Positions 1 through 64,000 of a stretch of 64,000 nt of DNA are shown one piece after another. How positions within the stretch are numbered: position 1 is the first letter of the stretch; every line of letters begins with the position of its first letter. Where the stretch lies: positions 1,860,001 through 1,924,000 of the forward strand of contig NZ_CP025794.1 of NCBI RefSeq assembly GCF_002906655.1. The letters run 5' to 3'. The notes under the pieces were generated by a model. It was not told the DNA's origin. It saw nothing but the letters and a program-made list of their open reading frames with translations, and searched no databases. A program made the translations under genes and the position numbers. Source of the DNA: Vibrio hyugaensis. GTDB taxonomy: Bacteria > Pseudomonadota > Gammaproteobacteria > Enterobacterales > Vibrionaceae.

Positions 1-980
1 ACACCGATCTAAGAAATCAACTCGATGAGACCGTATCGCGTGTTATTCCAGAATTCCGCACACATGCTCAGATGTACTTGGAGCGTGATACCAGCTGGAT
101 AGAAGGCTACACACAAACATTGGAACCACAGCTTCAGTATTTGTATGTACCAGATGAAGACCAAACTAACATCTACAACTACGATACGACGTTACTGCAA
201 ACTGACTACTACGGTCTATTCCGCAGTCGTAAATACAGTGGTATCGATAAAATCGCGTCAGCAAACCAGTTAAGCTACGGTGCAAGTACGCGTTTCTTTG
301 ATGATGATTACAAAGAACGTCTTAACGTTTCGTTTGGTCAGATCTACTACTTCGATAAGAAAACCAAGATCAGCAATAATCCGAGCCTACCGGATGAGAC
401 CTCAAACTACTCATCATGGGCGGTTGAAACTGATTTCAACTACAACGATTACTTGTTCTATCACGGTGGTATCCAGTATGACATCGACCTGAGCTCGATG
501 CAGTTGGCGAACAGCACTCTGGAATACCAATTTAACGGTGGCTTCATTCAAGGTAACTACCGTTACGTTACTCGTGAATACATTGAAGATACGATCATTC
601 TCGAAAACCTCGACACAATCACTCGTAAAGGTATTTCACAAGCAGGTATCGTAGCCGCGTATGAATTCAACCCGAGTTGGTCGGCAAGCGGCCAGTACTA
701 CTACGACTTAAACGAAAACATCGATATGGAATGGCTTGCCAGCCTCCGCTACCAATCAGATTGTTGGTACTTCGGTCTAACTTACTCAAACCAATTATTA
801 GGCTGGGATGACAAAGCAATCGGAAGCGACGGTGCTTCTCCAGAATACGAAAACAACATCAGCGTTAACTTCGGTATTCAAGGCTTTGCCACCAATCAAC
901 GTGCGATTACCGCAGAAAAAGAACTTGATGGTTCGGACAACGCGATCAAATACGGTCGTCCATTCTATTTGAACAATTAA
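1..980 (+). CDS. lptD: LPS-assembly protein LptD, C-terminal part (5' truncated by window edge)
   Basis: This is the C-terminal ~325 residues of LptD, the outer-membrane beta-barrel that with LptE inserts lipopolysaccharide into the outer leaflet. The reading frame is open from base 3, so the gene begins before the window. The visible part has alternating aromatic/polar beta-strand texture (for example [11 protein letters not shown] and [20 protein letters not shown]) and a Cys in [10 protein letters not shown], a position typical of the C-terminal disulphide cysteines of LptD. It is followed after 62 bases by surA, whose product chaperones LptD folding, as in E. coli. The N-terminal LptA-like domain and signal peptide lie outside the window. 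Confidence is high from family resemblance plus neighbour order. Confidence 0.95.
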
Positions 981-985
981 TCGAA

Positions 986-1017
986 TTGAGCGTCTTAACT
1001 ACTAGTAAGACGCTCAA
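986..1017 (+). other. Perfect 12-bp stem-loop between lptD and surA
   Basis: Arms TTGAGCGTCTTA and TAAGACGCTCAA flank an 8-base loop. No T-run follows, so it is not a canonical intrinsic terminator. It may set the lptD/surA expression ratio or protect mRNA ends. A perfect TATAAT hexamer lies just downstream at 1021-1026, but no convincing -35 box pairs with it. Confidence 0.6.
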
Positions 1018-1042
1018 CTCTATAATACTGACGGAATTTTAA

Positions 1043-2326
1043 ATGAAAATTTGGAAATCAATCATCTTCACAACCCTATTCTCTTTAGGTGTTAATGCTG
1101 CACCTGTAGAGCTTGATCAGGTTGCTGTTATCGTCAACGACGGTGTGATTTTACAAAGCGACATCAACACTGCAATGAAAACACTTCAAGCTAATGCTCG
1201 TCAGAGCGGTAAGAGCTTACCTTCAGCAAGCGTGTTGAAAGACCAAGTGGTTGAGAAACTGATCATTGATACGCTTCAAGGTCAAGAGGCTGAACGTATC
1301 GGCGTACGAATTGATGACAACCGCTTGAATCAAGCGATTGCAGAAATCGCTCGTAACAACAACCAAAGCGTTGAGCAACTTGCCGCCTCTGTCCAAGCTG
1401 AAGGGTTAAGCTACTCTGAATTCCGCGAACAAATTCGTAAAGAGATCGCCGCGTCTGAAGCTCGTAATGCGCTTGTACGTCGTCGTATCAACATTCTCCC
1501 AGCGGAAGTCGATAGCCTAGCAGAACAACTTGCAACAGAAACCAATGCAACCGTTCAATACAAAATCGGTCATATCCAATTGCGTTTCTCTGACGATAAA
1601 GACAAGTCAGAAGTCGAAGCAGAAGCGAATGCATTAGTGAAAAAATTGAAAGATGGTGCGGATTTCTCGCAAATGGCCTACACCTACTCAAAAGGCCCAA
1701 AAGCCTTGCAAGGTGGTGACTGGGGTTGGATGCGTAAAGAAGAAATGCCAACTATCTTCGCAGACCAAATCAAAATGCAAAACAAAGGCAGCATCATTGG
1801 TCCATTCCGCAGCGGTATTGGCTTCCACATCCTAAAAGTAGAAGATGTAAAAGGCCTAGAAACAGTCGCGGTCACAGAAGTCAATGCTCGACATATTCTG
1901 ATCAAACCGACCGTTATCCTAAGCGATGATGGTGCGAAGAAGCAGCTAAATGAATTCATTCGTCGCATTAAAGCGGGTGAAGCAACCTTTGCTCAATTGG
2001 CAACACAATACAGCCAAGATCCAGGTTCTGCAGCACAAGACGGTGAACTGGGCTACCAAACACCAGACCTATACGTACCAGAATTTAAACACCAAGTTGA
2101 AACATTGCCTGTAGGTTCAATCAGTGAACCATTCAAAACTGTACACGGCTGGCACATTGTTGAAGTTTTAGACCGTCGTCAAGTTGACCGCACTGACTCA
2201 GCAATGAAAAACAAAGCCTACCGCATTCTTTTCAACCGTAAGTTTAACGAAGAAGCAGGCGCATGGATGCAAGAACTACGAGCAAGCGCGTTTGTTGAAA
2301 TCGTGGATAACAATGATGGCAACTAA
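1043..2326 (+). CDS. surA: Periplasmic chaperone / peptidyl-prolyl isomerase SurA
   Basis: SurA escorts unfolded outer-membrane proteins, including LptD, across the periplasm to the BAM complex. The 427-residue length matches the family. Residues 1-19 form a signal peptide ending GVNA before [19 protein letters not shown], the usual SurA N-terminus. A helical chaperone domain follows, then two parvulin domains (about 170-270 and 280-380), each with the parvulin pattern seen in HIQLRF...GGDWGWM and RHILIK...GELGYQ. It lies downstream of lptD and overlaps the start of pdxA by about 14 bases, suggesting translational coupling in an lptD-surA-pdxA-rsmA-apaGH transcript like that of E. coli. Confidence 0.97.
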
Positions 2327-3314
2327 TTCGATTCGAAGAATCGTCGTAACCGCAGGGGAACCTGCGGGGATCGGCCCTGATTTGGTGCTGGCCTTATCAA
2401 AGGAAGACTGGGCGCACCAAATCGTCGTTTGTGCAGACAAGAATGTCTTAGCAGAAAGAGCTAAACAGCTCGGCATAGACGTTCAACTGTTTGATTACAA
2501 TCCAGAAGAAGCACCAAAAGCGCAACAAGCTGGCACATTAATCGTAGACCACATTGAAATCGCTGAAACCTCGGTTGCAGGTCAACTTAATGAAGCCAAC
2601 GGCCACTACGTATTAAAAACGTTAGAAAGAGCCGCTTTGGGCTGTATGAATGATGAATTTGATGCTATTGTCACCGGCCCTGTACATAAGGGGGTGATAA
2701 ATCGCTCAGGTGTTGCATTCAGTGGTCACACTGAATTCTTTGCTGAAAAGTCCAATACACCATTGGTCGTGATGATGTTAGCGACTGAAGGACTGCGAGT
2801 GGCACTCGTCACCACGCATATTCCTCTGGCTTACGTATCAAAAGCCGTTACGGAAGAGCGATTAGAAAAAATCATCGATATTCTTCATAAAGATCTTGTA
2901 GAAAAATTTGCCATCTCGCAACCAAACATCTATGTTTGCGGGCTAAATCCACATGCGGGAGAAGATGGCTGTTTAGGTCGCGAAGAGATCGAAACCATCA
3001 CTCCGACATTGGAAAAGATTCGACAAGAAAAAGGAATCAATCTGATTGGCCCTTTGCCGGCAGATACCATTTTCAATGAAAAGTATTTAAACGATGCTGA
3101 TGCTGTTTTAGGTATGTACCACGATCAAGTGTTGCCTGTATTAAAATACAAAGGCTTTGGTCGTTCAGTAAACATTACACTTGGTCTACCATTTATAAGA
3201 ACCTCGGTGGATCACGGTACTGCATTAGAACTGGCAGGGACAGGTCAAGCGGATACAGGGAGCTTCCGAACAGCGCTCACGCATGCGATAGAATTGGTAG
3301 AGAAGAAACAATGA
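2313..3314 (+). CDS. pdxA: 4-hydroxythreonine-4-phosphate dehydrogenase
   Basis: PdxA oxidises 4-phosphohydroxy-L-threonine to 3-amino-2-oxopropyl phosphate in the DXP-dependent pyridoxal phosphate pathway. I chose the ATG at 2313 (a second ATG follows immediately at 2316) rather than the upstream TTG at 2292. It gives the usual ~330-residue protein beginning [20 protein letters not shown]. Family hallmarks include the GEPAGIGPD segment, SGHTEFFAE and [16 protein letters not shown], which carry the metal-binding histidines, and a C-terminal [10 protein letters not shown]. The start overlaps the end of surA, and the stop overlaps the next start as ATGA. Confidence 0.96.
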
Positions 3315-4123
3315 GAAATGATGTCCATTTAGGACACAAAGCGCGTAAACGTTTTGGTCAAAACTTCCTGAACGATCCATACATTATTGACGGTATCGTA
3401 TCATCAATTAACCCAAGACCTGGCCAAAACCTTGTTGAGATCGGTCCAGGCCTTGGTGCAATTACAGAACCTGTGGGTCGCGAAGTCGACAAGTTCACGG
3501 TTATTGAACTCGACCGAGATCTAGCAGAACGTCTACGCAACCATCCAGAATTAGCTGACAAACTGACTATTCATGAAGGCGATGCTATGCGCTTTGACTT
3601 CACGCAGTTAGTGAAGCCAAACAACAAGCTACGTATCTTCGGTAACTTGCCATACAACATCTCGACACCATTGATGTTCCACCTATTTGAATTCCATAAA
3701 GACATTCAAGACATGCACTTTATGCTTCAAAAAGAAGTGGTAAACCGTTTAGCCGCAGGCCCAGGCAGCAAGGCTTACGGCCGCCTAACGGTAATGGCTC
3801 AGTACTACTGTAAAGTTGTACCTGTTCTAGAAGTACCACCAACAGCGTTTGTACCGCCACCGAAAGTTGATTCAGCAGTCGTACGCTTAGTGCCTTACGA
3901 AGTCCTTCCGCACCCTGCGAAAGATTTGCGTTTGTTGGAGCGCGTATGTCGCGAAGGCTTTAACCAGCGTCGCAAGACCGTTCGTAACTGCTACAAGTCG
4001 CTATTGAGTACAGAAGTATTGGAAGAGTTGGGCGTAAACCCAAGTATGCGTCCAGAAAACCTAACGCTACAACAGTTTGTCGCCATGGCGAACTGGCTTG
4101 CGGATAACCCGCAGCACCAATAA
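3311..4123 (+). CDS. rsmA: 16S rRNA (adenine1518-N6/adenine1519-N6)-dimethyltransferase
   Basis: RsmA (KsgA) dimethylates two adjacent adenines in the 3'-terminal hairpin of 16S rRNA during late 30S assembly and uses S-adenosylmethionine. The 270-residue protein has RFGQNFLND near its start, the SAM-binding [11 protein letters not shown] (about residues 42-52), the acidic motif [12 protein letters not shown] and the catalytic NLPYNIST. The C-terminal region with [10 protein letters not shown] contacts rRNA. Its start overlaps the pdxA stop by 4 bases (ATGA), indicating coupling. A hairpin separates it from apaG. Confidence 0.97.
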
Positions 4124-4133
4124 CTCAAACGAT

Positions 4134-4165
4134 GAGCCAAACCCTTCGCGGTTTGGCTTATTATT
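4134..4165 (+). terminator. Hairpin/attenuator between rsmA and apaG
   Basis: AGCCAAACC pairs with GGTTTGGCT around a short loop and is followed by the weak U-tract ATTATTATT. It is probably a leaky terminator that reduces read-through into apaGH. Confidence 0.6.
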
Positions 4166-4196
4166 ATTGAGATAATCCGTTTTTCGAGGAGTGCAC

Positions 4197-4577
4197 ATGG
4201 ACGTCATTCAACCTTGCATCAAGATTCAAGTTCACACCAAATACATTGAAGAACAGTCCAACCCAGAACTGCAACGTTTTATTTTCGCCTACGTCATCAC
4301 CATCAAAAACCTCAGCCAACAAACCGTACAATTACTCAGTCGTCGCTGGTTAATTACGGATTCAAATGGCAAAAAAATGACGGTAGAAGGCGAAGGTGTT
4401 GTCGGACAACAGCCCTTTATTCCTAGCAATGATGAATACACCTACAGTAGCGGTACTGCATTAGAAACTCCAGTAGGTGTCATGCAAGGACACTACATGA
4501 TGTTGGATGAGAAGGGACAAGAGTTTCTCACCGAAATAGACCCTTTCCGACTTGCTGTTCCCAATGTCCTAAATTAA
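4197..4577 (+). CDS. apaG: ApaG/Co2+-Mg2+ efflux family protein
   Basis: ApaG is a small beta-sandwich protein of about 125 residues with unsettled biochemical function, genetically linked to apaH. I use the ATG at 4197: an upstream GTG in frame at 4191 abuts the GAGGA Shine-Dalgarno (4186-4190) and leaves no spacing. The protein (126 aa) carries the conserved segments [36 protein letters not shown] and GVMQGHYMM. It lies 12 bases before apaH, as in E. coli. Confidence 0.95.
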
Positions 4578-4589
4578 TCAGGAGAGTCA

Positions 4590-5396
4590 GTGGCTACCTA
4601 CATCGTTGGTGACATTCAAGGCTGTTTCGATGAACTGCAACAGCTACTAGAACACGTTAATTTCTCAACTCAACACGATCAACTTTGGCTTGCTGGTGAC
4701 CTGGTGGCAAGAGGGCCGAAGTCATTAGAAACACTGCGCTTTGTTAAATCCCTTGGCGACAGCGCTAAAGTTGTCCTCGGCAATCACGATCTGCACCTAA
4801 TGGCGGTTTCTAAAGGCTTAAAGAAGGTGAAGGACAAAGATAAAACCGCACCTATCTTTTCCGCACCAGATAAAGATGATCTACTCACTTGGTTAGCACA
4901 GCAACCACTCATGGCGGAACACGATGAGTTCGTTATGTGTCATGCGGGCATCTCACCTTTATGGGATCTACAGACGGCTCGAGCATGTGCACGTGAGGTC
5001 GAGGCGATAATTCAGAGTGAGCAACTGCATTGGTTACTGGAAAATATGTACAGCAACCAACCTGATCTTTGGGAGGAATCTCTATCAGGCTTAGATCGCT
5101 ATCGCTATACCATCAATGCATTTACCCGTATGCGCTTTTGCTTTCCCGATGGCCGCTTGGATATGGATTGTAAACTTCCACCACAAGAAGTTTCAGAAGA
5201 TGAGCTTGTTCCTTGGTTTAAACTGCCACAACGTGTGCCTTTAGAAAAAGCGGTCTTATTTGGTCACTGGGCAGCACTGCAAGGCTACATTGAAGAGAGC
5301 ATTATTGGCCTTGATACGGGCTGTGTTTGGGGTGGCTCATTAACTATGATTCGCTGGGAAGATAAGCAAGTTTTCACCCAAGAAGCACTCAGTTAA
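4590..5396 (+). CDS. apaH: Bis(5'-nucleosyl)-tetraphosphatase, symmetrical
   Basis: ApaH hydrolyses diadenosine tetraphosphate symmetrically to two ADP and can also remove Np4 caps from RNA. The 268-residue protein starts with GTG at 4590, preceded by AGGAGAG. It shows the phosphoprotein-phosphatase metal-site motifs in order: VGDIQGCFDEL at the N-terminus, GDLVARGPKS (about 36-45), GNHDLHL (about 63-69), CHAGISPLWD in the middle and FGHWAALQG near the C-terminus. It is the last gene of the lptD-surA-pdxA-rsmA-apaG-apaH run and converges on folA across a bidirectional terminator. Confidence 0.97.
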   Translation: MATYIVGDIQGCFDELQQLLEHVNFSTQHDQLWLAGDLVARGPKSLETLRFVKSLGDSAKVVLGNHDLHLMAVSKGLKKVKDKDKTAPIFSAPDKDDLLTWLAQQPLMAEHDEFVMCHAGISPLWDLQTARACAREVEAIIQSEQLHWLLENMYSNQPDLWEESLSGLDRYRYTINAFTRMRFCFPDGRLDMDCKLPPQEVSEDELVPWFKLPQRVPLEKAVLFGHWAALQGYIEESIIGLDTGCVWGGSLTMIRWEDKQVFTQEALS

Positions 5397-5420
5397 CAAT
5401 TCGAATTAGCGGACTAGAAA

Positions 5421-5456
5421 ACAAAAAGCACCGTATTGACGGTGCTTCTCTTATTC
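5421..5456. terminator. Bidirectional terminator between apaH and folA
   Basis: AGCACCGT pairs with ACGGTGCT around an ATTG loop. T-rich tracts lie on both sides, strongest for the minus strand (TTTTTGTTTT in the folA direction). It fits transcription ending from both converging genes. Confidence 0.85.
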
Positions 5457-5463
5457 TAGCTGG

Positions 5464-5943
5464 TTACTTTTCTAGAACGGTGAAACGCATGTTATACGCA
5501 TTTTTTTCATCCGCTTGATACGCTTCAGAGTATGTTTCTTTAAACTCATTCCCCCAATCTGGGAACTGAGTATCACCCTCGATTTCAGCTTCAATATGAG
5601 TGACATATAGCTTATTTGCTATTGCCAAGCATGCAGCGTAAATCGCGCCACCACCAATGATCATCACTTCTTCACTGTCACCAGCAACCTCAAGCGCCTG
5701 CTCAATCGACGTAACGGTCGTGACACCTTCAATGGAAAGTGAAGTATCACGGCTGATGACAATATTCAAACGGCCAGGTAAAGGACGTCCGATTGATTCA
5801 TAAGTTTTACGTCCCATCACAACAGGCTTACCCATTGTACAACGCTTAAACCATGCAAAGTCTGCCGGAAGATGCCAAGGCATCTGGTTGTCTTTACCGA
5901 TGATACGGTTGTCTGCCATCGCGGCAATCATGCTGATGATCAT
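5464..5943 (-). CDS. folA: Dihydrofolate reductase
   Basis: DHFR reduces dihydrofolate to tetrahydrofolate with NADPH and is the trimethoprim target. The 159-residue length equals the E. coli chromosomal enzyme. It begins MIISMIAAMADNRIIGKDNQ, followed by MPWHLPADFAWFK, where the Asp is the catalytic acid. VVMGRKTYESIG and GRLNIVISR bind NADPH, and VMIIGGGAIY is the conserved glycine-rich strand. No resistance-type substitution can be judged by eye. It is transcribed away from yjjB/yjjP with only a 9-base gap to the yjjB stop if yjjB is upstream, so co-transcription is possible. Confidence 0.97.
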   Translation of the reverse strand: MIISMIAAMADNRIIGKDNQMPWHLPADFAWFKRCTMGKPVVMGRKTYESIGRPLPGRLNIVISRDTSLSIEGVTTVTSIEQALEVAGDSEEVMIIGGGAIYAACLAIANKLYVTHIEAEIEGDTQFPDWGNEFKETYSEAYQADEKNAYNMRFTVLEK

Positions 5944-5952
5944 ATTGGGTCC

Positions 5953-6426
5953 TTATACTATGGGTCTGCGGCGATAGAATAACAGCCCCGGAACCGCCAA
6001 GCCAACCGCTAAGCCTGCAATAATAAACATCGCCTTAAGAAAGTTCTCCATACATGTCGCAATTAACTCTGGCGAATAACCCAAGTGGTTTATCTCCACC
6101 ATGGCAATCATGGCTTTAAAGGCAAATACACCGGGCACCATTGGGATCAAAGCTGCAACAGTGAAAACTTTGGGATGGGCAAGAAAACGATGCGACCAAT
6201 GTACGCCGATTAAGCCAACAAGGGTCGCAGCAAAAAAGCTCGCCCACTCAATCGGCAAGCCAAAGTGCATCATCAAATAGCGACTGCCATGACCAATCGC
6301 ACCACCTACGGCACAATAAACTAAAGCGCGCTGTGGCACGTTAAACACCATGGCAAAACCCACTGCAGGAATCGCCGCAAAAAACATATCATTCAGCAGG
6401 CCAAGTGCGAGTTCAAATACACTCAT
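5953..6426 (-). CDS. yjjB: ThrE-type exporter, small subunit (YjjB-like)
   Basis: This is the C-terminal half of a split ThrE-family exporter. In E. coli, YjjP and YjjB together export succinate, whereas fused ThrE proteins export threonine/serine. I use the ATG at 6426 (157 aa, the YjjB length) instead of an upstream TTG. The A of this ATG is the last base of the yjjP stop (TAATG), so translation is coupled. The sequence is almost entirely hydrophobic with about four to five membrane segments, including VGFAMVFNVP and PMVPGVFAFKAMIAMV. The transported substrate in this organism cannot be read from sequence. Confidence 0.88.
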   Translation of the reverse strand: MSVFELALGLLNDMFFAAIPAVGFAMVFNVPQRALVYCAVGGAIGHGSRYLMMHFGLPIEWASFFAATLVGLIGVHWSHRFLAHPKVFTVAALIPMVPGVFAFKAMIAMVEINHLGYSPELIATCMENFLKAMFIIAGLAVGLAVPGLLFYRRRPIV

Positions 6427-7229
6427 TAGCTCATCCACCCCCAAATACCGGTGACTTCCATCGCTGCTACGATGCCAAGTGAAGTTGCTAATGTCAGTAG
6501 ACTTGCCATGGTAAATCTCGCGATGCCCATATTGATGTGGCCTTTAAGCATGTCTGCAACGGAGTTAATCAGAGGGAAGCCCGGTACTAACATCAGGACC
6601 GAAGATGCCATTGCTACCGTAGGTAAATTACCAATTTCAAAGATCACGGCTTGAGCGGAAATCAGCGTTGTGACGAATGCTGTGGCGGCGAAATTAAGTA
6701 GAGGATTAAAATGTCGATGCCCAATCTCTTGTCTGACGATCATACCACCAGCAGAAGCGAGGAACGTCATGCCGAAGACTCCCCAATCTCCTCCAGCTAG
6801 ATGACTAAAGGCAGCACAAGAAAGACCTATCATAAACACGACTAACCAGCGGTTATAGCGCTCTGGGCTGATGGTATTGAGTTTCTTCTGTGCCATTTTC
6901 ACATCGAGTAAACCGCGCTCCATCATGATACAGATACGCTGAATTTGCGTAATGACACGCATGTTAATTCCACGATCGGCACAGCTTCTTGTGGTAGTAA
7001 TGCAATGATCGTCCATCACCGTTGTGACCACCAAGGCATTGGCAGACAGTGCAACAGCAACATCGCTAACGCCACTCGCAAACCCAATGCGCTGCATAAT
7101 ATCGCTCACCAGCGTACTTTCTGCACCGTGTGCTAATAACATTTGCCCGGCTTGAGCCACGAGCCGAGAAATGGCTCTTTGATTGGACGCCGCCATAGCT
7201 TCTTCAGGCGGCATAGCTTCCGATGTCAT
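6426..7229 (-). CDS. yjjP: ThrE-type exporter, large subunit (YjjP-like, DUF1212)
   Basis: This is the N-terminal half of the split ThrE exporter, 267 residues. A cytosolic N-terminal region (about 1-125) includes GQMLLAHGAESTLVSDIMQR, a segment characteristic of DUF1212 proteins. About five membrane helices follow, with conserved MLVPGFPLINSVADML near the C-terminus. It overlaps yjjB by one base. Partnership with YjjB in one inner-membrane complex is inferred from the family. Upstream lies a 79-bp inverted-repeat element. Confidence 0.88.
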   Translation of the reverse strand: MTSEAMPPEEAMAASNQRAISRLVAQAGQMLLAHGAESTLVSDIMQRIGFASGVSDVAVALSANALVVTTVMDDHCITTTRSCADRGINMRVITQIQRICIMMERGLLDVKMAQKKLNTISPERYNRWLVVFMIGLSCAAFSHLAGGDWGVFGMTFLASAGGMIVRQEIGHRHFNPLLNFAATAFVTTLISAQAVIFEIGNLPTVAMASSVLMLVPGFPLINSVADMLKGHINMGIARFTMASLLTLATSLGIVAAMEVTGIWGWMS

Positions 7230-7249
7230 AAATACTTCCTAAGTCCATT

Positions 7250-7328
7250 TATACCCAAGTAACCTCACCCTTGGGAGGGTGTCATTGACCCCGCTCTGAA
7301 TCCTACATCTTGAAGTCACTTGGGTATA
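7250..7328. repeat. Inverted-repeat intergenic element (MITE/ERIC-like), 79 bp
   Basis: The ends are imperfect inverted repeats: TATACCCAAGTAACCTC on the left and the complement of TATACCCAAGTGACTTC on the right. A smaller inner hairpin CACCCT-TGGG-AGGGTG lies at about 7266-7281. The whole unit could fold as one long RNA hairpin. The shared core CCCAAGTAACCTC recurs at 52267-52279. From memory, elements with CCCAAGT termini are frequent between Vibrio genes; copy number is not testable here. Confidence 0.7.
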
Positions 7329-7375
7329 TTTTATTATTGTGCCGTAAAACACATCGTCTAAACATGATTTAGATA

Positions 7376-7407
7376 CAAAAAAAGCCGCAATATACATTGC
7401 GGCTTAA
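7376..7407 (-). terminator. Intrinsic terminator after cgtA
   Basis: On the minus strand AAGCCGCAAT pairs with ATTGCGGCTT (loop GTAT) and is followed by TTTTTTTGTA. It lies 16 bases after the cgtA stop. Confidence 0.9.
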
Positions 7408-7422
7408 TGAAATAACTAGCGA

Positions 7423-8601
<1,179 letters not shown>

Positions 8602-8734
8602 TTACTCCGACTACTTCGTGCGTGGATTTAATCTGACTTATCATCAAACAATTTTAGCAGATGACAGATCTAAGCACCCTGAACCTACCAACAAGGTAAA
8701 AACGAGAAACTTGAATATGTCGACTGCTACAAAT

Positions 8735-8764
8735 AAAAAACCCCGCCGAATCGGCAGGGCTTTT
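8735..8764 (-). terminator. Intrinsic terminator after rpmA
   Basis: On the minus strand GCCCTGCCGA pairs with TCGGCGGGG, followed by TTTTTTATTT. It ends the rplU-rpmA transcript about 45 bases after rpmA. Confidence 0.9.
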
Positions 8765-8806
8765 GAATTCAGCTTTAAAGCTTAAATAATTAACCTAAAA
8801 GGTAAA

Positions 8807-9064
8807 TTACTCAGCTTCGATGCTTACAAACTTACGGTTTTTAGGACCTTTAACCTCGAACTTCACTTTACCTTCAGTAAGAGCGAATAGAGTGTGGTCT
8901 TTACCGATACCTACGTTGTTACCAGCGTGGAACTTAGTACCACGTTGACGTACGATGATGTTACCTGCAAGAACAGACTCACCACCGAAACGCTTAACAC
9001 CAAGGCGTTTGCTTTCTGAATCGCGGCCGTTACGAGTAGAACCACCAGCTTTTTTGTGTGCCAT
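8807..9064 (-). CDS. rpmA: 50S ribosomal protein L27
   Basis: L27 is an 85-residue large-subunit protein whose N-terminal tail reaches the peptidyl-transferase centre. It begins [20 protein letters not shown], the conserved L27 N-terminus without a cleavable extension of the Firmicutes type. [20 protein letters not shown] is the family core. It lies 20 bases downstream of rplU in the same direction. Confidence 0.98.
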
Positions 9065-9084
9065 TGTTAAACTCTCCTAATAGA

Positions 9085-9396
9085 TTAAGCGTTGATACCA
9101 GTGATCTTCACTTCAGTGAACCACTGACGATGACCCTGTTGCTTACGAGAGTGCTTACGACGACGGAACTTAACGATTTTAACTTTATCGCCACGACCGT
9201 GTTGTACAACTTCAGCAACAACTTTGCCGCCCTCTACAAGAGGAGCGCCAACTTTGATGTCTTCGCCGTTAGCAACAAGAAGAACTGTATCAAATTCAAC
9301 AGTTGCACCAGTTTCAACGTCTAATTTCTCTAAACGAAGAGTTTGACCTTCGCTTACACGGTGTTGTTTACCACCAGATTGGAAAACAGCGTACAT
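9085..9396 (-). CDS. rplU: 50S ribosomal protein L21
   Basis: L21 binds 23S rRNA in the large subunit. The 103-residue protein starts [14 protein letters not shown], and [14 protein letters not shown] near the C-terminus is the conserved basic RNA-binding stretch. It is the first gene of the rplU-rpmA operon and is divergent from ispB, the same arrangement as in E. coli. A strong sigma-70 promoter lies about 70 bases upstream. Confidence 0.98.
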
Positions 9397-9467
9397 ATTT
9401 TACTCCGCTTTTTCCGCACAGCCTTTTCATGAGGGTGTGCGCTAAACTAATCATCAATAGGGCGCAG

Positions 9468-9496
9468 ATTCTACAGAAGAGATGCCCCTATGACAA
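9468..9496 (-). promoter_or_regulatory. Sigma-70 promoter of rplU-rpmA
   Basis: Read on the minus strand: -35 TTGTCA (9491-9496), a spacer of exactly 17 bases, and -10 TAGAAT (9468-9473), then a GC-rich discriminator CTGCGCCC of the kind found at growth-rate/stringent-controlled promoters. The inferred 5' leader to the rplU ATG is about 65 nt. Confidence 0.8.
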
Positions 9497-9653
9497 GCCA
9501 TATTTTGAAAAAATTGGCGAAAAGCTAATCGCCAAAGAAAAGTGCGGCAATCATGCCCTTTAGTAATGTATTAATCAACGTTTTTTAGTGTATTATTCGA
9601 CAATTATATAAATCGAATAAGCCTTGCAGGGTCTAACTTCAGCCGGATATACG

Positions 9654-10625
9654 ATGGATTTTAAAACTATCCAAGCGCTTACTGCCGATGACATGGCAAA
9701 AGTGAATGAAACAATTCAAGCCCAACTAAATTCTGATGTCTCTTTAATCAACCAGCTCGGTTTCTATATTGTGAGTGGTGGAGGCAAACGCTTAAGACCA
9801 CTTCTGGCGATATTGTCAGCACGTGCTCTTGGTTACCAAGGTAACGGCCATACAATGGCAGCGGCGTTTATCGAGTTCATCCACACAGCAACACTGTTGC
9901 ACGATGATGTGGTCGACGAATCAGACATGCGCCGTGGTAAAGCGACAGCAAACGCTGCGTTTGGTAATGCCGCTAGCGTGTTAGTTGGGGACTTTATTTA
10001 TACTCGCTCATTCCAAATGATGACTGAGCTAGGATCAATGAAGATCCTTAAACTGATGAGCGACGCAGTTAATGTGATCGCAGAGGGTGAGGTTCAACAG
10101 TTAATGAACTGCAATGATCCTGACACGACAGAAGAAAGCTACATGCAGGTCATCTACTCTAAGACCGCACGTTTGTTTGAGTCGGCAACCCAAATTGGTG
10201 CGATTCTTAACGATGCTCCTGAAGAAGTAGAAGTCGCTTTCCAAAACTACGGTAAATATTTGGGTACAGCATTCCAACTGATCGATGACGTGATGGATTA
10301 CACGTCTGACGGTGAGGATATGGGTAAGAATGCTGGTGATGATTTAGCTGAAGGCAAACCAACGCTTCCTCTACTTCATGCCATGCGCAATACCACCCCA
10401 GAGAATGCACAGATGATCCGTGAGGCTATCGAAAAAGCCAACGGTATGGATCACTTGGATGACATTCTTGCTGTAATGAAAGTAGCCGGCTCACTTGAGT
10501 ACACAACGCAGAAAGCACTAGAAGAAGCAGACAAAGCGATTGCAGAACTCGCAATCTTGCCAGAGTCAGAGTACAAGCAAGCGCTTATTACACTGGCTCA
10601 CATGTCGGTGAACCGCACTAGTTAA
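9654..10625 (+). CDS. ispB: Octaprenyl diphosphate synthase
   Basis: IspB elongates farnesyl diphosphate with isopentenyl diphosphate to make the C40 side chain of ubiquinone and menaquinone. The ATG at 9654 gives 323 residues, the E. coli length; the upstream TTG at 9624 is not needed. It contains GGGKRLRPLL, the first aspartate-rich motif LLHDDVVDESDMRRG (DDxxD, about 84-88) and the second, LIDDVMDYTSD (about 211-215). It is divergent from rplU and ends at a bidirectional terminator. Confidence 0.97.
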   Translation: MDFKTIQALTADDMAKVNETIQAQLNSDVSLINQLGFYIVSGGGKRLRPLLAILSARALGYQGNGHTMAAAFIEFIHTATLLHDDVVDESDMRRGKATANAAFGNAASVLVGDFIYTRSFQMMTELGSMKILKLMSDAVNVIAEGEVQQLMNCNDPDTTEESYMQVIYSKTARLFESATQIGAILNDAPEEVEVAFQNYGKYLGTAFQLIDDVMDYTSDGEDMGKNAGDDLAEGKPTLPLLHAMRNTTPENAQMIREAIEKANGMDHLDDILAVMKVAGSLEYTTQKALEEADKAIAELAILPESEYKQALITLAHMSVNRTS

Positions 10626-10647
10626 CGGCACAAAATAGACCCACAAT

Positions 10648-10676
10648 AAAAAGGAAGAGCATGTCTCTTCCTTTTT
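10648..10676. terminator. Bidirectional terminator after ispB
   Basis: AAAAAGGAAGAG pairs with CTCTTCCTTTTT around a CATGT loop. A-tract and T-tract on the two sides make it functional in both directions. It separates ispB from the convergent small gene at 10708. Confidence 0.88.
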
Positions 10677-10707
10677 GTGTACCTCAAATTCTTTTCACCG
10701 CTACCAT

Positions 10708-10899
10708 CTAATAGTATCTATCGCAACTATCGTGAAGCTGTGGGTTATCTTCAATTTCGTCGAAACTGACCGCCAACTGCTCTTCCGAACCTTGTTTGGC
10801 AAGAAGCACTGTCTCCGCCTCTTGATCAACCACTAAGATTGTTCCGATACCTTGTTGGCATTCCACCACCATACCTTTACGGATTCGATTGGCTTCCAT
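10708..10899 (-). CDS. Small acidic protein of unknown function
   Basis: I do not recognise this gene. Of two adjacent ATGs, the one at 10899 gives 63 residues and sits 6 bases from AGGGAG (10906-10911); the ATG at 10902 is the alternative. The product begins MEANRIRKGMVVECQQGIGT. A short strand-rich segment follows (ILVVDQEAETVLLAKQ), then an acidic C-terminal half ending DSCDRYY. The pattern GMVVE..GIGTILVVD..TVLL would suit a small SH3-like barrel, which is inference only. There are no signal peptide or membrane segments. It stands between ispB and mdh with terminators on both sides, so it is probably monocistronic. Confidence 0.7.
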   Translation of the reverse strand: MEANRIRKGMVVECQQGIGTILVVDQEAETVLLAKQGSEEQLAVSFDEIEDNPQLHDSCDRYY

Positions 10900-10962
10900 C
10901 ATCTTCTCCCTCACAAAGTTGTTTGATTCAGACTCTGTTACGCAAGATAAAATGAAAGGATC

Positions 10963-10992
10963 AAAAAAGCCGATCTAAGATCGGCTTTCTTC
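10963..10992 (-). terminator. Intrinsic terminator after mdh
   Basis: On the minus strand AAAGCCGATCT pairs with AGATCGGCTTT, followed by a T-run (TTTTTTGATCC). It lies about 30 bases after the mdh stop. Confidence 0.9.
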
Positions 10993-11021
10993 TTTATATA
11001 GCTTTCTCTTTGTAGAGACGC

Positions 11022-11957
11022 TTATTTCGCGAATTCAACACCAATGTTGATATCGCCATTTAGCGTTTCCAACATACCATCAAGTGCTGACTTCTCGTAG
11101 TCACTTAGTGCGCCATAGCTTAGTACTTCTTCTACACCGTCTTTACCCAGTTTAACTGGTTGTGCAAAGTAAGGCGCATGTTCACTGCCACCTTCCACGT
11201 ATGCACATTCTACTACGCCTTCTTCACCTTGAAGCGCGCGCACTAGAGCAAGACCGAAGCGACACGCTGCTTGACCCATAGACAGAGTCGCGCTACCGCC
11301 ACCCGCTTTTGCTTCAACAACTTCTGTACCCGCATTTTGGATACGTTTCGTTAGCGCTTCTACTTCTTCAGCGGTGAACTCAACACCTTCTACTTGAGAT
11401 AGAAGAGGAAGAATAGTCACACCAGAGTGGCCACCGATAACAGGAACGCGAACGTCACCTGGATCTTTATCTTTTAGTTCAGCCACGAAGGTTTCTGAGC
11501 GGATAACGTCTAGCGTTGTAACACCAAACAGTTTGCGCTTATCGTACACACCCGCTTTCTTTAATACTTCCGCAGCGATTGGCACTGTGGTGTTCACTGG
11601 GTTAGTGATAATACCCACGCATGCCGTTGGACATACTACTGCAATCTTTTCTGCTAGTGACTTAACGATACCAGCATTTACATTAAATAGATCCGCACGA
11701 TCCATACCAGGCTTACGTGCGACACCAGCTGAGATAAGAACCACGTCAGCACCTTCTAGTGCAGGCGTTGGATCTTCACCAGCGTAACCTTTAATAGATA
11801 CTGGTGTCGGGATATGGCTAAGATCTGCAGCCACACCAGGAGTTACTGGAGCAATATCATATAGGGCTAAATCTGAACCTGCAGGAAGACGGTTCTTAAG
11901 TAGAAGGGCCAGAGCTTGACCGATGCCGCCAGCGGCACCAATAACGGCTACTTTCAT
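11022..11957 (-). CDS. mdh: Malate dehydrogenase (NAD)
   Basis: This TCA-cycle enzyme interconverts malate and oxaloacetate. The 311-residue protein starts [20 protein letters not shown], the NAD-binding GxxGxxG region. It carries the substrate-binding loop [13 protein letters not shown] and the catalytic segment [13 protein letters not shown], whose His is the proton acceptor. [14 protein letters not shown] is also conserved. It is divergent from argR, as in E. coli, across a 358-bp intergenic region. Confidence 0.98.
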
Positions 11958-12315
11958 GTAGTTCTCCTTGAGAGTATTTCTCTTATAAACGTATTCGTAG
12001 GGTATTTTGTAACCAACTGAAATAAAGCTATCGGAATCACAACTTGATTACAATCAATTAACGCCAGCTTTGCGACCTCGCGCAACTCACTGTTATCGTG
12101 CTACAAACAAAGGTCTGATTATTGGTTTATTCTGTTGAAATGACAAGAAATTCAATGCAATAAATAGGTCAACGATTTCATACTTAAAGAACCCTATCCT
12201 GTTTAGGGTTTACAGTGATGGAATTAACATAATGCCGTGAGTTTTTGGCACTGCATGAATATCTATGCGAGAATATGCAAAATTGCTGACCTGTAATAAG
12301 AGAATCATAACGACT
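11958..12315. promoter_or_regulatory. mdh-argR divergent intergenic region with weak ARG-box-like sites
   Basis: The 358-bp region holds promoters for both genes, which I cannot place precisely. Two partial matches to the ArgR operator consensus (TGAAT-4-ATTCA) are visible: TGACAAGAAATTCA at 12141-12154 and TGAATATCTATGCG at 12256-12269. The latter is followed by GAATATGC. The 12256 site lies 60 bases before the argR ATG, where an autoregulatory operator would be expected. Both matches are imperfect, so this is tentative. Confidence 0.4.
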
Positions 12316-12786
12316 ATGCGCAATTCAGAAAAACAAGATAACTTAGTTCGCGCTTTTAAAGCCTTATTAAAAGAAGAAAGCTTTGGCTCACAGGGTGAGA
12401 TCGTTGATGCATTAAAACAACAAGGTTTCGAAAGCATCAACCAATCTAAAGTCTCCCGTATGCTGACCAAATTTGGTGCGGTACGTACACGTAACGCAAA
12501 AATGGAGATGGTTTACTGTCTGCCAGCAGAGCTTGGAGTTCCTACGGTAAGCAGCTCTTTACGTGAACTTGTACTGGATATTGACCACAACGCTGCGTTA
12601 GTCGTTATCCATACTGGTCCAGGTGCTGCACAATTGATTGCTCGCCTACTTGATTCACTAGGCAAATCAGAAGGCATTTTGGGTGTCGTTGCAGGTGATG
12701 ACACCATCTTTATTACCCCAACAATGCCAGTTTCAACAGAACAATTGTTCAAATCAGTGTGTGAGCTTTTCGAATACACAGGCTAA
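12316..12786 (+). CDS. argR: Arginine repressor
   Basis: ArgR is the hexameric arginine-sensing repressor of arginine biosynthesis and a cofactor for Xer recombination at cer-type sites. The ATG at 12316 gives 156 residues, matching E. coli; the longer frame from 12265 adds a non-homologous leader. The N-terminal winged helix contains SQGEIVDAL and [20 protein letters not shown]. The C-terminal oligomerisation/arginine domain contains [18 protein letters not shown] and [11 protein letters not shown], which holds the arginine-contacting DD pair. It is divergent from mdh. Confidence 0.97.
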
Positions 12787-12797
12787 GTAACTGTTTG

Positions 12798-12830
12798 TGG
12801 GCTATGAAATTAGTCGAATTTTGTAGCCCA
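12798..12830 (+). terminator. Stem-loop after argR
   Basis: TGGGCTA..AAATT pairs with AATTT..TAGCCCA around AGTCG. It is a strong hairpin without a long U-tract (TAAATT follows), so a putative terminator. Confidence 0.55.
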
Positions 12831-12881
12831 TAAATTATGTAAACAAAATGATTCCAACGTCTATTTTTTACCCACCTTATT

Positions 12882-12897
12882 TGTGATCATTATCACG
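12882..12897 (+). promoter_or_regulatory. CRP-cAMP binding site upstream of the TAXI-TRAP operon
   Basis: TGTGATCATTATCACG matches the CRP consensus TGTGA-N6-TCACA at 9 of 10 arm positions. A -10-like TATAAA at 12946-12951 lies downstream with no good -35 box, as is typical for activator-dependent promoters. That would put the CRP centre near -68 relative to a start at about 12958. The rest of the 12831-13170 gap holds a 9-bp stem-loop (12959-12994) and a short hairpin (GTTTCC/GGAAAC at about 13095-13111). Confidence 0.7.
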
Positions 12898-12958
12898 CTA
12901 TTGATTTTTTTAACACCCTCACACAAAATCAGCATAAGTAACTGTTATAAAACAGATT

Positions 12959-12994
12959 AGCTTGCGAATTTATCCCCACCTACTGTCGCAAGCT
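12959..12994 (+). other. Stem-loop in the putative TRAP-operon leader
   Basis: AGCTTGCGA pairs perfectly with TCGCAAGCT across an 18-base loop. It would sit at the very 5' end of a transcript starting near 12958. A 5'-stabilising structure or leader element is possible; function unknown. Confidence 0.5.
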
Positions 12995-13170
12995 TTAGAC
13001 TTATTCGCTATAACTTTTAACAATCGGATAATTTTCTGCCAATTTTTTGTTATGATTCGCTCGCTTTTTCAAACGATTGGATTGGAAAAGATGCCGTTTC
13101 CAAATAGGAAACTCCTGAAGTAATTTACAGTTATTTCTGGGTTAATAATGAATATAAGGAAGGGAAATTC

Positions 13171-14139
13171 ATGGCATTTAACAAACTTCTTAAAGTAGGC
13201 GCAATCGCTGCAGCAGTTATGGGCGCAGGCGCAGTTAACGCTCAAGAGTTTATTACTATCGGTACTGGCTCAGTAACAGGTGTTTACTACCCTACTGGTG
13301 GTGCTATTTGTAAATTGGTAAACAAAGGTCGTAAAGATCACAACATTCGTTGTTCAGTAGAATCGACTGGCGGCTCAATTTACAACGTCAACACTATCCG
13401 TGCTGGCGAGCTAGATTTTGGTATCGTGCAATCGGACTGGCAATACCATGGCTACAACGGTACGAGCAAGTTTGCTGAACAAGGCCCGTACAAAAAACTG
13501 CGTGCAATGTTCTCTCTTCATACAGAACCTTTTAACATCATCGCACGTGCAGATTCTGGTATCGAAAACGTTCAAGACCTAAAAGGTAAACGTGTAAACA
13601 TCGGTAACCCTGGTTCTGGTGACCGCGCGACAATGGGCGTAGTGATGGATGCAATGGGCTGGACTAACGACAGCTTTAAACTTGCATCAGAACTAAAAGG
13701 CTCAGAACGTTCTCAAGCACTGTGTGATAACAAGATCGACGCGTTTATCTACATGGTTGGTCACCCGAACGGTTCAATCAAAGAAGCAACAACCTCTTGT
13801 GATGCGAAGCTAGTTCCTGCAACTGGTCCAGAAATCGAGAAAATCGTTGCTAACAACCCATACTACGCATTCAGCACAGTGCCTGCTGGTATGTACCGTG
13901 GTACAGATAAAGACGTAAACAGCTTTGGTGTTGCGGCAACAATGGTAACGACTTCTGATGTTTCAGATGACGTGGCTTACAACGTTGCTAAAGCTGTGTT
14001 CGAAAACTTCGATACATTCAAACGTCTACACCCTGCATTTGCAAACCTGAAAAAAGAAGACATGGTGAAAGCTGGTCTTTCAATCCCTCTTCACCCAGGT
14101 GCAGAGAAGTACTACAAAGAAGTAGGTCTGCTTAAGTAA
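13171..14139 (+). CDS. TAXI-family TRAP transporter substrate-binding protein
   Basis: This is a periplasmic solute receptor of the TAXI class of tripartite ATP-independent transporters. It has 322 residues, and its signal peptide (1-24, ending AVNA before QEFITIGTG) is clear. Family segments include ITIGTGSVTGVYYPTGGAIC near the mature N-terminus, STGGSIYNVNTIRAGELDFG and GKRVNIGNPGSG. An AAGGAAGGG Shine-Dalgarno precedes the ATG. The partner permease follows after 310 bases that contain two hairpins, so more receptor than permease is likely made. TAXI systems often carry glutamate or other dicarboxylic/amino acids, but the ligand here cannot be assigned. Confidence 0.93.
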   Translation: MAFNKLLKVGAIAAAVMGAGAVNAQEFITIGTGSVTGVYYPTGGAICKLVNKGRKDHNIRCSVESTGGSIYNVNTIRAGELDFGIVQSDWQYHGYNGTSKFAEQGPYKKLRAMFSLHTEPFNIIARADSGIENVQDLKGKRVNIGNPGSGDRATMGVVMDAMGWTNDSFKLASELKGSERSQALCDNKIDAFIYMVGHPNGSIKEATTSCDAKLVPATGPEIEKIVANNPYYAFSTVPAGMYRGTDKDVNSFGVAATMVTTSDVSDDVAYNVAKAVFENFDTFKRLHPAFANLKKEDMVKAGLSIPLHPGAEKYYKEVGLLK

Positions 14140-14159
14140 GCAGCTACTGACTCCAAGCT

Positions 14160-14225
14160 CAGGCAGAGAAGGATGGTTTTCTGCCTGATTGAGTATGCTG
14201 GTCGAACACCTTCTTCCAGCATGCT
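14160..14225 (+). other. Two consecutive stem-loops between TRAP receptor and permease
   Basis: CAGGCAG/CTGCCTG (14160-14187) and AGTATGCTGG/CCAGCATGCT (14192-14225) form two hairpins just after the receptor stop. Neither has a U-run. They could protect the receptor mRNA from 3' decay or attenuate transcription into the permease. The rest of the gap up to 14449 shows no gene; an in-frame TTG at 14330 would add 40 non-homologous residues and was not used. Confidence 0.6.
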
Positions 14226-14449
14226 TTGTTCAATTTGCTTTATGCAATCTGCCGATTTCTTTTTCGGAAGTCGCGCTCATACACCTAAAAAAAGAAAACG
14301 CACATGCCCTCCTCTCATAAATCAATGAGTTGAAGGACTGTAGCGATTCACTCGAAAGCAAACTTCGCTCTATTCACTACACTGTTAAAGCGAAGCGCGG
14401 TTCTCTATACACAATACAGACAGGACCATCAATAATAAGGAAAAAGTAC

Positions 14450-17029
14450 ATGGCGACGAACAACACTCCGTCACAAGATGTGCAAGAAATGGTGGCTCAG
14501 GCAGACACAGGTGCGCGTAGCCCAATGGGCTTGCAAGGTCGAATCTTATGGTTCGTTCCACTGTGCTGGTCGCTATTTCAATTATGGTACGCGTCTCCGC
14601 TACCATTTATTTTTAATTTTGGCGTACTCAACGACACTGAAGCGCGAGCAATCCATTTAACTTTTGCTACTTTTCTCGCTTTCACTGCTTATCCAGCCAT
14701 GAAAAACTCTCCACGAGATCATATCCCTCTTATTGATTGGATATTGGCACTCGCAGGCAGTTTTGCAGCGGCTTACATTTACATCTTCTATACCGAACTC
14801 GCCGGCCGTTCTGGCGCCCCAACCACGGTTGATATCGTGGTATCCGTCACAGGTATGGCGTTACTACTTGAAGCAACTCGCCGAGCTCTCGGTCCACCAC
14901 TTATGGTGGTTGCTGCGGTGTTCCTAACTTACACCTTTGCTGGCCCATACATGCCAGATGTGATTGCTCATAAAGGCGCGAGCTTGAACAAAGCCATGTC
15001 GCACCTTTGGCTAACAACTGAAGGCGTATTTGGTGTTGCACTGGGTGTATCAACTTCTTTCGTATTCTTGTTTGTACTGTTTGGTGCCATGCTAGAGCGT
15101 GCGGGCGCAGGTGCGTACTTCATTAAAGTCGCGTTCTCGCTACTTGGTCATATGAAAGGTGGCCCTGCGAAAGCTGCGGTAGTCGCTTCTGGCTTGTCTG
15201 GTCTGGTTTCAGGTTCTTCCATCGCTAACGTAGTAACGACAGGTACGTTTACGATTCCACTCATGAAGCGTGTTGGCTTCCCGGGAACGAAAGCGGGGGC
15301 GGTAGAAGTAGCAGCATCAACCAACGGTCAGCTGACACCGCCTATCATGGGTGCTGCCGCATTCTTAATGGTAGAATACGTTGGTATCTCCTACGTTGAA
15401 GTTATCAAAGCAGCTCTACTCCCTGCGCTTATCTCTTATATTGCACTGATTTACATCGTTCACCTTGAAGCGTGTAAAGCAGGCATGACAGGGCTTCCTC
15501 GTCGCCATACCCCTACGCTTGTGCAGAGCTTGCTGTCCTTCACTGGTACGATTTTGGGCCTATGTGTTATCAGCGCTTTGGTTTACTACGGTGTGGGTTG
15601 GACGAAAGATGTCTTTGGTGATGCAGCAACCCCTATCGTGACCGTCGTACTTCTAATTGCTTATGTGGGTCTTGTAAAGATTTCCGCTAACCACGCAAAA
15701 GATGGGGCGATTGAAATCGATGCTGAACTGACTGAGGTACCAGACCCAGGTCCGACGATTAAATCTGGTTTGCACTTTTTATTGCCTATAGTGGTACTGG
15801 TTTGGTGTTTGACGGTGGAACGTTTCTCTCCAGGTCTATCTGCATTCTGGGCAACGGTGTTTATGATTTTCATCTTGCTGACACAACGCCCTTTGATTGC
15901 GTTGCTATCTAAAGAAGGCGATCTTGTCGAACAAACCAAAAACGGCTTTGTTGACCTAGCAGAAAGCTTAGTATCTGGTGCGCGCAACATGATCGGTATC
16001 GGTGTCGCAACCGCTGCTGCCGGTACGGTTGTTGGTGTGGTAACGCTGACTGGTATTGGCCTTGTCATGACCGACTTTGTCGAGTTCATCTCGGGCGGTA
16101 GCATTATCCTAATGTTGCTGTTTACCGCGGTCATTAGTTTGATTCTGGGTATGGGCCTACCAACGACGGCCAACTACATTGTGGTTTCAACCTTGATGGC
16201 ACCGGTTATCGTAACGCTTGGTGCGGCACACGGTTTGATCATCCCACTGATTGCGGTCCACTTGTTTGTGTTCTACTTCGGTATCCTGGCCGATGATACA
16301 CCACCTGTTGGCTTAGCGGCATTTGCGGCCGCAGCGATTGCAAAGTCGGATCCAATTCGAACTGGTATTCAAGGCTTTACCTATGATATTCGAACCGCAA
16401 TCCTGCCTTTCATGTTTGTCTTCAATACTCAGCTATTGTTGATGGGTATCGACTCATGGTGGCATTTAGCATTGACCGTGATCTCTTCAATCATTGCGAT
16501 GTTAATCTTCTCAGCGGCAACACAAGGTTGGTGGTTCACACGTAATAAGTGGTGGGAAACCGTCTTACTATTGGTATTGACCTTCTCATTCTTCCGCCCT
16601 GGATTTTGGTGGGACATGTTGTACCCAGCGAAAGTTCTTTCCCCTGGGGTTGAGATAGCTCAAATCACGGAAGGGCTAAATGTAGGAGAATCCATTGAGC
16701 TACGAGTCGCAGGTGAAAACCTAGAAGGTGATTACGTAGAGAAAACGGTACGTCTTCCGTTCGAAGATAAAGCAAAAACCGCTGAAGAGCGCATCTCTTC
16801 TATGGGTCTAATGCTAACCGAGAACGACGGCAAAATGATCGTAGACATGGTCGAGTTTGGTAGTCCGGCAGAATCGTCTGGCGTCGACTTCGACTGGGAG
16901 ATCAAATGGATCGTTCAAGACGCTGAACGCCCAATGAAAGAATGGGTATTTGTGCCTTGCTTAATGATCTTGCTGGTACTTGCCATGAACCAAAAACGTC
17001 GTGCTCGTAAGGAACAGTTGAGCGCATAA
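14450..17029 (+). CDS. TAXI-family TRAP permease, fused small and large subunits with C-terminal soluble domain
   Basis: This is the inner-membrane part of the TRAP transporter, driven by an ion gradient. The ATG at 14450, preceded by AATAAGGAAAA, gives 859 residues. An N-terminal four-helix DctQ-like part (about 40-200) is fused to a DctM-like large subunit (about 200-690) with conserved GLVSGSSIANVVTTGTFTIP, EVAASTNGQLTPPIMGAAAF and MGLPTTANYIVVSTLMAPV. The last ~160 residues (after AKVLSPGVEIAQITEGL) look like the DUF3394 / PDZ-like module found on some TAXI permeases, with a final hydrophobic segment (WVFVPCLMILLVLAM) and a basic tail. It follows the receptor gene and precedes a usp gene in the same direction. 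Confidence 0.93.
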   Translation: MATNNTPSQDVQEMVAQADTGARSPMGLQGRILWFVPLCWSLFQLWYASPLPFIFNFGVLNDTEARAIHLTFATFLAFTAYPAMKNSPRDHIPLIDWILALAGSFAAAYIYIFYTELAGRSGAPTTVDIVVSVTGMALLLEATRRALGPPLMVVAAVFLTYTFAGPYMPDVIAHKGASLNKAMSHLWLTTEGVFGVALGVSTSFVFLFVLFGAMLERAGAGAYFIKVAFSLLGHMKGGPAKAAVVASGLSGLVSGSSIANVVTTGTFTIPLMKRVGFPGTKAGAVEVAASTNGQLTPPIMGAAAFLMVEYVGISYVEVIKAALLPALISYIALIYIVHLEACKAGMTGLPRRHTPTLVQSLLSFTGTILGLCVISALVYYGVGWTKDVFGDAATPIVTVVLLIAYVGLVKISANHAKDGAIEIDAELTEVPDPGPTIKSGLHFLLPIVVLVWCLTVERFSPGLSAFWATVFMIFILLTQRPLIALLSKEGDLVEQTKNGFVDLAESLVSGARNMIGIGVATAAAGTVVGVVTLTGIGLVMTDFVEFISGGSIILMLLFTAVISLILGMGLPTTANYIVVSTLMAPVIVTLGAAHGLIIPLIAVHLFVFYFGILADDTPPVGLAAFAAAAIAKSDPIRTGIQGFTYDIRTAILPFMFVFNTQLLLMGIDSWWHLALTVISSIIAMLIFSAATQGWWFTRNKWWETVLLLVLTFSFFRPGFWWDMLYPAKVLSPGVEIAQITEGLNVGESIELRVAGENLEGDYVEKTVRLPFEDKAKTAEERISSMGLMLTENDGKMIVDMVEFGSPAESSGVDFDWEIKWIVQDAERPMKEWVFVPCLMILLVLAMNQKRRARKEQLSA

Positions 17030-17035
17030 CCGATT

Positions 17036-17057
17036 AAGCCCCGAGGATAAGGGGCCA
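17036..17057 (+). other. GC stem-loop between TRAP permease and usp
   Basis: GCCCC (17038-17042) pairs with GGGGC (17051-17055) in the 44-base gap. Without a T-run it is more likely an attenuator or processing site than a terminator. Confidence 0.45.
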
Positions 17058-17073
17058 TGATGAGAGACACTGA

Positions 17074-17511
17074 ATGTATAAACAAATTCTTGTGCCGGTT
17101 GATCTAAATGACCAAGGCTTCTCTGACCGAGCTGTTGAGTTGGCTGTTTGGCAAGCTAAACAAGCCAACGCGGAAGTTCACTTACTGACTGTACTGCCCG
17201 GTATCCACATGTCGATGGTCGCGACTTACTTCCCGAAAGATGCGGCGGCGAAGATGAAGCAAGATGTGAAGCAGCAGCTAAAAACATTTGCCGATCAACA
17301 CATCGATGATGAAGTGATTTACAAAGTCCACGTTGCAGAAGGCAAAGCGTATGCAACCATCCTTGATTACGCTGAGCGCTTAGGCGCAGACCTCATCATT
17401 ATGCCAAGCCATAAACGTTCGAAGATCAATAAAGTGATGTTAGGCTCAGTCGCAAGCAAAGTTGTTGAAAACTCACCAATCAATGTGATGGTAGTGAAGC
17501 CACAAGGCTAA
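17074..17511 (+). CDS. Universal stress protein (UspA family), TRAP-linked
   Basis: This 145-residue cytosolic protein has a single Usp domain. It begins MYKQILVPVDLNDQGFSDRA with the usual nucleotide-site Asp, and contains GADLIIMPSHKRSKINKVML and GSVASKVVENSPINVMVVKP near the C-terminus. The ATP-binding pattern G-2x-G-9x-GS is only partly kept: SHKRS replaces the first glycines, so nucleotide binding is uncertain. Family precedent (TeaD with the TeaABC TRAP system of Halomonas) and its position directly after the permease suggest regulation of the transporter, which is inference. Confidence 0.88.
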   Translation: MYKQILVPVDLNDQGFSDRAVELAVWQAKQANAEVHLLTVLPGIHMSMVATYFPKDAAAKMKQDVKQQLKTFADQHIDDEVIYKVHVAEGKAYATILDYAERLGADLIIMPSHKRSKINKVMLGSVASKVVENSPINVMVVKPQG

Positions 17512-17535
17512 CGTACTCATTCAAACTCCCAAAAT

Positions 17536-17574
17536 AGAAAAAGGTTGATGCTCGCATCAACCTTTTGTTTTTTC
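17536..17574. terminator. Terminator after usp (probably bidirectional)
   Basis: AAAAGGTTGATG pairs with CATCAACCTTTT around CTCG and is followed by GTTTTTTC on the plus strand. The minus-strand side (CCTTTTTCTATTTT) would also serve thiQ. Confidence 0.9.
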
Positions 17575-17605
17575 TTACGCCTTATTCATCAATATAAACA
17601 ACGCT

Positions 17606-18310
17606 CTACCCTGCCGCTCGCACAAACGCGGTTAAAACATCGCTAGAGTGCGATAACGTTAATTCACCAATCTCACCTGACGCTTCTACCTGACCACCTG
17701 CCACAAATGCAAAATGACTAGCAATCGCTCTGGCGTCACTTAAGTGGTGCGTTACCATCAAAACGGTGATGCCACGCTCAGCAGCAAGCTGTTTAACCAA
17801 TATCAGCATCTCTTCACGCAACACGGGATCGAGAGCTGAGAAAGGCTCATCGAGTAGCCACATCGGATGCGGCTGAACAAAGCAACGTGCGAGTGCCACA
17901 CGCTGGCGCTGACCACCAGAAAGGTGTTCAGGTAAGCGGTCCAGATACTCAGCTACACCCACTTGTCTTGCCGCTTGCTCGACAAGAAGCTTTTGGTCTG
18001 CCGTAAGCTTTAACCCCGGATGCAAGCCCAAACCGATGTTGTCTCTTACTGACAGGTGAGCAAACAGGTTATGTTCTTGGAACAACATTGAGAACGGACG
18101 CTGATACGGCTCATTACTTACGATAGATTCACCATCAACCAGAATATCGCCTTGGTCTGGATTGATGAAACCAGCAACTAACGCCAATAAGGTTGATTTG
18201 CCAGCCCCGCTCGGTCCCATCAGTGATACGATTTGCCCACGTTGAATGTCTAAGTTAAAACGAAACAGTTCACGTTGATAGGTGTACTGCACATCATCCA
18301 ACACTAACAT
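17606..18310 (-). CDS. thiQ: Thiamine ABC transporter, ATP-binding protein
   Basis: This is the ATPase that powers ThiBP uptake of thiamine, thiamine monophosphate and TPP. It has 234 residues. Walker A is GPSGAGKSTLL (about 32-42), the signature motif is LSGGQRQRVALARC (about 129-142) and Walker B is MWLLDEPFSALDP (about 150-162), followed by the switch histidine in MVTHHLSDA. Its ATG shares a base with the thiP stop, so the two are translationally coupled. It is the last gene of the riboswitch-controlled thiBPQ operon. Confidence 0.95.
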   Translation of the reverse strand: MLVLDDVQYTYQRELFRFNLDIQRGQIVSLMGPSGAGKSTLLALVAGFINPDQGDILVDGESIVSNEPYQRPFSMLFQEHNLFAHLSVRDNIGLGLHPGLKLTADQKLLVEQAARQVGVAEYLDRLPEHLSGGQRQRVALARCFVQPHPMWLLDEPFSALDPVLREEMLILVKQLAAERGITVLMVTHHLSDARAIASHFAFVAGGQVEASGEIGELTLSHSSDVLTAFVRAAG

Positions 18311-19896
18311 TACGCTCTCTCCTTCGTTTTCAATACTTTTTCAATCACAGCAAAACAACCGACGCTGAGTAACAACAAGGTAACCGACACAACAGCCGCA
18401 GCATCCATCTGGTAACTTCCCAACAATTGGAATAGGTACAACGGCAAGGTTCTAAACTCTTGCCCACCAAACAAAGCAATCGCACTCAAGTCACCAATCG
18501 CAAACATAAAGCTGATAGCAAAAGCATGTGCAAATGGCCTGCGCAGTGCTTGCCACTCCACCACTCTAAAACGTTGCCAACCACGCATACCCAAACTGGC
18601 ACAGACATACTGATATTGCTGCTCAATGTGCAACATAGGTTGAGATAAAGTCTTAATGACATATGGCAAGGCCATCAAACCATTAACCAAAATAACCACA
18701 AAAAACGCTAAGCTGAATACATCGGTAAATGAGCGCAGCAATAGGAACAATCCCGTACTGATCACTAAGCCCGGCGTCACCAAAATGATGGTACCAATAA
18801 GCTCAATTTGATCAGCGCGAGTATTTTTATACTGCAAACGCCAACGTCGGCTAGTCAGCAAAATCGATACGCCAGCGGCCACGGCAAGAGAACTCGCCAG
18901 GACCGCAACTTTGAGTGAATTGAACAGTGCAGACCAAAAACGCTCATCACTCAATACCGGCCAAACTTGTTGGTTGATACCACTGAAGACCACCATCAAA
19001 AGTGGCGGTATTACTAGTAAAAAGGCACCTATGATCCAAAAGCTATCCCAAGCTTTTGACCACCCATGATCCTTCGTTAAATATTGCTGTACCGATGTGC
19101 TGCCAGTGCTTACTGAGACTGGCTTCGTCAACTTTTGTACGCCAATTGCTAACAAGCCGCACAACAACATTTGCCACAGTGCCAAAAGCGCCCCGGCTTG
19201 CAGATCAAAATCGAACTTAATTGCCTGATAAATGGCAAGCTCAATAGTGGTCGATTTCGGTCCGCCGCCTAACGCCATCACGGTGGCAAAACTGGTAAAG
19301 CAAAGCATAAACACCAAGCCGCTTACGTGTGGCAATTGCTGCCTTAGGCGTGGCCATTCCACCCAGCGAAATTTATCCCAATGGCTCATTCCAAGGTGTG
19401 CACACAGTTTATGTTGCTCTGCTGGGATAGATTCTAATGCCTGCAAAAGTAAGCGCGCTGCATAAGGCATATTGAAGAACACATGCGCAAGTAGAATACC
19501 GTTCAGACCATAAATGGAAAACGGCAGCTCCGCATCGATACTTTTCAGCCATTGAGCTAGCAAACCACTATTACCGTAAATCGCCAATAAGCCGAATACG
19601 CCAACTAGTACAGGCAAAACTAAAGTGGACGCAAACAATTTTAATAGTAGAGACTTACCAAAGAACTCACGTCGAGAAAGCGCATGCGCAACGGGAATAG
19701 CAAAGCCAACACTCAATAGTGTAGATAGAAAAGCTTGGTAGAAGCTGAACTTGGTGACGTGCTGATAGTATGGGTCTCCCCATACCATAGACACATCAAG
19801 TGAAGGCGCTTGGACAAGCAAAGCACCCAGGGCAGAAATAACAAAGGTCGCGATAATCATCGCGACCCCTAACCCTATTTTCGGAACAGAATTCAA
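18310..19896 (-). CDS. thiP: Thiamine ABC transporter, permease protein
   Basis: This is a polytopic inner-membrane permease, 528 residues, with two tandem binding-protein-dependent transport domains (about 50-260 and 300-520) and roughly twelve membrane helices. Each half has an EAA-like loop that docks the ATPase: LCAHLGMSHWDKFRWVEWPR in the first and VCASLGMRGWQRFRVVEWQA in the second. The repetition shows an internal duplication. It sits 14 bases downstream of thiB and overlaps thiQ by a single base. Confidence 0.95.
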   Translation of the reverse strand: MNSVPKIGLGVAMIIATFVISALGALLVQAPSLDVSMVWGDPYYQHVTKFSFYQAFLSTLLSVGFAIPVAHALSRREFFGKSLLLKLFASTLVLPVLVGVFGLLAIYGNSGLLAQWLKSIDAELPFSIYGLNGILLAHVFFNMPYAARLLLQALESIPAEQHKLCAHLGMSHWDKFRWVEWPRLRQQLPHVSGLVFMLCFTSFATVMALGGGPKSTTIELAIYQAIKFDFDLQAGALLALWQMLLCGLLAIGVQKLTKPVSVSTGSTSVQQYLTKDHGWSKAWDSFWIIGAFLLVIPPLLMVVFSGINQQVWPVLSDERFWSALFNSLKVAVLASSLAVAAGVSILLTSRRWRLQYKNTRADQIELIGTIILVTPGLVISTGLFLLLRSFTDVFSLAFFVVILVNGLMALPYVIKTLSQPMLHIEQQYQYVCASLGMRGWQRFRVVEWQALRRPFAHAFAISFMFAIGDLSAIALFGGQEFRTLPLYLFQLLGSYQMDAAAVVSVTLLLLSVGCFAVIEKVLKTKERA

Positions 19897-19910
19897 AAGT
19901 AGAACCTATG

Positions 19911-20903
19911 TTAGAACGTCAATGCGCTTTGCCATTCGCGAATCCAAGTCTTGCGCATTTTCGCTACTTCGTCTGCACTAAAGCTCAATGGTTTGCTTGG
20001 CACGCTCAGAGTTTCAAAGCCTTTTGGTAATTCAACGTTAGTTACTGGGTACATCCAGTTACCTGTTGGCATCGCAGATTGGAAATCATCACTCAAAATA
20101 AAGTTCATGAACTCATCTGCTAACTTCGCATTTTTTGAGCCTTTGACCTTAGCCGCCACCTCCACTTGCATGTAGTGCCCTTCGGCAAAATTTGCGCTTG
20201 CGTATTTCGCGTCATCTTCTGCAATCAAATGGTACGCGGGAGAGGTCGTGTAAGACAGCACGAGATCGGACTCACCGTTCAAAAACATCGAGTAAGCTTC
20301 TGACCAGCCTTTGGTAACCGTAACTGTTTTCGTTGCCAGTTGCTTCCACGCTTGAGTCGCATCATCGCCATAGATGGACTTCATCCACAACATCAAGCCT
20401 TGACCCGGAGTCGAAGTGCGAGGGTCTTGGTAAATCACTTTCAGATCATCACGCTCTTCCACCAGCTCTTTCATGCTTTTTGGAGGATTCGCCAACTTCT
20501 CCTTGTTGTATACAAACGCAAAGTAGCCGTAATCGTACGGTACGAAGGTCTTATCGTCCCAACCATTAGGTAGCGTAGTCTTTGAGGTATCAACATTATG
20601 CTCAGCCAGAAGCCCGGTCTTTTTCGCTTCCGCCATCAGGTTATTATCCAAACCTAACACGATATCCGCTTTGCTATTGTTTCCTTCCAAACGAAGGCGG
20701 TTAAGGATTGAAACACCGTCGTCCAGCGCAACAAAATTAACGTCGCAACCGCATTTGGCTTCGAATGCTTTTTCGACTTTAGGACCCGGTCCCCAATCGG
20801 CAGCAAAAGAATCGTATGTGTAGACAGTTAGGGTGTTTTCAGCGGCAAACGCCGAAGTAGAAGTGATGGCTGCAAGGGCAATCAGACTAAGAGTGGTTTT
20901 CAC
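19911..20903 (-). CDS. thiB: Thiamine-binding periplasmic protein
   Basis: ThiB (TbpA) delivers thiamine and its phosphates to ThiPQ. I start it at the GTG at 20903, preceded by GGAGAG at good spacing, giving 330 residues with a signal peptide ending STSAFA before AENTLTVYTYDSFAADWGPG. The longer frame to 20975 reads through riboswitch DNA and adds non-homologous residues. LTVYTYDSFAADWGPGP and DPRTSTPGQGLMLWMK are typical of the family. The TPP riboswitch immediately upstream confirms the pathway. Confidence 0.95.
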   Translation of the reverse strand: MKTTLSLIALAAITSTSAFAAENTLTVYTYDSFAADWGPGPKVEKAFEAKCGCDVNFVALDDGVSILNRLRLEGNNSKADIVLGLDNNLMAEAKKTGLLAEHNVDTSKTTLPNGWDDKTFVPYDYGYFAFVYNKEKLANPPKSMKELVEERDDLKVIYQDPRTSTPGQGLMLWMKSIYGDDATQAWKQLATKTVTVTKGWSEAYSMFLNGESDLVLSYTTSPAYHLIAEDDAKYASANFAEGHYMQVEVAAKVKGSKNAKLADEFMNFILSDDFQSAMPTGNWMYPVTNVELPKGFETLSVPSKPLSFSADEVAKMRKTWIREWQSALTF

Positions 20904-20984
20904 TGCTCGCTCTCCATTTGCATGAGTAACATGAGTTGAGCGGCACAGGGTTGAGGCGGTATTTAGGACTTCCAATATCCAGAC

Positions 20985-21075
20985 TCAATTCCTACGCCAG
21001 CATTATCTGGTTCAGGTAATACGGGTCCCTGCCTGCTCAACAATGTTAAACAATTAGGTCTCAGCTCGCCAATGC
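20985..21075 (-). promoter_or_regulatory. TPP riboswitch (THI element) controlling thiBPQ
   Basis: Read on the minus strand, the leader contains GCTGAGA (CTGAGA at 21059-21064), ACCCG (21022-21026), ACCTGAACCAGATAATG and CTGGCGTAGGAA (20989-21000), in the order and spacing of the conserved thi-box core. The pyrimidine-sensing (CUGAGA) and pyrophosphate-sensing (ACCUGA...AUAAUGC...GCGUAGG) helices are both present. It ends about 80 bases before the thiB GTG and should shut off expression when TPP is abundant. No obvious intrinsic terminator follows, suggesting control at translation initiation. Confidence 0.93.
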
Positions 21076-21153
21076 ATTGATAAGTTCAATGTAAAATGAC
21101 TTTGCTCCCCGATGAGTTGGATGGATTGTAAAGATCTTTTATTGATTACACAA

Positions 21154-21792
21154 TCAACGTTGGTCATAACCCCAGCGTGGCACCAAGCCTTGCTCAATAC
21201 CAAGGTGATCGAGAATTCTTGCCACCATAAAGTCAACCAAGTCTTCAATGCTCTTAGGCTGATGATAGAAGCCCGGTGCTGCCGGCATAATGGTGACGCC
21301 CATCTGCGAGAGCTTGTGCATGTTTTCAAGATGCAGTGTTGAGAAAGGCGTTTCACGCACCACAAGTAACAGTTGCCCACGCTCTTTCATCACCACGTCT
21401 GCAGCACGTTCAATTAAGTTATCTGACATGCCGTGTGCAATGGCCGCGACACTGCCCGCGGAACATGGACACACCACCATTTGCTTTGGCGCAGCCGAAC
21501 CAGAGGCCACTGGCGAGAACCAATCGTCTTTGCCACAAACGGTGATATTATCTGGATTGCACTTGAGATGCTCAACTAACGCCTTTTGCGCCGCTTCAGG
21601 GCCGCTTGGTAGTTTCAGGTCATGCTCGGTCGCCATCACGACACGAGCAGCCGAAGAGATCAACACGTAAACGTGGTAATCCGCAGCAACTAGGCATTCA
21701 AGAAGGCGAAGACCATAAGGGGCACCAGAGGCGCCCGTTAATGCTAATGTGATGGCTTTTTTAGGGGTTACTTTTTGTTGCATAAATGTCAT
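21154..21792 (-). CDS. ubiX: Flavin prenyltransferase UbiX
   Basis: UbiX attaches a dimethylallyl group to FMN to make the prenylated flavin cofactor used by the UbiD decarboxylase in ubiquinone synthesis. The 212-residue flavoprotein has [19 protein letters not shown] near the N-terminus (FMN-binding GASGAPYG). [23 protein letters not shown] and [18 protein letters not shown] are the other conserved blocks. Its ATG overlaps the mpl stop (TAATG), so it is coupled to mpl. The thiBPQ riboswitch lies just downstream. Confidence 0.96.
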
Positions 21793-23150
21793 TAAGCTTT
21801 TTGTTTCAGTTGTTCTAGAAGCTTGCCGTGGATACCACCAAAACCACCGTTACTCATTACGAGGATTTGGTCACCTGGCTGCGCTTGCTCTACGATTTTT
21901 GCGACAAAGCTGTCCATCTCTGCACCCACAAAAGCAGGTTGTTTACACTGGTCTGCAATCTCTTGTACTGACCAATCAATGTTGTCTGGTTGGAAGAGGA
22001 ACACCTCATCAGCACTGTGCAGAGAAGCCGCTAAAGTATTCTTATGAACACCGCGTTTCATCGTTGCAGAGCGTGGCTCCAAAACGGCAAGAATACGTTT
22101 TTCGCCAACCTTGTTACGTAAACCGCCCAATGTCAGTTCAATCGCCGTTGGATGATGAGCAAAATCGTCGTAAACCGTCACGCCATGCTCTTCACCTTTC
22201 AGCTCCAAGCGACGTTTGGTGTTAATAAAACGACCGAGAGCCTGACATGCAAGTTCTGGTGTAACACCCACATGGCGAGCAGCAGCAATCGCCATCAAAG
22301 CGTTATCCACGTTGTGGTCACCGACAAGATCCCAATCCACGACGCCAACTTTCTCACCTTGCAATGAAACTTCAAATTTAGAGCCATCGATAACCAATTT
22401 GTGCGCTTGCCAATCACCGTCGACACCTGAGAACTGCTTTTCAGTCCAACAACCGCGCTCGATCACGTCTTGCAGCGACTGATCTTGCTTAGGTGCTAGG
22501 ATCAAGCCGTTGCCCGGAACAGTGCGCACTAAGTGGTGGAATTGACGTTTAATCGCCTCTAGATCGTCGAAGATGTCCGCATGATCAAACTCAAGGTTGT
22601 TCATGATCAGTGTACGTGGATGGTAGTGAACAAACTTAGATCGCTTATCGAAAAAAGCACTGTCATATTCGTCGGCTTCTACGACAAAAAACATGCTTTC
22701 ACCCAAGCGAGCCGACACTCCGAAGTTACCTAATACGCCGCCAACGAGGAAACCAGGCTGGTAACCGCAGTCTTCTAGAATCCAAGCCAGCATGCTTGAA
22801 GTGGTGGTTTTGCCGTGAGTACCTGAAACCGCAAGTACCCAGCGATCGTGGAGTAAAAACTCCTGTAACCATTGCGGGCCAGAGGTATAACGCATGTTAG
22901 TGTTCAATACATGCTCAACACATGGGTTACCACGGCTCATCGCGTTACCAATCACCACAAGATCGGGTTGAGGGTCAAGCTGAGAAGGGTCAAAGCCTTC
23001 AATTATTTCAATACCTTGCGACTCTAACAGGGTGCTCATTGGTGGATAAACATTGGCATCTGAACCCGTTACTTTATGACCTAACTGACGAGCCAAAACT
23101 GCTGCACCGCCCATAAACGTGCCGCAGATACCCAAGATATGAATGTGCAT
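21792..23150 (-). CDS. mpl: UDP-N-acetylmuramate:L-alanyl-gamma-D-glutamyl-meso-diaminopimelate ligase
   Basis: Mpl joins recycled murein tripeptide to UDP-MurNAc and so returns cell-wall peptide to the precursor pool. It is a 452-residue Mur-ligase family member: N-terminal domain [23 protein letters not shown] loop [15 protein letters not shown] (about 109-123), central [11 protein letters not shown], and C-terminal [16 protein letters not shown]. The sequence matches Mpl better than MurC by the GICGTFMGG start and length. It is co-transcribed with ubiX. Upstream is the 313-bp gap before the divergent fbp. Confidence 0.96.
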
Positions 23151-24480
<1,330 letters not shown>

Positions 24481-24497
24481 TTTCAGACCTTTGTCCA

Positions 24498-24527
24498 ACG
24501 CGGCGGGTGTTTACCTGCCGCGTTTTT
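24498..24527 (+). terminator. Intrinsic terminator after fbp
   Basis: ACGCGGC pairs with GCCGCGT (inner GGGT/ACCT extends it), followed by TTTTTG. Confidence 0.88.
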
Positions 24528-24597
24528 GTCGCTAAAGTGAGTAACGAATCAATCGTAAGATGAGCCTGACTCATCCTCACTGAAAAGGACTATTCAA

Positions 24598-25128
24598 ATG
24601 AGCTTAAACAACGTACCAGCGGGTAAATCATTGCCTGACGATATCTATGTCGTGATCGAAATCCCTGCTAACGCCGATCCAATCAAATACGAAGTAGATA
24701 AAGACACTGGTGCTGTATTCGTTGATCGTTTCATGTCTGCACCTATGTTTTACCCTTGCAACTATGGTTACGTGAACGACACCCTTTCTCTAGACGGCGA
24801 CCCAGTAGACGTACTGGTTCCGACTCCTTACCCACTGATGCCAGGTTCTGTGATTCGTTGTCGCCCAGTTGGCGTATTGAAGATGACGGATGAGTCAGGT
24901 GAAGACGCAAAAGTCTTCGCTGTCCCGCACTCTAAAATCTCAAAGGAGTACGAGGGCATTCAAGATGTCGGTGACATCCCGGAACTATTGAAGGCGCAAA
25001 TCACACAATTCTTTGAGCGCTATAAAGAGCTGGAAGCTGGTAAGTGGGTGAAAGTTGATGGCTGGGCAGATGTGGCCGCAGCAAAAGCAGAAATCCTAGA
25101 ATCTTACGAACGCGCGCAAAACAAATAA
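24598..25128 (+). CDS. ppa: Inorganic pyrophosphatase, family I
   Basis: Ppa hydrolyses pyrophosphate and drives biosynthetic reactions forward. It has 176 residues, the standard bacterial length. It contains the family signature DGDPVDVLV with three metal-binding aspartates (about 66-71), [17 protein letters not shown] and [11 protein letters not shown]. Its own terminator follows. The fbp-ppa neighbourhood is conserved in Vibrio and enterobacteria. Confidence 0.97.
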
Positions 25129-25145
25129 CTGCGAACGCTTAAAAG

Positions 25146-25183
25146 TAAAAGAGCTGCACATTAGCAGCTCTTTTCAGTTTTTT
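25146..25183. terminator. Terminator after ppa (bidirectional)
   Basis: AAGAGCTGC pairs with GCAGCTCTT around ACATTA, followed by TTCAGTTTTTT. The minus-strand side also carries a T-rich run (TTTTACTTTT), fitting the convergent lipoprotein gene at 25192. Confidence 0.87.
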
Positions 25184-25191
25184 GGCTTTGA

Positions 25192-25557
25192 TCAGTACTC
25201 GCCTGCCGTTGAGTGTCTGCCCGATTCATAGTTTTGTTGGAAGAATGGGTCAATGTCATCGCAAATACCGAAGTACGGCATATCTCTCACACCTAGCATG
25301 TAAGCACTCTGTTCGCAGTACTCTTTTTTACCTTCCTGATAACCGGATTGATAAGCCATAACCAATTCGGGTGTAGCACGATTCGTTTCATCAAGTTTGG
25401 CGATTCGCTCTTCCGATAGCTCGATTAGACCATCAAGAGCAGGTTGCTTACCAAAAGTCTGCCAATCTGTGACGTTGGCAGAAGTTGGTAGTGATGTTTG
25501 CGCACAAGCACTGAGCAAGACTAGCGCGGCACCGATAGCAAGTAACCTCATGTTCAC
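25192..25557 (-). CDS. DUF2799 lipoprotein, copy A
   Basis: This 121-residue lipoprotein has the signal LLAIGAALVLLSAC with lipobox LSAC and lipidated Cys18; Ala at +2 predicts the outer membrane. The mature part carries the DUF2799 pattern: WQTFGKQPALDG, YQSGYQEGKKEYCEQSAYMLG, then a tyrosine-GICDD motif (YFGICDDIDPFF) and YESGR. It is paralogous to the adjacent gene at 25568, 10 bases upstream in the same transcript. Function is unknown. Two conserved Cys (in YCEQ and GICDD) might form a disulphide in the periplasm, which is inference. Confidence 0.85.
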   Translation of the reverse strand: MNMRLLAIGAALVLLSACAQTSLPTSANVTDWQTFGKQPALDGLIELSEERIAKLDETNRATPELVMAYQSGYQEGKKEYCEQSAYMLGVRDMPYFGICDDIDPFFQQNYESGRHSTAGEY

Positions 25558-25567
25558 CCCTTAAAAT

Positions 25568-25906
25568 CTAGTAGCGTTTACTGCCCTTTGCAGTTCGCCC
25601 TAATTCATATTCTCGGCGGAAACGATCATCAACATCATCACATATCCCGCGATAGTAGCGCCTACTTTCTCCTAACGAGAATGCATCTTGTGCGCAGTAG
25701 TTTGAGCGCCCCGCTTCATAACCGTTGCTGTATGCCACGTAGAGTTCGTCGCCATTGTTGAACTCTTGCATTGACAGTTTGGTGTCCCCGGCTTCAGCTT
25801 GCTGCATGCCATATTGCTTCCATTCCATACTGTCGTTGCTACTCGGTGGTGTCGTACTTGAGCACCCCACTAAAAGCAGCAGTATCATTGGTGATAGATA
25901 TTTCAT
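25568..25906 (-). CDS. DUF2799 lipoprotein, copy B
   Basis: This 112-residue lipoprotein starts MKYLSPMILLLLVGC, with lipidated Cys15 in LVGC and Ser at +2 (outer membrane predicted). It shares the block order of copy A: WKQYGMQQAEAG, YSNGYEAGRSNYCAQDAFSLG, YRGICDDVDDRFRREYELGR. The arrangement YCxxxAxxLG...GICDDxDxxF is common to both, so they arose by tandem duplication and diverged strongly elsewhere. It is the upstream gene of the pair. Confidence 0.85.
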   Translation of the reverse strand: MKYLSPMILLLLVGCSSTTPPSSNDSMEWKQYGMQQAEAGDTKLSMQEFNNGDELYVAYSNGYEAGRSNYCAQDAFSLGESRRYYRGICDDVDDRFRREYELGRTAKGSKRY

Positions 25907-25970
25907 CGCAGACCTCCCAAGTCTTTGTTGTATATATCGTCAATGCATACGTTACTGCTCTGATTATAGT

Positions 25971-26318
25971 TCACACTCGTTGACACCAATCACCAGATGC
26001 AATCTCTTCAGTCAATTGCTCCGTATCTTGGTACAAATAGATCCAAGCTTGGCCAAACGGCGTGATGATGCTTTCTCTGCGATACTCTACAGGTACATCC
26101 TCAAGCTTATCGAGCTCCACCAGCGTTTCATTATCAATCAAATACACCTCACCTTGTATGACTTGTTGCCCAGTCGATAAAGCGGGGTAAGGCCCCAAGT
26201 CATAAAGCGCGAACTGGGCATCGGTTTGATGATGCCCAAGAAATTCGGCGGTACTCAAAAAGTGATGGTTGTGCTCTCCTTTGCGCAAGGTGCCATACAC
26301 AAATACCAAATGCTGCAT
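25971..26318 (-). CDS. ytfP: Gamma-glutamylcyclotransferase-like protein (YtfP family)
   Basis: This is a small cytosolic protein of the GGCT fold. The ATG at 26318 is chosen because AAGGAG lies 5 bases upstream; an in-frame GTG at 26324 is too close. The 115-residue product starts MQHLVFVYGTLRKGEHNHHF, with the VYGTLRKG substrate loop. It keeps a conserved Glu-containing stretch (VIQGEVYLIDNETLVELDKLE) and ends GDWCQRV. Its enzymatic substrate is unproven even in E. coli. It follows tamB with a 34-base gap in the same direction, as ytfP follows ytfN(tamB) in E. coli. Confidence 0.9.
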   Translation of the reverse strand: MQHLVFVYGTLRKGEHNHHFLSTAEFLGHHQTDAQFALYDLGPYPALSTGQQVIQGEVYLIDNETLVELDKLEDVPVEYRRESIITPFGQAWIYLYQDTEQLTEEIASGDWCQRV

Positions 26319-26351
26319 AACCACTCCTTAGTTATGTTTTAGAAACTAAGC

Positions 26352-29300
26352 TTAGTTGAATTCAAATTGGTACAGCAAATCAACCGCACTGTCGACACCG
26401 GATACCGCTTCTAAGTATAAGTCTTTCATCAATCGGTAACGCACGGTGAACTCACCCAATGAAGTAAAGATACCCACACCGTATTTAACTTGCAGGCCAG
26501 GAAGTATGTAACCACTTACCGTCACTTGAGAATCATCACCAGAACCAGCGGTATCCAACTGCAAATCTTGCACGCCAAAGGCTTCACCAATCTCACCGAC
26601 GACTTTACCGCTTTTCGCTAAACTCAAACCAATCAATGTCGTTGTCATCGCGTTACCGCCAGACTCCGCATCAATATCTTGACCACGTAATAAGTAAGAT
26701 AGCGCGTTCGCTTGCGGCATCGCAGGATCAGAGAAGATTTCTACCGTCGGGTCACTTGCTGGGCCAGTCACACGCACACCAGCCGTCACGTCATCTTGCG
26801 TATTATCTGGGTTACGAATCGCTTTGATAGAAACATAAGGCTGATCCGCAGGACCATTCATCATGATTTTACCTTCTTCGATCACCAAGTCTTGGCCAAA
26901 TGAACGGTAAGAACCATCAACGATATTCACTTCACCAACAATGAACGGACCTTTATCTTTCTGAGTTACATTCAAGTTACCTTGCAAGTCACCTTTCAAG
27001 CCAAATGCAGAAAGCTGGAAGTCATCACCAATTTTGATGTTGATATCGGTCTCTACGTTAAACGGCAATGCCTCATCACCATCAACTGGCTGCATGTCTT
27101 TGTTTAAGATAACGGTATCGCTCGACACGCCAACAGCACTTGGTGGCAACTCATCGATCAGAATACGTCCCCATGGGAGATTGATATTACCTTCAACTTT
27201 AGCAAGCTTAGGGGTCACATCGATGGTCATGTCTGGCTCGACTTTAATTCTCACCATTGGCGGCATATCTACTTTCAACTCTTTCGCAAATACGCGAGCC
27301 TTAGTGTGCCAATTTTCTAAATCACGCCAGTCCGCGTCACCATTGATCTCCAGCTTGCCATCCGGAGTAATGATGCCCGCATTTAAGTCTGCTTGATGCC
27401 CTTTGAAGTTAATCGCAACTTGTCCCGAATCGATGTCAATTGGTGTTACTTCACCTTGCAGCTTCATTTGGTCAATCAAAAACTGGCCATTCACCTTCGG
27501 ATGCATCACATCACCAGACAAAGCGAGATCCGTGTTCATGTTCGCTTTGAACAAGCTGTACTCACCGATAAGTGGCGCCAAGAAGTCCAAGTGGAACGTC
27601 GATAGCGACACCTTACCGTTAATCGTAGGCTTCTCGGACGACACATCATTCAGAGCGACCTTACCAGACAAATCCCCGTTATCCGTGACATCAAGTAACC
27701 ACTCAGCATCAAGCTTATCTTGCGCCAGCTTGGCTTTAAAACTCACACTTTCCCAACCGACTTTCACTGGTTGTTCTAGCGTTTGTTCTACCTGACCTTT
27801 TGGCATATCGACATTCACCGTGACTTCCGGTTTCATGTCTGGTGCCCATTTCGCAAACGCATTCGCGTTCACCGAGCCATTCAGCTTGGTTTCTGCGGGT
27901 AAGAATTGTTTGATTTGGTCGAAGTCAAAGTTAGTAACTGCTAACTTTGCCTCGCCGCTTTTGCCGACACTAATGTCTTCACTCAAACATACGCTTGAAT
28001 CAGACTGTAACCAACAGTGTGCTTGGACATCGGCGATCTGTTTATCAATGTTGACTTTAACTGCCGTCGATTTTTGCAGAGCCCATGGACCTTGCGGTGT
28101 ACTCAACGTTAAACGGCGCAGCGCCCCATCCCAGATCATCTCAGGCTTTTGCTTAAAAGTACCTTCGATTTCTAAACTACTTGAAACAATGTCAGACACC
28201 ACATCCAATGTCAGTTGGTGCAGCTTTTCGTCACCAGTGACTTCAAGATCTGCGCTATCAATTTTGATGTCGTCATAGGCAATGTTTTTGGCAATTAAGC
28301 TCACGTCCGCTTTTGGTGCAGGTAGAGGGGTCACATCACCTTTCAAGGTAATGGTTTCAACCTTTGCTTGCTGTTGCCAATCGAGTTGGTTCAGCGCAAG
28401 ATCCAGATTGATGTCTGGTTGCTTCAAACTGCCACGTAGCGCAACCGTACCATTCATCTTGCCGCTAAGATCCGGCACACTTTTCGAAAAGTCAGGGAAG
28501 TTAACCTCAACATCCATCAAGATTTGCTTGTCAATTTTACCTTTGGCATGCAGTTGGTTCGGACCATGCGATAACGCTAAACCTTGAGTATTTAGCTGGA
28601 TATCTTCTCCCTTACCATTCTTGTCAGACGCCTCTAATTGACCTTCGATGTTCAGCGGATAACCACGCAAAATACCGTCAATATCAAGCTTAGGAAGGCT
28701 CACTTGCCAACCGCCTTGCTCCGTTAAAGAGCCCGACGTAGATAAACTACCGCTGATGTCCCCTTCCGCTTCTTGCCACTGCAAACCCGGTTGAATGTTC
28801 TTCAGGTTCAAGTCCGCTTGCCAGTTGATAGGTGCAGCCCAATTTGCCATCACTTTACCAGCCAGTTCACCGCCTAAGGTTTTCACCACAATACTGTCTA
28901 GGTCAATCTGTTCTAATGTGCCTTTACCATTCAAAGCAACATCTAACGCGGGAATATCCTTACCAGATGCTTTCGTTTCCAGTGCGACGGTGTAGCCCTC
29001 TAGTGAACCTTTCGCCGCTAAGCTAGGCACCGAAACTTGGTAGTCACTCTTACCGCTCAATGGCCATTGCGCCTCAACATCTTTCAGTTTGATATCAAAT
29101 GGCAGCTCCGTTTTCAGTGGTTGGATTTGCCCTTCAATCTTCGCTTTAACCAAATCAGACAGCGTTGCCTGCAAGGACAAATCACCGACAGAGCCTGAAG
29201 CTGATAAAGACAGTTTCTGACCTTTCACATCAGCTTGTTTAACGAGCGCGTCAATTTGTGCTTGAATTGGATAGTCGCCAGATAACGTCACTTGCGTACT

Positions 29301-30263
29301 CAACTTGCCTTCTACTTCAGGCATGTCGAGCTCTAACGTTTTTACCTCAACTTTATTGCCACCAGCTTTGGCTTCGAGCCCTAAGTGATGAACAATAACC
29401 GGAGTGTCACCAGCCAATTTGAAATCGTGAATATCCAGTCGCTGCGCTTCTATCGTTAGGGGGATCCACACTTCAGGTAGAACAATGCCCTTGGGTTCAG
29501 ACTCAGCTTTCGCCGCTTTATTTTCCGCTTCTTTTTTTACCGCAACATCTTGAGTTTTTGGTTTTTCTTTTTGTTTCACAGCCGGCTTTGATGTCTTCGC
29601 TGCACCGTCCTGATTACTCGCAGCGTTGCCAGATTCATCAACAGCTGACGCTTGTGCCGTTGTCGATGATTGGTCTTCTTTTGGCGTTTCGTCTGTTGAC
29701 GCCAATGCTACATTGATCGCCTTCAATGCCGTGGGAGCAATTACCAAACGGTCGCCTTGCATCGATAGCGCTGTAGAAAAATCTTGCCAATCAATCTTGT
29801 TACCTAAAATATTCAAATTGATGTTATTCAGGCTAACTTTATTAACGAAAATAGGTACTGGTGTACTAATTGAACGCAGTGGCGGCGTTTCTTCTACTGG
29901 TTCCTCACTCGGCGGCAATTCCGGCATTTGGAAGTTCACACCTTGGAGTGCAAGTTCATCCACGCACACTTTTGGATCGAAGAAACAACGGAAGTTTATC
30001 GCAAGAGTAAGGCTTTCAACTTTTGCGTCGACATTCAACGATTCATCGACAAAACTGACGTTGTGCAAAGCAAAGCGAGGGAACAAAGATCCTTTGATCT
30101 CTTCGACTTTCAGTTGTGGTAGTGCCTTTTCTGCTCCCCACAACGCCAGCTTCAAACCGGGATGGGTGAACAATACCGTGCTGATGAAAATCACCAGTAC
30201 GAGCACTAGACTCAGCAGACCGATCGAGAACCATTTCGTCCACTTAAGCGTTGTTTTGATCAT
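26352..30263 (-). CDS. tamB: Translocation and assembly module subunit TamB
   Basis: TamB is an AsmA-like inner-membrane-anchored beta-taco protein that spans the periplasm, partners with TamA and contributes to phospholipid transport to the outer membrane. It has 1303 residues. An N-terminal helix (about 14-32, IGLLSLVLVLVIFISTVLF) anchors it; the long body is beta-repeat; the C-terminal DUF490/TamB domain contains GPADQPYVSIKAIRNPDNTQ and ATRG-like VTGPASDPTVEIFSDPAMPQ. Residues about 190-255 are an unusual low-complexity Ala/Lys/Glu/Ser insert (SSTTAQASAVDESGNAAS and KQKEKPKTQDVAVKKE). Its ATG overlaps the tamA stop (ATGA). Confidence 0.95.
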   Translation of the reverse strand: MIKTTLKWTKWFSIGLLSLVLVLVIFISTVLFTHPGLKLALWGAEKALPQLKVEEIKGSLFPRFALHNVSFVDESLNVDAKVESLTLAINFRCFFDPKVCVDELALQGVNFQMPELPPSEEPVEETPPLRSISTPVPIFVNKVSLNNINLNILGNKIDWQDFSTALSMQGDRLVIAPTALKAINVALASTDETPKEDQSSTTAQASAVDESGNAASNQDGAAKTSKPAVKQKEKPKTQDVAVKKEAENKAAKAESEPKGIVLPEVWIPLTIEAQRLDIHDFKLAGDTPVIVHHLGLEAKAGGNKVEVKTLELDMPEVEGKLSTQVTLSGDYPIQAQIDALVKQADVKGQKLSLSASGSVGDLSLQATLSDLVKAKIEGQIQPLKTELPFDIKLKDVEAQWPLSGKSDYQVSVPSLAAKGSLEGYTVALETKASGKDIPALDVALNGKGTLEQIDLDSIVVKTLGGELAGKVMANWAAPINWQADLNLKNIQPGLQWQEAEGDISGSLSTSGSLTEQGGWQVSLPKLDIDGILRGYPLNIEGQLEASDKNGKGEDIQLNTQGLALSHGPNQLHAKGKIDKQILMDVEVNFPDFSKSVPDLSGKMNGTVALRGSLKQPDINLDLALNQLDWQQQAKVETITLKGDVTPLPAPKADVSLIAKNIAYDDIKIDSADLEVTGDEKLHQLTLDVVSDIVSSSLEIEGTFKQKPEMIWDGALRRLTLSTPQGPWALQKSTAVKVNIDKQIADVQAHCWLQSDSSVCLSEDISVGKSGEAKLAVTNFDFDQIKQFLPAETKLNGSVNANAFAKWAPDMKPEVTVNVDMPKGQVEQTLEQPVKVGWESVSFKAKLAQDKLDAEWLLDVTDNGDLSGKVALNDVSSEKPTINGKVSLSTFHLDFLAPLIGEYSLFKANMNTDLALSGDVMHPKVNGQFLIDQMKLQGEVTPIDIDSGQVAINFKGHQADLNAGIITPDGKLEINGDADWRDLENWHTKARVFAKELKVDMPPMVRIKVEPDMTIDVTPKLAKVEGNINLPWGRILIDELPPSAVGVSSDTVILNKDMQPVDGDEALPFNVETDINIKIGDDFQLSAFGLKGDLQGNLNVTQKDKGPFIVGEVNIVDGSYRSFGQDLVIEEGKIMMNGPADQPYVSIKAIRNPDNTQDDVTAGVRVTGPASDPTVEIFSDPAMPQANALSYLLRGQDIDAESGGNAMTTTLIGLSLAKSGKVVGEIGEAFGVQDLQLDTAGSGDDSQVTVSGYILPGLQVKYGVGIFTSLGEFTVRYRLMKDLYLEAVSGVDSAVDLLYQFEFN

Positions 30264-31972
30264 AATTCAGGCCCCAATGAGAAGTGGATGCGAAATTCTG
30301 GTTTCGGCTCAGCGTCTAAGCCCCAAGCAAAGTCAAAGCTCACTGGCCCAACAGGGGATGCCCAGCGAATGCCTACACCTGCACCCGATTTCCACACTGG
30401 AGTTTCATTGAACGCATCACCGATGTCATAAAAGGCGGCTCCCCACCAGTTACCATAAACACGATATTGATACTCTAAAGTACTGGTCACCATGTATTTC
30501 GCACCAGTCAATGCGCCACTAGCGTCTCTTGGAGAGATCGATTCGTAGCCGTAACCACGAATGTTGTTGTCACCACCAGCAAAGAAACGCAATGATGGTG
30601 ATAGTTTTTCAAATTCATCTGTAATATTTGCGCCGCCTTCCAAGCGGAAAAGCCCACGGTGATTTTGGCCGATACCGCGAATCCAAGAGGTACGGCCCAA
30701 CAAACGAAGGACACGCGTTTCGGATAACAATGCGGGATCACCGTATTCAACCGTGACACTTTGTTTGTCACCCCACATCGGCATATTGCCGCCTCGGGTT
30801 CGAGTACGCGAGAAAGAAGCACCAGGCAGAACAAACTGCACGCCGTCTTCTTGCAAACCTTGAGAGAAATTTTCGTACAAGTGTCGAACGTACAACGTTT
30901 TGTGCCAACCACCATCGGTGATCCAATGGCGTTCTACCGCAAGATTCGATTCCAAACTTTCCGTATCGCGGTTATCAAGGCGCTTCAAACCAAACTGCAA
31001 CTGATAATACTCATGCAGCACATCATCGAGCGGAATTTTGTAACCCGCAGTGATGGTTTGCTCGGGTTTAGAAAGAGAAAGGGCGGTATCAAAGCTGTGC
31101 CCACGAGCACTTACCCATGGTTTTTTCCATTTTAAAGTACCACGCACGCCGGTATCGGTAGAGTAACCAATACCGGTTTCGAGTTGGTTTTTCGCTGCGG
31201 GAGCTAACGAGACTTTAATCGGTAGATCTCGTCCATCATCGAGTTTACTGAGATCAGGTTCAACAAACACCGAGGAGAACCAATCAGTATTCGACAGGTT
31301 TTGGTTGTACTCACCCACTTCAGACACTAAGTAGGGTTCGCCGGTTTTAAATGGGCGCAAAGAGTCCACGCGGTCTTCCCAGATCTGACTCCCCAAGATT
31401 TCCACTGTACCAAAGTGATATCGGATACCACTGTCATAGTGCAGGCGAACATTGGCTTCATTCAACTCTGGAACCACTTCCAACTTACTCAGCGTAAAAT
31501 CACCATTAAAGTAACCACGCTGCAAAGCTAAGTTACGAATGCTGGATTTGAGGCTATCGTATTCCCCTTGATTGAGGATACGGCCCTCTTTCAATCGTGA
31601 TTTGTTGATGAGGTTAGTAAACTCTTCATCTTTTTCTGCTTCACCGGAGATCACCACATCCATAACCTTTACCCTTACAGGCTCGCCCGGTGCAACGTTG
31701 ACGATCAATTCATCATTATCTTTCGTAATAGAGTATGAAATTTTCGCATGATAATAGCCAAGCGCATTCATCGCTTCGGTGATACTTTGACTTAATCGCG
31801 CCTGAAAGCGTAAAGACGTCGAATAATCATCTTCTGGTATCGATGATAGGTAAGCGTTCACATTGTCTTCTAGCGCACCATCGATCCCTTTTACAGTCAG
31901 GGATACATCGGCATAAGCGCTATGAGAAAAAACAAGTAGGCTAGCAATAATTGGGATAGCTTTTTTTATCAT
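30260..31972 (-). CDS. tamA: Translocation and assembly module subunit TamA
   Basis: TamA is an Omp85-family outer-membrane barrel that with TamB assists envelope assembly. The 570-residue protein has a signal peptide (1-21, ending FSHSAYA), three POTRA domains (about 22-260) and a 16-strand barrel with GVGIRWASPVGPVSFDFAW near the end. The C-terminus FRIHFSLGPEL has the aromatic alternation of an Omp85 last strand. It is the first gene of tamA-tamB-ytfP and is divergent from msrA. Confidence 0.96.
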   Translation of the reverse strand: MIKKAIPIIASLLVFSHSAYADVSLTVKGIDGALEDNVNAYLSSIPEDDYSTSLRFQARLSQSITEAMNALGYYHAKISYSITKDNDELIVNVAPGEPVRVKVMDVVISGEAEKDEEFTNLINKSRLKEGRILNQGEYDSLKSSIRNLALQRGYFNGDFTLSKLEVVPELNEANVRLHYDSGIRYHFGTVEILGSQIWEDRVDSLRPFKTGEPYLVSEVGEYNQNLSNTDWFSSVFVEPDLSKLDDGRDLPIKVSLAPAAKNQLETGIGYSTDTGVRGTLKWKKPWVSARGHSFDTALSLSKPEQTITAGYKIPLDDVLHEYYQLQFGLKRLDNRDTESLESNLAVERHWITDGGWHKTLYVRHLYENFSQGLQEDGVQFVLPGASFSRTRTRGGNMPMWGDKQSVTVEYGDPALLSETRVLRLLGRTSWIRGIGQNHRGLFRLEGGANITDEFEKLSPSLRFFAGGDNNIRGYGYESISPRDASGALTGAKYMVTSTLEYQYRVYGNWWGAAFYDIGDAFNETPVWKSGAGVGIRWASPVGPVSFDFAWGLDAEPKPEFRIHFSLGPEL

Positions 31973-32138
31973 GCTTTTTAGCTGGATGAGGTTAAATAAA
32001 CGTAAACAATAATAACGCCAAATAAAGGCTAAGTCTGTAATATTAATAGGTTTACCGCGGTCTATGTCATTACACCATCAGATTCAGACTGAATATTAAA
32101 GTTCGCAAAATTAAGACACGTATTGAAGGACGAATACT

Positions 32139-32777
32139 ATGCTCAACAAACAGACAATGATCAGTATAGAAGATGCACTGCCAGGTAGAGAGGCATCAAT
32201 GCAGATTGATGACACCCATTTTGTTAATCAATCAAGCTTAACGGCATCACCGCAAGCTCACCAACAACAAATATTATTCGGTATGGGATGTTTTTGGGGA
32301 ACAGAACGTTTTTTCTGGCAACTTGAAGGTGTGATATCGACATCAGTAGGCTATGCCGGAGGCTATACGCAGAATCCAACATACGATGAAGTGTGCAGCG
32401 GAAAAACAGGACATACAGAAGTCGTAAGAGTCATCTTCGATGAACGAGTAATTTCTCTAGAGCAACTGCTTGCCGCATTTTGGGAGAAACACGATCCAAC
32501 TCAAGGCATGCGCCAAGGTAACGATCTCGGCACTCAATACCGTTCTGCGATTTATACCTACTCACAAGAACAGTTAGAAGTGGCAGAAAAGTCGAAAACA
32601 CAATACCAACAAGCATTACAAGAAGATCAACGCGCAGCAATCACCACAGAAATTCAAGCCGCTGGACCTTATTACTTCGCTGAAACGTACCATCAGCAAT
32701 ACCTAGCAAAGAATCCAAACGGTTACTGTGGTTTAGGCGGCACGGGGGTTTGCTTCCCACCAAGCCTTCAAGGTTAA
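32139..32777 (+). CDS. msrA: Peptide methionine (S)-S-oxide reductase
   Basis: MsrA repairs oxidised methionine in proteins. The 212-residue length and start resemble enterobacterial MsrA. Residues 47-53 (GMGCFWG) contain the catalytic Cys, followed by TSVGYAGGYTQNPTYDEVCSG and TEVVRVIFDE. The C-terminal NPNGYCGLGGTGVCFP provides the resolving cysteines. It is divergent from tamA, as in E. coli, and is followed by a bidirectional terminator. Confidence 0.97.
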   Translation: MLNKQTMISIEDALPGREASMQIDDTHFVNQSSLTASPQAHQQQILFGMGCFWGTERFFWQLEGVISTSVGYAGGYTQNPTYDEVCSGKTGHTEVVRVIFDERVISLEQLLAAFWEKHDPTQGMRQGNDLGTQYRSAIYTYSQEQLEVAEKSKTQYQQALQEDQRAAITTEIQAAGPYYFAETYHQQYLAKNPNGYCGLGGTGVCFPPSLQG

Positions 32778-32785
32778 TCCCAAAC

Positions 32786-32813
32786 TAAAAAGAGCGACGA
32801 AAGTCGCTCTTTT
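32786..32813. terminator. Bidirectional terminator after msrA
   Basis: AAAAGAGCGAC pairs with GTCGCTCTTTT around a GAAA tetraloop, with A- and T-tracts on either side. It lies between convergent msrA and the ytfK-like gene. Confidence 0.92.
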
Positions 32814-32826
32814 ACAATTCTGACAA

Positions 32827-33027
32827 TTAAACAGGTAAAGATAAAATGGCCCTGTTAACTTCTTTGAATACCGACAATTGTTGGGGGTTTTTGATGTCTG
32901 GTAGTAGCACTTTACCGTTATCAAAACGGAACTGACCAACTCCAGCAATTGAGAACTGACCTTTGAATAAAGTCTTAACGAAACGCGCCACCTGACGTGG
33001 ACGGTAAACAGCAAACTCACGAAGCAT
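32827..33027 (-). CDS. ytfK: DUF1107 protein, YtfK-like
   Basis: This 66-residue cytosolic protein is read from the ATG at 33027, just after a purine-rich GAGGTGG. It aligns by eye with E. coli YtfK over its whole length: RYNPLQVAKYVKILFRG corresponds to VYRPRQVARFVKTLFKG, and FRFDNGKVLLPDIKN and EVNRAI also match. In E. coli, YtfK stimulates SpoT-dependent (p)ppGpp accumulation; whether that holds here is not known. The longer frame starting at 33078 adds residues absent from the family. Its position next to msrA/tamA parallels the E. coli ytf region. Confidence 0.88.
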   Translation of the reverse strand: MLREFAVYRPRQVARFVKTLFKGQFSIAGVGQFRFDNGKVLLPDIKNPQQLSVFKEVNRAILSLPV

Positions 33028-33241
33028 AACCACCTCAATATCCTTTTGAGAAAAACATGATTGCTCTTTCCTTGGCAATCTTTATGCGCTATTTGCGACG
33101 AGGTTCATTGTACCAAATTCCAACCTAAACGCAACATTACTTAACTCTGTACGTTAAATAATTGTTATAAACGGTTCTACATTTTTATGCATCGTAAGTA
33201 TATACTTGGTAAGTCTCACAACCCATACGGAACATAACAAT

Positions 33242-33793
33242 ATGAAAACTAAGACTCTCCTTCCTATTTTCTTCGCTCTTGCACCTGGTCTTGCGCTTGC
33301 TCACAACCTTTCAATGGGTGAAGCAGTTCCAGCAGCAAAAGTAGACGCGTACGGCGAAATCGTACTGCAAGGTGAAGGTGTGGCGTACCAGCCTTGGGCG
33401 ACACAACAAATGCTAGGAAAAGTACGAGTGATTCATGCCATTGCAGGACGCAGCAGCTCGAAAGAAATGAACGCGCCGTTGATGACAGCGCTAACTGACG
33501 CTAAGTTCCCGGAAGATGCCTACCAAACTACAACCATCATCAACCAAGACGACTCAATCTGGGGAACTGGCTCTTTTGTGAAATCATCAGCACAAGACAG
33601 TAAAAAAGAATTCCCATGGTCATCAATGGTTTTAGATGAGAACGGTATTGTGGCTAGCACTTGGGCACTACAAGAAGAAAACTCGGCAATCGTAGTGCAA
33701 GATAAGCAAGGTAAGATCCTGTTTATCAAAGAAGGCGCATTGACAGCAGATGAAATCAACCAAGTACTTGGCCTCATTAAACAAAGCATCTAA
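33242..33793 (+). CDS. ytfJ: YtfJ-family periplasmic protein
   Basis: This 183-residue exported protein uses the ATG at 33242 rather than the upstream frame from 33206. The signal peptide MKTKTLLPIFFALAPGLALA is followed by HNLSMGEAVPAAKVDAYGEI. The rest resembles a thioredoxin-like fold (GKVRVIHAIAGRSSSKEMN; SSMVLDENGIVASTWAL; DKQGKILFIKEGAL) but contains no CXXC, so it is not a redox enzyme of the classical type. The family is functionally uncharacterised. It stands alone between ytfK and the zinc-linked cluster. Confidence 0.9.
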   Translation: MKTKTLLPIFFALAPGLALAHNLSMGEAVPAAKVDAYGEIVLQGEGVAYQPWATQQMLGKVRVIHAIAGRSSSKEMNAPLMTALTDAKFPEDAYQTTTIINQDDSIWGTGSFVKSSAQDSKKEFPWSSMVLDENGIVASTWALQEENSAIVVQDKQGKILFIKEGALTADEINQVLGLIKQSI

Positions 33794-33916
33794 TACTCAC
33801 TCGCTCCTTGTTACTCTCAAGCGGGGAGCGTCATTCCTTTCTTTCTGCGTAAGTTCTTATTCCTGCATAGATAATTTGCTCTATACGAACAAAAGAGTGA
33901 ACTTTTCATAAAAATG

Positions 33917-33935
33917 AGTGTTATATTATAACACT
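33917..33935 (+). promoter_or_regulatory. Zur-box-like operator of the zinc-linked ABC operon
   Basis: AGTGTTATATTATAACACT is a perfect 19-bp palindrome centred on T33926. It matches the gamma-proteobacterial Zur consensus core TGTTATANTATAACA in full. A candidate -35 TTTTCA (33903-33908) with a 17-base spacer places the -10 (TTATAA, 33926-33931) inside the palindrome, so bound Zur would block RNA polymerase. The first gene starts 22 bases downstream. Confidence 0.85.
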
Positions 33936-33957
33936 AGGTATCGTTTCGGGCTTTAAG

Positions 33958-34260
33958 ATGCACTGTCGTTGGCAAGCAATTACACATCATTGGCATCGCA
34001 CTGTTGTATTGTTCAGTGTTGCGTTGTTGATCGCTTGGAACTTTGCCACTATTGCTCATCAACTCGACCTCATTCCCGAACACCACAGTGAACATCATTG
34101 CCAAATGTTTGCCGGAGCGCATCAAGGGCTTGCGAAGGCTCAGCCAGAACTCAGTGCGCCCACCTTCTCTAGACTCGCTCACGTAGATGTAGTCGAAATC
34201 ACCTCTCATTTAGAAGACGTCACGTATACCGCGCGTGCACCACCTAATTTTGCGTTCTAA
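33958..34260 (+). CDS. Small His-containing membrane-anchored protein (DUF2607-like), first gene of the zinc-linked operon
   Basis: This 100-residue protein has a short basic, His-rich N-terminus (MHCRWQAITHHWHR). One hydrophobic helix follows (VVLFSVALLIAWNFATIAHQ), then a histidine cluster (HHSEHHCQMF), which would face the periplasm. I associate it, with moderate confidence, with the short Vibrio family DUF2607. The H/C clusters beside the helix could bind Zn2+; this is inference. The Shine-Dalgarno is weak (GGGCTTTAAG). It begins 22 bases after the Zur-type operator and 94 bases before the His-rich periplasmic gene. Confidence 0.7.
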   Translation: MHCRWQAITHHWHRTVVLFSVALLIAWNFATIAHQLDLIPEHHSEHHCQMFAGAHQGLAKAQPELSAPTFSRLAHVDVVEITSHLEDVTYTARAPPNFAF

Positions 34261-34354
34261 AAACCACTACCCATACTAAGAACAAACCTTGTTATTCACT
34301 TTGCTATTTGAGCAAGTAACACATAAAAAATTAAACAAAATTAGGAATAAGAAA

Positions 34355-35101
34355 ATGCCATCTAAACACGCTTTAGCTCTTGTTATCGGACTTTCTCTAT
34401 CAGCTACTGCTAACGCAGAAGAATATCGTCAACATGAAGCGCACGTTCATGGTCATGTCGAATTCAACATTGCTCAAGACGGAAAAGACTTACTAATTGA
34501 AATCACTTCTCCAGGTGCTGACGTGGTTGGTTTTGAGCACGCACCTGAAAATGCAGAGCAAGAGCAAGCCTTAAAACGAGCGGTTGCCGCACTAAAAGAC
34601 ACAAACAAACTGTTTGCAATTAACCAACAAGCGAAGTGTGTGATTGAAGAAGTTCAAGTCGCGCATACGCTTGGCCAAGATTCTCATGAAGGCCACGATC
34701 ATGGTAACCACGAAGGACATGATCATGATAAGCACGACCACGATAGCCATGAGGGTCACGACCATGACAAACATGAGCATGGCGACCACGAGGGTCACGA
34801 CCACGATAAACACGATCATGATGGCCATGAAGGTCACGACCATGACGAACATGCTCATGATGACCACCACGATCACGAAGGTCATGACCACGAAGGACAC
34901 GATCACGAGCACGGCGGTCACGGTGAGTTCACCGTTGAGTACCGTTTCCACTGTGATTCAGTCGCCGATCTAAATAGCATTGATACGACTTGGTTCAAGC
35001 AATTCCCAGCAACAGAATCCATCAGCGTCAACTTATTTACTGACACAACTCAGTCTGCGACAAGCCTAAGCAAAAACAACACTAAGATCGCAATTAAATA
35101 A
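34355..35101 (+). CDS. His-rich periplasmic zinc-binding protein (DUF2796; ZrgA-like)
   Basis: The ATG at 34355 (AGGA upstream) gives 248 residues; the longer frame from 34289 would disrupt the signal peptide (1-21, ending SATANA). The mature N-terminus (EEYRQHEAHVHGHVEFNIAQ) matches DUF2796 proteins. From about residue 110 to 190 is a low-complexity His/Asp/Glu region with seven HEGHD repeats, several in a 13-residue period (HEGHDHDKHDHDS). The end (GEFTVEYRFHCDSVADLNSI) resumes the DUF2796 fold. From memory, a V. cholerae zinc-acquisition system (Zrg) includes such a protein; exact letter assignment is uncertain. The rest of the cluster is an ABC transporter under a Zur-type operator. Confidence 0.85.
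   Translation: MPSKHALALVIGLSLSATANAEEYRQHEAHVHGHVEFNIAQDGKDLLIEITSPGADVVGFEHAPENAEQEQALKRAVAALKDTNKLFAINQQAKCVIEEVQVAHTLGQDSHEGHDHGNHEGHDHDKHDHDSHEGHDHDKHEHGDHEGHDHDKHDHDGHEGHDHDEHAHDDHHDHEGHDHEGHDHEHGGHGEFTVEYRFHCDSVADLNSIDTTWFKQFPATESISVNLFTDTTQSATSLSKNNTKIAIK
34683..34918 (+). repeat. Coding tandem repeat encoding HEGHD/HDHDK units
   Basis: About 235 bp of GGTCACGACCATGA-type repeats inside the preceding gene, with a 39-bp (13-codon) period across four units and looser units at the ends. Such arrays are prone to copy-number change by slippage or recombination. Antisense frames through it are a by-product of its base composition. Confidence 0.85.
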
Positions 35102-35153
35102 ATCACATGGCGTGTGAGTGAGTGCTCACACGCTATTGCCTTGGTAATTTATT

Positions 35154-35882
35154 ATGACTGAAACCACGTCAAACGTTGTTGAGCTGAATAATGCCCAGTT
35201 TGTCTGGCCCGGCTCAGAAAACGCGACCATCAATATTCCGAAATTGCATATCGCTCAAGGCGAGCATGTATTTATCAAAGGACCTAGTGGCTGTGGTAAA
35301 TCCACACTACTCGCGCTGCTAACAGGGATTAACACCTTAACCTCAGGTTCCTTGTCCGTTTTAGAGACTGATATTGCAAGCCTACGAGCAAGTCAAAGAG
35401 ACAAATTTCGTGCCGATCACATTGGCTATATCTTCCAACAATTCAATTTGTTGCCTTATCTGAATGTGATTGAAAACGTCCTGATTCCCTGCCAATTTAG
35501 CTCAATTCGCCGAAATCGAGTGGCACCAAACGCTTCAACGTCATCACTTGAAGAGCAAGCTAAAACGCTTCTGGAGCGTCTACATCTACCCAAGATGTTG
35601 CATGACAAACCCGTGTCAGAATTAAGTATTGGCCAGCAGCAACGCGTTGCCGCGGCACGCGCCTTGATCGGCCAGCCTGAATTAGTCATTGCCGACGAAC
35701 CAACATCCGCACTCGATCATGACAACCGTAAAGCGTTTATAGAGTTGTTGATGGAGCAAGCGAACCTTGCGAACGCAACACTGGTCTTCGTCAGTCATGA
35801 TCCGACGTTAGAATCGCTATTTCATAGAACATTGAATTTGCCGGAAATCAATCAAGCCAAAACCTTGGGAGCGACATCATGA
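35154..35882 (+). CDS. ABC transporter ATP-binding protein, MacB/LolD type (zinc-linked cluster)
   Basis: This 242-residue ATPase has Walker A GPSGCGKSTLLALLTG (about 41-56), Q-loop FQQFNLLPYLNVIENVLIPC, signature LSIGQQQRVAAARAL (about 156-170), Walker B LVIADEPTSALD (about 176-187) and the H-loop in VFVSHDP. The sequence type, with an adjacent FtsX/MacB-like permease, places it in the LolD/MacB (type VII) group, which usually does not import via a substrate channel but works by mechanotransmission. It overlaps the permease by ATGA. Confidence 0.93.
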   Translation: MTETTSNVVELNNAQFVWPGSENATINIPKLHIAQGEHVFIKGPSGCGKSTLLALLTGINTLTSGSLSVLETDIASLRASQRDKFRADHIGYIFQQFNLLPYLNVIENVLIPCQFSSIRRNRVAPNASTSSLEEQAKTLLERLHLPKMLHDKPVSELSIGQQQRVAAARALIGQPELVIADEPTSALDHDNRKAFIELLMEQANLANATLVFVSHDPTLESLFHRTLNLPEINQAKTLGATS

Positions 35883-37138
35883 GTGCCGTAGTAAAGCTCG
35901 CTTGGAAAAGCCTGATGAACCGTAAAGCGACCGCCATTCTCACCATCATGACAGTCGCGATTTCTGTTGTCCTTTTATTGGGTGTTGAACGCATTCGTAC
36001 CCAAGCTAAGGACAGCTTCGCTAACACCATTTCTGGTACCGATTTAATCGTCGGTGGCCGTTCTGGACAAGTCAACTTGCTGCTGTACTCAGTATTCAGA
36101 ATCGGCAATGCCACCAACAACATAGATTGGAAAAGCTACGAAGAGTTTGCTAACCACAGTGCCGTTGATTGGGCAATTCCAATCTCACTCGGAGATTCCC
36201 ACAAAGGGTTCCGCGTAATGGGCACCAACCAGAGCTATTTCGAACACTATAAATACGGAAATAAACAGCCTTTAAAATTGTCCGAAGGCAGGGAGTTCAA
36301 TGGCTTGTTTGAAACGGTACTCGGCTCTGATGTCGCAAAACAGCTTGGATATAAAATCGGTAGCGAAATCATCATTGCACACGGCATCAGTGACGTTGGT
36401 TTTAGTCGGCATGACAACTTACCATTTAAGGTGGTCGGCATTCTTGCTCCTACTGGCACTCCTGTCGATAAAACCGTGCACGTTTCTTTAGAGGCGATCG
36501 AAGCGATTCACGTAGGTTGGGAAAGCGGTGCCCGTTTAGGTCCGACCCCAAGTGCAAATGAGCTAAAATCACGCGACTTCCAGCCTAAACAAATCACGGC
36601 CATGTTGGTTGGGTTAAAATCACGAATTCAAACCTTTGCCCTACAGAGACAGATCAACACCTATCCGAAAGAACCTCTCAGTGCCATCATGCCAGGCGTC
36701 GCTTTGCATGAATTATGGGGCATGATGTCCGTTGCCGAGCAAGCACTCATGGCTGTATCAGGCTTTGTGGTTGTGGCAGGGTTATTAGGCATGCTAAGCA
36801 GCCTATTGACCAGTCTGCAAGAGCGTCGTCGTGAAATGGCGATCCTGCGAGCCATGGGGGCAAGACCAAAACACGTCTTCTCCTTACTGATAAGTGAAGC
36901 CAGCTTATTGACCTTCGCAGGTATTGTGACGGGATTAGTGGGCCTTTATTCCATGCTTGCCCTCTTGCAACCAATAATCCAACAAAGTTATGGTATACAC
37001 CTAACATTAACGGCACTGTCGCCGTATGAATGGATGTTGCTTGGCTTTGTACAATGTGCAGGCATTGTGATTGGCTTCATCCCGGCATTTCGCGCTTACC
37101 GACAATCGCTCAGTGATGGAATGACAATAAGGATTTAG
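35879..37138 (+). CDS. ABC transporter permease, FtsX/MacB type (zinc-linked cluster)
   Basis: This 419-residue inner-membrane protein has the four-helix MacB/LolC topology: helix 1 at about 17-38 (ATAILTIMTVAISVVLLLGV), a large periplasmic domain (about 40-285), then three C-terminal helices (about 288-310, 335-365, 385-405). The cytosolic loop has RRREMAILRAMGARPKHVF, the FtsX-domain signature that couples to the ATPase. It overlaps the ATPase gene by 4 bases and is followed 5 bases later by the DUF3299 gene, so all are in one operon. A role in zinc handling is inferred from context. Confidence 0.92.
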   Translation: MSAVVKLAWKSLMNRKATAILTIMTVAISVVLLLGVERIRTQAKDSFANTISGTDLIVGGRSGQVNLLLYSVFRIGNATNNIDWKSYEEFANHSAVDWAIPISLGDSHKGFRVMGTNQSYFEHYKYGNKQPLKLSEGREFNGLFETVLGSDVAKQLGYKIGSEIIIAHGISDVGFSRHDNLPFKVVGILAPTGTPVDKTVHVSLEAIEAIHVGWESGARLGPTPSANELKSRDFQPKQITAMLVGLKSRIQTFALQRQINTYPKEPLSAIMPGVALHELWGMMSVAEQALMAVSGFVVVAGLLGMLSSLLTSLQERRREMAILRAMGARPKHVFSLLISEASLLTFAGIVTGLVGLYSMLALLQPIIQQSYGIHLTLTALSPYEWMLLGFVQCAGIVIGFIPAFRAYRQSLSDGMTIRI

Positions 37139-37143
37139 TAAAA

Positions 37144-37638
37144 ATGTGGAAAAAAATACTCGCTAGCTGTTTGCTGATGATTTCGTTTACCGCGCCTGTG
37201 ATGGCCAGTGACGAACCATTAAAGCTTGATTGGATAGATCTCGTCCCAGAAGCCGAACGCAAGATGTTCGATAGTATGGGGATGCCTGCCACAGACCACA
37301 GCGGTGGCGCAGCAATGCAATCTAAGGTAGGTAACGTGCGTCCAGAATTGAACGGAAGCACAGTCAAGATTCCTGGCTTTGTCATCCCATTAGAAGGCGA
37401 TGCCAATACCGTCACGGAGTTTTTGTTAGTGCCTTATTTTGGTGCTTGTATTCACGTGCCGCCACCGCCACCAAACCAAATCATCTATGTGAAGTTTCCT
37501 AAGGGAGCGCCAGTACAAGAGTTATGGGATGTGATTTATGTGGTGGGCAAATTGAAGACTGAGACCATCAACCACGAGCTCGCAGAAACCGCGTACGAGA
37601 TCGAAGGCACGAGTATTGAAGCCTACGACGATATGTAG
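37144..37638 (+). CDS. DUF3299 periplasmic protein (zinc-linked cluster)
   Basis: This 164-residue exported protein has the signal peptide MWKKILASCLLMISFTAPVM-A (1-21). The mature part shows the DUF3299 core: KIPGFVIPLEGDANTVTEFL, the motif LLVPYFGACIHVPPPPPNQI with a Cys-X-His pair, then VKFPKGAPVQELWDVIYVVG. The FGACIHVPPPP block is highly conserved in the family and could bind a metal; that is inference. It is the last of five genes under the Zur-type operator, before an intrinsic terminator. Confidence 0.88.
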   Translation: MWKKILASCLLMISFTAPVMASDEPLKLDWIDLVPEAERKMFDSMGMPATDHSGGAAMQSKVGNVRPELNGSTVKIPGFVIPLEGDANTVTEFLLVPYFGACIHVPPPPPNQIIYVKFPKGAPVQELWDVIYVVGKLKTETINHELAETAYEIEGTSIEAYDDM

Positions 37639-37655
37639 TTTGTTTTGATTTCACA

Positions 37656-37684
37656 CCAAGGCGTCAATTTGGCGCCTTTTTTAT
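37656..37684 (+). terminator. Intrinsic terminator of the zinc-linked operon
   Basis: AAGGCG pairs with CGCCTT around TCAATTTGG, followed by TTTTTTATG. It ends the operon 20 bases after the DUF3299 stop. Confidence 0.85.
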
Positions 37685-37693
37685 GCCTGTCAG

Positions 37694-37798
37694 TTAGACT
37701 ATATAGCGAGATAAATACGCTAATACACCAACATAAAGGACCAAAAGAAGCGCTATCGACAGGTGCTTTTTCAGTTTACTTGCGTCTGAATATTTCAT
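37694..37798 (-). CDS. Putative 34-residue single-pass membrane protein
   Basis: This is a very short frame on the minus strand. It starts MKYSDASKLKKHL, followed by a continuous hydrophobic helix SIALLLVLYVGVLAYL and ends SRYIV. The ATG at 37798 is preceded by GGAGGGG (Shine-Dalgarno, 3-base spacing after GGGG/CG) and the stop is at 37694-37696. A basic N-terminus before the helix predicts Nin-Cout topology. The upstream DNA is AT-rich with TGATAATGAG-type sequence. I do not recognise a family. It might be a real small membrane protein or a chance frame; the good ribosome site and helix tip me to real. Confidence 0.5.
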   Translation of the reverse strand: MKYSDASKLKKHLSIALLLVLYVGVLAYLSRYIV

Positions 37799-37953
37799 CG
37801 CCCCTCCAAAATAACGATAACAATTTTAACAACTCATTATCATTTTGAATAGCCTTTATTCTGTCAAAATCCGGACGTGCCTCTCTAGTCGCAAAAAGCA
37901 GAAAGGTGTAAATTTAAGCAAGCGTTAACCGCAAGCTCTTGGCAGGAAAATAA

Positions 37954-38859
37954 ATGGCAGAACCGACAAAGCAACCCGTTGTCATCGAACACGAATCGAA
38001 TACACAAAAACAAACACATCACGAGAAAAAGTCTGGCTATATCAAAGACAGCGCAAGTCGTGTTCAAAGCATTGCTCAGATCTATGGGCTCGATGCTTTG
38101 CTGCAAAACGAGCCTCCAGCAAAACCTGCATTGGAACGGGCACATTTACGCGAACAACGTCGCCAAGAGCAAAGACAAAAAAACCTCGAACAAATCCTTA
38201 AACTCGCGCACAGCTCATGCCGTGATGAAACCGCCGGAGAGCCTGATCAAGATTGGTTGTATCGATTTTTCGATATGGCGCAAGACATCCACAACAGCTC
38301 AATGCAAAAACTTTGGGCGCAAGTCATGAAGCGAGAAGTTACCAACCCTGGTTCGACTTCCATGAAAGCGTTAAAAGTGCTGAAAGACATGTCACCACGA
38401 GAGGCCCAAACCCTACAAAGAGCCGCGACGTTAGCATGCAGCTTTGGTGGAGATACCAGTAGAAAGTTACTGATTGGCTACAAAGCACATGGCGGAATGT
38501 TCAGCTTTGGTAAACGTGACACCACCAGCAATCTCAATATGGGGAGCTTCCAACTTCCCTATTCCAGCTTATTGGTGTTGATTGAATTGGGCTTACTTCA
38601 CAGTACAGAATTAGAGTCTGGAGAGATTGACATTGAGACACCATTGATGCTCAACTATCAAGGCAAGAATTTATCACTGCAAGTGAATACCAAAGGTGTA
38701 CGACTTTTGTATTACCGTTTTACACCGACGGGCAATGAGTTGTGTAAATTACTCGGAAACAAACCAAACAATCAATATTACGACCAAATGTTATCGCTTT
38801 TAAATCAGAAATTTAGCGTACATAGCGACACCAAAAGTCATGTTAATTACACCGTCTAA
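37954..38859 (+). CDS. Conserved hypothetical protein, TIGR03899-like
   Basis: This 301-residue protein has no signal peptide. The N-terminal 70 residues are charged and rich in Gln/His (KQPVVIEHESNTQKQTHHEK), then a helical region (about 85-150) with HSSMQKLWAQVMKREVTNPG-like text and MSPREAQTLQRAATLAC. The C-terminal half is mixed alpha/beta. I associate it with the TIGR03899 family, known mainly from Vibrionales and Alteromonadales and of unknown function. The block WAQVMKREVTNPGS..LKVLKDMSPREAQTL resembles the DUF2806 type seen in phage-defence-associated proteins, but I cannot confirm this. It is monocistronic, with structured DNA after its stop. Confidence 0.75.
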   Translation: MAEPTKQPVVIEHESNTQKQTHHEKKSGYIKDSASRVQSIAQIYGLDALLQNEPPAKPALERAHLREQRRQEQRQKNLEQILKLAHSSCRDETAGEPDQDWLYRFFDMAQDIHNSSMQKLWAQVMKREVTNPGSTSMKALKVLKDMSPREAQTLQRAATLACSFGGDTSRKLLIGYKAHGGMFSFGKRDTTSNLNMGSFQLPYSSLLVLIELGLLHSTELESGEIDIETPLMLNYQGKNLSLQVNTKGVRLLYYRFTPTGNELCKLLGNKPNNQYYDQMLSLLNQKFSVHSDTKSHVNYTV

Positions 38860-38871
38860 ACTATGTCAAAA

Positions 38872-38950
38872 GAGCTTTTGGCCACCTATGATCCAAAAGC
38901 TCCCTGAGCAGTACAATGACTTTTTGGTCATCGATGATCCAAATGCTTTT
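38872..38950. repeat. Two related dyad elements between the TIGR03899-like gene and cysC
   Basis: The first dyad is perfect: GAGCTTTTGG (38872-38881) with CCAAAAGCTC (38893-38902). The second (about 38920-38950) repeats the pattern with changes: CTTTTTGGTCATCGATGATCC followed by AAATGCTTTTTT. The two share (T)TTTGG-x-CA-x(3-4)-ATGATCCAAA. The second ends in a T-run and can terminate plus-strand transcription. The convergent cysC stop lies inside the run. Confidence 0.6.
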
Positions 38951-39568
38951 TTATCGGATCACTCCGCGCTGTTTGAGGTCAATTAAGCACAACTCGACAA
39001 GCTCTTCGACGCTCTTCTCACCCGCTGGCAAATCAATTTCTGGGTTTGCTGGCGCTTGATATTCCGAATCAATTCCCGTGAAGTTAGGAATTTCACCTGC
39101 ACGCGCTTTTTTGTATAAACCTTTAGGATCGCGACTTTCACACACATCAAGAGAAGCGTTGACAAACACCTCAATAAACTCGCCCTCAGGAACTAAATCA
39201 CGCACTAATTGGCGCTCAGCACGATGCGGCGAAATAAAAGCAGACAGGACGATCAATCCCGCATCAGCCATCAGCTTGGCAAGCTCACCAATGCGACGGA
39301 TGTTCTCTCTGCGATCTTGCTCAGAAAAACCTAAGTCACTGCATAGTCCATGACGAACGTTATCGCCATCCAACAGATAAGTGTGGTACCCAAGCTCAGC
39401 TAAGCGATTTTCCAATGCGCCTGCCACCGTCGATTTACCAGCACCAGATAATCCAGTAAACCAAAGTACCGCAGGCTTCTGTTTTTTTAATCCAGCACGA
39501 AACTGTTTATCAACCGAGTGCTGATGCCAAACGATGTTTTCATCTTTTACCGGAGTTTCGGCAGTCAT
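38951..39568 (-). CDS. cysC: Adenylyl-sulfate kinase
   Basis: CysC phosphorylates adenosine 5'-phosphosulfate to PAPS in assimilatory sulfate reduction. The 205-residue protein has the P-loop [20 protein letters not shown] (about 36-55). [20 protein letters not shown] follows, which contacts APS, as do [11 protein letters not shown] and [15 protein letters not shown]. It is the last gene of the cobA-cysD-cysN-transporter-cysC run, 24 bases after the transporter. Confidence 0.97.
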
Positions 39569-39592
39569 AACGTATCCTTGTAAATTTACAGA

Positions 39593-41317
39593 TTAAAACG
39601 GAAAGAAGACCGGAATCAGCGTCAGTACTAACACTGAATACACGATGGAAATCGGCACGCCAATTCGCACATAATCGGTCAATTTGTAATTCCCTACGCT
39701 GTACACCAACAAATTGGTTTGGTATCCGTAAGGAGAAATAAAACTTGCGCTAGCACCAAATAACACCGCCATGATGAAAGGCATAGGGTCAACGCCATAA
39801 CCTACCGCCATGCTATAGCCAATAGGGAAAGACAGCGCCGCTGCCGCATTGTTGGTTACAAGCTCAGTCAATACTAAGGTCATGATGTAGGTTGCCACCA
39901 ACGCACCAAACACACCCCAACCATTGAACGCTTCAATAAACATGTCGCCCATTCGTACGGACAGTCCAGAGGAAATCATCAGTTGAGCGATAGATAACGC
40001 AGAACCAACAATCACCACAATATCGATTGGGAAACGACGACGCAGCTCAGAAAGCTGAATGACACCAAACGCGAGCAGAGCAATAAGATAAACCGCCAAA
40101 CCTTTAATAATTGGCACCAACTCCAATAGAGCAAAGGCAATCACAGCGGAAAAGCCAATAAGCACTAATGCCGATTTATTGGCATCCAAACGTGCGCTGG
40201 AATCCAAATCGTTAACCAGAACAAACTCTTTACGATGGGCTCGACGTTCAGTTTCAAAACGCTTTCCGGGCACCAAAACCAGCGTATCTCCTGCCGCTAA
40301 GGTAATGTTACCCAAACCACCTTCAAGTCGTTCATGACCACGGCGAATTGCCACGACTACAGCATCGAATCGGTCCCGAAATCGACTCTCTTTCAATGTT
40401 TTGTGACAGAACGTGGCTGAAGAGCTTACTACCACCTCGATAAAATTTTGGCCATTGAGGTGCTGATGACCAAAGAGCGTCAGTCCAGGGATCTCTTGCA
40501 ACGTAGCAACGCTTTCAACATCACCACAAAACAACAATCGGTCTTTTGCGTTGAGAACAAAATCAGGCCCAACTGACGGTACGGTCACGCCATCACGAAC
40601 GACTTCGGCAAGGAACAGCTTTCTTAATGCTCGTAAATTATTTTCCGTGATAGTGCGCCCAACCAAAGGTGAGCCCGGCTCAACTCGAGACTCTAAGAAA
40701 TAAGGTAAATCTTCTTGGCTTTGATCATCATAATTAGGCAACAAATAACTCAACGGGATCAAAATAAGCACGCCCCCAACCAGCACGGCTAAACCAATCA
40801 TGGTCGGTGTAAAAAAGTTGAGACTTGGTAAGCCCGCATCCTCAACAAAGCTGTTGATGATTAAGTTGGTAGAGGTTCCAATAAGCGTCAGTGTGCCACC
40901 AAAAATCGCGGCATAAGAAAGCGGGATCAATAGCTTAGAGGGTGCGTGCTGCTGATTACGTTTGATCGCACCAATTAACGACACCACAACCGCGGTATTA
41001 TTAGTAAAAGAAGAAAGCAGCGCGGTAGAAAAGCCTAATTTGGCAATCACGCTACCAAGATTGCCCTCTGAAATACTGCGACTTACCCAACTGATCAATA
41101 AGGTTTTTTCTAATGCGCTCGATGCGAGAATCAACAAGACCAGCGTCAGAAGAGAAGAGTTAGTAAAATTAGCCGCAATGGTATTGAGCTCCAACATGCC
41201 CGCCATAAACGCAATAAAGGCAGCGCCAGCAAACACATAACTTGGCTTCAGTTTGGTTACAAGTAAACAAGTGATAATGCCAAGCAATATCGCTAATACA
41301 AATCCTTGTTCCCACAT
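39593..41317 (-). CDS. SLC13-type anion permease with two TrkA-C (RCK_C) domains, probable sulfate transporter
   Basis: This 574-residue inner-membrane protein has about 11 membrane helices. The N-terminal half contains SSFTNNTAVVVSLIGAIKR and the SLC13 SNT motif in GTSTNLIINSF; the C-terminal half repeats TNNAAAALSFPIGYS. Between them (about 205-370) lie two TrkA-C domains (SPLVGRTITENNLRALRKLF and CHKTLKESRFRDRFDAVVVA) that may sense a ligand. Its place between cysN and cysC suggests it supplies sulfate, replacing or supplementing an ABC importer. Substrate is inferred from context. Confidence 0.9.
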   Translation of the reverse strand: MWEQGFVLAILLGIITCLLVTKLKPSYVFAGAAFIAFMAGMLELNTIAANFTNSSLLTLVLLILASSALEKTLLISWVSRSISEGNLGSVIAKLGFSTALLSSFTNNTAVVVSLIGAIKRNQQHAPSKLLIPLSYAAIFGGTLTLIGTSTNLIINSFVEDAGLPSLNFFTPTMIGLAVLVGGVLILIPLSYLLPNYDDQSQEDLPYFLESRVEPGSPLVGRTITENNLRALRKLFLAEVVRDGVTVPSVGPDFVLNAKDRLLFCGDVESVATLQEIPGLTLFGHQHLNGQNFIEVVVSSSATFCHKTLKESRFRDRFDAVVVAIRRGHERLEGGLGNITLAAGDTLVLVPGKRFETERRAHRKEFVLVNDLDSSARLDANKSALVLIGFSAVIAFALLELVPIIKGLAVYLIALLAFGVIQLSELRRRFPIDIVVIVGSALSIAQLMISSGLSVRMGDMFIEAFNGWGVFGALVATYIMTLVLTELVTNNAAAALSFPIGYSMAVGYGVDPMPFIMAVLFGASASFISPYGYQTNLLVYSVGNYKLTDYVRIGVPISIVYSVLVLTLIPVFFPF

Positions 41318-41432
41318 AGCCTTTCCTTACCAACAAGCCCGATTCGGGCATAACAACGACATGTGCATACTGGCTGCACAGAGTGACAAATGAGTCACAA
41401 GATAAAAAAGCAAAGCAAGCGAAAAAGAACGC

Positions 41433-41514
41433 CAGAATGCTTGGTTTCTTGGGCTTCCTAGCATTCTGTGTTCGGGGGGAAATCAGCCTGACTGCATTCG
41501 CAATTCGGTCAGGC
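41433..41514 (-). other. Structured spacer between cysN and the SLC13 gene
   Basis: Within the 209-base gap two inverted repeats stand out: GCCTGAC/GTCAGGC (41486-41514) and CAGAATGCT/AGCATTCTG (41433-41468). No T-run follows on the minus strand. They may attenuate or process the mRNA between cysDN and the downstream genes. Confidence 0.5.
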
Positions 41515-41526
41515 TCAATGAACTCA

Positions 41527-42957
41527 TTACTTCTTCAGTAACTGGCTCAGGTCTTTGGCTTCCCAATGTGGGAAGTGCTTACGAACCAGTGCATTTAGCT
41601 CAAGTTCAAACGCAGAGACATCGGTTAAGTCTCGCTCAACTGCCGCGAGACTCTCTTTCACCATACCAGCACCAACGGTAACGTTAGTCAGACGGTCGAT
41701 GATGATGAAGCCACCGGTATCAGCACATTCTTGATAGTTATCAATCGCAACGGATTCGTTGAGTGACCACTCACACAAGCCAATACCATTGAGAGGTAAC
41801 TCTGGTGCGCTATGAGTTGAAAGGTTGTTAATATCGTATTGGTGGCGAATCGCCTCAACGTGACCAACGGTCTTCTTACCGGCAATCTTAATGTCGTAGT
41901 CACGACCCGGTTGCAGAGGTTGCTCTGTCATCCATACCACATCAGCAAGTAAGTGGTTTGTCGATTCCACTTGCGCGCTTTCCAGCACAATCAAATCGCC
42001 ACGACTGATATCAATCTCATCGTTGAGCGTTAGAGTTACCGCTAAACCAGCCTGCGCCTCTTGTACATCACCATCAAAAGTCACAATACGTTCAACGGTC
42101 GATGTTTTCCCAGACGGCAGTGCTTTAATGGCATCACCAACTTTCACCGAGCCAGATGAAATCGTGCCAGCGAAGCCACGGAAGTCGAGATTAGGGCGAT
42201 TCACATACTGGACAGGAAAACGGAAATCACCTGCGCCTTTCTCTTGGTCAACATCCACATTCTCAAGCAACTCAAGTAGCGACGGGCCTTCAAACCAACT
42301 CAGGTTCTGACCTTTGTCTACCACGTTATCGCCTTCCAATGCGGAGATTGGAATGATTTGAATGTCCGTTTCACCTTCAAGGTTCTCAGAAAACTCTAAG
42401 TACTCGTCGCGAATTTCTTCAAAACGTTCTTGTGAGTAATCCACCAAATCCATCTTGTTGATCGCAACAATAAAGTGCTTCAAACCCAATAGATTAGAAA
42501 TGAATGAGTGACGACGAGTCTGATCTAATACACCTTTACGCGCATCAACCAAGATCACGGCAAGATCACAGGTCGATGCACCAGTTGCCATGTTACGCGT
42601 GTATTGCTCGTGTCCCGGCGTATCTGCAATGATGAACTTACGCTTCTGAGTCGAGAAGTAACGGTAAGCGACATCAATGGTGATACCCTGTTCACGCTCA
42701 GCTTGCAGTCCATCAACTAGTAATGCCAAATCAGGCTTCTCACCTGTCGTACCCACTCGTTGGCTGTCTGAGTGAACCGCTGCTAATTGATCTTCATAAA
42801 TTTGTTTTGAGTCATGGAGCAAACGTCCAATCAACGTACTTTTACCATCATCTACCGAGCCACAAGTCAGGAATCTAAGCAGAGACTTGTACTGGTGTTG
42901 TGTTAAATAGCCTTCAATTCCAAGCTCGGCTAATTGAGCTTCAACTGCACTGTTCAT
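41527..42957 (-). CDS. cysN: Sulfate adenylyltransferase subunit 1 (GTPase)
   Basis: CysN is the EF-Tu-like GTPase subunit of ATP sulfurylase, which couples GTP hydrolysis to APS formation with CysD. The 476-residue protein has G1 [16 protein letters not shown] (about 32-47), G3 [11 protein letters not shown] (about 111-121), G4 NKMDLVD (about 168-174), and two C-terminal beta-barrel domains with [19 protein letters not shown]. It lies 18 bases downstream of cysD. Confidence 0.97.
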
Positions 42958-42975
42958 TATCTTTCCTTAGATCCT

Positions 42976-43884
42976 TTAGAAGTAACCCTGGCGTTTCTTA
43001 AGTTCCATCGATCCAGACTGATCGTGGTCGATCGCTCGCCCTTGACGTTCACTTGAGGTTGCCACCAACATCTCTTCAATAATGCCCGTCAGCGTATTTG
43101 CCTCAGATTCAATGGCCCCCGTCAGTGGGTAACAGCCAAGCGTACGGAAACGAACACTCTTCTCTTCAATCACTTCACCAGGTTGAAGCTCCATACGTTC
43201 ATCGTCCACCATGATCAACATGCCATCACGTTCAACAACTGGACGCTTGTCAGCAAGGTAAAGTGGGACAATCTCAATGTTCTCTAGATAGATGTATTGC
43301 CAGATATCTAGCTCAGTCCAGTTTGAAAGCGGGAATACGCGAATACTTTCCCCTTTGTTCACCTGACCGTTGTATGTCTTCCAAAGTTCAGGACGCTGGT
43401 TTTTAGGATCCCAGGTATGGTTCTTATCGCGGAAAGAATAAACACGCTCTTTAGCACGAGATTTTTCTTCATCACGACGTGCTCCACCGAATGCCGCATC
43501 AAAACCGTACTTATTCAGAGCTTGCTTAAGACCTTGAGTTTTCATGATATCTGTATGCTTAGAAGACCCGTGTACAAAAGGGCTACACCCCATTGCAAGA
43601 CCTTCTGGGTTCTTATGAACCAAAAGCTCGAAGCCATATTTCTCTGCGGTACGATCACGAAACTCAATCATCTCGCGGAACTTCCAATCCGTGTCTACGT
43701 GCAGTAAAGGGAATGGAATTTTGCCCGGATAAAAGGCTTTGCGTGCAAGATGCAGCATGACTGAGGAGTCTTTACCAATCGAATACATCATGACTGGGTT
43801 ATCAAACTCAGCAGCAACTTCACGGATAATATGAATACTTTCCGCTTCGAGTTGTTTAAGGTGAGTTAAACGTTGTTGGTCCAT
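42976..43884 (-). CDS. cysD: Sulfate adenylyltransferase subunit 2
   Basis: CysD is the catalytic ATP sulfurylase subunit that forms APS from ATP and sulfate. The 302-residue PAPS-reductase-like protein has the pyrophosphate-binding loop [20 protein letters not shown] (PP-loop, about 35-54), [16 protein letters not shown] and [16 protein letters not shown]. The C-terminus LKKRQGYF is the CysD-type ending. It follows cobA after about 59 bases and precedes cysN. Confidence 0.97.
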
Positions 43885-43943
43885 GTTTAGTATTTCCTTT
43901 TTAAGCTTGAAGGCTCATTACGTCCCTAATCTTTGGTCTGAAA

Positions 43944-44834
43944 TTATATGGATCTGGCAATAGCACTTTTGTTGATTTCAGTACTAGACAAAAACCAGTC
44001 CAACTTTTGAGACAGACGCACAACTTCACCGACAACGATCAAAGAAGGAGCCTGAGCTTTTTTAGATAATTCAGATAGTTGGGATAAATCTCCCGAGAAA
44101 ACTTTTTGTTGAATTTGAGTGCCACGTTCAATGATGGCGATAGGTGTTGAGGCCGCCCTACCATGTTTGATGAGCTGATTCTGAATATAGTGTGATTTCA
44201 TCAAACCCATGTAGATCACTAAAGTTTGATTACCGCGTGCAAGTGTCGACCAATCCATATCGTCGCTTTCTTCTTTGAGATGACCGGTAACAAATAAGGC
44301 CGATTGCGCGTAATCACGATGAGTCAATGGAATCCCTGCATAAGCCGTCGCACCCGCAGCAGCTGTAATACCTGGCACAACTTGAAAACGCACGCCCGCA
44401 TCAGCCAAGACTTCTAACTCTTCGCCACCACGCCCAAACACAAATGGATCGCCACCTTTAATGCGCACTACTTTGTAACCTTGCTTAGCAAAATCCACCA
44501 ACAGTTGATTGGTCTTCTCTTGCGGCACGCTGTGATGACCTGCACGTTTACCCACGCAAACCAAAATGGTTTCGCTTGGAATTAACGCCATGATCTCGTC
44601 AGAAACCAGATAATCGTAAAGTATGACGTCAGCTTGTTGCAGGCAGTTAAGTGCTTTTAACGTCAATAGTTCAGGGTCACCCGGACCTGCACCTACAAGG
44701 GCGACTTCACCAGATTGAAGAGATTGTTTGCTGAAACGCGGAAGATCGGCAGCTTGGTTATCCGAAACCAGCCGAGGCCTATTGATTGGGAAAGTCGTTA
44801 CTGAATCTTTAACTGCCATGTGCTTGCTCATCAT
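43944..44834 (-). CDS. cobA: Uroporphyrinogen-III C-methyltransferase
   Basis: This SAM-dependent enzyme methylates uroporphyrinogen III to precorrin-2, the precursor of siroheme needed by sulfite reductase. It has 296 residues. The tetrapyrrole methylase core includes [59 protein letters not shown] and [20 protein letters not shown]. It lacks the N-terminal CysG dehydrogenase/ferrochelatase domain, so precorrin-2 is completed by another gene. It heads the cys gene run on the minus strand and is divergent from cpdB across 260 bases. Confidence 0.93.
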
Positions 44835-45094
44835 CCATTGATATCGTTATGCAAGGCATTATGGCGGTGGGTTTATATTACCGGAAATTCTAAAATTTCA
44901 TTTTTTATTCAAAAAACTGCTAAGAAGCTTTTGTTAGGTCTCATTCAAAATGGTGAAAAAGACATCAATTTTACACATTCCTCCGCATTTAATTGCCTAA
45001 TGTTCACAGTTTTCTGCATCTTAGCCTGAGCTTGCACTAATATTTGTTACATTACGCTGTACGATCCCTCTATCCCATTTAATTGGAGCACCTC

Positions 45095-47059
45095 ATGAAA
45101 ATGGCAGTTAATCCCGTATCCGTCGCAGTTTTGAGCGGTATGTTGACGCTTGCAGGCCCAGCAATGGCCGATACCATCAAGCTTCGAATCATCGAAACCA
45201 CCGATATTCACACCAATGTGATGGATTATGATTACTACAAAGACCAACCTTCACAACAAATTGGTTTAAGCCGCGCTGCAACACTGGTTAAACAAGCTCG
45301 TGAAGAAGCAGTGAACAGTGTTTTAGTCGACAATGGCGACTTGATTCAAGGTAGCCCAATGGGCGATTACATGGCAGCGAAAGGGATTAAGACTGGCGAA
45401 GTTCACCCTGTTTACAAAGCAATGAACCAACTCAACTACGATGTGGGTAATATTGGTAACCATGAATTCAATTACGGTCTCGACTTCCTGAAGAAAACAA
45501 TTGATGGTGCGAACTTCCCTTATATTAGTGCGAATGTTTTCGACAAAAAGACTGGCGAGCACTACTTCAAACCTTATCTAATCAAAACGCACACGTTCAA
45601 AGATACCGACGGTCAAAGCCATGAAATCAAAGTGGGTTACATTGGCTTCGTACCACCACAAATCATGGTATGGGACAAAAATAACCTAGAAGGCAAAGTC
45701 TTTGCAAAAGACATCACGGAGACAGCGAAAAAGCTGGTCCCTGAGATGAAAAAAGCAGGCGCGGACGTGATTGTTGCTATACCTCACTCTGGCATTTCCA
45801 CTGACCCATACAAGTTAGGCGCAGAAAACTCAGTCTACTACTTAACGGAAGTAGAAGGCATCGATGCGATTGCGTTTGGTCACTCTCACGCGGTATTCCC
45901 AGGTAGAGACTTTGCCAACCTACAAGGTGTCGACAACGCAAAAGGTACTATCAATGGCGTAACGGCTGTGATGCCGGGTCGCTGGGGTAGCCACGTTGGC
46001 GTAATGGACTTAATGCTGAAAGAGAAAGACGGCAAGTGGCAGGTCGTAGAGGGTCAATCAGAAGCTCGTCCTATCTTTGACAAAGCAAACAAGAAGTCTC
46101 TGGCTAAAGCGGATAAAGGCATTGTGGATGCCTTGGTAGAGGACCACAAAGGCACGCGTGAGTTTGTTAACCAACCAATTGGTAAAGCAAATGACGTGAT
46201 GTACAGCTTCCTAGCACTTGTGCAAGATGACCCAACGATTCAAATCGTCAACCTAGCGCAGAAAGATTACGTGGAACGCTTTATCCAAGGCGACCCTGAC
46301 CTTGCAGATGTCCCTGTATTGAGCGCGGCTGCACCGTTTAAAGTGGGTGGACGTAAAGACGATCCAAACGGCTTCACTGAAGTTGAATCAGGTCAGCTAA
46401 CCTTCCGTAATGCAGCTGATCTTTACCTATACCCGAACACCTTAGTAGCAATGAAGGTAAAAGGTAAAGAAGTCCACGAATGGCTAGAATGCAGCGCAGG
46501 CCAGTTCAACCACATTGATGTAAACAGCACGAAGCCTCAGTCTTTGATTAACTGGGATAGCTTCCGTACGTATAACTTCGATGTAATTGATGGTGTAAGC
46601 TACCAAATCGATGTAACTCAACCACCTAAATACGACGCAGACTGTAAAGTGATTAACCCAGATTCACAGCGTATCTTGAATCTCACTTATAACGGAAAGC
46701 CGGTCGATCCGAAGCAAGATTTCATCATCGCGACTAACAACTACCGCGCTTACAGCGCCACGTTCCCAGGTACGGGGCCTGGCTTTATCGCATTCGATTC
46801 TCCAGACGAGAACCGTTCTGTGGTTGCCGCTTACATATCTCGCGTAAGTGAAGCGCAAGGCGAAGTAACCCCAAGCGCAGACAACAACTGGTCTTTCGCT
46901 CCAATCAAGTCAGACAACAAACTCGATGTTCGCTTTGAAACGTCACCAAGTGACAAAGCTGCGCAATTCATCAAAGAAAAAGGACAATACCCGATGAAAC
47001 GTGTAGCAACTGACGAGGTAGGTTTTGCGATTTACCAAATCGACTTAAACCAAAAATAA
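45095..47059 (+). CDS. cpdB: 2',3'-cyclic-nucleotide 2'-phosphodiesterase / 3'-nucleotidase, periplasmic
   Basis: CpdB dephosphorylates 2',3'-cyclic nucleotides and 3'-nucleotides in the periplasm, letting the cell salvage nucleosides and phosphate. I use the ATG at 45095 (TTGGAG upstream), 654 residues; the longer TTG start spoils the signal peptide (ends GPAMA, about residue 25). The metallophosphatase domain shows [49 protein letters not shown] and [12 protein letters not shown]-terminal 5'-nucleotidase domain follows (about 370-640). A terminator lies after the stop. Confidence 0.96.
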
Positions 47060-47078
47060 GTCTTATTTGGCAATGATG

Positions 47079-47108
47079 TTAAGCGGCTCTTGTGAGCCGC
47101 TTTTTTGT
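47079..47108 (+). terminator. Intrinsic terminator after cpdB
   Basis: AAGCGGCTC pairs with GAGCCGCTT around TTGT, followed by TTTTTG. Confidence 0.92.
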
Positions 47109-47145
47109 TCCGCTAGAATATAGAAAACCGCTTCTGAGTCATCAC

Positions 47146-47718
47146 ATGCACAACGATCTTTTTTCTGACCTAATCAATCACGGCTTCCTCGAAAGCGAAG
47201 CGAACCAACTTATTGAACACGGTCAACAACTCGAACTTCCGACACGTCATATTCTTAACCACCAAGGTGAATTCAGCTCTCATATTTACTTTGTTTTAGC
47301 GGGGTTATGCCACGCGAGTTACCTGACCGACAAAGGTAAGGAATTCAGTAAAGAGTTCTACTGGGAAAAAGATTGGGTGATTGGTTTTGAGGGACTCATT
47401 AAGAGCCAGCCTTCCCCGTATTTATTAGAAACGCTAACGCCTTGTGATTTATTTTGCTTACCCATAGAGGTGTTACATCAGTGGCGAACAGAAAAGCATC
47501 CTATCTACTTAAAGCTGCTCGAAGCTCAATTGATGCATAAAGAAAACAAAGAACGCTTTATGTTGCTCTACTCACCGGAAGAGCGCTACCAACTATTTTG
47601 CCAACACTACCCGGATTTAGAGCAACGTATTACGGATAGTCAAATTGCCGCTTACTTAGGTATCACCGCCATCAGCCTTAGCCGCATTAAATCGCGTTTA
47701 AAGAGAGGGATTGAATAA
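47146..47718 (+). CDS. Crp/Fnr-family transcriptional regulator
   Basis: The ATG at 47146 gives 190 residues and avoids starting inside the cpdB terminator, as the longer frame would. An N-terminal cyclic-nucleotide-type sensor fold (about 15-120) contains HILNHQGEFSSHIYFVLAGL. The C-terminal helix-turn-helix is RITDSQIAAYLGITAISLSR (about 163-182), then a short basic tail. No Fe-S or heme cysteine motif is seen, so the signal is unknown. It lies just after cpdB and converges on dbpA. Its targets are not deducible from sequence. Confidence 0.85.
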   Translation: MHNDLFSDLINHGFLESEANQLIEHGQQLELPTRHILNHQGEFSSHIYFVLAGLCHASYLTDKGKEFSKEFYWEKDWVIGFEGLIKSQPSPYLLETLTPCDLFCLPIEVLHQWRTEKHPIYLKLLEAQLMHKENKERFMLLYSPEERYQLFCQHYPDLEQRITDSQIAAYLGITAISLSRIKSRLKRGIE

Positions 47719-47734
47719 CCTCAGATAAGATAGA

Positions 47735-47773
47735 AAAAACAAAGGCGCTCGATATTAAGCGCCTTTGTTTTAA
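47735..47773. terminator. Bidirectional terminator between the Crp/Fnr gene and dbpA
   Basis: AACAAAGGCGCT pairs with AGCGCCTTTGTT around CGATATTA, with T-rich flanks on both strands. Confidence 0.92.
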
Positions 47774-47785
47774 GTGAAATTCTGA

Positions 47786-49165
47786 TTACTTCAGAATACG
47801 AGCTCGGAACTGACGACCTTTCATCTTGCCGTTGCTGATGGTTTGCAATGCTTTCTTCGCGGCAGACTTCTCAACAGCCACATAAGAACGCATCGCCATC
47901 AATTGAATTTTACCTACTTGCGCACCAGTAATGCCGCCTTTGCCCGTTAAGCAACCGAGAATATCACCAGCACGTACTTTCTGTTTCTTACCACCATCGA
48001 TATTAATGGTCACCATTTTCGCCTGATATGGTTGCTGGTTTGACTTTGCTGGCAATGTCGCTGGCATCACATCCATATCCAAGTATTCTTCGATACGAGC
48101 TACGCGCAAGCCATCTTTCTCACCAAAGAAGCTAAATGCTAAGCCTTTACTACCCGCTCGACCTGTACGCCCGATGCGGTGCACGTGAACCTCAGGATCA
48201 CGAGACAATTCAAAGTTAAATACCGCATCAAGGGTATCTACATCAAGACCACGAGCGGCAACATCGGTTGCGACCAGAATAGAAACACTCTTGTTCGCAA
48301 ACTGAACCAATGCTTGGTCACGCTCACGCTGTTCAAGGTCACCATGAAGGTCAATTACACTGAACCCTTTATGATGCAACTCATCGGTCACGTTCTGCAC
48401 TTCTTTTTTGGTGTTACAGAACACAACAGCTGATTCCGGTTGGTGAGTCAGTAACAGGTTAGCCAGCGCTTCATCGCGAGCTTCCGAGCCTTCTACCTTG
48501 TAAAAGTATTGCGCGATACTTGATGTATCGTGTGTCGCTTCCACTTTAATCATTTCTGGCGATTGCATGATACGTTGAGCAATCTGCTCAATCTTTTCTG
48601 GGAATGTCGCACTAAACAATAAAGTTTGGCGCTGTTTAGGCGCTGCATCAATGATCGCATCCAACGCATCTTGGAACCCCATATCGAGCATGCGATCCGC
48701 TTCATCCAACACGAGCGTATTTAGCTCTTCAAGGTTGATGCGGCCTTTATCTAGATGATCAAGGATACGTCCAGGTGTACCTACTAAGATGTGTGCACCA
48801 TGCTCTAGAGAACCAATTTGAGGCCCCATTGGCATACCGCCACACAAGGTCAAAACTTTAATGTTGTGAATACCGCGACCTAGTGTACGGATCTCTTTCG
48901 CCACCTGATCAGCCAACTCACGGGTTGGGCATAGCACCAACGACTGCACGCGAAAACGCTTTACGTTGAGGTTTGATAATACGCCGAGACCAAATGCAGC
49001 TGTTTTACCTGAGCCTGTTTTACCCTGACCAATCACATCGCGCTGATTCAAAATCGCAGGTAAGCTCAACGCTTGAATTGGCGTCATATGGGTGTAGTTC
49101 AATGATTCAAGCGTCTCTAGTAGCGCTGGATTAAGCCCTACTTGGTCAAAAGTTTGTTTGCTCAC
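47786..49165 (-). CDS. dbpA: ATP-dependent RNA helicase DbpA
   Basis: DbpA is a DEAD-box helicase stimulated by helix 92 of 23S rRNA and acts in 50S maturation. The 459-residue protein has the Q motif TPIQALSLP, motif I GQGKTGSGKTAAF (about 47-59), DEAD (LDEADRMLDMGF), SAT (LLFSATFPEK) and HRIGRTGRAG. The C-terminal RNA-binding domain (about 385-459) contains TINIDGGKKQKVRAGDILG and ends GRQFRARILK. That domain identifies it as DbpA rather than another DEAD-box protein. Confidence 0.96.
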   Translation of the reverse strand: MSKQTFDQVGLNPALLETLESLNYTHMTPIQALSLPAILNQRDVIGQGKTGSGKTAAFGLGVLSNLNVKRFRVQSLVLCPTRELADQVAKEIRTLGRGIHNIKVLTLCGGMPMGPQIGSLEHGAHILVGTPGRILDHLDKGRINLEELNTLVLDEADRMLDMGFQDALDAIIDAAPKQRQTLLFSATFPEKIEQIAQRIMQSPEMIKVEATHDTSSIAQYFYKVEGSEARDEALANLLLTHQPESAVVFCNTKKEVQNVTDELHHKGFSVIDLHGDLEQRERDQALVQFANKSVSILVATDVAARGLDVDTLDAVFNFELSRDPEVHVHRIGRTGRAGSKGLAFSFFGEKDGLRVARIEEYLDMDVMPATLPAKSNQQPYQAKMVTINIDGGKKQKVRAGDILGCLTGKGGITGAQVGKIQLMAMRSYVAVEKSAAKKALQTISNGKMKGRQFRARILK

Positions 49166-49311
49166 AGGGAAATATCCTCAGGTGGGATGGAAAAGAGGGC
49201 ACATTATCGCCAGATTTGTCACGAAGACCAGTTAAAATTAACCATTGTTAATGAGTAATAGCAGAAAACGACGTAAAGTCAGCTGCATTCGCTTATTAAT
49301 GGATACTGGAA

Positions 49312-49764
49312 ATGATCAACTGGACAGCCCTCCCTTTTACTCAACTGACCACGACTCAACTGTATGAAATGCTGCGTTTGCGTGTGGATGTCTTTGTCGT
49401 AGAACAAACTTGTCCCTACCCAGAGCTCGATGGCAAAGATACGCTTGATGGTGTCTATCACTTGTTGGGTTATAACGGAGATGAACTCGTCGCTTGTGCT
49501 CGTTTATTACCTGCAGGCACCACTTACGACAATGTGAGTATTGGTCGTGTGGTGACGAAACAAAGTGCACGAGGCGGAGGTCTGGGACATGAACTACTTG
49601 AGCAAGCCTTACAACATTGTCAACAGCTTTGGGCAGGTCAAACGATAGATATCGGCGCACAAGAACACCTGGTGGTTTTCTATGCGAGTCATGGCTTTGA
49701 AGTTATTTCCGAAAGCTACCTTGAGGATGGTATCCCTCATGTGGATATGCGCCGAGTAAACTAA
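49312..49764 (+). CDS. elaA: GNAT-family acetyltransferase, ElaA-like
   Basis: This 150-residue protein carries one GNAT fold. It begins MINWTALPFTQLTTTQLYEM, keeps the ElaA-type stretch LRVDVFVVEQTCPYPELDGK, and has the acetyl-CoA segment GRVVTKQSARGGGLGHELLE (Q/R-x-x-G-x-G/A type). The ending EDGIPHVDMRR is also typical of ElaA. The acceptor substrate is unknown. The next gene begins on the base after its stop, so the two are co-transcribed. Confidence 0.93.
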   Translation: MINWTALPFTQLTTTQLYEMLRLRVDVFVVEQTCPYPELDGKDTLDGVYHLLGYNGDELVACARLLPAGTTYDNVSIGRVVTKQSARGGGLGHELLEQALQHCQQLWAGQTIDIGAQEHLVVFYASHGFEVISESYLEDGIPHVDMRRVN

Positions 49765-50610
49765 ATGTCACCTCATCATTTGGCGCTATTCTTACTGGTT
49801 ATCGGTAACTTGGCAGCATCACTTTCCGATGTTGCCGTTAAACTGCTCGAAGGTGGAATTTCCCCCTTCCAATACATGTTTGTGCGCCAATTGGCTTCAC
49901 TGTTGATCCTCTTACCTTTTTACCTCAAACAAAACCCAAGTAAACGCAGCCTCAAGCAAGTTCCTATTACTTTGTTGCGAGCGCACCTAATATTGATTGG
50001 TAGCGGGTGCATGATGGTCGCAGTCACTTACCTGCCCCTCGCAACCGCCAACGCCGTCTTTTACGCCGCACCAATTCTAATGTTGCCACTGTCAGTACTG
50101 TTTCTCAAAGAACATCCACCATTGAGAAAAGTATTACTGACTGGTTTTGGTTTCTTTGGTGTCTTAGTGGTACTCCGGCCAGATCACTTCCATTGGGCTG
50201 CGTTGTTTGCACTCGGCACAGCAACCACGCTGGCGATGTTCAATATATTGGTAAGAAAACTGCCTAGCGAACAATCCGTCGTCACAACGCTTTGGTGGAC
50301 AACCTTATTCTCCCTGCCTGTGTCGACGTTATTAGCTGGGGTTTATTGGCAACCTATGACTTGGCAGGAACTGGCGCTGGTAATCGCGAGTGCGATCTGT
50401 ATTTTGAGCTATAACGGTCTGGCAGTATTGGCATATCAAAAAGCCCCTGCCGGAGAGATTGCCTTGGCGGAATACTCAGGGCTAGTATTCGTGACACTCT
50501 TTGGAATATGGTGGTTTGATGAGATTCCAGACTGGCTCACTGCAGTGGGAATTTTGATGATCGTGTTGCCTCTTCTTCCTTGGAATAAGAAAATGAAACT
50601 AACCTCTTAA
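49765..50610 (+). CDS. EamA/DMT-family transporter
   Basis: This 281-residue inner-membrane protein has ten predicted helices in two EamA repeats (about 5-140 and 150-280). Landmarks are LASLLILLPFYLKQNPSKRS, AVFYAAPILMLPLSVLFLKE in the first repeat and EIALAEYSGLVFVTLFGIWW in the second, matching the drug/metabolite exporter family. Substrate unknown. It abuts elaA directly, suggesting translational coupling. Confidence 0.9.
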   Translation: MSPHHLALFLLVIGNLAASLSDVAVKLLEGGISPFQYMFVRQLASLLILLPFYLKQNPSKRSLKQVPITLLRAHLILIGSGCMMVAVTYLPLATANAVFYAAPILMLPLSVLFLKEHPPLRKVLLTGFGFFGVLVVLRPDHFHWAALFALGTATTLAMFNILVRKLPSEQSVVTTLWWTTLFSLPVSTLLAGVYWQPMTWQELALVIASAICILSYNGLAVLAYQKAPAGEIALAEYSGLVFVTLFGIWWFDEIPDWLTAVGILMIVLPLLPWNKKMKLTS

Positions 50611-50663
50611 CAGGAACAAGACAAAAGGATAGTAAATGGCAGAGAACAAGCAACGAGTAGTTA

Positions 50664-50698
50664 GAAATAAAAAAGGCGCGAATCATCGCGCCTTCTAG
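50664..50698 (-). terminator. Intrinsic terminator after oapA
   Basis: On the minus strand AAGGCGCGATGATTCGCGCCTT folds into an 8-9-bp stem and is followed by TTTTATTTC. Confidence 0.9.
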
Positions 50699-50714
50699 GA
50701 GTTCTTCTTTAACG

Positions 50715-51314
50715 TTACTTATTGCGACCGAATGTGCCATCAGATAAACGGAAAAACATCACTGACTCACCACTTTTTTCTAGTTGCAGCATGTCTAGCT
50801 TACCATCATCCGCGAGCTTAAAGCGGACTAATTGGCCTTGCTTGATTCGACTTAGCGGTTTGTCGCTGCCTTCAATTTTTACCAAGGCATTCAAATCGCC
50901 CATCGAAAGCTGATTACTACGGAACACTTGAGCAAGAGTATCACCATTTTTCACCGTGTATTCTTTCCACTGTTCCGATTTTGGCTCTGCGTTTTGTGCA
51001 GAGCGTTGCTCACTCAAGCTTTGCGCGTTAAGTTGAATCGCCACACGTTGAGTCTCTTTCTCAGCTTGGGGCTCGATCAGCTGCTCAGTATCTTTAGGTA
51101 CTGGAATAATCAGAAGTACCAGCACCACAGGTACCAATACCATTAAAGCTCGCTGATGTAGCTTTGGAAGACGATGCCAAAATTCGGTGACAGGTTGCAT
51201 TCGCTCTTGCCACTTTTCTTTATTGAAAGGCTGCTTCCAGTCGATAGCAGCGAATTTCTGCTTGATCAACTCGACTTGGTCGACTTGCTGCTTTTTCTTT
51301 CTGCGACGATTCAT
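50715..51314 (-). CDS. OapA/YtfB-family cell envelope protein with LysM-like domain
   Basis: The ATG at 51314 gives 199 residues, beginning with the basic cytosolic MNRRRKKKQQVDQVELIKQK. A single membrane helix follows (about 75-92, ALMVLVPVVLVLLIIPVP), then a Gln/Glu-rich periplasmic linker (about 95-120) and a C-terminal OapA/LysM-like domain with EYTVKNGDTLAQVFRSNQLS. This is the architecture of E. coli YtfB, which locates to the division septum by binding glycan. It is divergent from fklB, as ytfB is in E. coli. The longer frame to 51446 adds hydrophobic residues unlikely to be translated. Confidence 0.9.
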   Translation of the reverse strand: MNRRRKKKQQVDQVELIKQKFAAIDWKQPFNKEKWQERMQPVTEFWHRLPKLHQRALMVLVPVVLVLLIIPVPKDTEQLIEPQAEKETQRVAIQLNAQSLSEQRSAQNAEPKSEQWKEYTVKNGDTLAQVFRSNQLSMGDLNALVKIEGSDKPLSRIKQGQLVRFKLADDGKLDMLQLEKSGESVMFFRLSDGTFGRNK

Positions 51315-51380
51315 TCTGATGAGTCCCTTAATACTTCTAGTGTCAGTATAAAAATACCAGCGCGGAGAGTATATGTTTTT

Positions 51381-51405
51381 CGCCAAAGTAAAATGTAATT
51401 TGGCG
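51381..51405. promoter_or_regulatory. Inverted repeat in the oapA-fklB divergent region
   Basis: CGCCAAA (51381-51387) and TTTGGCG (51399-51405) flank 11 AT-rich bases. It lies about 67 bases upstream of oapA. The symmetry would suit an operator or a leader hairpin; no regulator can be named. Confidence 0.45.
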
Positions 51406-51546
51406 TAAATTAGCAGAAATTTCACTTGGAGTAAGAGATAAGTCACACCCTAAACCTCACATCGACACATTGATGCGCAATCATTTAAACCTAAGCGCGA
51501 AACTGCTATCCTGTTACCTTTATCACTCCTAATAAGAGCGACATTC

Positions 51547-52167
51547 ATGTCTGAAATTAAATTTGAAACTGCAGAGCAGAAAGCAAGTTACGGTATTGGT
51601 CTGCAAATGGGTCAGCAACTTGCTGGTTCTGGTCTAGAAGGTCTAAGCGTTGACGCTATCGCAGCAGGTATCGCTACAGCACTAACTGGCGACATGCCAT
51701 CAATCGAAATTGACGAAATCAACAACGCACTGCAAGAGCTTCACACTCGCGCAGAAGCCGTTCGTCAAGAAGCAGCAAAAGCAGCAGCTGCTGACGGCGA
51801 AGCTTTCCTAAAAGACAACGCTCTACGTCCGGAAGTAAACGTTCTTGAATCTGGTCTTCAGTACGAAATCATCACTGAAGGTACTGGTGAAATCCCAACA
51901 GCTGCAGCTCAAGTTCGCGTTCACTACCACGGTGAATTAACTGACGGTACTGTATTCGACAGCTCTGTTTCTCGTGGCCAACCAGCTGAGTTCCCAGTAA
52001 CTGGCGTAATCAAAGGCTGGGTTGAAGCACTTCAACTAATGCCTGTTGGTTCTAAGTGGAAACTATACATCCCACAAGACCTTGCATATGGTGAGCGTGG
52101 CGCAGGTGCTGCAATCCCTCCATTTGCAGCTCTAGTATTCGAAGTAGAACTACTAGACATCCTATAA
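51547..52167 (+). CDS. fklB: FKBP-type peptidyl-prolyl cis-trans isomerase (FKBP22)
   Basis: FklB is a 206-residue cytosolic prolyl isomerase of the MIP/FKBP22 type. The helical dimerisation region (about 1-95; [17 protein letters not shown]) precedes the FKBP domain (about 110-206) with [40 protein letters not shown] and [20 protein letters not shown]. No signal peptide is present. It is divergent from oapA/ytfB, as in E. coli, and has a strong terminator. Confidence 0.96.
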
Positions 52168-52193
52168 TTGAGACCTCTCTCAATAACAAATTC

Positions 52194-52224
52194 GAAGCGG
52201 CGCTCACTAGCGCCGCTTTTTTTG
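52194..52224 (+). terminator. Intrinsic terminator after fklB
   Basis: AGCGGCGCT pairs with AGCGCCGCT around CACT, followed by TTTTTTTG. Confidence 0.93.
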
Positions 52225-52263
52225 TCTAGAATAAACAGACTTGAGCTCAACGAGCTTGAGTAG

Positions 52264-52290
52264 TATCCCAAGTAACCTCTAAATGCTTGG
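52264..52290. repeat. Short copy of the CCCAAGTAACCTC repeat
   Basis: TATCCCAAGTAACCTC followed by GCTTGGG forms a small inverted repeat. The 13 bases CCCAAGTAACCTC (52267-52279) are identical to those at 7254-7266 in the element before yjjP, so this may be a shortened remnant of the same family. Confidence 0.5.
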
Positions 52291-52333
52291 GCTAAGAAGC
52301 AACAATAATAATCGCAAGCCACACGGAGGTATT

Positions 52334-52813
52334 ATGCGTAAAACTCTTCTCACCTTAACCTTGCTCTCAATAAGCATTGGTACTGCCCACGCTTTTCTCG
52401 ATGCCGTTACCGATAAAGATGCCCAAAGTGGTTTGATGGATATGGTCAGTGAGGGAATGGGTGTGGAATCTTCACCGCTGACGGATTTATTGACGAGCCA
52501 ACTTCCCGTCTCGACTGAGCAAGCTGCCGGCGGCACAGGTGCACTGTTAGCTCTAGCGCAAGGCCAATTATCGGATCAGAATAGCAGTGAGCTTCAATCG
52601 CTCATTCCGGGAATGGAAAATTTACAAGGGGCTCAAAGTCTGCTTGGGAGCATTGAAAACTTAGGCGCTGTCCAAAGCACTTTCGACAAACTAGGCTTAG
52701 ACCCATCGATGATCAGCCAGTTTGCTCCAGTCATTTTAGGATACTTAGGCGACCAAGGTGCAAGTGAAGGGTTGCTAAATTCCCTTAGTGGACTTTGGGG
52801 AGCGGAAAGCTAA
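52334..52813 (+). CDS. DUF2780-type exported protein
   Basis: The ATG at 52334 follows GGAGGT and gives 159 residues with a clear signal peptide (1-20, ending TAHA). The mature protein is helical and rich in Gly/Ser/Leu/Gln without cysteines. QLPVSTEQAAGGTGALLALA and QLSDQNSSELQSLIPGM are the conserved DUF2780 blocks, and FAPVILGYLGDQGASEGLLN lies near the end. The family (VcgC/VcgE-like) is known from Vibrio and relatives; function is unknown. It is followed by 174 bases up to the rplQ stop, holding the rplQ terminator. Confidence 0.85.
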   Translation: MRKTLLTLTLLSISIGTAHAFLDAVTDKDAQSGLMDMVSEGMGVESSPLTDLLTSQLPVSTEQAAGGTGALLALAQGQLSDQNSSELQSLIPGMENLQGAQSLLGSIENLGAVQSTFDKLGLDPSMISQFAPVILGYLGDQGASEGLLNSLSGLWGAES

Positions 52814-52935
52814 AAACGTAAAATCAGAAACTTAAAACCAGCAGTAGTGATTTTAAATGTGAGATAAGGGAGTGAGTCCGCTAAAGGTAAAGAGAAAATT
52901 TCGATACTCGATTATCTCTAGGAAACAAATTTCAG

Positions 52936-52972
52936 ACACAAAAAAGCCGAGCTATTGCTCGGCTTTTTTTGT
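52936..52972 (-). terminator. Intrinsic terminator of the alpha operon
   Basis: On the minus strand AAAGCCGAGCAATAGCTCGGCTTT forms a stem followed by TTTTGTGTC. It ends transcription about 16 bases after rplQ. Confidence 0.93.
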
Positions 52973-52987
52973 TCTTACGAACTGAGA

Positions 52988-53368
52988 TTACTCAGCAGCT
53001 TCTTCAGCAGCTGGGCGATCTACAAGCTCAATGTAAGCCATTGGAGCTTTATCACCAGCACGGAAGCCAGCTTTTAGGATACGAGTGTAACCGCCCTGAC
53101 GAGCAGCAAAACGTGGACCTAGTTCGTTAAACAGTTTTGCAACTACTTCGTTATCACGAGTACGTGCAAATGCTAGACGACGGTTAGCAACACTGTCAGT
53201 CTTAGCTAGTGTAATCAAAGGCTCAACTACGCGACGTAGCTCTTTTGCTTTTGGCAAAGTAGTCTTGATAACTTCATGACGTACTAGAGAGCTAGCCATG
53301 TTGCTAAACATCGCTTTACGATGTGAGCTGTTGCGGTTGAGTTGACGACCACTCTTACGATGGCGCAT
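52988..53368 (-). CDS. rplQ: 50S ribosomal protein L17
   Basis: L17 lies near the exit tunnel of the large subunit. The 126-residue protein starts [20 protein letters not shown], the standard L17 N-terminus, and continues [22 protein letters not shown] sequence. The C-terminal acidic AAEEAAE tail is typical. It is the last gene of the alpha operon, 26 bases after rpoA. Confidence 0.98.
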
Positions 53369-53394
53369 GACCTAATCCTTCTAACTAGTATCGA

Positions 53395-54387
53395 TTAATC
53401 TTCAGCGATTGATGCAGGTGGCCAGTTTTCTAGGCGCATGCCCAGAGACAGACCACGTGACGCAAGTACGTCTTTAATCTCAGTAAGAGATTTTTTACCA
53501 AGGTTAGGCGTTTTAAGTAGCTCAACCTCAGTACGTTGTACTAGATCACCGATGTAGTGAATCGCTTCTGCTTTCAGACAGTTAGCAGAGCGAACTGTTA
53601 GTTCAAGATCGTCTACAGGACGCAGTAGGATCGGATCGAATTCTGGCTTCTCTTCCTTCTCCTCAGGTACACGTACATCACGAAGATCTACGAACGCATC
53701 CAATTGTTCAGCTAGGATAGTAGCTGCACGACGGATTGCTTCCTCAGGTTCTAGAGTACCGTTTGTTTCCATATCGATAACTAGCTTGTCTAAATCAGTG
53801 CGCTGTTCTACACGAGCTGCTTCTACAGCGTAGGCAATTTTGTCTACAGGGCTGTAAGTAGCATCTACTAGTAGGCGACCGATTGGACGCTCGTCTTCTT
53901 CGTTATGGATACGCGCAGAAGCTGGAACATAACCACGACCACGTTCTACTTTAATACGCATTGCGATTTCAGCATTGTCATCCGTTAGGTGACAAATAAC
54001 GTGTTCAGGGTTAGCGATCTCTACATCACCATCATGGGTGATGTCACCTGCAACCACAGGGCCCGAGCCTGATTTGTTCAAAGTAATGAACACTTCATCT
54101 TTGCCTTCGGCAACGCGTACAGCCAAACCTTTAAGGTTTAGAAGGATTTCAAGAATATCTTCTTGTACGCCTTCTTTAGTGCTGTACTCATGAAGTACGC
54201 CTTCGATTTCTACTTCTGTCACAGCACAACCTGGCATAGAAGATAGAAGGATACGGCGAAGTGCATTACCCAGAGTATGACCAAAGCCACGCTCTAATGG
54301 CTCAAGAGTTACTTTTGCGTGAGTCGAGCTGATTTGTTCGATGTCAACTAGACGTGGCTTAAGAAATTCTGTTACAGAACCCTGCAT
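53395..54387 (-). CDS. rpoA: DNA-directed RNA polymerase subunit alpha
   Basis: Alpha dimerises to nucleate RNA polymerase assembly and contacts activators and UP elements. The 330-residue length matches other gamma-proteobacteria. The N-terminal domain (1-235) includes [20 protein letters not shown]. The linker is acidic ([11 protein letters not shown]), and the C-terminal domain (about 250-330) has [20 protein letters not shown] and [13 protein letters not shown]. It lies 24 bases after rpsD in the alpha operon. Confidence 0.98.
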
Positions 54388-54411
54388 TGTGTCCTCTCTT
54401 TAGTTTAAACC

Positions 54412-55032
54412 TTACTTAGAGTAAAGCTCGACGATCAATTGTTCGTTGATGTCAGCTGATAGATCAGAACGCTCAGGCATACGCTTGAATGTACCTTCCA
54501 TCTTGCCACCATCTACTTCAATCCAAGTTGGTTTTTCACGTTGTTCAGCAACTTCTAGAGCCGCTTTAATACGAGCTTGCTGTTTAGCTTTCTCGCGAAT
54601 AGAAACAACGTCATTAGCCGCTACTTTGAAAGAAGGAACGTTTACAACTTTACCGTTAACTAGGATAGCTTTGTGGCTAACTAGCTGACGTGCTTCTGCG
54701 CGAGTTGCGCCAAAGCCCATGCGGTAAACTACGTTATCAAGACGACCTTCAAGAAGCTGAAGCAGGTTCTCACCTGTGTTGCCTTTAAGGCGTGCAGCTT
54801 CTTTGTAGTAGTTACGGAATTGTTTTTCTAGAACGCCGTACATACGACGAACTTTTTGCTTCTCACGAAGCTGAACGCCATACTCAGATAGACGACCGCG
54901 ACGAGCGCCGTGTACACCTGGTGCGTTATCAATTTTACACTTGGTATCGATCGCGCGAACACCAGACTTAAGGAATAAGTCAGTGCCTTCACGACGGCTA
55001 AGCTTCAGCTTAGGACCCAAATATCTTGCCAT
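54412..55032 (-). CDS. rpsD: 30S ribosomal protein S4
   Basis: S4 is a primary 16S rRNA binder that nucleates 30S assembly, and in E. coli it represses the alpha operon by binding its leader. The 206-residue protein begins [40 protein letters not shown] and the S4 RNA-binding domain (about 96-160) with [20 protein letters not shown] follow. It has no zinc-binding N-terminal Cys cluster (C- type). Confidence 0.98.
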
Positions 55033-55059
55033 GATCTTTCTCCAGTAATCTAAAAAACG

Positions 55060-55455
<396 letters not shown>

Positions 55456-55467
55456 CTACCTTCCCGA

Positions 55468-55824
55468 TTATTTCTTGATCGGCTTACGCGGACCCTTACG
55501 GGTGCGAGCGTTGGTTTTAGTACGCTGTCCACGTAGTGGTAGACTGCGACGATGACGAAGACCACGGTAACAGCCAAGGTCCATAAGACGCTTGATGTTC
55601 ATAGATACTTCACGACGTAGATCACCTTCTACAGTGTACTTAGCTACACCATCACGCAGTTGATCGATCTGATCTTCAGTTAGTTCACTGATCTTAACAT
55701 CTTCAGCAATACCCACTTCAGCTAGGATAGCTTGAGAGCGAGTTTTACCGATGCCGTAGATCGCTGTTAGAGCGATTACAGCGTGTTTCTGATCAGGAAT
55801 GTTAATGCCTGCTATACGGGCCAT
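55468..55824 (-). CDS. rpsM: 30S ribosomal protein S13
   Basis: S13 sits in the 30S head and contacts the P-site tRNA and bridge B1. The 118-residue protein starts [20 protein letters not shown], and the C-terminal [20 protein letters not shown] is the conserved basic tail. It is the first gene of the alpha operon, behind a structured leader where E. coli S4 binds. Confidence 0.98.
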
Positions 55825-55858
55825 TATTCACTCCTAAGTGGTTCTATAAAAGAATTAG

Positions 55859-55947
55859 CCGCAGCAAAGCCCGTTATGGATACGCTGCGGGATACTACTT
55901 CTTTTGCACGCAAAAGGTAGGCCGAGGAATATACTCGACCTAACCTT
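55859..55947 (-). promoter_or_regulatory. Alpha-operon leader, structured (candidate S4 autoregulatory site)
   Basis: Three inverted repeats occupy the gap before rpsM. CCGCAGC/GCTGCGG spans 55859-55890. CTTTTGC/GCAAAAG spans about 55901-55916. A longer stem, AGGTCGAG with CTCGGCCT, spans about 55916-55947. In E. coli the corresponding mRNA leader forms a pseudoknot bound by S4. The similarity here is of position and structure; binding is inferred. Confidence 0.55.
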
Positions 55948-55973
55948 CGTTTTCAAGTAAAAATTTCTGCTAA

Positions 55974-56087
55974 TTAGCCTTGGCGCTGTTTGTGCTTTGG
56001 CTCACTGCAAATCACGCGAACGACACCGTTACGCTTGATTACTTTACAGTTACGGCAGATTTTTTTAACGGAAGCACGAACTTTCAT
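55974..56087 (-). CDS. rpmJ: 50S ribosomal protein L36
   Basis: L36 is a 37-residue large-subunit protein. The frame, read by hand on the minus strand, starts [15 protein letters not shown] and ends [11 protein letters not shown]. Cys11, Cys14, Cys27 and His32 form the zinc ribbon, so this is the zinc-containing (C+) version. It is the last gene of the spc operon, 39 bases after secY. Confidence 0.96.
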
Positions 56088-56126
56088 TGCTAAACTCCGT
56101 AATTGAAACTGAGTCTACCGTCGCTA

Positions 56127-57461
56127 TTAACGACCGTAGCCTTTCAGATTCGCTTTCTTCAACACAGAATCATACTGTTGAGACATCAGATGAGTCTGTA
56201 CCTGTGCCATAAAGTCCATGATAACAACAACTACGATAAGTAGTGATGTACCGCCGAAGTAGAAACGTACGTTCCACGCGACCATCATGAACTCGGGAAT
56301 CAGACAGATAAAGGTAATGTACAGTGCGCCCGCTAGGGTTAAACGTGTCATTACTTTATCGATGTACTTCGCTGTCTGCTCACCTGGGCGGATACCGGGT
56401 ACGAATGCACCGGACTTCTTCAAGTTATCCGCTGTTTCACGCGGGTTGAAAACCAACGCCGTGTAAAAGAAACAGAAGAAGATAATCGCTGCTGCATAAA
56501 GCATTACATACAGAGGTTGACCTGGGCTAAGAGCCAAAGACACGTCAGTTAACCAACCGAACGCGCTGCTCTCACCGTTCTGACCAAACCACTGAGCCAG
56601 TGTTCCTGGGAACAGGATAATGCTTGATGCGAAAATCGCTGGAATAACACCTGCCATATTAATTTTAAGTGGCAAATGCGAGCTCTGTGCAGCAAATACT
56701 TTACGACCTTGTTGACGCTTAGCGTAGTTAACGACGATTCGGCGTTGGCCACGTTCCATGAAAACAACGAAGTAAATTACTGCGAAAGCTAATACCGCGA
56801 TTAACAGTAGAAGAAGTACATGCAATTCACCTTGACGCGCTTGCTCGATTGTTTGACCGATTGCAGAAGGCAATCCAGCAACAATACCTGCAAAAATCAG
56901 AATGGAAATACCATTACCGATTCCTCGCTCTGTAATTTGTTCACCTAACCACATTAGGAACATGGTACCGGTTACTAAACTTACGGTAGCAATTAGCGTA
57001 AACATGGTTTGGTTCATTACAACCAGATTGTCGACCATGTTTGGTAAGCCAGTTGCAATACCAATAGCTTGGAATGTTGCAAGTACAAGCGTGCCGTAGC
57101 GTGTATATTGGCTGATCTTACGACGGCCTGCTTCACCCTCTTTCTTGAGTTCCGCTAACGCTGGATGAACTACAGTTAGCAATTGGACAACAATAGATGC
57201 CGAAATATACGGCATGATGCCCAATGCTAATATAGATGCACGCTCAAGTGCACCACCGGAGAACATGTTAAACATTTCTACGATGGTACCTTTTTGCTGT
57301 TCGAACAAATCGGCAAGTACAGCAGCGTCAATACCAGGAATCGGCACAAATGAGCCGGCTCGGAATACTAAAAGTGCACCAATTACGAATAACAAGCGCG
57401 ACTTTAGTTCACTTAAGCCGCTCTGAGCACTACGAAAATCTTGTCCTGGTTTCTTAGCCAT
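56127..57461 (-). CDS. secY: Preprotein translocase subunit SecY
   Basis: SecY is the ten-helix channel of the Sec translocon with SecE and SecG. It has 444 residues. [20 protein letters not shown], the plug region after helix 1, [20 protein letters not shown] (the C5 loop that contacts SecA/ribosome) and [20 protein letters not shown] are typical. It lies 20 bases after rplO in the spc operon. Confidence 0.98.
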
Positions 57462-57481
57462 CTGTACCTCGTTCCTCGAGA

Positions 57482-57916
57482 TTATTCCTCGATTTTACCG
57501 CCTGCAGCTTCGATTGCAGCTTTAGCGCCTTTAGTCACGCGTAGACCTTTAACAGTCACAGCTTTGCTTAGGTCACCAGAAAGAACGATCTTAACGAATT
57601 CGATGTTCTTAGTGATAACGTTAGCAGCTTTTAGGCTGTTAAGATCAACTACGTCACCTGTTACTTTCGCTAGCTCAGCTAGACGAACTTCAGCAGACAC
57701 TAGGCTCTTACGAGAAGTGAAACCGAATTTAGGTAGACGTTGTTTTAGAGGCATTTGACCGCCTTCAAAACCTGGACGAACAGAGCCGCCAGAACGTGAC
57801 TTTTGACCTTTGTGACCACGGCCACCAGTTTTACCTAGGCCAGAACCGATACCACGACCTACACGCTTCGGAGAAGTTTTCGAGCCAGCAGCCGGTGATA
57901 GAGTATTCAAACGCAT
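57482..57916 (-). CDS. rplO: 50S ribosomal protein L15
   Basis: L15 is an early 23S rRNA assembly protein. The 144-residue protein starts [20 protein letters not shown] with the glycine-rich extension [40 protein letters not shown] follows. It is in the spc operon between rpmD and secY. Confidence 0.98.
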
Positions 57917-57922
57917 TTCTGA

Positions 57923-58099
57923 TTACTCCTCAACTTTAACCATGTAGTAAACCTTGTTGATCATACCGCGCACGCACGGAGTATCTTCAAGTTCTACTGT
58001 GTGGTTGATTTTACGAAGGCCTAGACCGCGCAAAGTAGCTTTGTGCTTTGGCAGGCGACCAATTGAGCTTTTAGTTTGAGTTACTTTAATAGTTGCCAT
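57923..58099 (-). CDS. rpmD: 50S ribosomal protein L30
   Basis: L30 is a small large-subunit protein. The ATG at 58099 gives 58 residues, the family length, beginning [20 protein letters not shown] and ending [13 protein letters not shown]. The longer frame starting at 58126 overlaps rpsE and is not used. Confidence 0.97.
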
Positions 58100-58106
58100 G
58101 GTGTTC

Positions 58107-58610
58107 TTACTCCGAAATAGCTTCAACAGTTAGACCACGTTTAGCAGCAACCATTTCTGGCGACTTCATGCTACCTAGTGCATCGATCGTTGCACGAACG
58201 ATGTTGATAGGGTTCGTAGAACCGTATGCTTTAGATAGTACGTTGTGTACACCAGCAACTTCTAGTACTGCACGCATCGCACCACCTGCGATAACACCAG
58301 TACCTTCAGCAGCAGGCTGCATGTAAACTTTAGAGCCCGAATGGCGACCTTTCACTGGGTGGTGAAGAGTGCCTTCGTTTAGCGCGATAGTAGTCATGTT
58401 ACGACGCGCTTTTTCCATTGCTTTTTGAATCGCTGCAGGTACTTCACGAGCTTTGCCGTAACCGAAACCTACACGACCGTTACCGTCACCAACTACTGTT
58501 AGTGCAGTGAAGCTCATGATTCGACCGCCTTTAACCGTTTTAGAAACACGGTTAACTGCGATTAATTTTTCTTGCAAATCATTCGCTTGAACTTGTTGTT
58601 CTTTAGCCAT
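58107..58610 (-). CDS. rpsE: 30S ribosomal protein S5
   Basis: S5 contributes to decoding fidelity and mRNA unwinding at the entry channel. The 167-residue protein contains [20 protein letters not shown] and [20 protein letters not shown], with the conserved S5 RNA-binding loop. It precedes rpmD by 7 bases. Confidence 0.98.
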
Positions 58611-58624
58611 CTTCCAACCCTACC

Positions 58625-58978
58625 TTAGAATTTCAGACCAGCTTCGCGAGCAGATTCTGCTAGCGCCGCTACTCGACCGTGGTATTGGAAACCAGAACGA
58701 TCAAATGCAACTGCAGTTACGCCTTTTTCAAGAGCGCGCTCAGCAACAGCTTTACCTACTGCTTTAGCTGCATCAACGTTACCAGTGTATTTCACTTGCT
58801 CACGGATCGCTTTTTCTACAGTAGAAGCTGCTGCGATAACCTCAGAGCCATTAGCCGCGATAACCTGTGCGTACACGTGACGAGGAGTACGGTGTACAAC
58901 TAGGCGAGTCGCACCCAGTTCTGCAATCTTACGACGTGCGCGTGTAGCACGACGGATGCGAGATGCTTTCTTATCCAT
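58625..58978 (-). CDS. rplR: 50S ribosomal protein L18
   Basis: L18 binds 5S rRNA in the central protuberance. The 117-residue protein starts [20 protein letters not shown] and contains GYQYHGRV-like [20 protein letters not shown]. It lies between rplF and rpsE in the spc operon. Confidence 0.98.
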
Positions 58979-58987
58979 AGTGTTACC

Positions 58988-59521
58988 TTACTTCTTCTTA
59001 GCTTCTTTAGTACGCACATTTTCATCTGCGTAACGAACACCTTTACCTTTGTAAGGCTCAGGTTGACGGTAAGAACGAATGTCAGCCGCAACTTGACCAA
59101 CTAGTTGCTTATCACAACCAGTAATGATGATTTCAGTTTGGCTTGGACATTCAGCTTTAATACCCGCTGGCAACTCGTGCTCAACTGGGTGAGAGAAGCC
59201 TAGTGTTAGACCTACAGCGTTGCCTTTAATAGCAGCACGGTAACCAACACCTTTAAGAGTTAGCTTCTTAGTAAAGCCTTCAGTAACACCAACAACCATG
59301 TTGTTAACTAGAGCGCGAGCTGTACCAGCTTGTGCCCATGCGTTAGCAAAACCTTCTTTAGGACCGAAAGTTAGGTTGTTTTCTTCCTGAGCAACAACAA
59401 CTGCATTGTTAACAACGCGTGTTAGTTCGCCCTTCGCACCTTTTACAGTGATTTCTTGGCCGTTTAGTTTCACCTCTACGCCAGCTGGAATAGCGACAGG
59501 TGCCTTAGCAACACGAGACAT
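58988..59521 (-). CDS. rplF: 50S ribosomal protein L6
   Basis: L6 is a two-domain protein near the sarcin-ricin loop and the GTPase centre. The 177-residue protein has VPIPAGVEV-like [20 protein letters not shown] at the start and the C-terminal signature [20 protein letters not shown]. Confidence 0.98.
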
Positions 59522-59533
59522 ATTCTACTCCTA

Positions 59534-59926
59534 TTAAGCTACGTAGCAGATGATTTCACCACCAAGACCTGCTTTACGTGCAGCGCGGTCTGACATAAGA
59601 CCCTTGGAAGTTGAAACGATAGCAATACCAAGACCACCCATTACAGAAGGAAGTTGATCTTTCTTCTTGTAAACACGTAGACCTGGACGAGAAACACGTT
59701 TAAGTTGCTCGATTACTGGTTTTGCTTGGAAGTACTTAAGTGTAACTTCTAGCTCAGGTTTTGCTTCGCCTTCAACAGCGAAGTCAACGATGTAACCTTC
59801 AGCTTTTAGTAGTGCAGCAATTGCAACTTTAAGCTTTGAAGAAGGCATTTTAACAGCAACTTTGTTTGCTGCCTGACCGTTACGAACGCGGGTCAGCATA
59901 TCCGAAATCGGATCTTGCATGCTCAT
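59534..59926 (-). CDS. rpsH: 30S ribosomal protein S8
   Basis: S8 is a primary 16S rRNA binder in the central domain, and in E. coli it autoregulates the spc operon. The 130-residue protein starts [20 protein letters not shown] and ends [11 protein letters not shown], with [18 protein letters not shown] conserved. Confidence 0.98.
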
Positions 59927-59955
59927 ATGATTTACTCCAAATGATTAAGTGGCAA

Positions 59956-60261
59956 TTACCAGCTAGCCTTACGAAGACCCGGAATCTCGCCTTTCATGCA
60001 AGCTTCACGAACCTTAATACGGCTTAGACCGAACTTACGTAGGTAACCGTGTGGACGACCAGTTTGGTTACAACGGTTGCGCTGACGTGATGCACTTGAA
60101 TCACGTGGAAGAGATTGCAGTGTAAGAACCGCATTCCAACGATCTTCTTCAGATGCGTTTACATCGCTGATGATAGCTTTTAGCGCCGCACGCTTTTCAG
60201 CGAACTTAGCTACTAGCTTCGCACGTTTTGCTTCACGTGCTTTCATTGAATTTTTAGCCAT
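59956..60261 (-). CDS. rpsN: 30S ribosomal protein S14
   Basis: S14 sits in the 30S head. The 101-residue long form lacks the zinc-binding CXXC pairs of the short form: [20 protein letters not shown] keeps only one Cys at that place. It is therefore the zinc-independent (C-) S14. It begins [20 protein letters not shown]. Confidence 0.98.
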
Positions 60262-60278
60262 AACAGTAACCCTTCACC

Positions 60279-60818
60279 TTACTTACGGAATGGGAAGTTA
60301 AAGGCAGCCAGCAGAGCACGGCCTTCCTCATCAGTACCAGCAGACGTCGTAATAGTGATGTCTAGACCGCGTACTCGATCAACTTTATCAAAGTCGATTT
60401 CCGGGAAGATGATTTGCTCGCGAACGCCCATGCTGTAGTTACCGCGACCGTCAAAAGACTTAGCGCTAACACCACGGAAGTCACGTACACGTGGAAGTGC
60501 GATAGAGATTAAACGCTCTAAAAATTCCCACATACGTTCGCCACGCAAGGTTACTTTACAACCGATAGGGTAGCCTTCACGGATTTTGAAACCTGCAACA
60601 GATTTACGAGCTTTAGTGATAAGTGGCTTTTGACCAGAGATCGTTGCCATATCAGCAGCTGCGTTTTCTAGCAGTTTCTTATCGTTGATTGCTTCACCAA
60701 CACCCATGTTTAGGGTGATTTTCTCGATTCTAGGGACTTGCATGACGCTTGTGTAGCTAAACTGTTTGGTCAGTTCAGCGACTACAGACGACTTGTAGTA
60801 ATCATGCAGTTTCGCCAT
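60279..60818 (-). CDS. rplE: 50S ribosomal protein L5
   Basis: L5 binds 5S rRNA and contacts the P-site tRNA region. The 179-residue protein has [20 protein letters not shown] and [20 protein letters not shown], the family signatures, and ends [13 protein letters not shown]. Confidence 0.98.
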
Positions 60819-60841
60819 AGTAGAACTCCAAATTACTTCTA

Positions 60842-61159
60842 TTAGTTAGAAACGATTTCGTTGTTAGATTTAAAGAAACGAACTTTCTTACCATCTTCAA
60901 AACGGAAACCGATACGGTCAGCTTTACCAGTAGCTGCGTTAAAGATCGCCACGTTAGAAACATCGATAGCTGCTTCTTGCTCTACGATACCGCCTTGGAT
61001 ACCTAGTGCAGGAACAGGTTTCTGGTGTTTCTTAACAAGGTTGATACCTTCAACGATAACTTTACCAGTTGCTAGGACCTTAGTTACTTTACCTTTCTTG
61101 CCTTTGTCTTTACCAGCAAGAACGATTACTTCGTCATTACGACGGATTTTAGCTGCCAT
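60842..61159 (-). CDS. rplX: 50S ribosomal protein L24
   Basis: L24 initiates assembly of the 50S subunit. The 105-residue KOW-domain protein has [20 protein letters not shown] and [14 protein letters not shown] [20 protein letters not shown]. It is between rplN and rplE. Confidence 0.98.
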
Positions 61160-61172
61160 TTCTACGTGCTCC

Positions 61173-61544
61173 TTACAGAACTTCTGGAGCCAGTGAAACG
61201 ATCTTCATGAACTTATCGCCACGAAGTTCGCGTGTCACAGGACCAAAGATACGTGTACCGATTGGTTGCTCAGTAGTGTTATTCAACAGTACGCAAGCAT
61301 TTCGGTCGAAGCGAATGACAGAACCGTCAGGACGACGTACGCCTTTACGGGTGCGCACTACAACCGCCTTCATAACGTCACCTTTCTTTACTTTACCGCG
61401 AGGAATTGCTTCCTTAACAGTAACTTTGATGACGTCACCGATATGTGCATAACGGCGGTGTGAGCCACCCAGAACCTTAATACACATTACGCTGCGTGCG
61501 CCTGAGTTATCAGCTGCGTCCAGCATACTTTGCATTTGGATCAT
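61173..61544 (-). CDS. rplN: 50S ribosomal protein L14
   Basis: L14 forms intersubunit bridge B8. The 123-residue protein starts [20 protein letters not shown] and has [20 protein letters not shown]. It is the first gene of the spc operon, after a 162-base gap that contains the S10-operon terminator and a candidate promoter. Confidence 0.98.
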
Positions 61545-61572
61545 GTTAGTGCTCCGCTAAATATTAATAACT

Positions 61573-61620
61573 AGACCCATCACGGGTCGGGCTGCCTCTT
61601 AAAAGAGACGCGGATTGTAC
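61573..61620 (-). promoter_or_regulatory. Candidate spc-operon promoter and leader
   Basis: On the minus strand a good -10 TACAAT (61614-61619) is followed by GC-rich CCGCGTCTC. A TTGACT lies at 61642-61647 but with a 22-base spacer, too long for a standard promoter; at 17 bases the -35 position reads TACCCA. The leader has a hairpin GACCC-GTGAT-GGGTC (61573-61587). Confidence 0.45.
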
Positions 61621-61644
61621 CACCCTTTTTTGTGATTGGGTAGT

Positions 61645-61684
61645 CAAAAAATAAACGGCCCCAAAAATTTTTTGGAGCCGCTTT
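61645..61684 (-). terminator. Intrinsic terminator of the S10 operon
   Basis: On the minus strand CGGCTCCAAAAA pairs with TTTTTGGGGCCG and is followed by TTTATTTTTT. It lies about 25 bases after rpsQ, ending the S10 operon before the spc genes. Confidence 0.88.
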
Positions 61685-61706
61685 CCTACCTATAGAATAG
61701 TGAAGA

Positions 61707-61961
61707 TTACATCTTCGCCTTTTCTAGGACTTTTACCAATGTCCAAGACTTAGTCTTAGACAGTGGACGACACTCTGCGATTTCAACTTTGTCGCCTAGG
61801 CCACAAGTGTTGTTTTCGTCATGTGCGTGTACTTTAGTCGTACGCTTTACGTATTTACCGTAAATTGGGTGTTTCACCATGCGTTCGATAGCAACAACGA
61901 TAGACTTGTCCATCTTGTCGCTAACTACACGACCTTGTTGAGTACGTTTTACTTCGCTCAT
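61707..61961 (-). CDS. rpsQ: 30S ribosomal protein S17
   Basis: S17 is a primary 16S rRNA binder. The 84-residue protein has [20 protein letters not shown] and [20 protein letters not shown], the family signature. Its ATG overlaps the rpmC stop (TAATG). It is the last gene of the S10 operon. Confidence 0.97.
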
Positions 61962-62152
61962 TATGCGCCTGCCTTCTCAGTCAAAACAGTTTTCACACGT
62001 GCGATATCACGGCGTACAGCTTTCAGAGTATGAGTTTGCTGTAGCTGACCAGTTGCAGCTTGCATGCGCAAGTTGAACTGTTCGCGTAGCAAATTCAATA
62101 GCTCAGCGTTAAGCTCTTCAACGCTTTTCTCGCGTAGATCTTGTGCTTTCAT
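61961..62152 (-). CDS. rpmC: 50S ribosomal protein L29
   Basis: L29 lies at the tunnel exit. The ATG at 62152 (63 residues) is used; an in-frame GTG at 62155 overlaps rplP further. It starts [20 protein letters not shown]. The ATG overlaps the rplP stop (ATGA). Confidence 0.97.
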
Positions 62153-62562
62153 CACATCACCTGCTTAGTTACAAATGTAGTTTTGAATGGCAGTTTACGA
62201 GCCGCTAGGCGGAACGCTTCACGCGCCAATTCTTCAGGTACACCACCCATTTCGTACATAACCTTACCAGGTTGGATTTGGGCTACCCAGTACTCAACGT
62301 TACCTTTACCCTTACCTTGACGAACTTCAAGTGGTTTTTCTGTGATTGGTTTGTCTGGGAACACACGGATCCAGATTTTACCTTGACGCTTAACGTGACG
62401 TGTCATTGCACGACGTGCCGCTTCGATTTGACGAGCAGTTAGACGACCACGGCCAACAGCTTTAAGACCGAATTCGCCGAAGCTTACATCAGTACCTTTA
62501 GCTAGACCACGGTTACGACCTGTCTGAACCTTACGGAACTTAGTACGTTTAGGTTGTAGCAT
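62152..62562 (-). CDS. rplP: 50S ribosomal protein L16
   Basis: L16 helps organise the A site of the 50S subunit. The 136-residue protein starts [20 protein letters not shown] and contains [20 protein letters not shown]. It overlaps rpmC by 1 base of the start (ATGA). Confidence 0.98.
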
Positions 62563-62573
62563 CTGTCGACTCC

Positions 62574-63272
62574 TTACTTACGGCCTTTACGCTGCTTCTT
62601 AGGCTTATCGCCTTTAGGCTCTACAGCGTTAGCTGCTGGCATACCACCTAGAATCTCACCTTTGAAGATCCAAGTTTTAATGCCGATCACACCGTATTGA
62701 GTGTGAGCCGAAGAAGTTGCGTAATCAATGTCTGCACGTAGAGTGTGTAGAGGCACACGACCTTCACGGTACCACTCAGAACGTGCGATTTCAGCGCCGC
62801 CTAGACGACCGCTTACTTCCACTTTGATGCCTTTAGCACCTAGACGCATTGCGTTTTGTACCGCGCGCTTCATAGCACGACGGAACATAACACGACGCTC
62901 TAGTTGAGACGCGATGCTATCGCCAACAAGTTGTGCATCAAGTTCAGGTTTACGTACTTCAGCGATGTTAATTTGCGCTGGTACACCTGCAATTTTTGCT
63001 ACAGCTGTGCGTAGTTTCTCAACGTCTTCACCTTTCTTACCGATTACAACGCCTGGACGAGCAGTGTGAATAGTCACACGGATGCTCTTAGCAGGACGCT
63101 CGATAACGATGCGTGAAAGAGATGCTTTTTGTAGTTCCTTAGTAAGGAACTGACGTACCTTGAAGTCGCCGTCTAGGTTGTCAGCGAAATCTTTGGTGTT
63201 AGCAAACCATGTAGCATTCCAAGGCTTAACGATGCCAAGACGAATACCATTAGGATGTACTTTTTGACCCAT
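62574..63272 (-). CDS. rpsC: 30S ribosomal protein S3
   Basis: S3 lies at the mRNA entry site and contributes helicase activity. The 232-residue protein begins [20 protein letters not shown]. The KH domain has [20 protein letters not shown], and the C-terminus is basic ([13 protein letters not shown]). Confidence 0.98.
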
Positions 63273-63290
63273 TGCTTACTCTCCTAGTCT

Positions 63291-63623
63291 CTAGCGATCT
63301 GCTACAACAACAGTGATGTGGCTTGAACGCTTCAAGATACGATCCGCACGACCTTTAGCACGAGGCATAATACGCTTCATGGTTGGGCCTTCATCTACAA
63401 AGATTTTTGCGACATTCAGATCGTCAATATCTGCACCTTCGTTGTGCTCCGCGTTAGCGATAGCAGACTCTAGAACTTTCTTAACTAGAACAGCAGCTTT
63501 TTTGTTGCTGAAAGTTAGGATTTCTAGAGCTTGGTCAACAGATTTACCACGAATTAGATCCGCAACTAAGCGAGCTTTCTGAGGCGAAATGCGAGCAAAG
63601 TTATGTTTAGCAATAGCTTCCAT
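63291..63623 (-). CDS. rplV: 50S ribosomal protein L22
   Basis: L22 lines the exit tunnel; macrolide resistance changes map to its loop. The second ATG (63623) gives the standard 110 residues beginning [20 protein letters not shown] and fits the GGAG spacing better than the ATG at 63626. The C-terminal loop contains [20 protein letters not shown]. Confidence 0.97.
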
Positions 63624-63633
63624 CATTTACTCC

Positions 63634-63924
<291 letters not shown>

Positions 63925-63933
63925 TTATATAGA

Positions 63934-64000
63934 TTACTTGTTACGACGACGTACGATGTACTTGTCAGTGCGTTTGTTCTTACGAGTCTTGAAGCCTTTA
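63934..64000 (-). CDS. rplB: 50S ribosomal protein L2, C-terminal fragment (truncated by window edge)
   Basis: The last bases of the window encode, on the minus strand, the C-terminal KGFKTRKNKRTDKYIVRRRN-K of L2 before a TAA at 63934-63936. L2 is required for subunit association and peptidyl transfer. The remainder of the gene lies beyond the window. Position directly before rpsS fits the S10 operon. Confidence 0.93.
   Translation of the reverse strand, partial: KGFKTRKNKRTDKYIVRRRNK

Follow-up and report, generated by a model that had tools for sequence, protein, structure and literature searches.

Conserved periplasmic histidines in the MacB-like permease of a Vibrio zinc-starvation operon suggest hand-over of zinc outside the inner membrane

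How could a MacB-like ABC transporter, of a kind that does not usually import metals, serve in zinc acquisition? The question is raised by a five-gene unit within a 64-kb stretch of Vibrio hyugaensis DNA (contig NZ_CP025794.1; hereafter the window), which is the Vibrio copy of zrgDACBE, a published zinc-starvation and zinc-acquisition operon. Neither the system nor its mechanistic puzzle is new. Zur control and the MacB-like permease have already been reported, the mechanism is disputed between a zinc importer and a pyochelin-cobalt exporter, and both the system and the puzzle appear in PMC9820375 and PMC11481552. What is added here are three periplasmic histidines of the permease, the division of the permeases into three clades, an exchange between the protein ZrgA and an insert in the permease, and a negative result for the pyochelin-type reductase.

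The zrg operon and its Zur-type operator

Five tightly packed genes behind a palindrome had been described from the DNA and likened to the Zrg system, and both the coordinates (Table 1) and the family assignments bear this out. ZrgA scores 294.3 bits (cut-off, 185) against the NCBIfam equivalog NF047873, “zinc uptake protein ZrgA,” and has relatives with solved structures (8ezw, 7ahw), and the DUF2607 and DUF3299 proteins of the window match their Pfam profiles over the profiles' own cut-offs. A MacB-like permease with a separate ATPase adjoins ZrgA, the start of zrgB overlapping the end of zrgC by 4 bases. ZrgABCDE of V. cholerae and V. parahaemolyticus consist of the same five gene families with a Zur box and a ZrgA equivalog match, and no difference was found at the gene-family level; V. 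jasicida has a ZrgB identical to the one in the window. All 80 named loci chosen via ZrgB contain zrgE, C-x-H-x-P is kept in 76 of 76 ZrgE rows, and a one-sequence zrgD profile matched 10 of the 80, all from Vibrio. A ZrgE is also encoded by V. natriegens. In Pseudomonas aeruginosa, PA4063-PA4066 comprise relatives of ZrgA, the ATPase, the permease, and ZrgE under Zur (PMC11481552, PMC8561739), with relatives solved as 7ahw and 4hsp; the published operon is without zrgD and is proposed to export pyochelin-cobalt (PMC11481552).

Table 1. Positions in the window of the zrg genes, their flanking signals, and residues discussed in the text
Feature	Position	Strand	Description
Terminator-like stem-loop	33802..33830	+	3' of ytfJ, upstream limit of the unit; pattern match only
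Zur-type operator	33917..33935	.	Perfect 19-bp palindrome; AT-rich core; effect on expression predicted
zrgD	33958..34260	+	DUF2607; 12 His in 100 aa; single hydrophobic segment (by eye)
zrgA	34355..35101	+	Secreted zinc-binding protein; NF047873, PF10986
ZrgA His-rich repeat region	34679..34921	+	Residues 109-189; 32 His in 81
zrgC	35154..35882	+	ABC ATPase, LolD/DevA/MacB type
zrgB	35879..37138	+	FtsX-type (type VII) permease, MacB-like periplasmic domain
ZrgB D55	36041..36043	+	Kept in 118/119
ZrgB D106	36194..36196	+	Kept in 119/119
ZrgB H168	36380..36382	+	Kept in 118/119 and 4/4 more
ZrgB H178	36410..36412	+	Kept in 118/119 and 4/4 more
ZrgB D197	36467..36469	+	Kept in 119/119
ZrgB H211	36509..36511	+	Kept in 118/119 and 4/4 more; His-rich insert of relatives lacking ZrgA follows directly
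zrgE	37144..37638	+	DUF3299; secreted OB-fold protein
ZrgE C102-I-H104 motif	37447..37455	+	
Terminator-like stem and T-run	37658..37678	+	3' of zrgE; pattern match only

The palindrome, AGTGTTATA-T-TATAACACT, lies 22 bp upstream of the five-gene unit, where the original prediction had placed it. Perfect 9-1-9 palindromes are not rare per se, three occurring within the 64-kb window; the core TGTTATANTATAACA is found at just two places in the 5.6-Mb genome and at none in the reversed control. The genome scan for further Zur boxes proposed with the prediction, allowing up to 3 mismatches to the 19-mer, gave eight places versus one in the control. Six of these, with genes assigned by position and Pfam, belong to znuA/znuCB, a DUF1826 gene, zrg, GTP cyclohydrolase II, ribosomal protein L31, and an M23 peptidase; the remaining places lie upstream of an unassigned ABC ATPase gene (L082) and within a dcuC gene (L084). 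Of 72 testable named loci, 44 have a Zur-type box with up to 2 mismatches ahead of the operon, where shuffles expect 0.1. Zinc-loaded Zur on the palindrome would keep the operon off, and zinc starvation would allow its expression, as measured by others for the V. parahaemolyticus operon, which is Zur-repressed and rises 76- to 206-fold in low zinc (PMC9817125, Table 1). A simple promoter scan of the + strand returned no sigma-70-type promoter. By eye, the AT-rich core of the operator could overlap a −10 box.

The permease, its conserved residues, and its sister clades

ZrgB is an FtsX permease in which a large periplasmic domain (about residues 40-285) separates the first two membrane helices, i.e., a type VII protein. 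A ZnuABC-type ABC-3 permease (PF00950) was considered and rejected, because ZrgB matches only FtsX and MacB_PCD (E 0.001). It shares the fold and the MacB-like periplasmic domain with MacAB-TolC but is not MacB proper (equivalog score, 27.6 versus 966 bits): its ATPase is a separate chain and gene, whereas that of MacB is fused, three histidines are conserved, and no adaptor gene was noticed beside zrgB. From LolCDE it differs in score (36 versus 362 bits for lolCE), in having a single permease gene, and in its linkage to zinc.

We aligned 119 permeases (84 Zrg, 23 clade 2, and 12 clade 3). At periplasmic positions conserved in 95% or more of them, the only charged residues or histidines are D55, D106, H168, H178, D197, and H211, all six of which recur in four additional permeases. 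The three histidines are kept together in 122 of 123 proteins (118 of 119, then 4 of 4), and window ZrgB has all of them as well as D106 and D197. The exception, L214 of clade 2, carries R and Q in place of two of the histidines, the third being ambiguous (H in one alignment, A6, and Q in the others). In the window's genome, seven further proteins of the MacB_PCD/FtsX type have no H168, no H178, and H211 in one case. We regard H168, H178, and H211, with D106 and D197, as a putative zinc-binding site on the basis of this conservation; H178 lies in a low-confidence loop of the predicted model (pLDDT below 50 at residues 172-174). The membrane helices contain no potential metal ligand that is conserved across all three clades of the 119 permeases. 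The sole candidate, E340, is E in 84/84 Zrg, 23/23 clade 2, and 8/12 clade 3 proteins, and the outgroup has E or Q at this position. The location of the histidines suggests that zinc is handed over outside the inner membrane, not pumped through it. A family of three-His type VII permeases was not described in the literature searched.

The three clades (Zrg, clade 2, and clade 3) are supported by SH-aLRT values of 97, 99, and 100. Clade 2 often adjoins zinc-starvation genes. In 12 of 12 clade 3 loci, genes for an alkaline phosphatase (for 4 of these, Pfam confirmed PF00245), a small OB-like protein, the ATPase, and the permease follow one another in that order. Alkaline phosphatase is a zinc enzyme. 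No clade 2 or clade 3 locus gave a ZrgA match. Behind H211, 16 of the 23 clade 2 permeases and 9 of the 12 clade 3 permeases have 6 or more His, compared with 0 to 4 in Zrg permeases (18 of the 84 rows counted). In the remaining 7 clade 2 proteins the insert has at most 5 His, with none in L216, L217, and L221. The same exchange recurs in six Zrg-like loci of the window's order in which an insert breaks the permease match: their 11 to 13 kb contain no ZrgA match, and the four permeases readable in one frame have 6, 10, 34, and 44 His after H211. Permeases without the separate collector ZrgA thus usually carry a His-rich insert themselves, immediately behind H211.

The relatives are not found mainly in contexts unrelated to metals, the outcome that would have spoken against the original prediction. 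Besides the Zur boxes, among 27 loci fetched for holding ZrgA and also containing zrgB, 13 have a zur-like (Fur-family) gene and 8 a MerC-family gene, one of the latter being a weak match. Each of the 30 Zrg genomes examined encodes one or more other candidate carriers for the inner membrane: 24 have an ABC-3 match (only weak matches in three) and the other 6 ZIP or MerC.

Proposed periplasmic hand-over and competing explanations

We propose, with about even confidence, that Zrg is an ATP-driven machine, not a channel, that hands zinc over in the periplasm via the ZrgB site to ZrgE as an acceptor. The His-rich ZrgA would gather periplasmic zinc (zinc binding has been measured by others for a ZrgA relative), dock onto the periplasmic domain of ZrgB, and pass the metal to H168, H178, and H211 with D106 and D197. 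In other type VII ABC proteins, the ATPase moves a periplasmic domain via the membrane helices. ZrgC, by binding and hydrolyzing ATP, would shift the ZrgB domain in this way, and the moved site would release zinc and force it onto an acceptor, the likeliest first one being ZrgE with its fixed C-x-H motif. Zinc would not pass through ZrgB; its passage across the inner membrane would fall to a different carrier, such as ZnuB, ZIP, or the MerC-family protein of some genomes. Release or hand-over in the periplasm had been raised in the original prediction, and the conserved histidines, His-rich inserts, and sister clades lend it sequence-level support. The wider reading, which we hold slightly less firmly, is that the whole family of three-His type VII permeases and their ATPases forces zinc from a His-rich collector (ZrgA or, in loci without it, the permease's insert) onto periplasmic acceptors, such as a zinc-starvation importer or a secreted zinc enzyme, e.g., alkaline phosphatase, with nothing crossing the membrane. 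The family would work with a small secreted OB-like protein bearing a C-x-H or C-x-x-C/H motif, found in nearly every locus examined; the L251 permease keeps the three His, and no OB-like gene was found within its 4.3-kb stretch. NosDFY-NosL, an ABC complex that helps load copper into a periplasmic enzyme, is a functional analogy for clade 3, with a different metal and other protein families.

The Vibrio papers instead regard ZrgBC as a true importer, with ZrgA as the binding protein and a ZrgB dimer through which zinc enters the cytoplasm. In PMC9820375, a V. cholerae znuA zrgA double mutant loses survival ~100-fold in zinc-poor medium, in which the znuA single mutant grows. Zrg therefore supplies zinc without ZnuA, which counts against hand-over, as do the single zrgD or zrgE knock-outs that this paper cites as having no effect. 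The zinc regulation of the operon (PMC9817125) also agrees with import. The three His could form the entry site of a path. Moreover, profile searches of the window's genome gave no ZIP and no MerC match, so that for Vibrio the most economical explanation is direct import, barring help from a possible second Znu-type permease (ABC-3 match at C2:2056121). Import is nevertheless rather unlikely in our estimate, given the type VII fold, membrane helices without a metal ligand kept in all three clades, and the report that deletion of PA4065 in a znuA zrmB background caused no further drop in cell zinc (PMC11481552). The clade 3 linkage likewise favors periplasmic hand-over over import, since a secreted zinc enzyme needs no cytoplasmic zinc.

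A zinc sensor or protein-remodelling machine like FtsEX or LolCDE, in which zinc bound to the three His controls an ATP-driven effect on some other envelope protein (e.g., helping a zinc enzyme to fold, freeing it, or protecting it), would use the same site, but alone it does not account for the feeding of the znuA mutant's cytoplasm by Zrg, and we consider it quite improbable. Still less probable is a MacB-type metallophore exporter, as proposed for pyochelin-cobalt and PA4064/PA4065. The thiazolinyl imide reductase family was over the cut-off in 0 of 30 Zrg genomes (10 had weak, sub-cut-off matches) and in one of three control genomes, and none of the 25 most frequent Pfam families (of 205 found in 139 neighbor proteins of 27 loci) is an HlyD/MacA adaptor family. 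A pump for an organic molecule would also leave the three conserved His and the alkaline phosphatase clade unexplained. As none of these 30 Zrg genomes has a pyochelin-type reductase over the cut-off, pyochelin export is unlikely as a general function, although it may be a role local to P. aeruginosa.

Significance

Fixed residues, a collector that moves between protein and permease, and two sister operon types make the dispute over Zrg testable. If hand-over by mechanotransmission is true, cells spend ATP on shifting metal between proteins outside the cytoplasm, Zrg would be an energized periplasmic zinc metallochaperone system, and the alkaline phosphatase operons would be an instance in which a secreted enzyme is loaded with zinc at the expense of ATP.

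The operon and its Zur-type operator

The original prediction described a perfect palindrome ahead of five tightly packed genes, and both were found in the window. The products were named by Pfam and NCBIfam as a DUF2607 protein (ZrgD), ZrgA, an ABC ATPase (ZrgC), a permease with FtsX/MacB domains (ZrgB), and a DUF3299 protein (ZrgE). The proposed likeness to the Zrg system was borne out by the ZrgA equivalog model (294 bits versus a cut-off of 185). The finding of the operon is confirmed, and its identity is already known. The genome comprises 5.6 Mb in two contigs; Vibrio jasicida has an identical ZrgB. Published work shows that Zrg of Vibrio matters for zinc and is repressed by Zur (PMC9820375, PMC9817125); PMC9820375 also states that ZrgB resembles MacB, unlike metal importers, and PMC11481552 makes the same remark about PA4064/65 of Pseudomonas aeruginosa. 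With the MacB likeness, zinc role, and Zur repression in print, both the operon and its mechanistic puzzle are already published.

Features of the zrg region and related loci (window positions unless prefixed; G, genome, with G000 that of the window; C, contig; L, fetched locus)
Feature	Position or loci	Strand	Remark
Perfect 19-bp palindrome	33917-33935		upstream of the five genes
Five-gene unit	33958-37638	+	terminator-like stems flank both ends
Perfect 9-1-9 palindrome AGCCGATCTAAGATCGGCT	10968-10986		
Perfect 9-1-9 palindrome AGTTCCTTAGTAAGGAACT	63133-63151		
Weak Zur-type box L082	G000:C1:976776		directly upstream of ABC ATPase gene
Weak Zur-type box L084	G000:C2:930724		within dcuC gene
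zrgB match, one internal stop codon	G670:C19:21465-22697		relative of the same order
zrgB match, one internal stop codon	G643:C33:80723-81961		relative of the same order
Clade 3 loci	L228, L229, L230, L231, L235-L242		

Symmetry alone carries little weight, since the window contains three perfect 9-1-9 palindromes. The palindrome core TGTTATANTATAACA occurs at only two places genome-wide (reversed control, 0), and allowing up to three mismatches to a 19-mer yields eight genomic places versus one in the control. By position and Pfam, these include znuA/znuCB, a DUF1826 gene, zrg, and GTP cyclohydrolase II; the others lie at ribosomal L31, an M23 peptidase, and an unassigned ABC ATPase and inside a dcuC gene. 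The M23 peptidase is reminiscent of a cell wall hydrolase that is reportedly Zur dependent (PMC6381278). Table 1 of PMC9817125 gives znu, ribA, rpmE2, and zrg as members of the Zur regulon. Of the 80 named loci, 72 were scored, many of them close relatives of one another, after three at contig ends and five with no zrgA match had been left out; a box with at most two mismatches precedes the operon in 44 (0.1 in shuffles) and one with at most three in 56 (2.3 in shuffles); the downstream control gave 0 of 64. The 16 loci lacking a box at three mismatches include all four from Aeromonas (L153, L154, L159, L160), all three from Hyphomicrobium (L150, L157, L172), and one from Vibrio (L125).

Three permease clades with conserved periplasmic histidines

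Three periplasmic histidines, H168, H178, and H211 (ZrgB numbering), are invariant in 78 Zrg permeases (alignments A1 and A3), while seven other MacB_PCD/FtsX-type proteins of the window's genome lack H168 and H178, and one has H211. In a ZrgB profile search of 397 genomes of the phylum, a gap separated full-length Zrg permeases (~370 bits or more) from a second group in 27 genomes (~82 to 240 bits), all of which were fetched, 18 together with 2 low-end Zrg genomes and then 9. In a 68-row tree, from a quick search and with long outgroup branches, SH-aLRT values of 97, 99, and 100 support Zrg, clade 2, and clade 3 as separate groups. Twelve new permeases, out of 25 matches in class genomes, were added. 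D106 and D197 are present in all 119 permeases and each of the three histidines in 118. Gly, Pro, and aliphatic residues aside, conservation reaches 95% of rows or more at D55, D106, H168, H178, D197, and H211, all within the periplasmic domain, and at R316, R324, and E340 outside it; E340, a membrane-helix residue, persists in just 8 of the 12 rows of clade 3. In L214, the one permease that departs from the three-His pattern, H168 and H178 are replaced by R and Q, and the third His is ambiguous. Within the first 27-genome fetches, where L227 stops at a contig end, L214 is also the sole clade 2 locus with room for an OB-like gene yet without an OB-like protein. L251, from the class-genome set, keeps the histidines, and the short stretch fetched around it shows no gene for an OB-like protein.

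Clade 2 loci often hold zur-like, COG0523, MerC, DUF1826, ZnuA, or TonB-receptor genes and none shows a ZrgA match; their secreted protein exceeded the DUF3299 cut-off in all four cases tested. All 12 clade 3 loci, among them L230 of Pectobacterium atrosepticum, encode an alkaline phosphatase, an OB-like protein, an ATPase, and a permease. The phosphatase was Pfam-confirmed in the four tested, and the other eight scored 904 to 1066 bits against a profile built from those four. A C-x-H motif is present in 76 of 76 ZrgE rows, and C-x-x-C/H occurs in the small proteins of clades 2 and 3 among those listed, the clade 3 OB-like secreted protein carrying CPFC. The literature passages searched do not mention the ZrgB histidines, and as far as literature searches go, the family with all three, including its alkaline phosphatase clade, is undescribed.

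Gene neighborhoods and the His-rich collector

Of 370 genomes in the class, 42 have a ZrgA-family match above the cut-off. Of 42 stretches around such matches (41 genomes, the window's own left out), 27 contain zrgB, always with zrgC and zrgE; among the remaining 15, L057 and L075 at least end before the zrgB position. Because these loci were selected by ZrgA, its presence in the 27 is no result. The named loci selected by ZrgB (n = 80) contain zrgE in 80, zrgA in 75, and zrgC in 76, and two of the five without zrgA sit at contig ends. Neighbors in the 27 loci include zur-like (13), MerC-family (8), COG0523 (5), and DUF1826 (4) genes; MerC is the commonest Pfam family among 139 other neighbor proteins, with 6 members. 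Three purple sulfur MAG loci (L140, L143, and L166; Thiocapsa and Thiohalocapsa) have zrgB and zrgE but neither zrgA nor a neighboring zrgC. ZrgA-family genes without zrgBC are flanked in L068, L070, and L071 by genes named by eye as exonuclease III-like and HupE/UreJ-like membrane protein genes. Another, in L044, adjoins a TonB-dependent receptor gene; zrgBC is absent from that stretch, and the same genome carries zrgBC and zrgE elsewhere (L260).

Directly after H211, clade 2 permeases have 0 to 31 His (at least six in 16 of 23), clade 3 permeases 1 to 20 (at least six in 9 of 12), and Zrg permeases 0 to 4 in the 18 rows counted of 84. Six Zrg-like matches from the window's own order break up in the profile search at about residues 215 to 225, and no ZrgA match lies within 11 to 13 kb at any of these loci; for one genome, G302, the search was genome-wide, the other five being checked at the locus. 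The four one-frame permeases (L268, L271, L272, L273) keep the three histidines and have 6, 10, 34, and 44 His after H211; L269 and L270, spanning two frames, were left as pieces outside these counts. The His-rich collector thus comes in one of two forms, a protein of its own or an insert beside H211. This alternation suggests that ZrgA acts at the H211 region of ZrgB.

Zinc transfer, import, or metallophore export

The simplest reading, to which we give about an even chance, is that ZrgBC hands over zinc in the periplasm, with ATP powering a transfer that would take place wholly within this compartment. It is the simplest because the conserved ligands are confined to the outer side, because the collector is either ZrgA or a portion of the permease, and because a sister operon is centered on a secreted zinc enzyme. 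Against it stands V. cholerae genetics, in which Zrg feeds a znuA mutant (PMC9820375). In that mutant, either another carrier would complete the entry of zinc or ZrgB itself would import it, a reading that we regard as rather improbable. Candidate carriers were sought in the window's genome, the 27 with zrgB, and G008 and G047, whose loci are cut (zrgB was seen in G047, not in G008), making 30 Zrg genomes in all. An ABC-3 permease was found in 24, with weak matches alone in three (G294, G108, G316), and ZIP and MerC exceeded their cut-offs in 9 and 14, respectively. Each of the six genomes without ABC-3 has a ZIP or MerC-family protein, so each of the 30 has at least one of these three families, and in none is Zrg the sole candidate zinc carrier. 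The window's genome has ABC-3 and no ZIP or MerC match. In G126, G040, and G167, MerC may be the carrier, as neither ABC-3 nor ZIP was matched there. MerC-family small membrane proteins also occur in zinc-starvation islands with zrg (L037, L041, L051, L058, L059, L065, L066), with a further, weak match in L063.

PA4063-66 of P. aeruginosa was at first viewed, in PMC8561739, as a periplasmic chaperone next to a putative ABC transporter and later, in PMC11481552, as a MacB-type pyochelin-cobalt exporter. Thiazolinyl imide reductase, an enzyme used to make pyochelin and yersiniabactin, exceeded its cut-off in none of the 30 Zrg genomes (weaker matches in 10) and in 1 of 14 control genomes; export of a pyochelin-type metallophore is therefore unlikely as the common Zrg function. 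The three-His permease family and its alkaline phosphatase clade make the question of mechanism testable.
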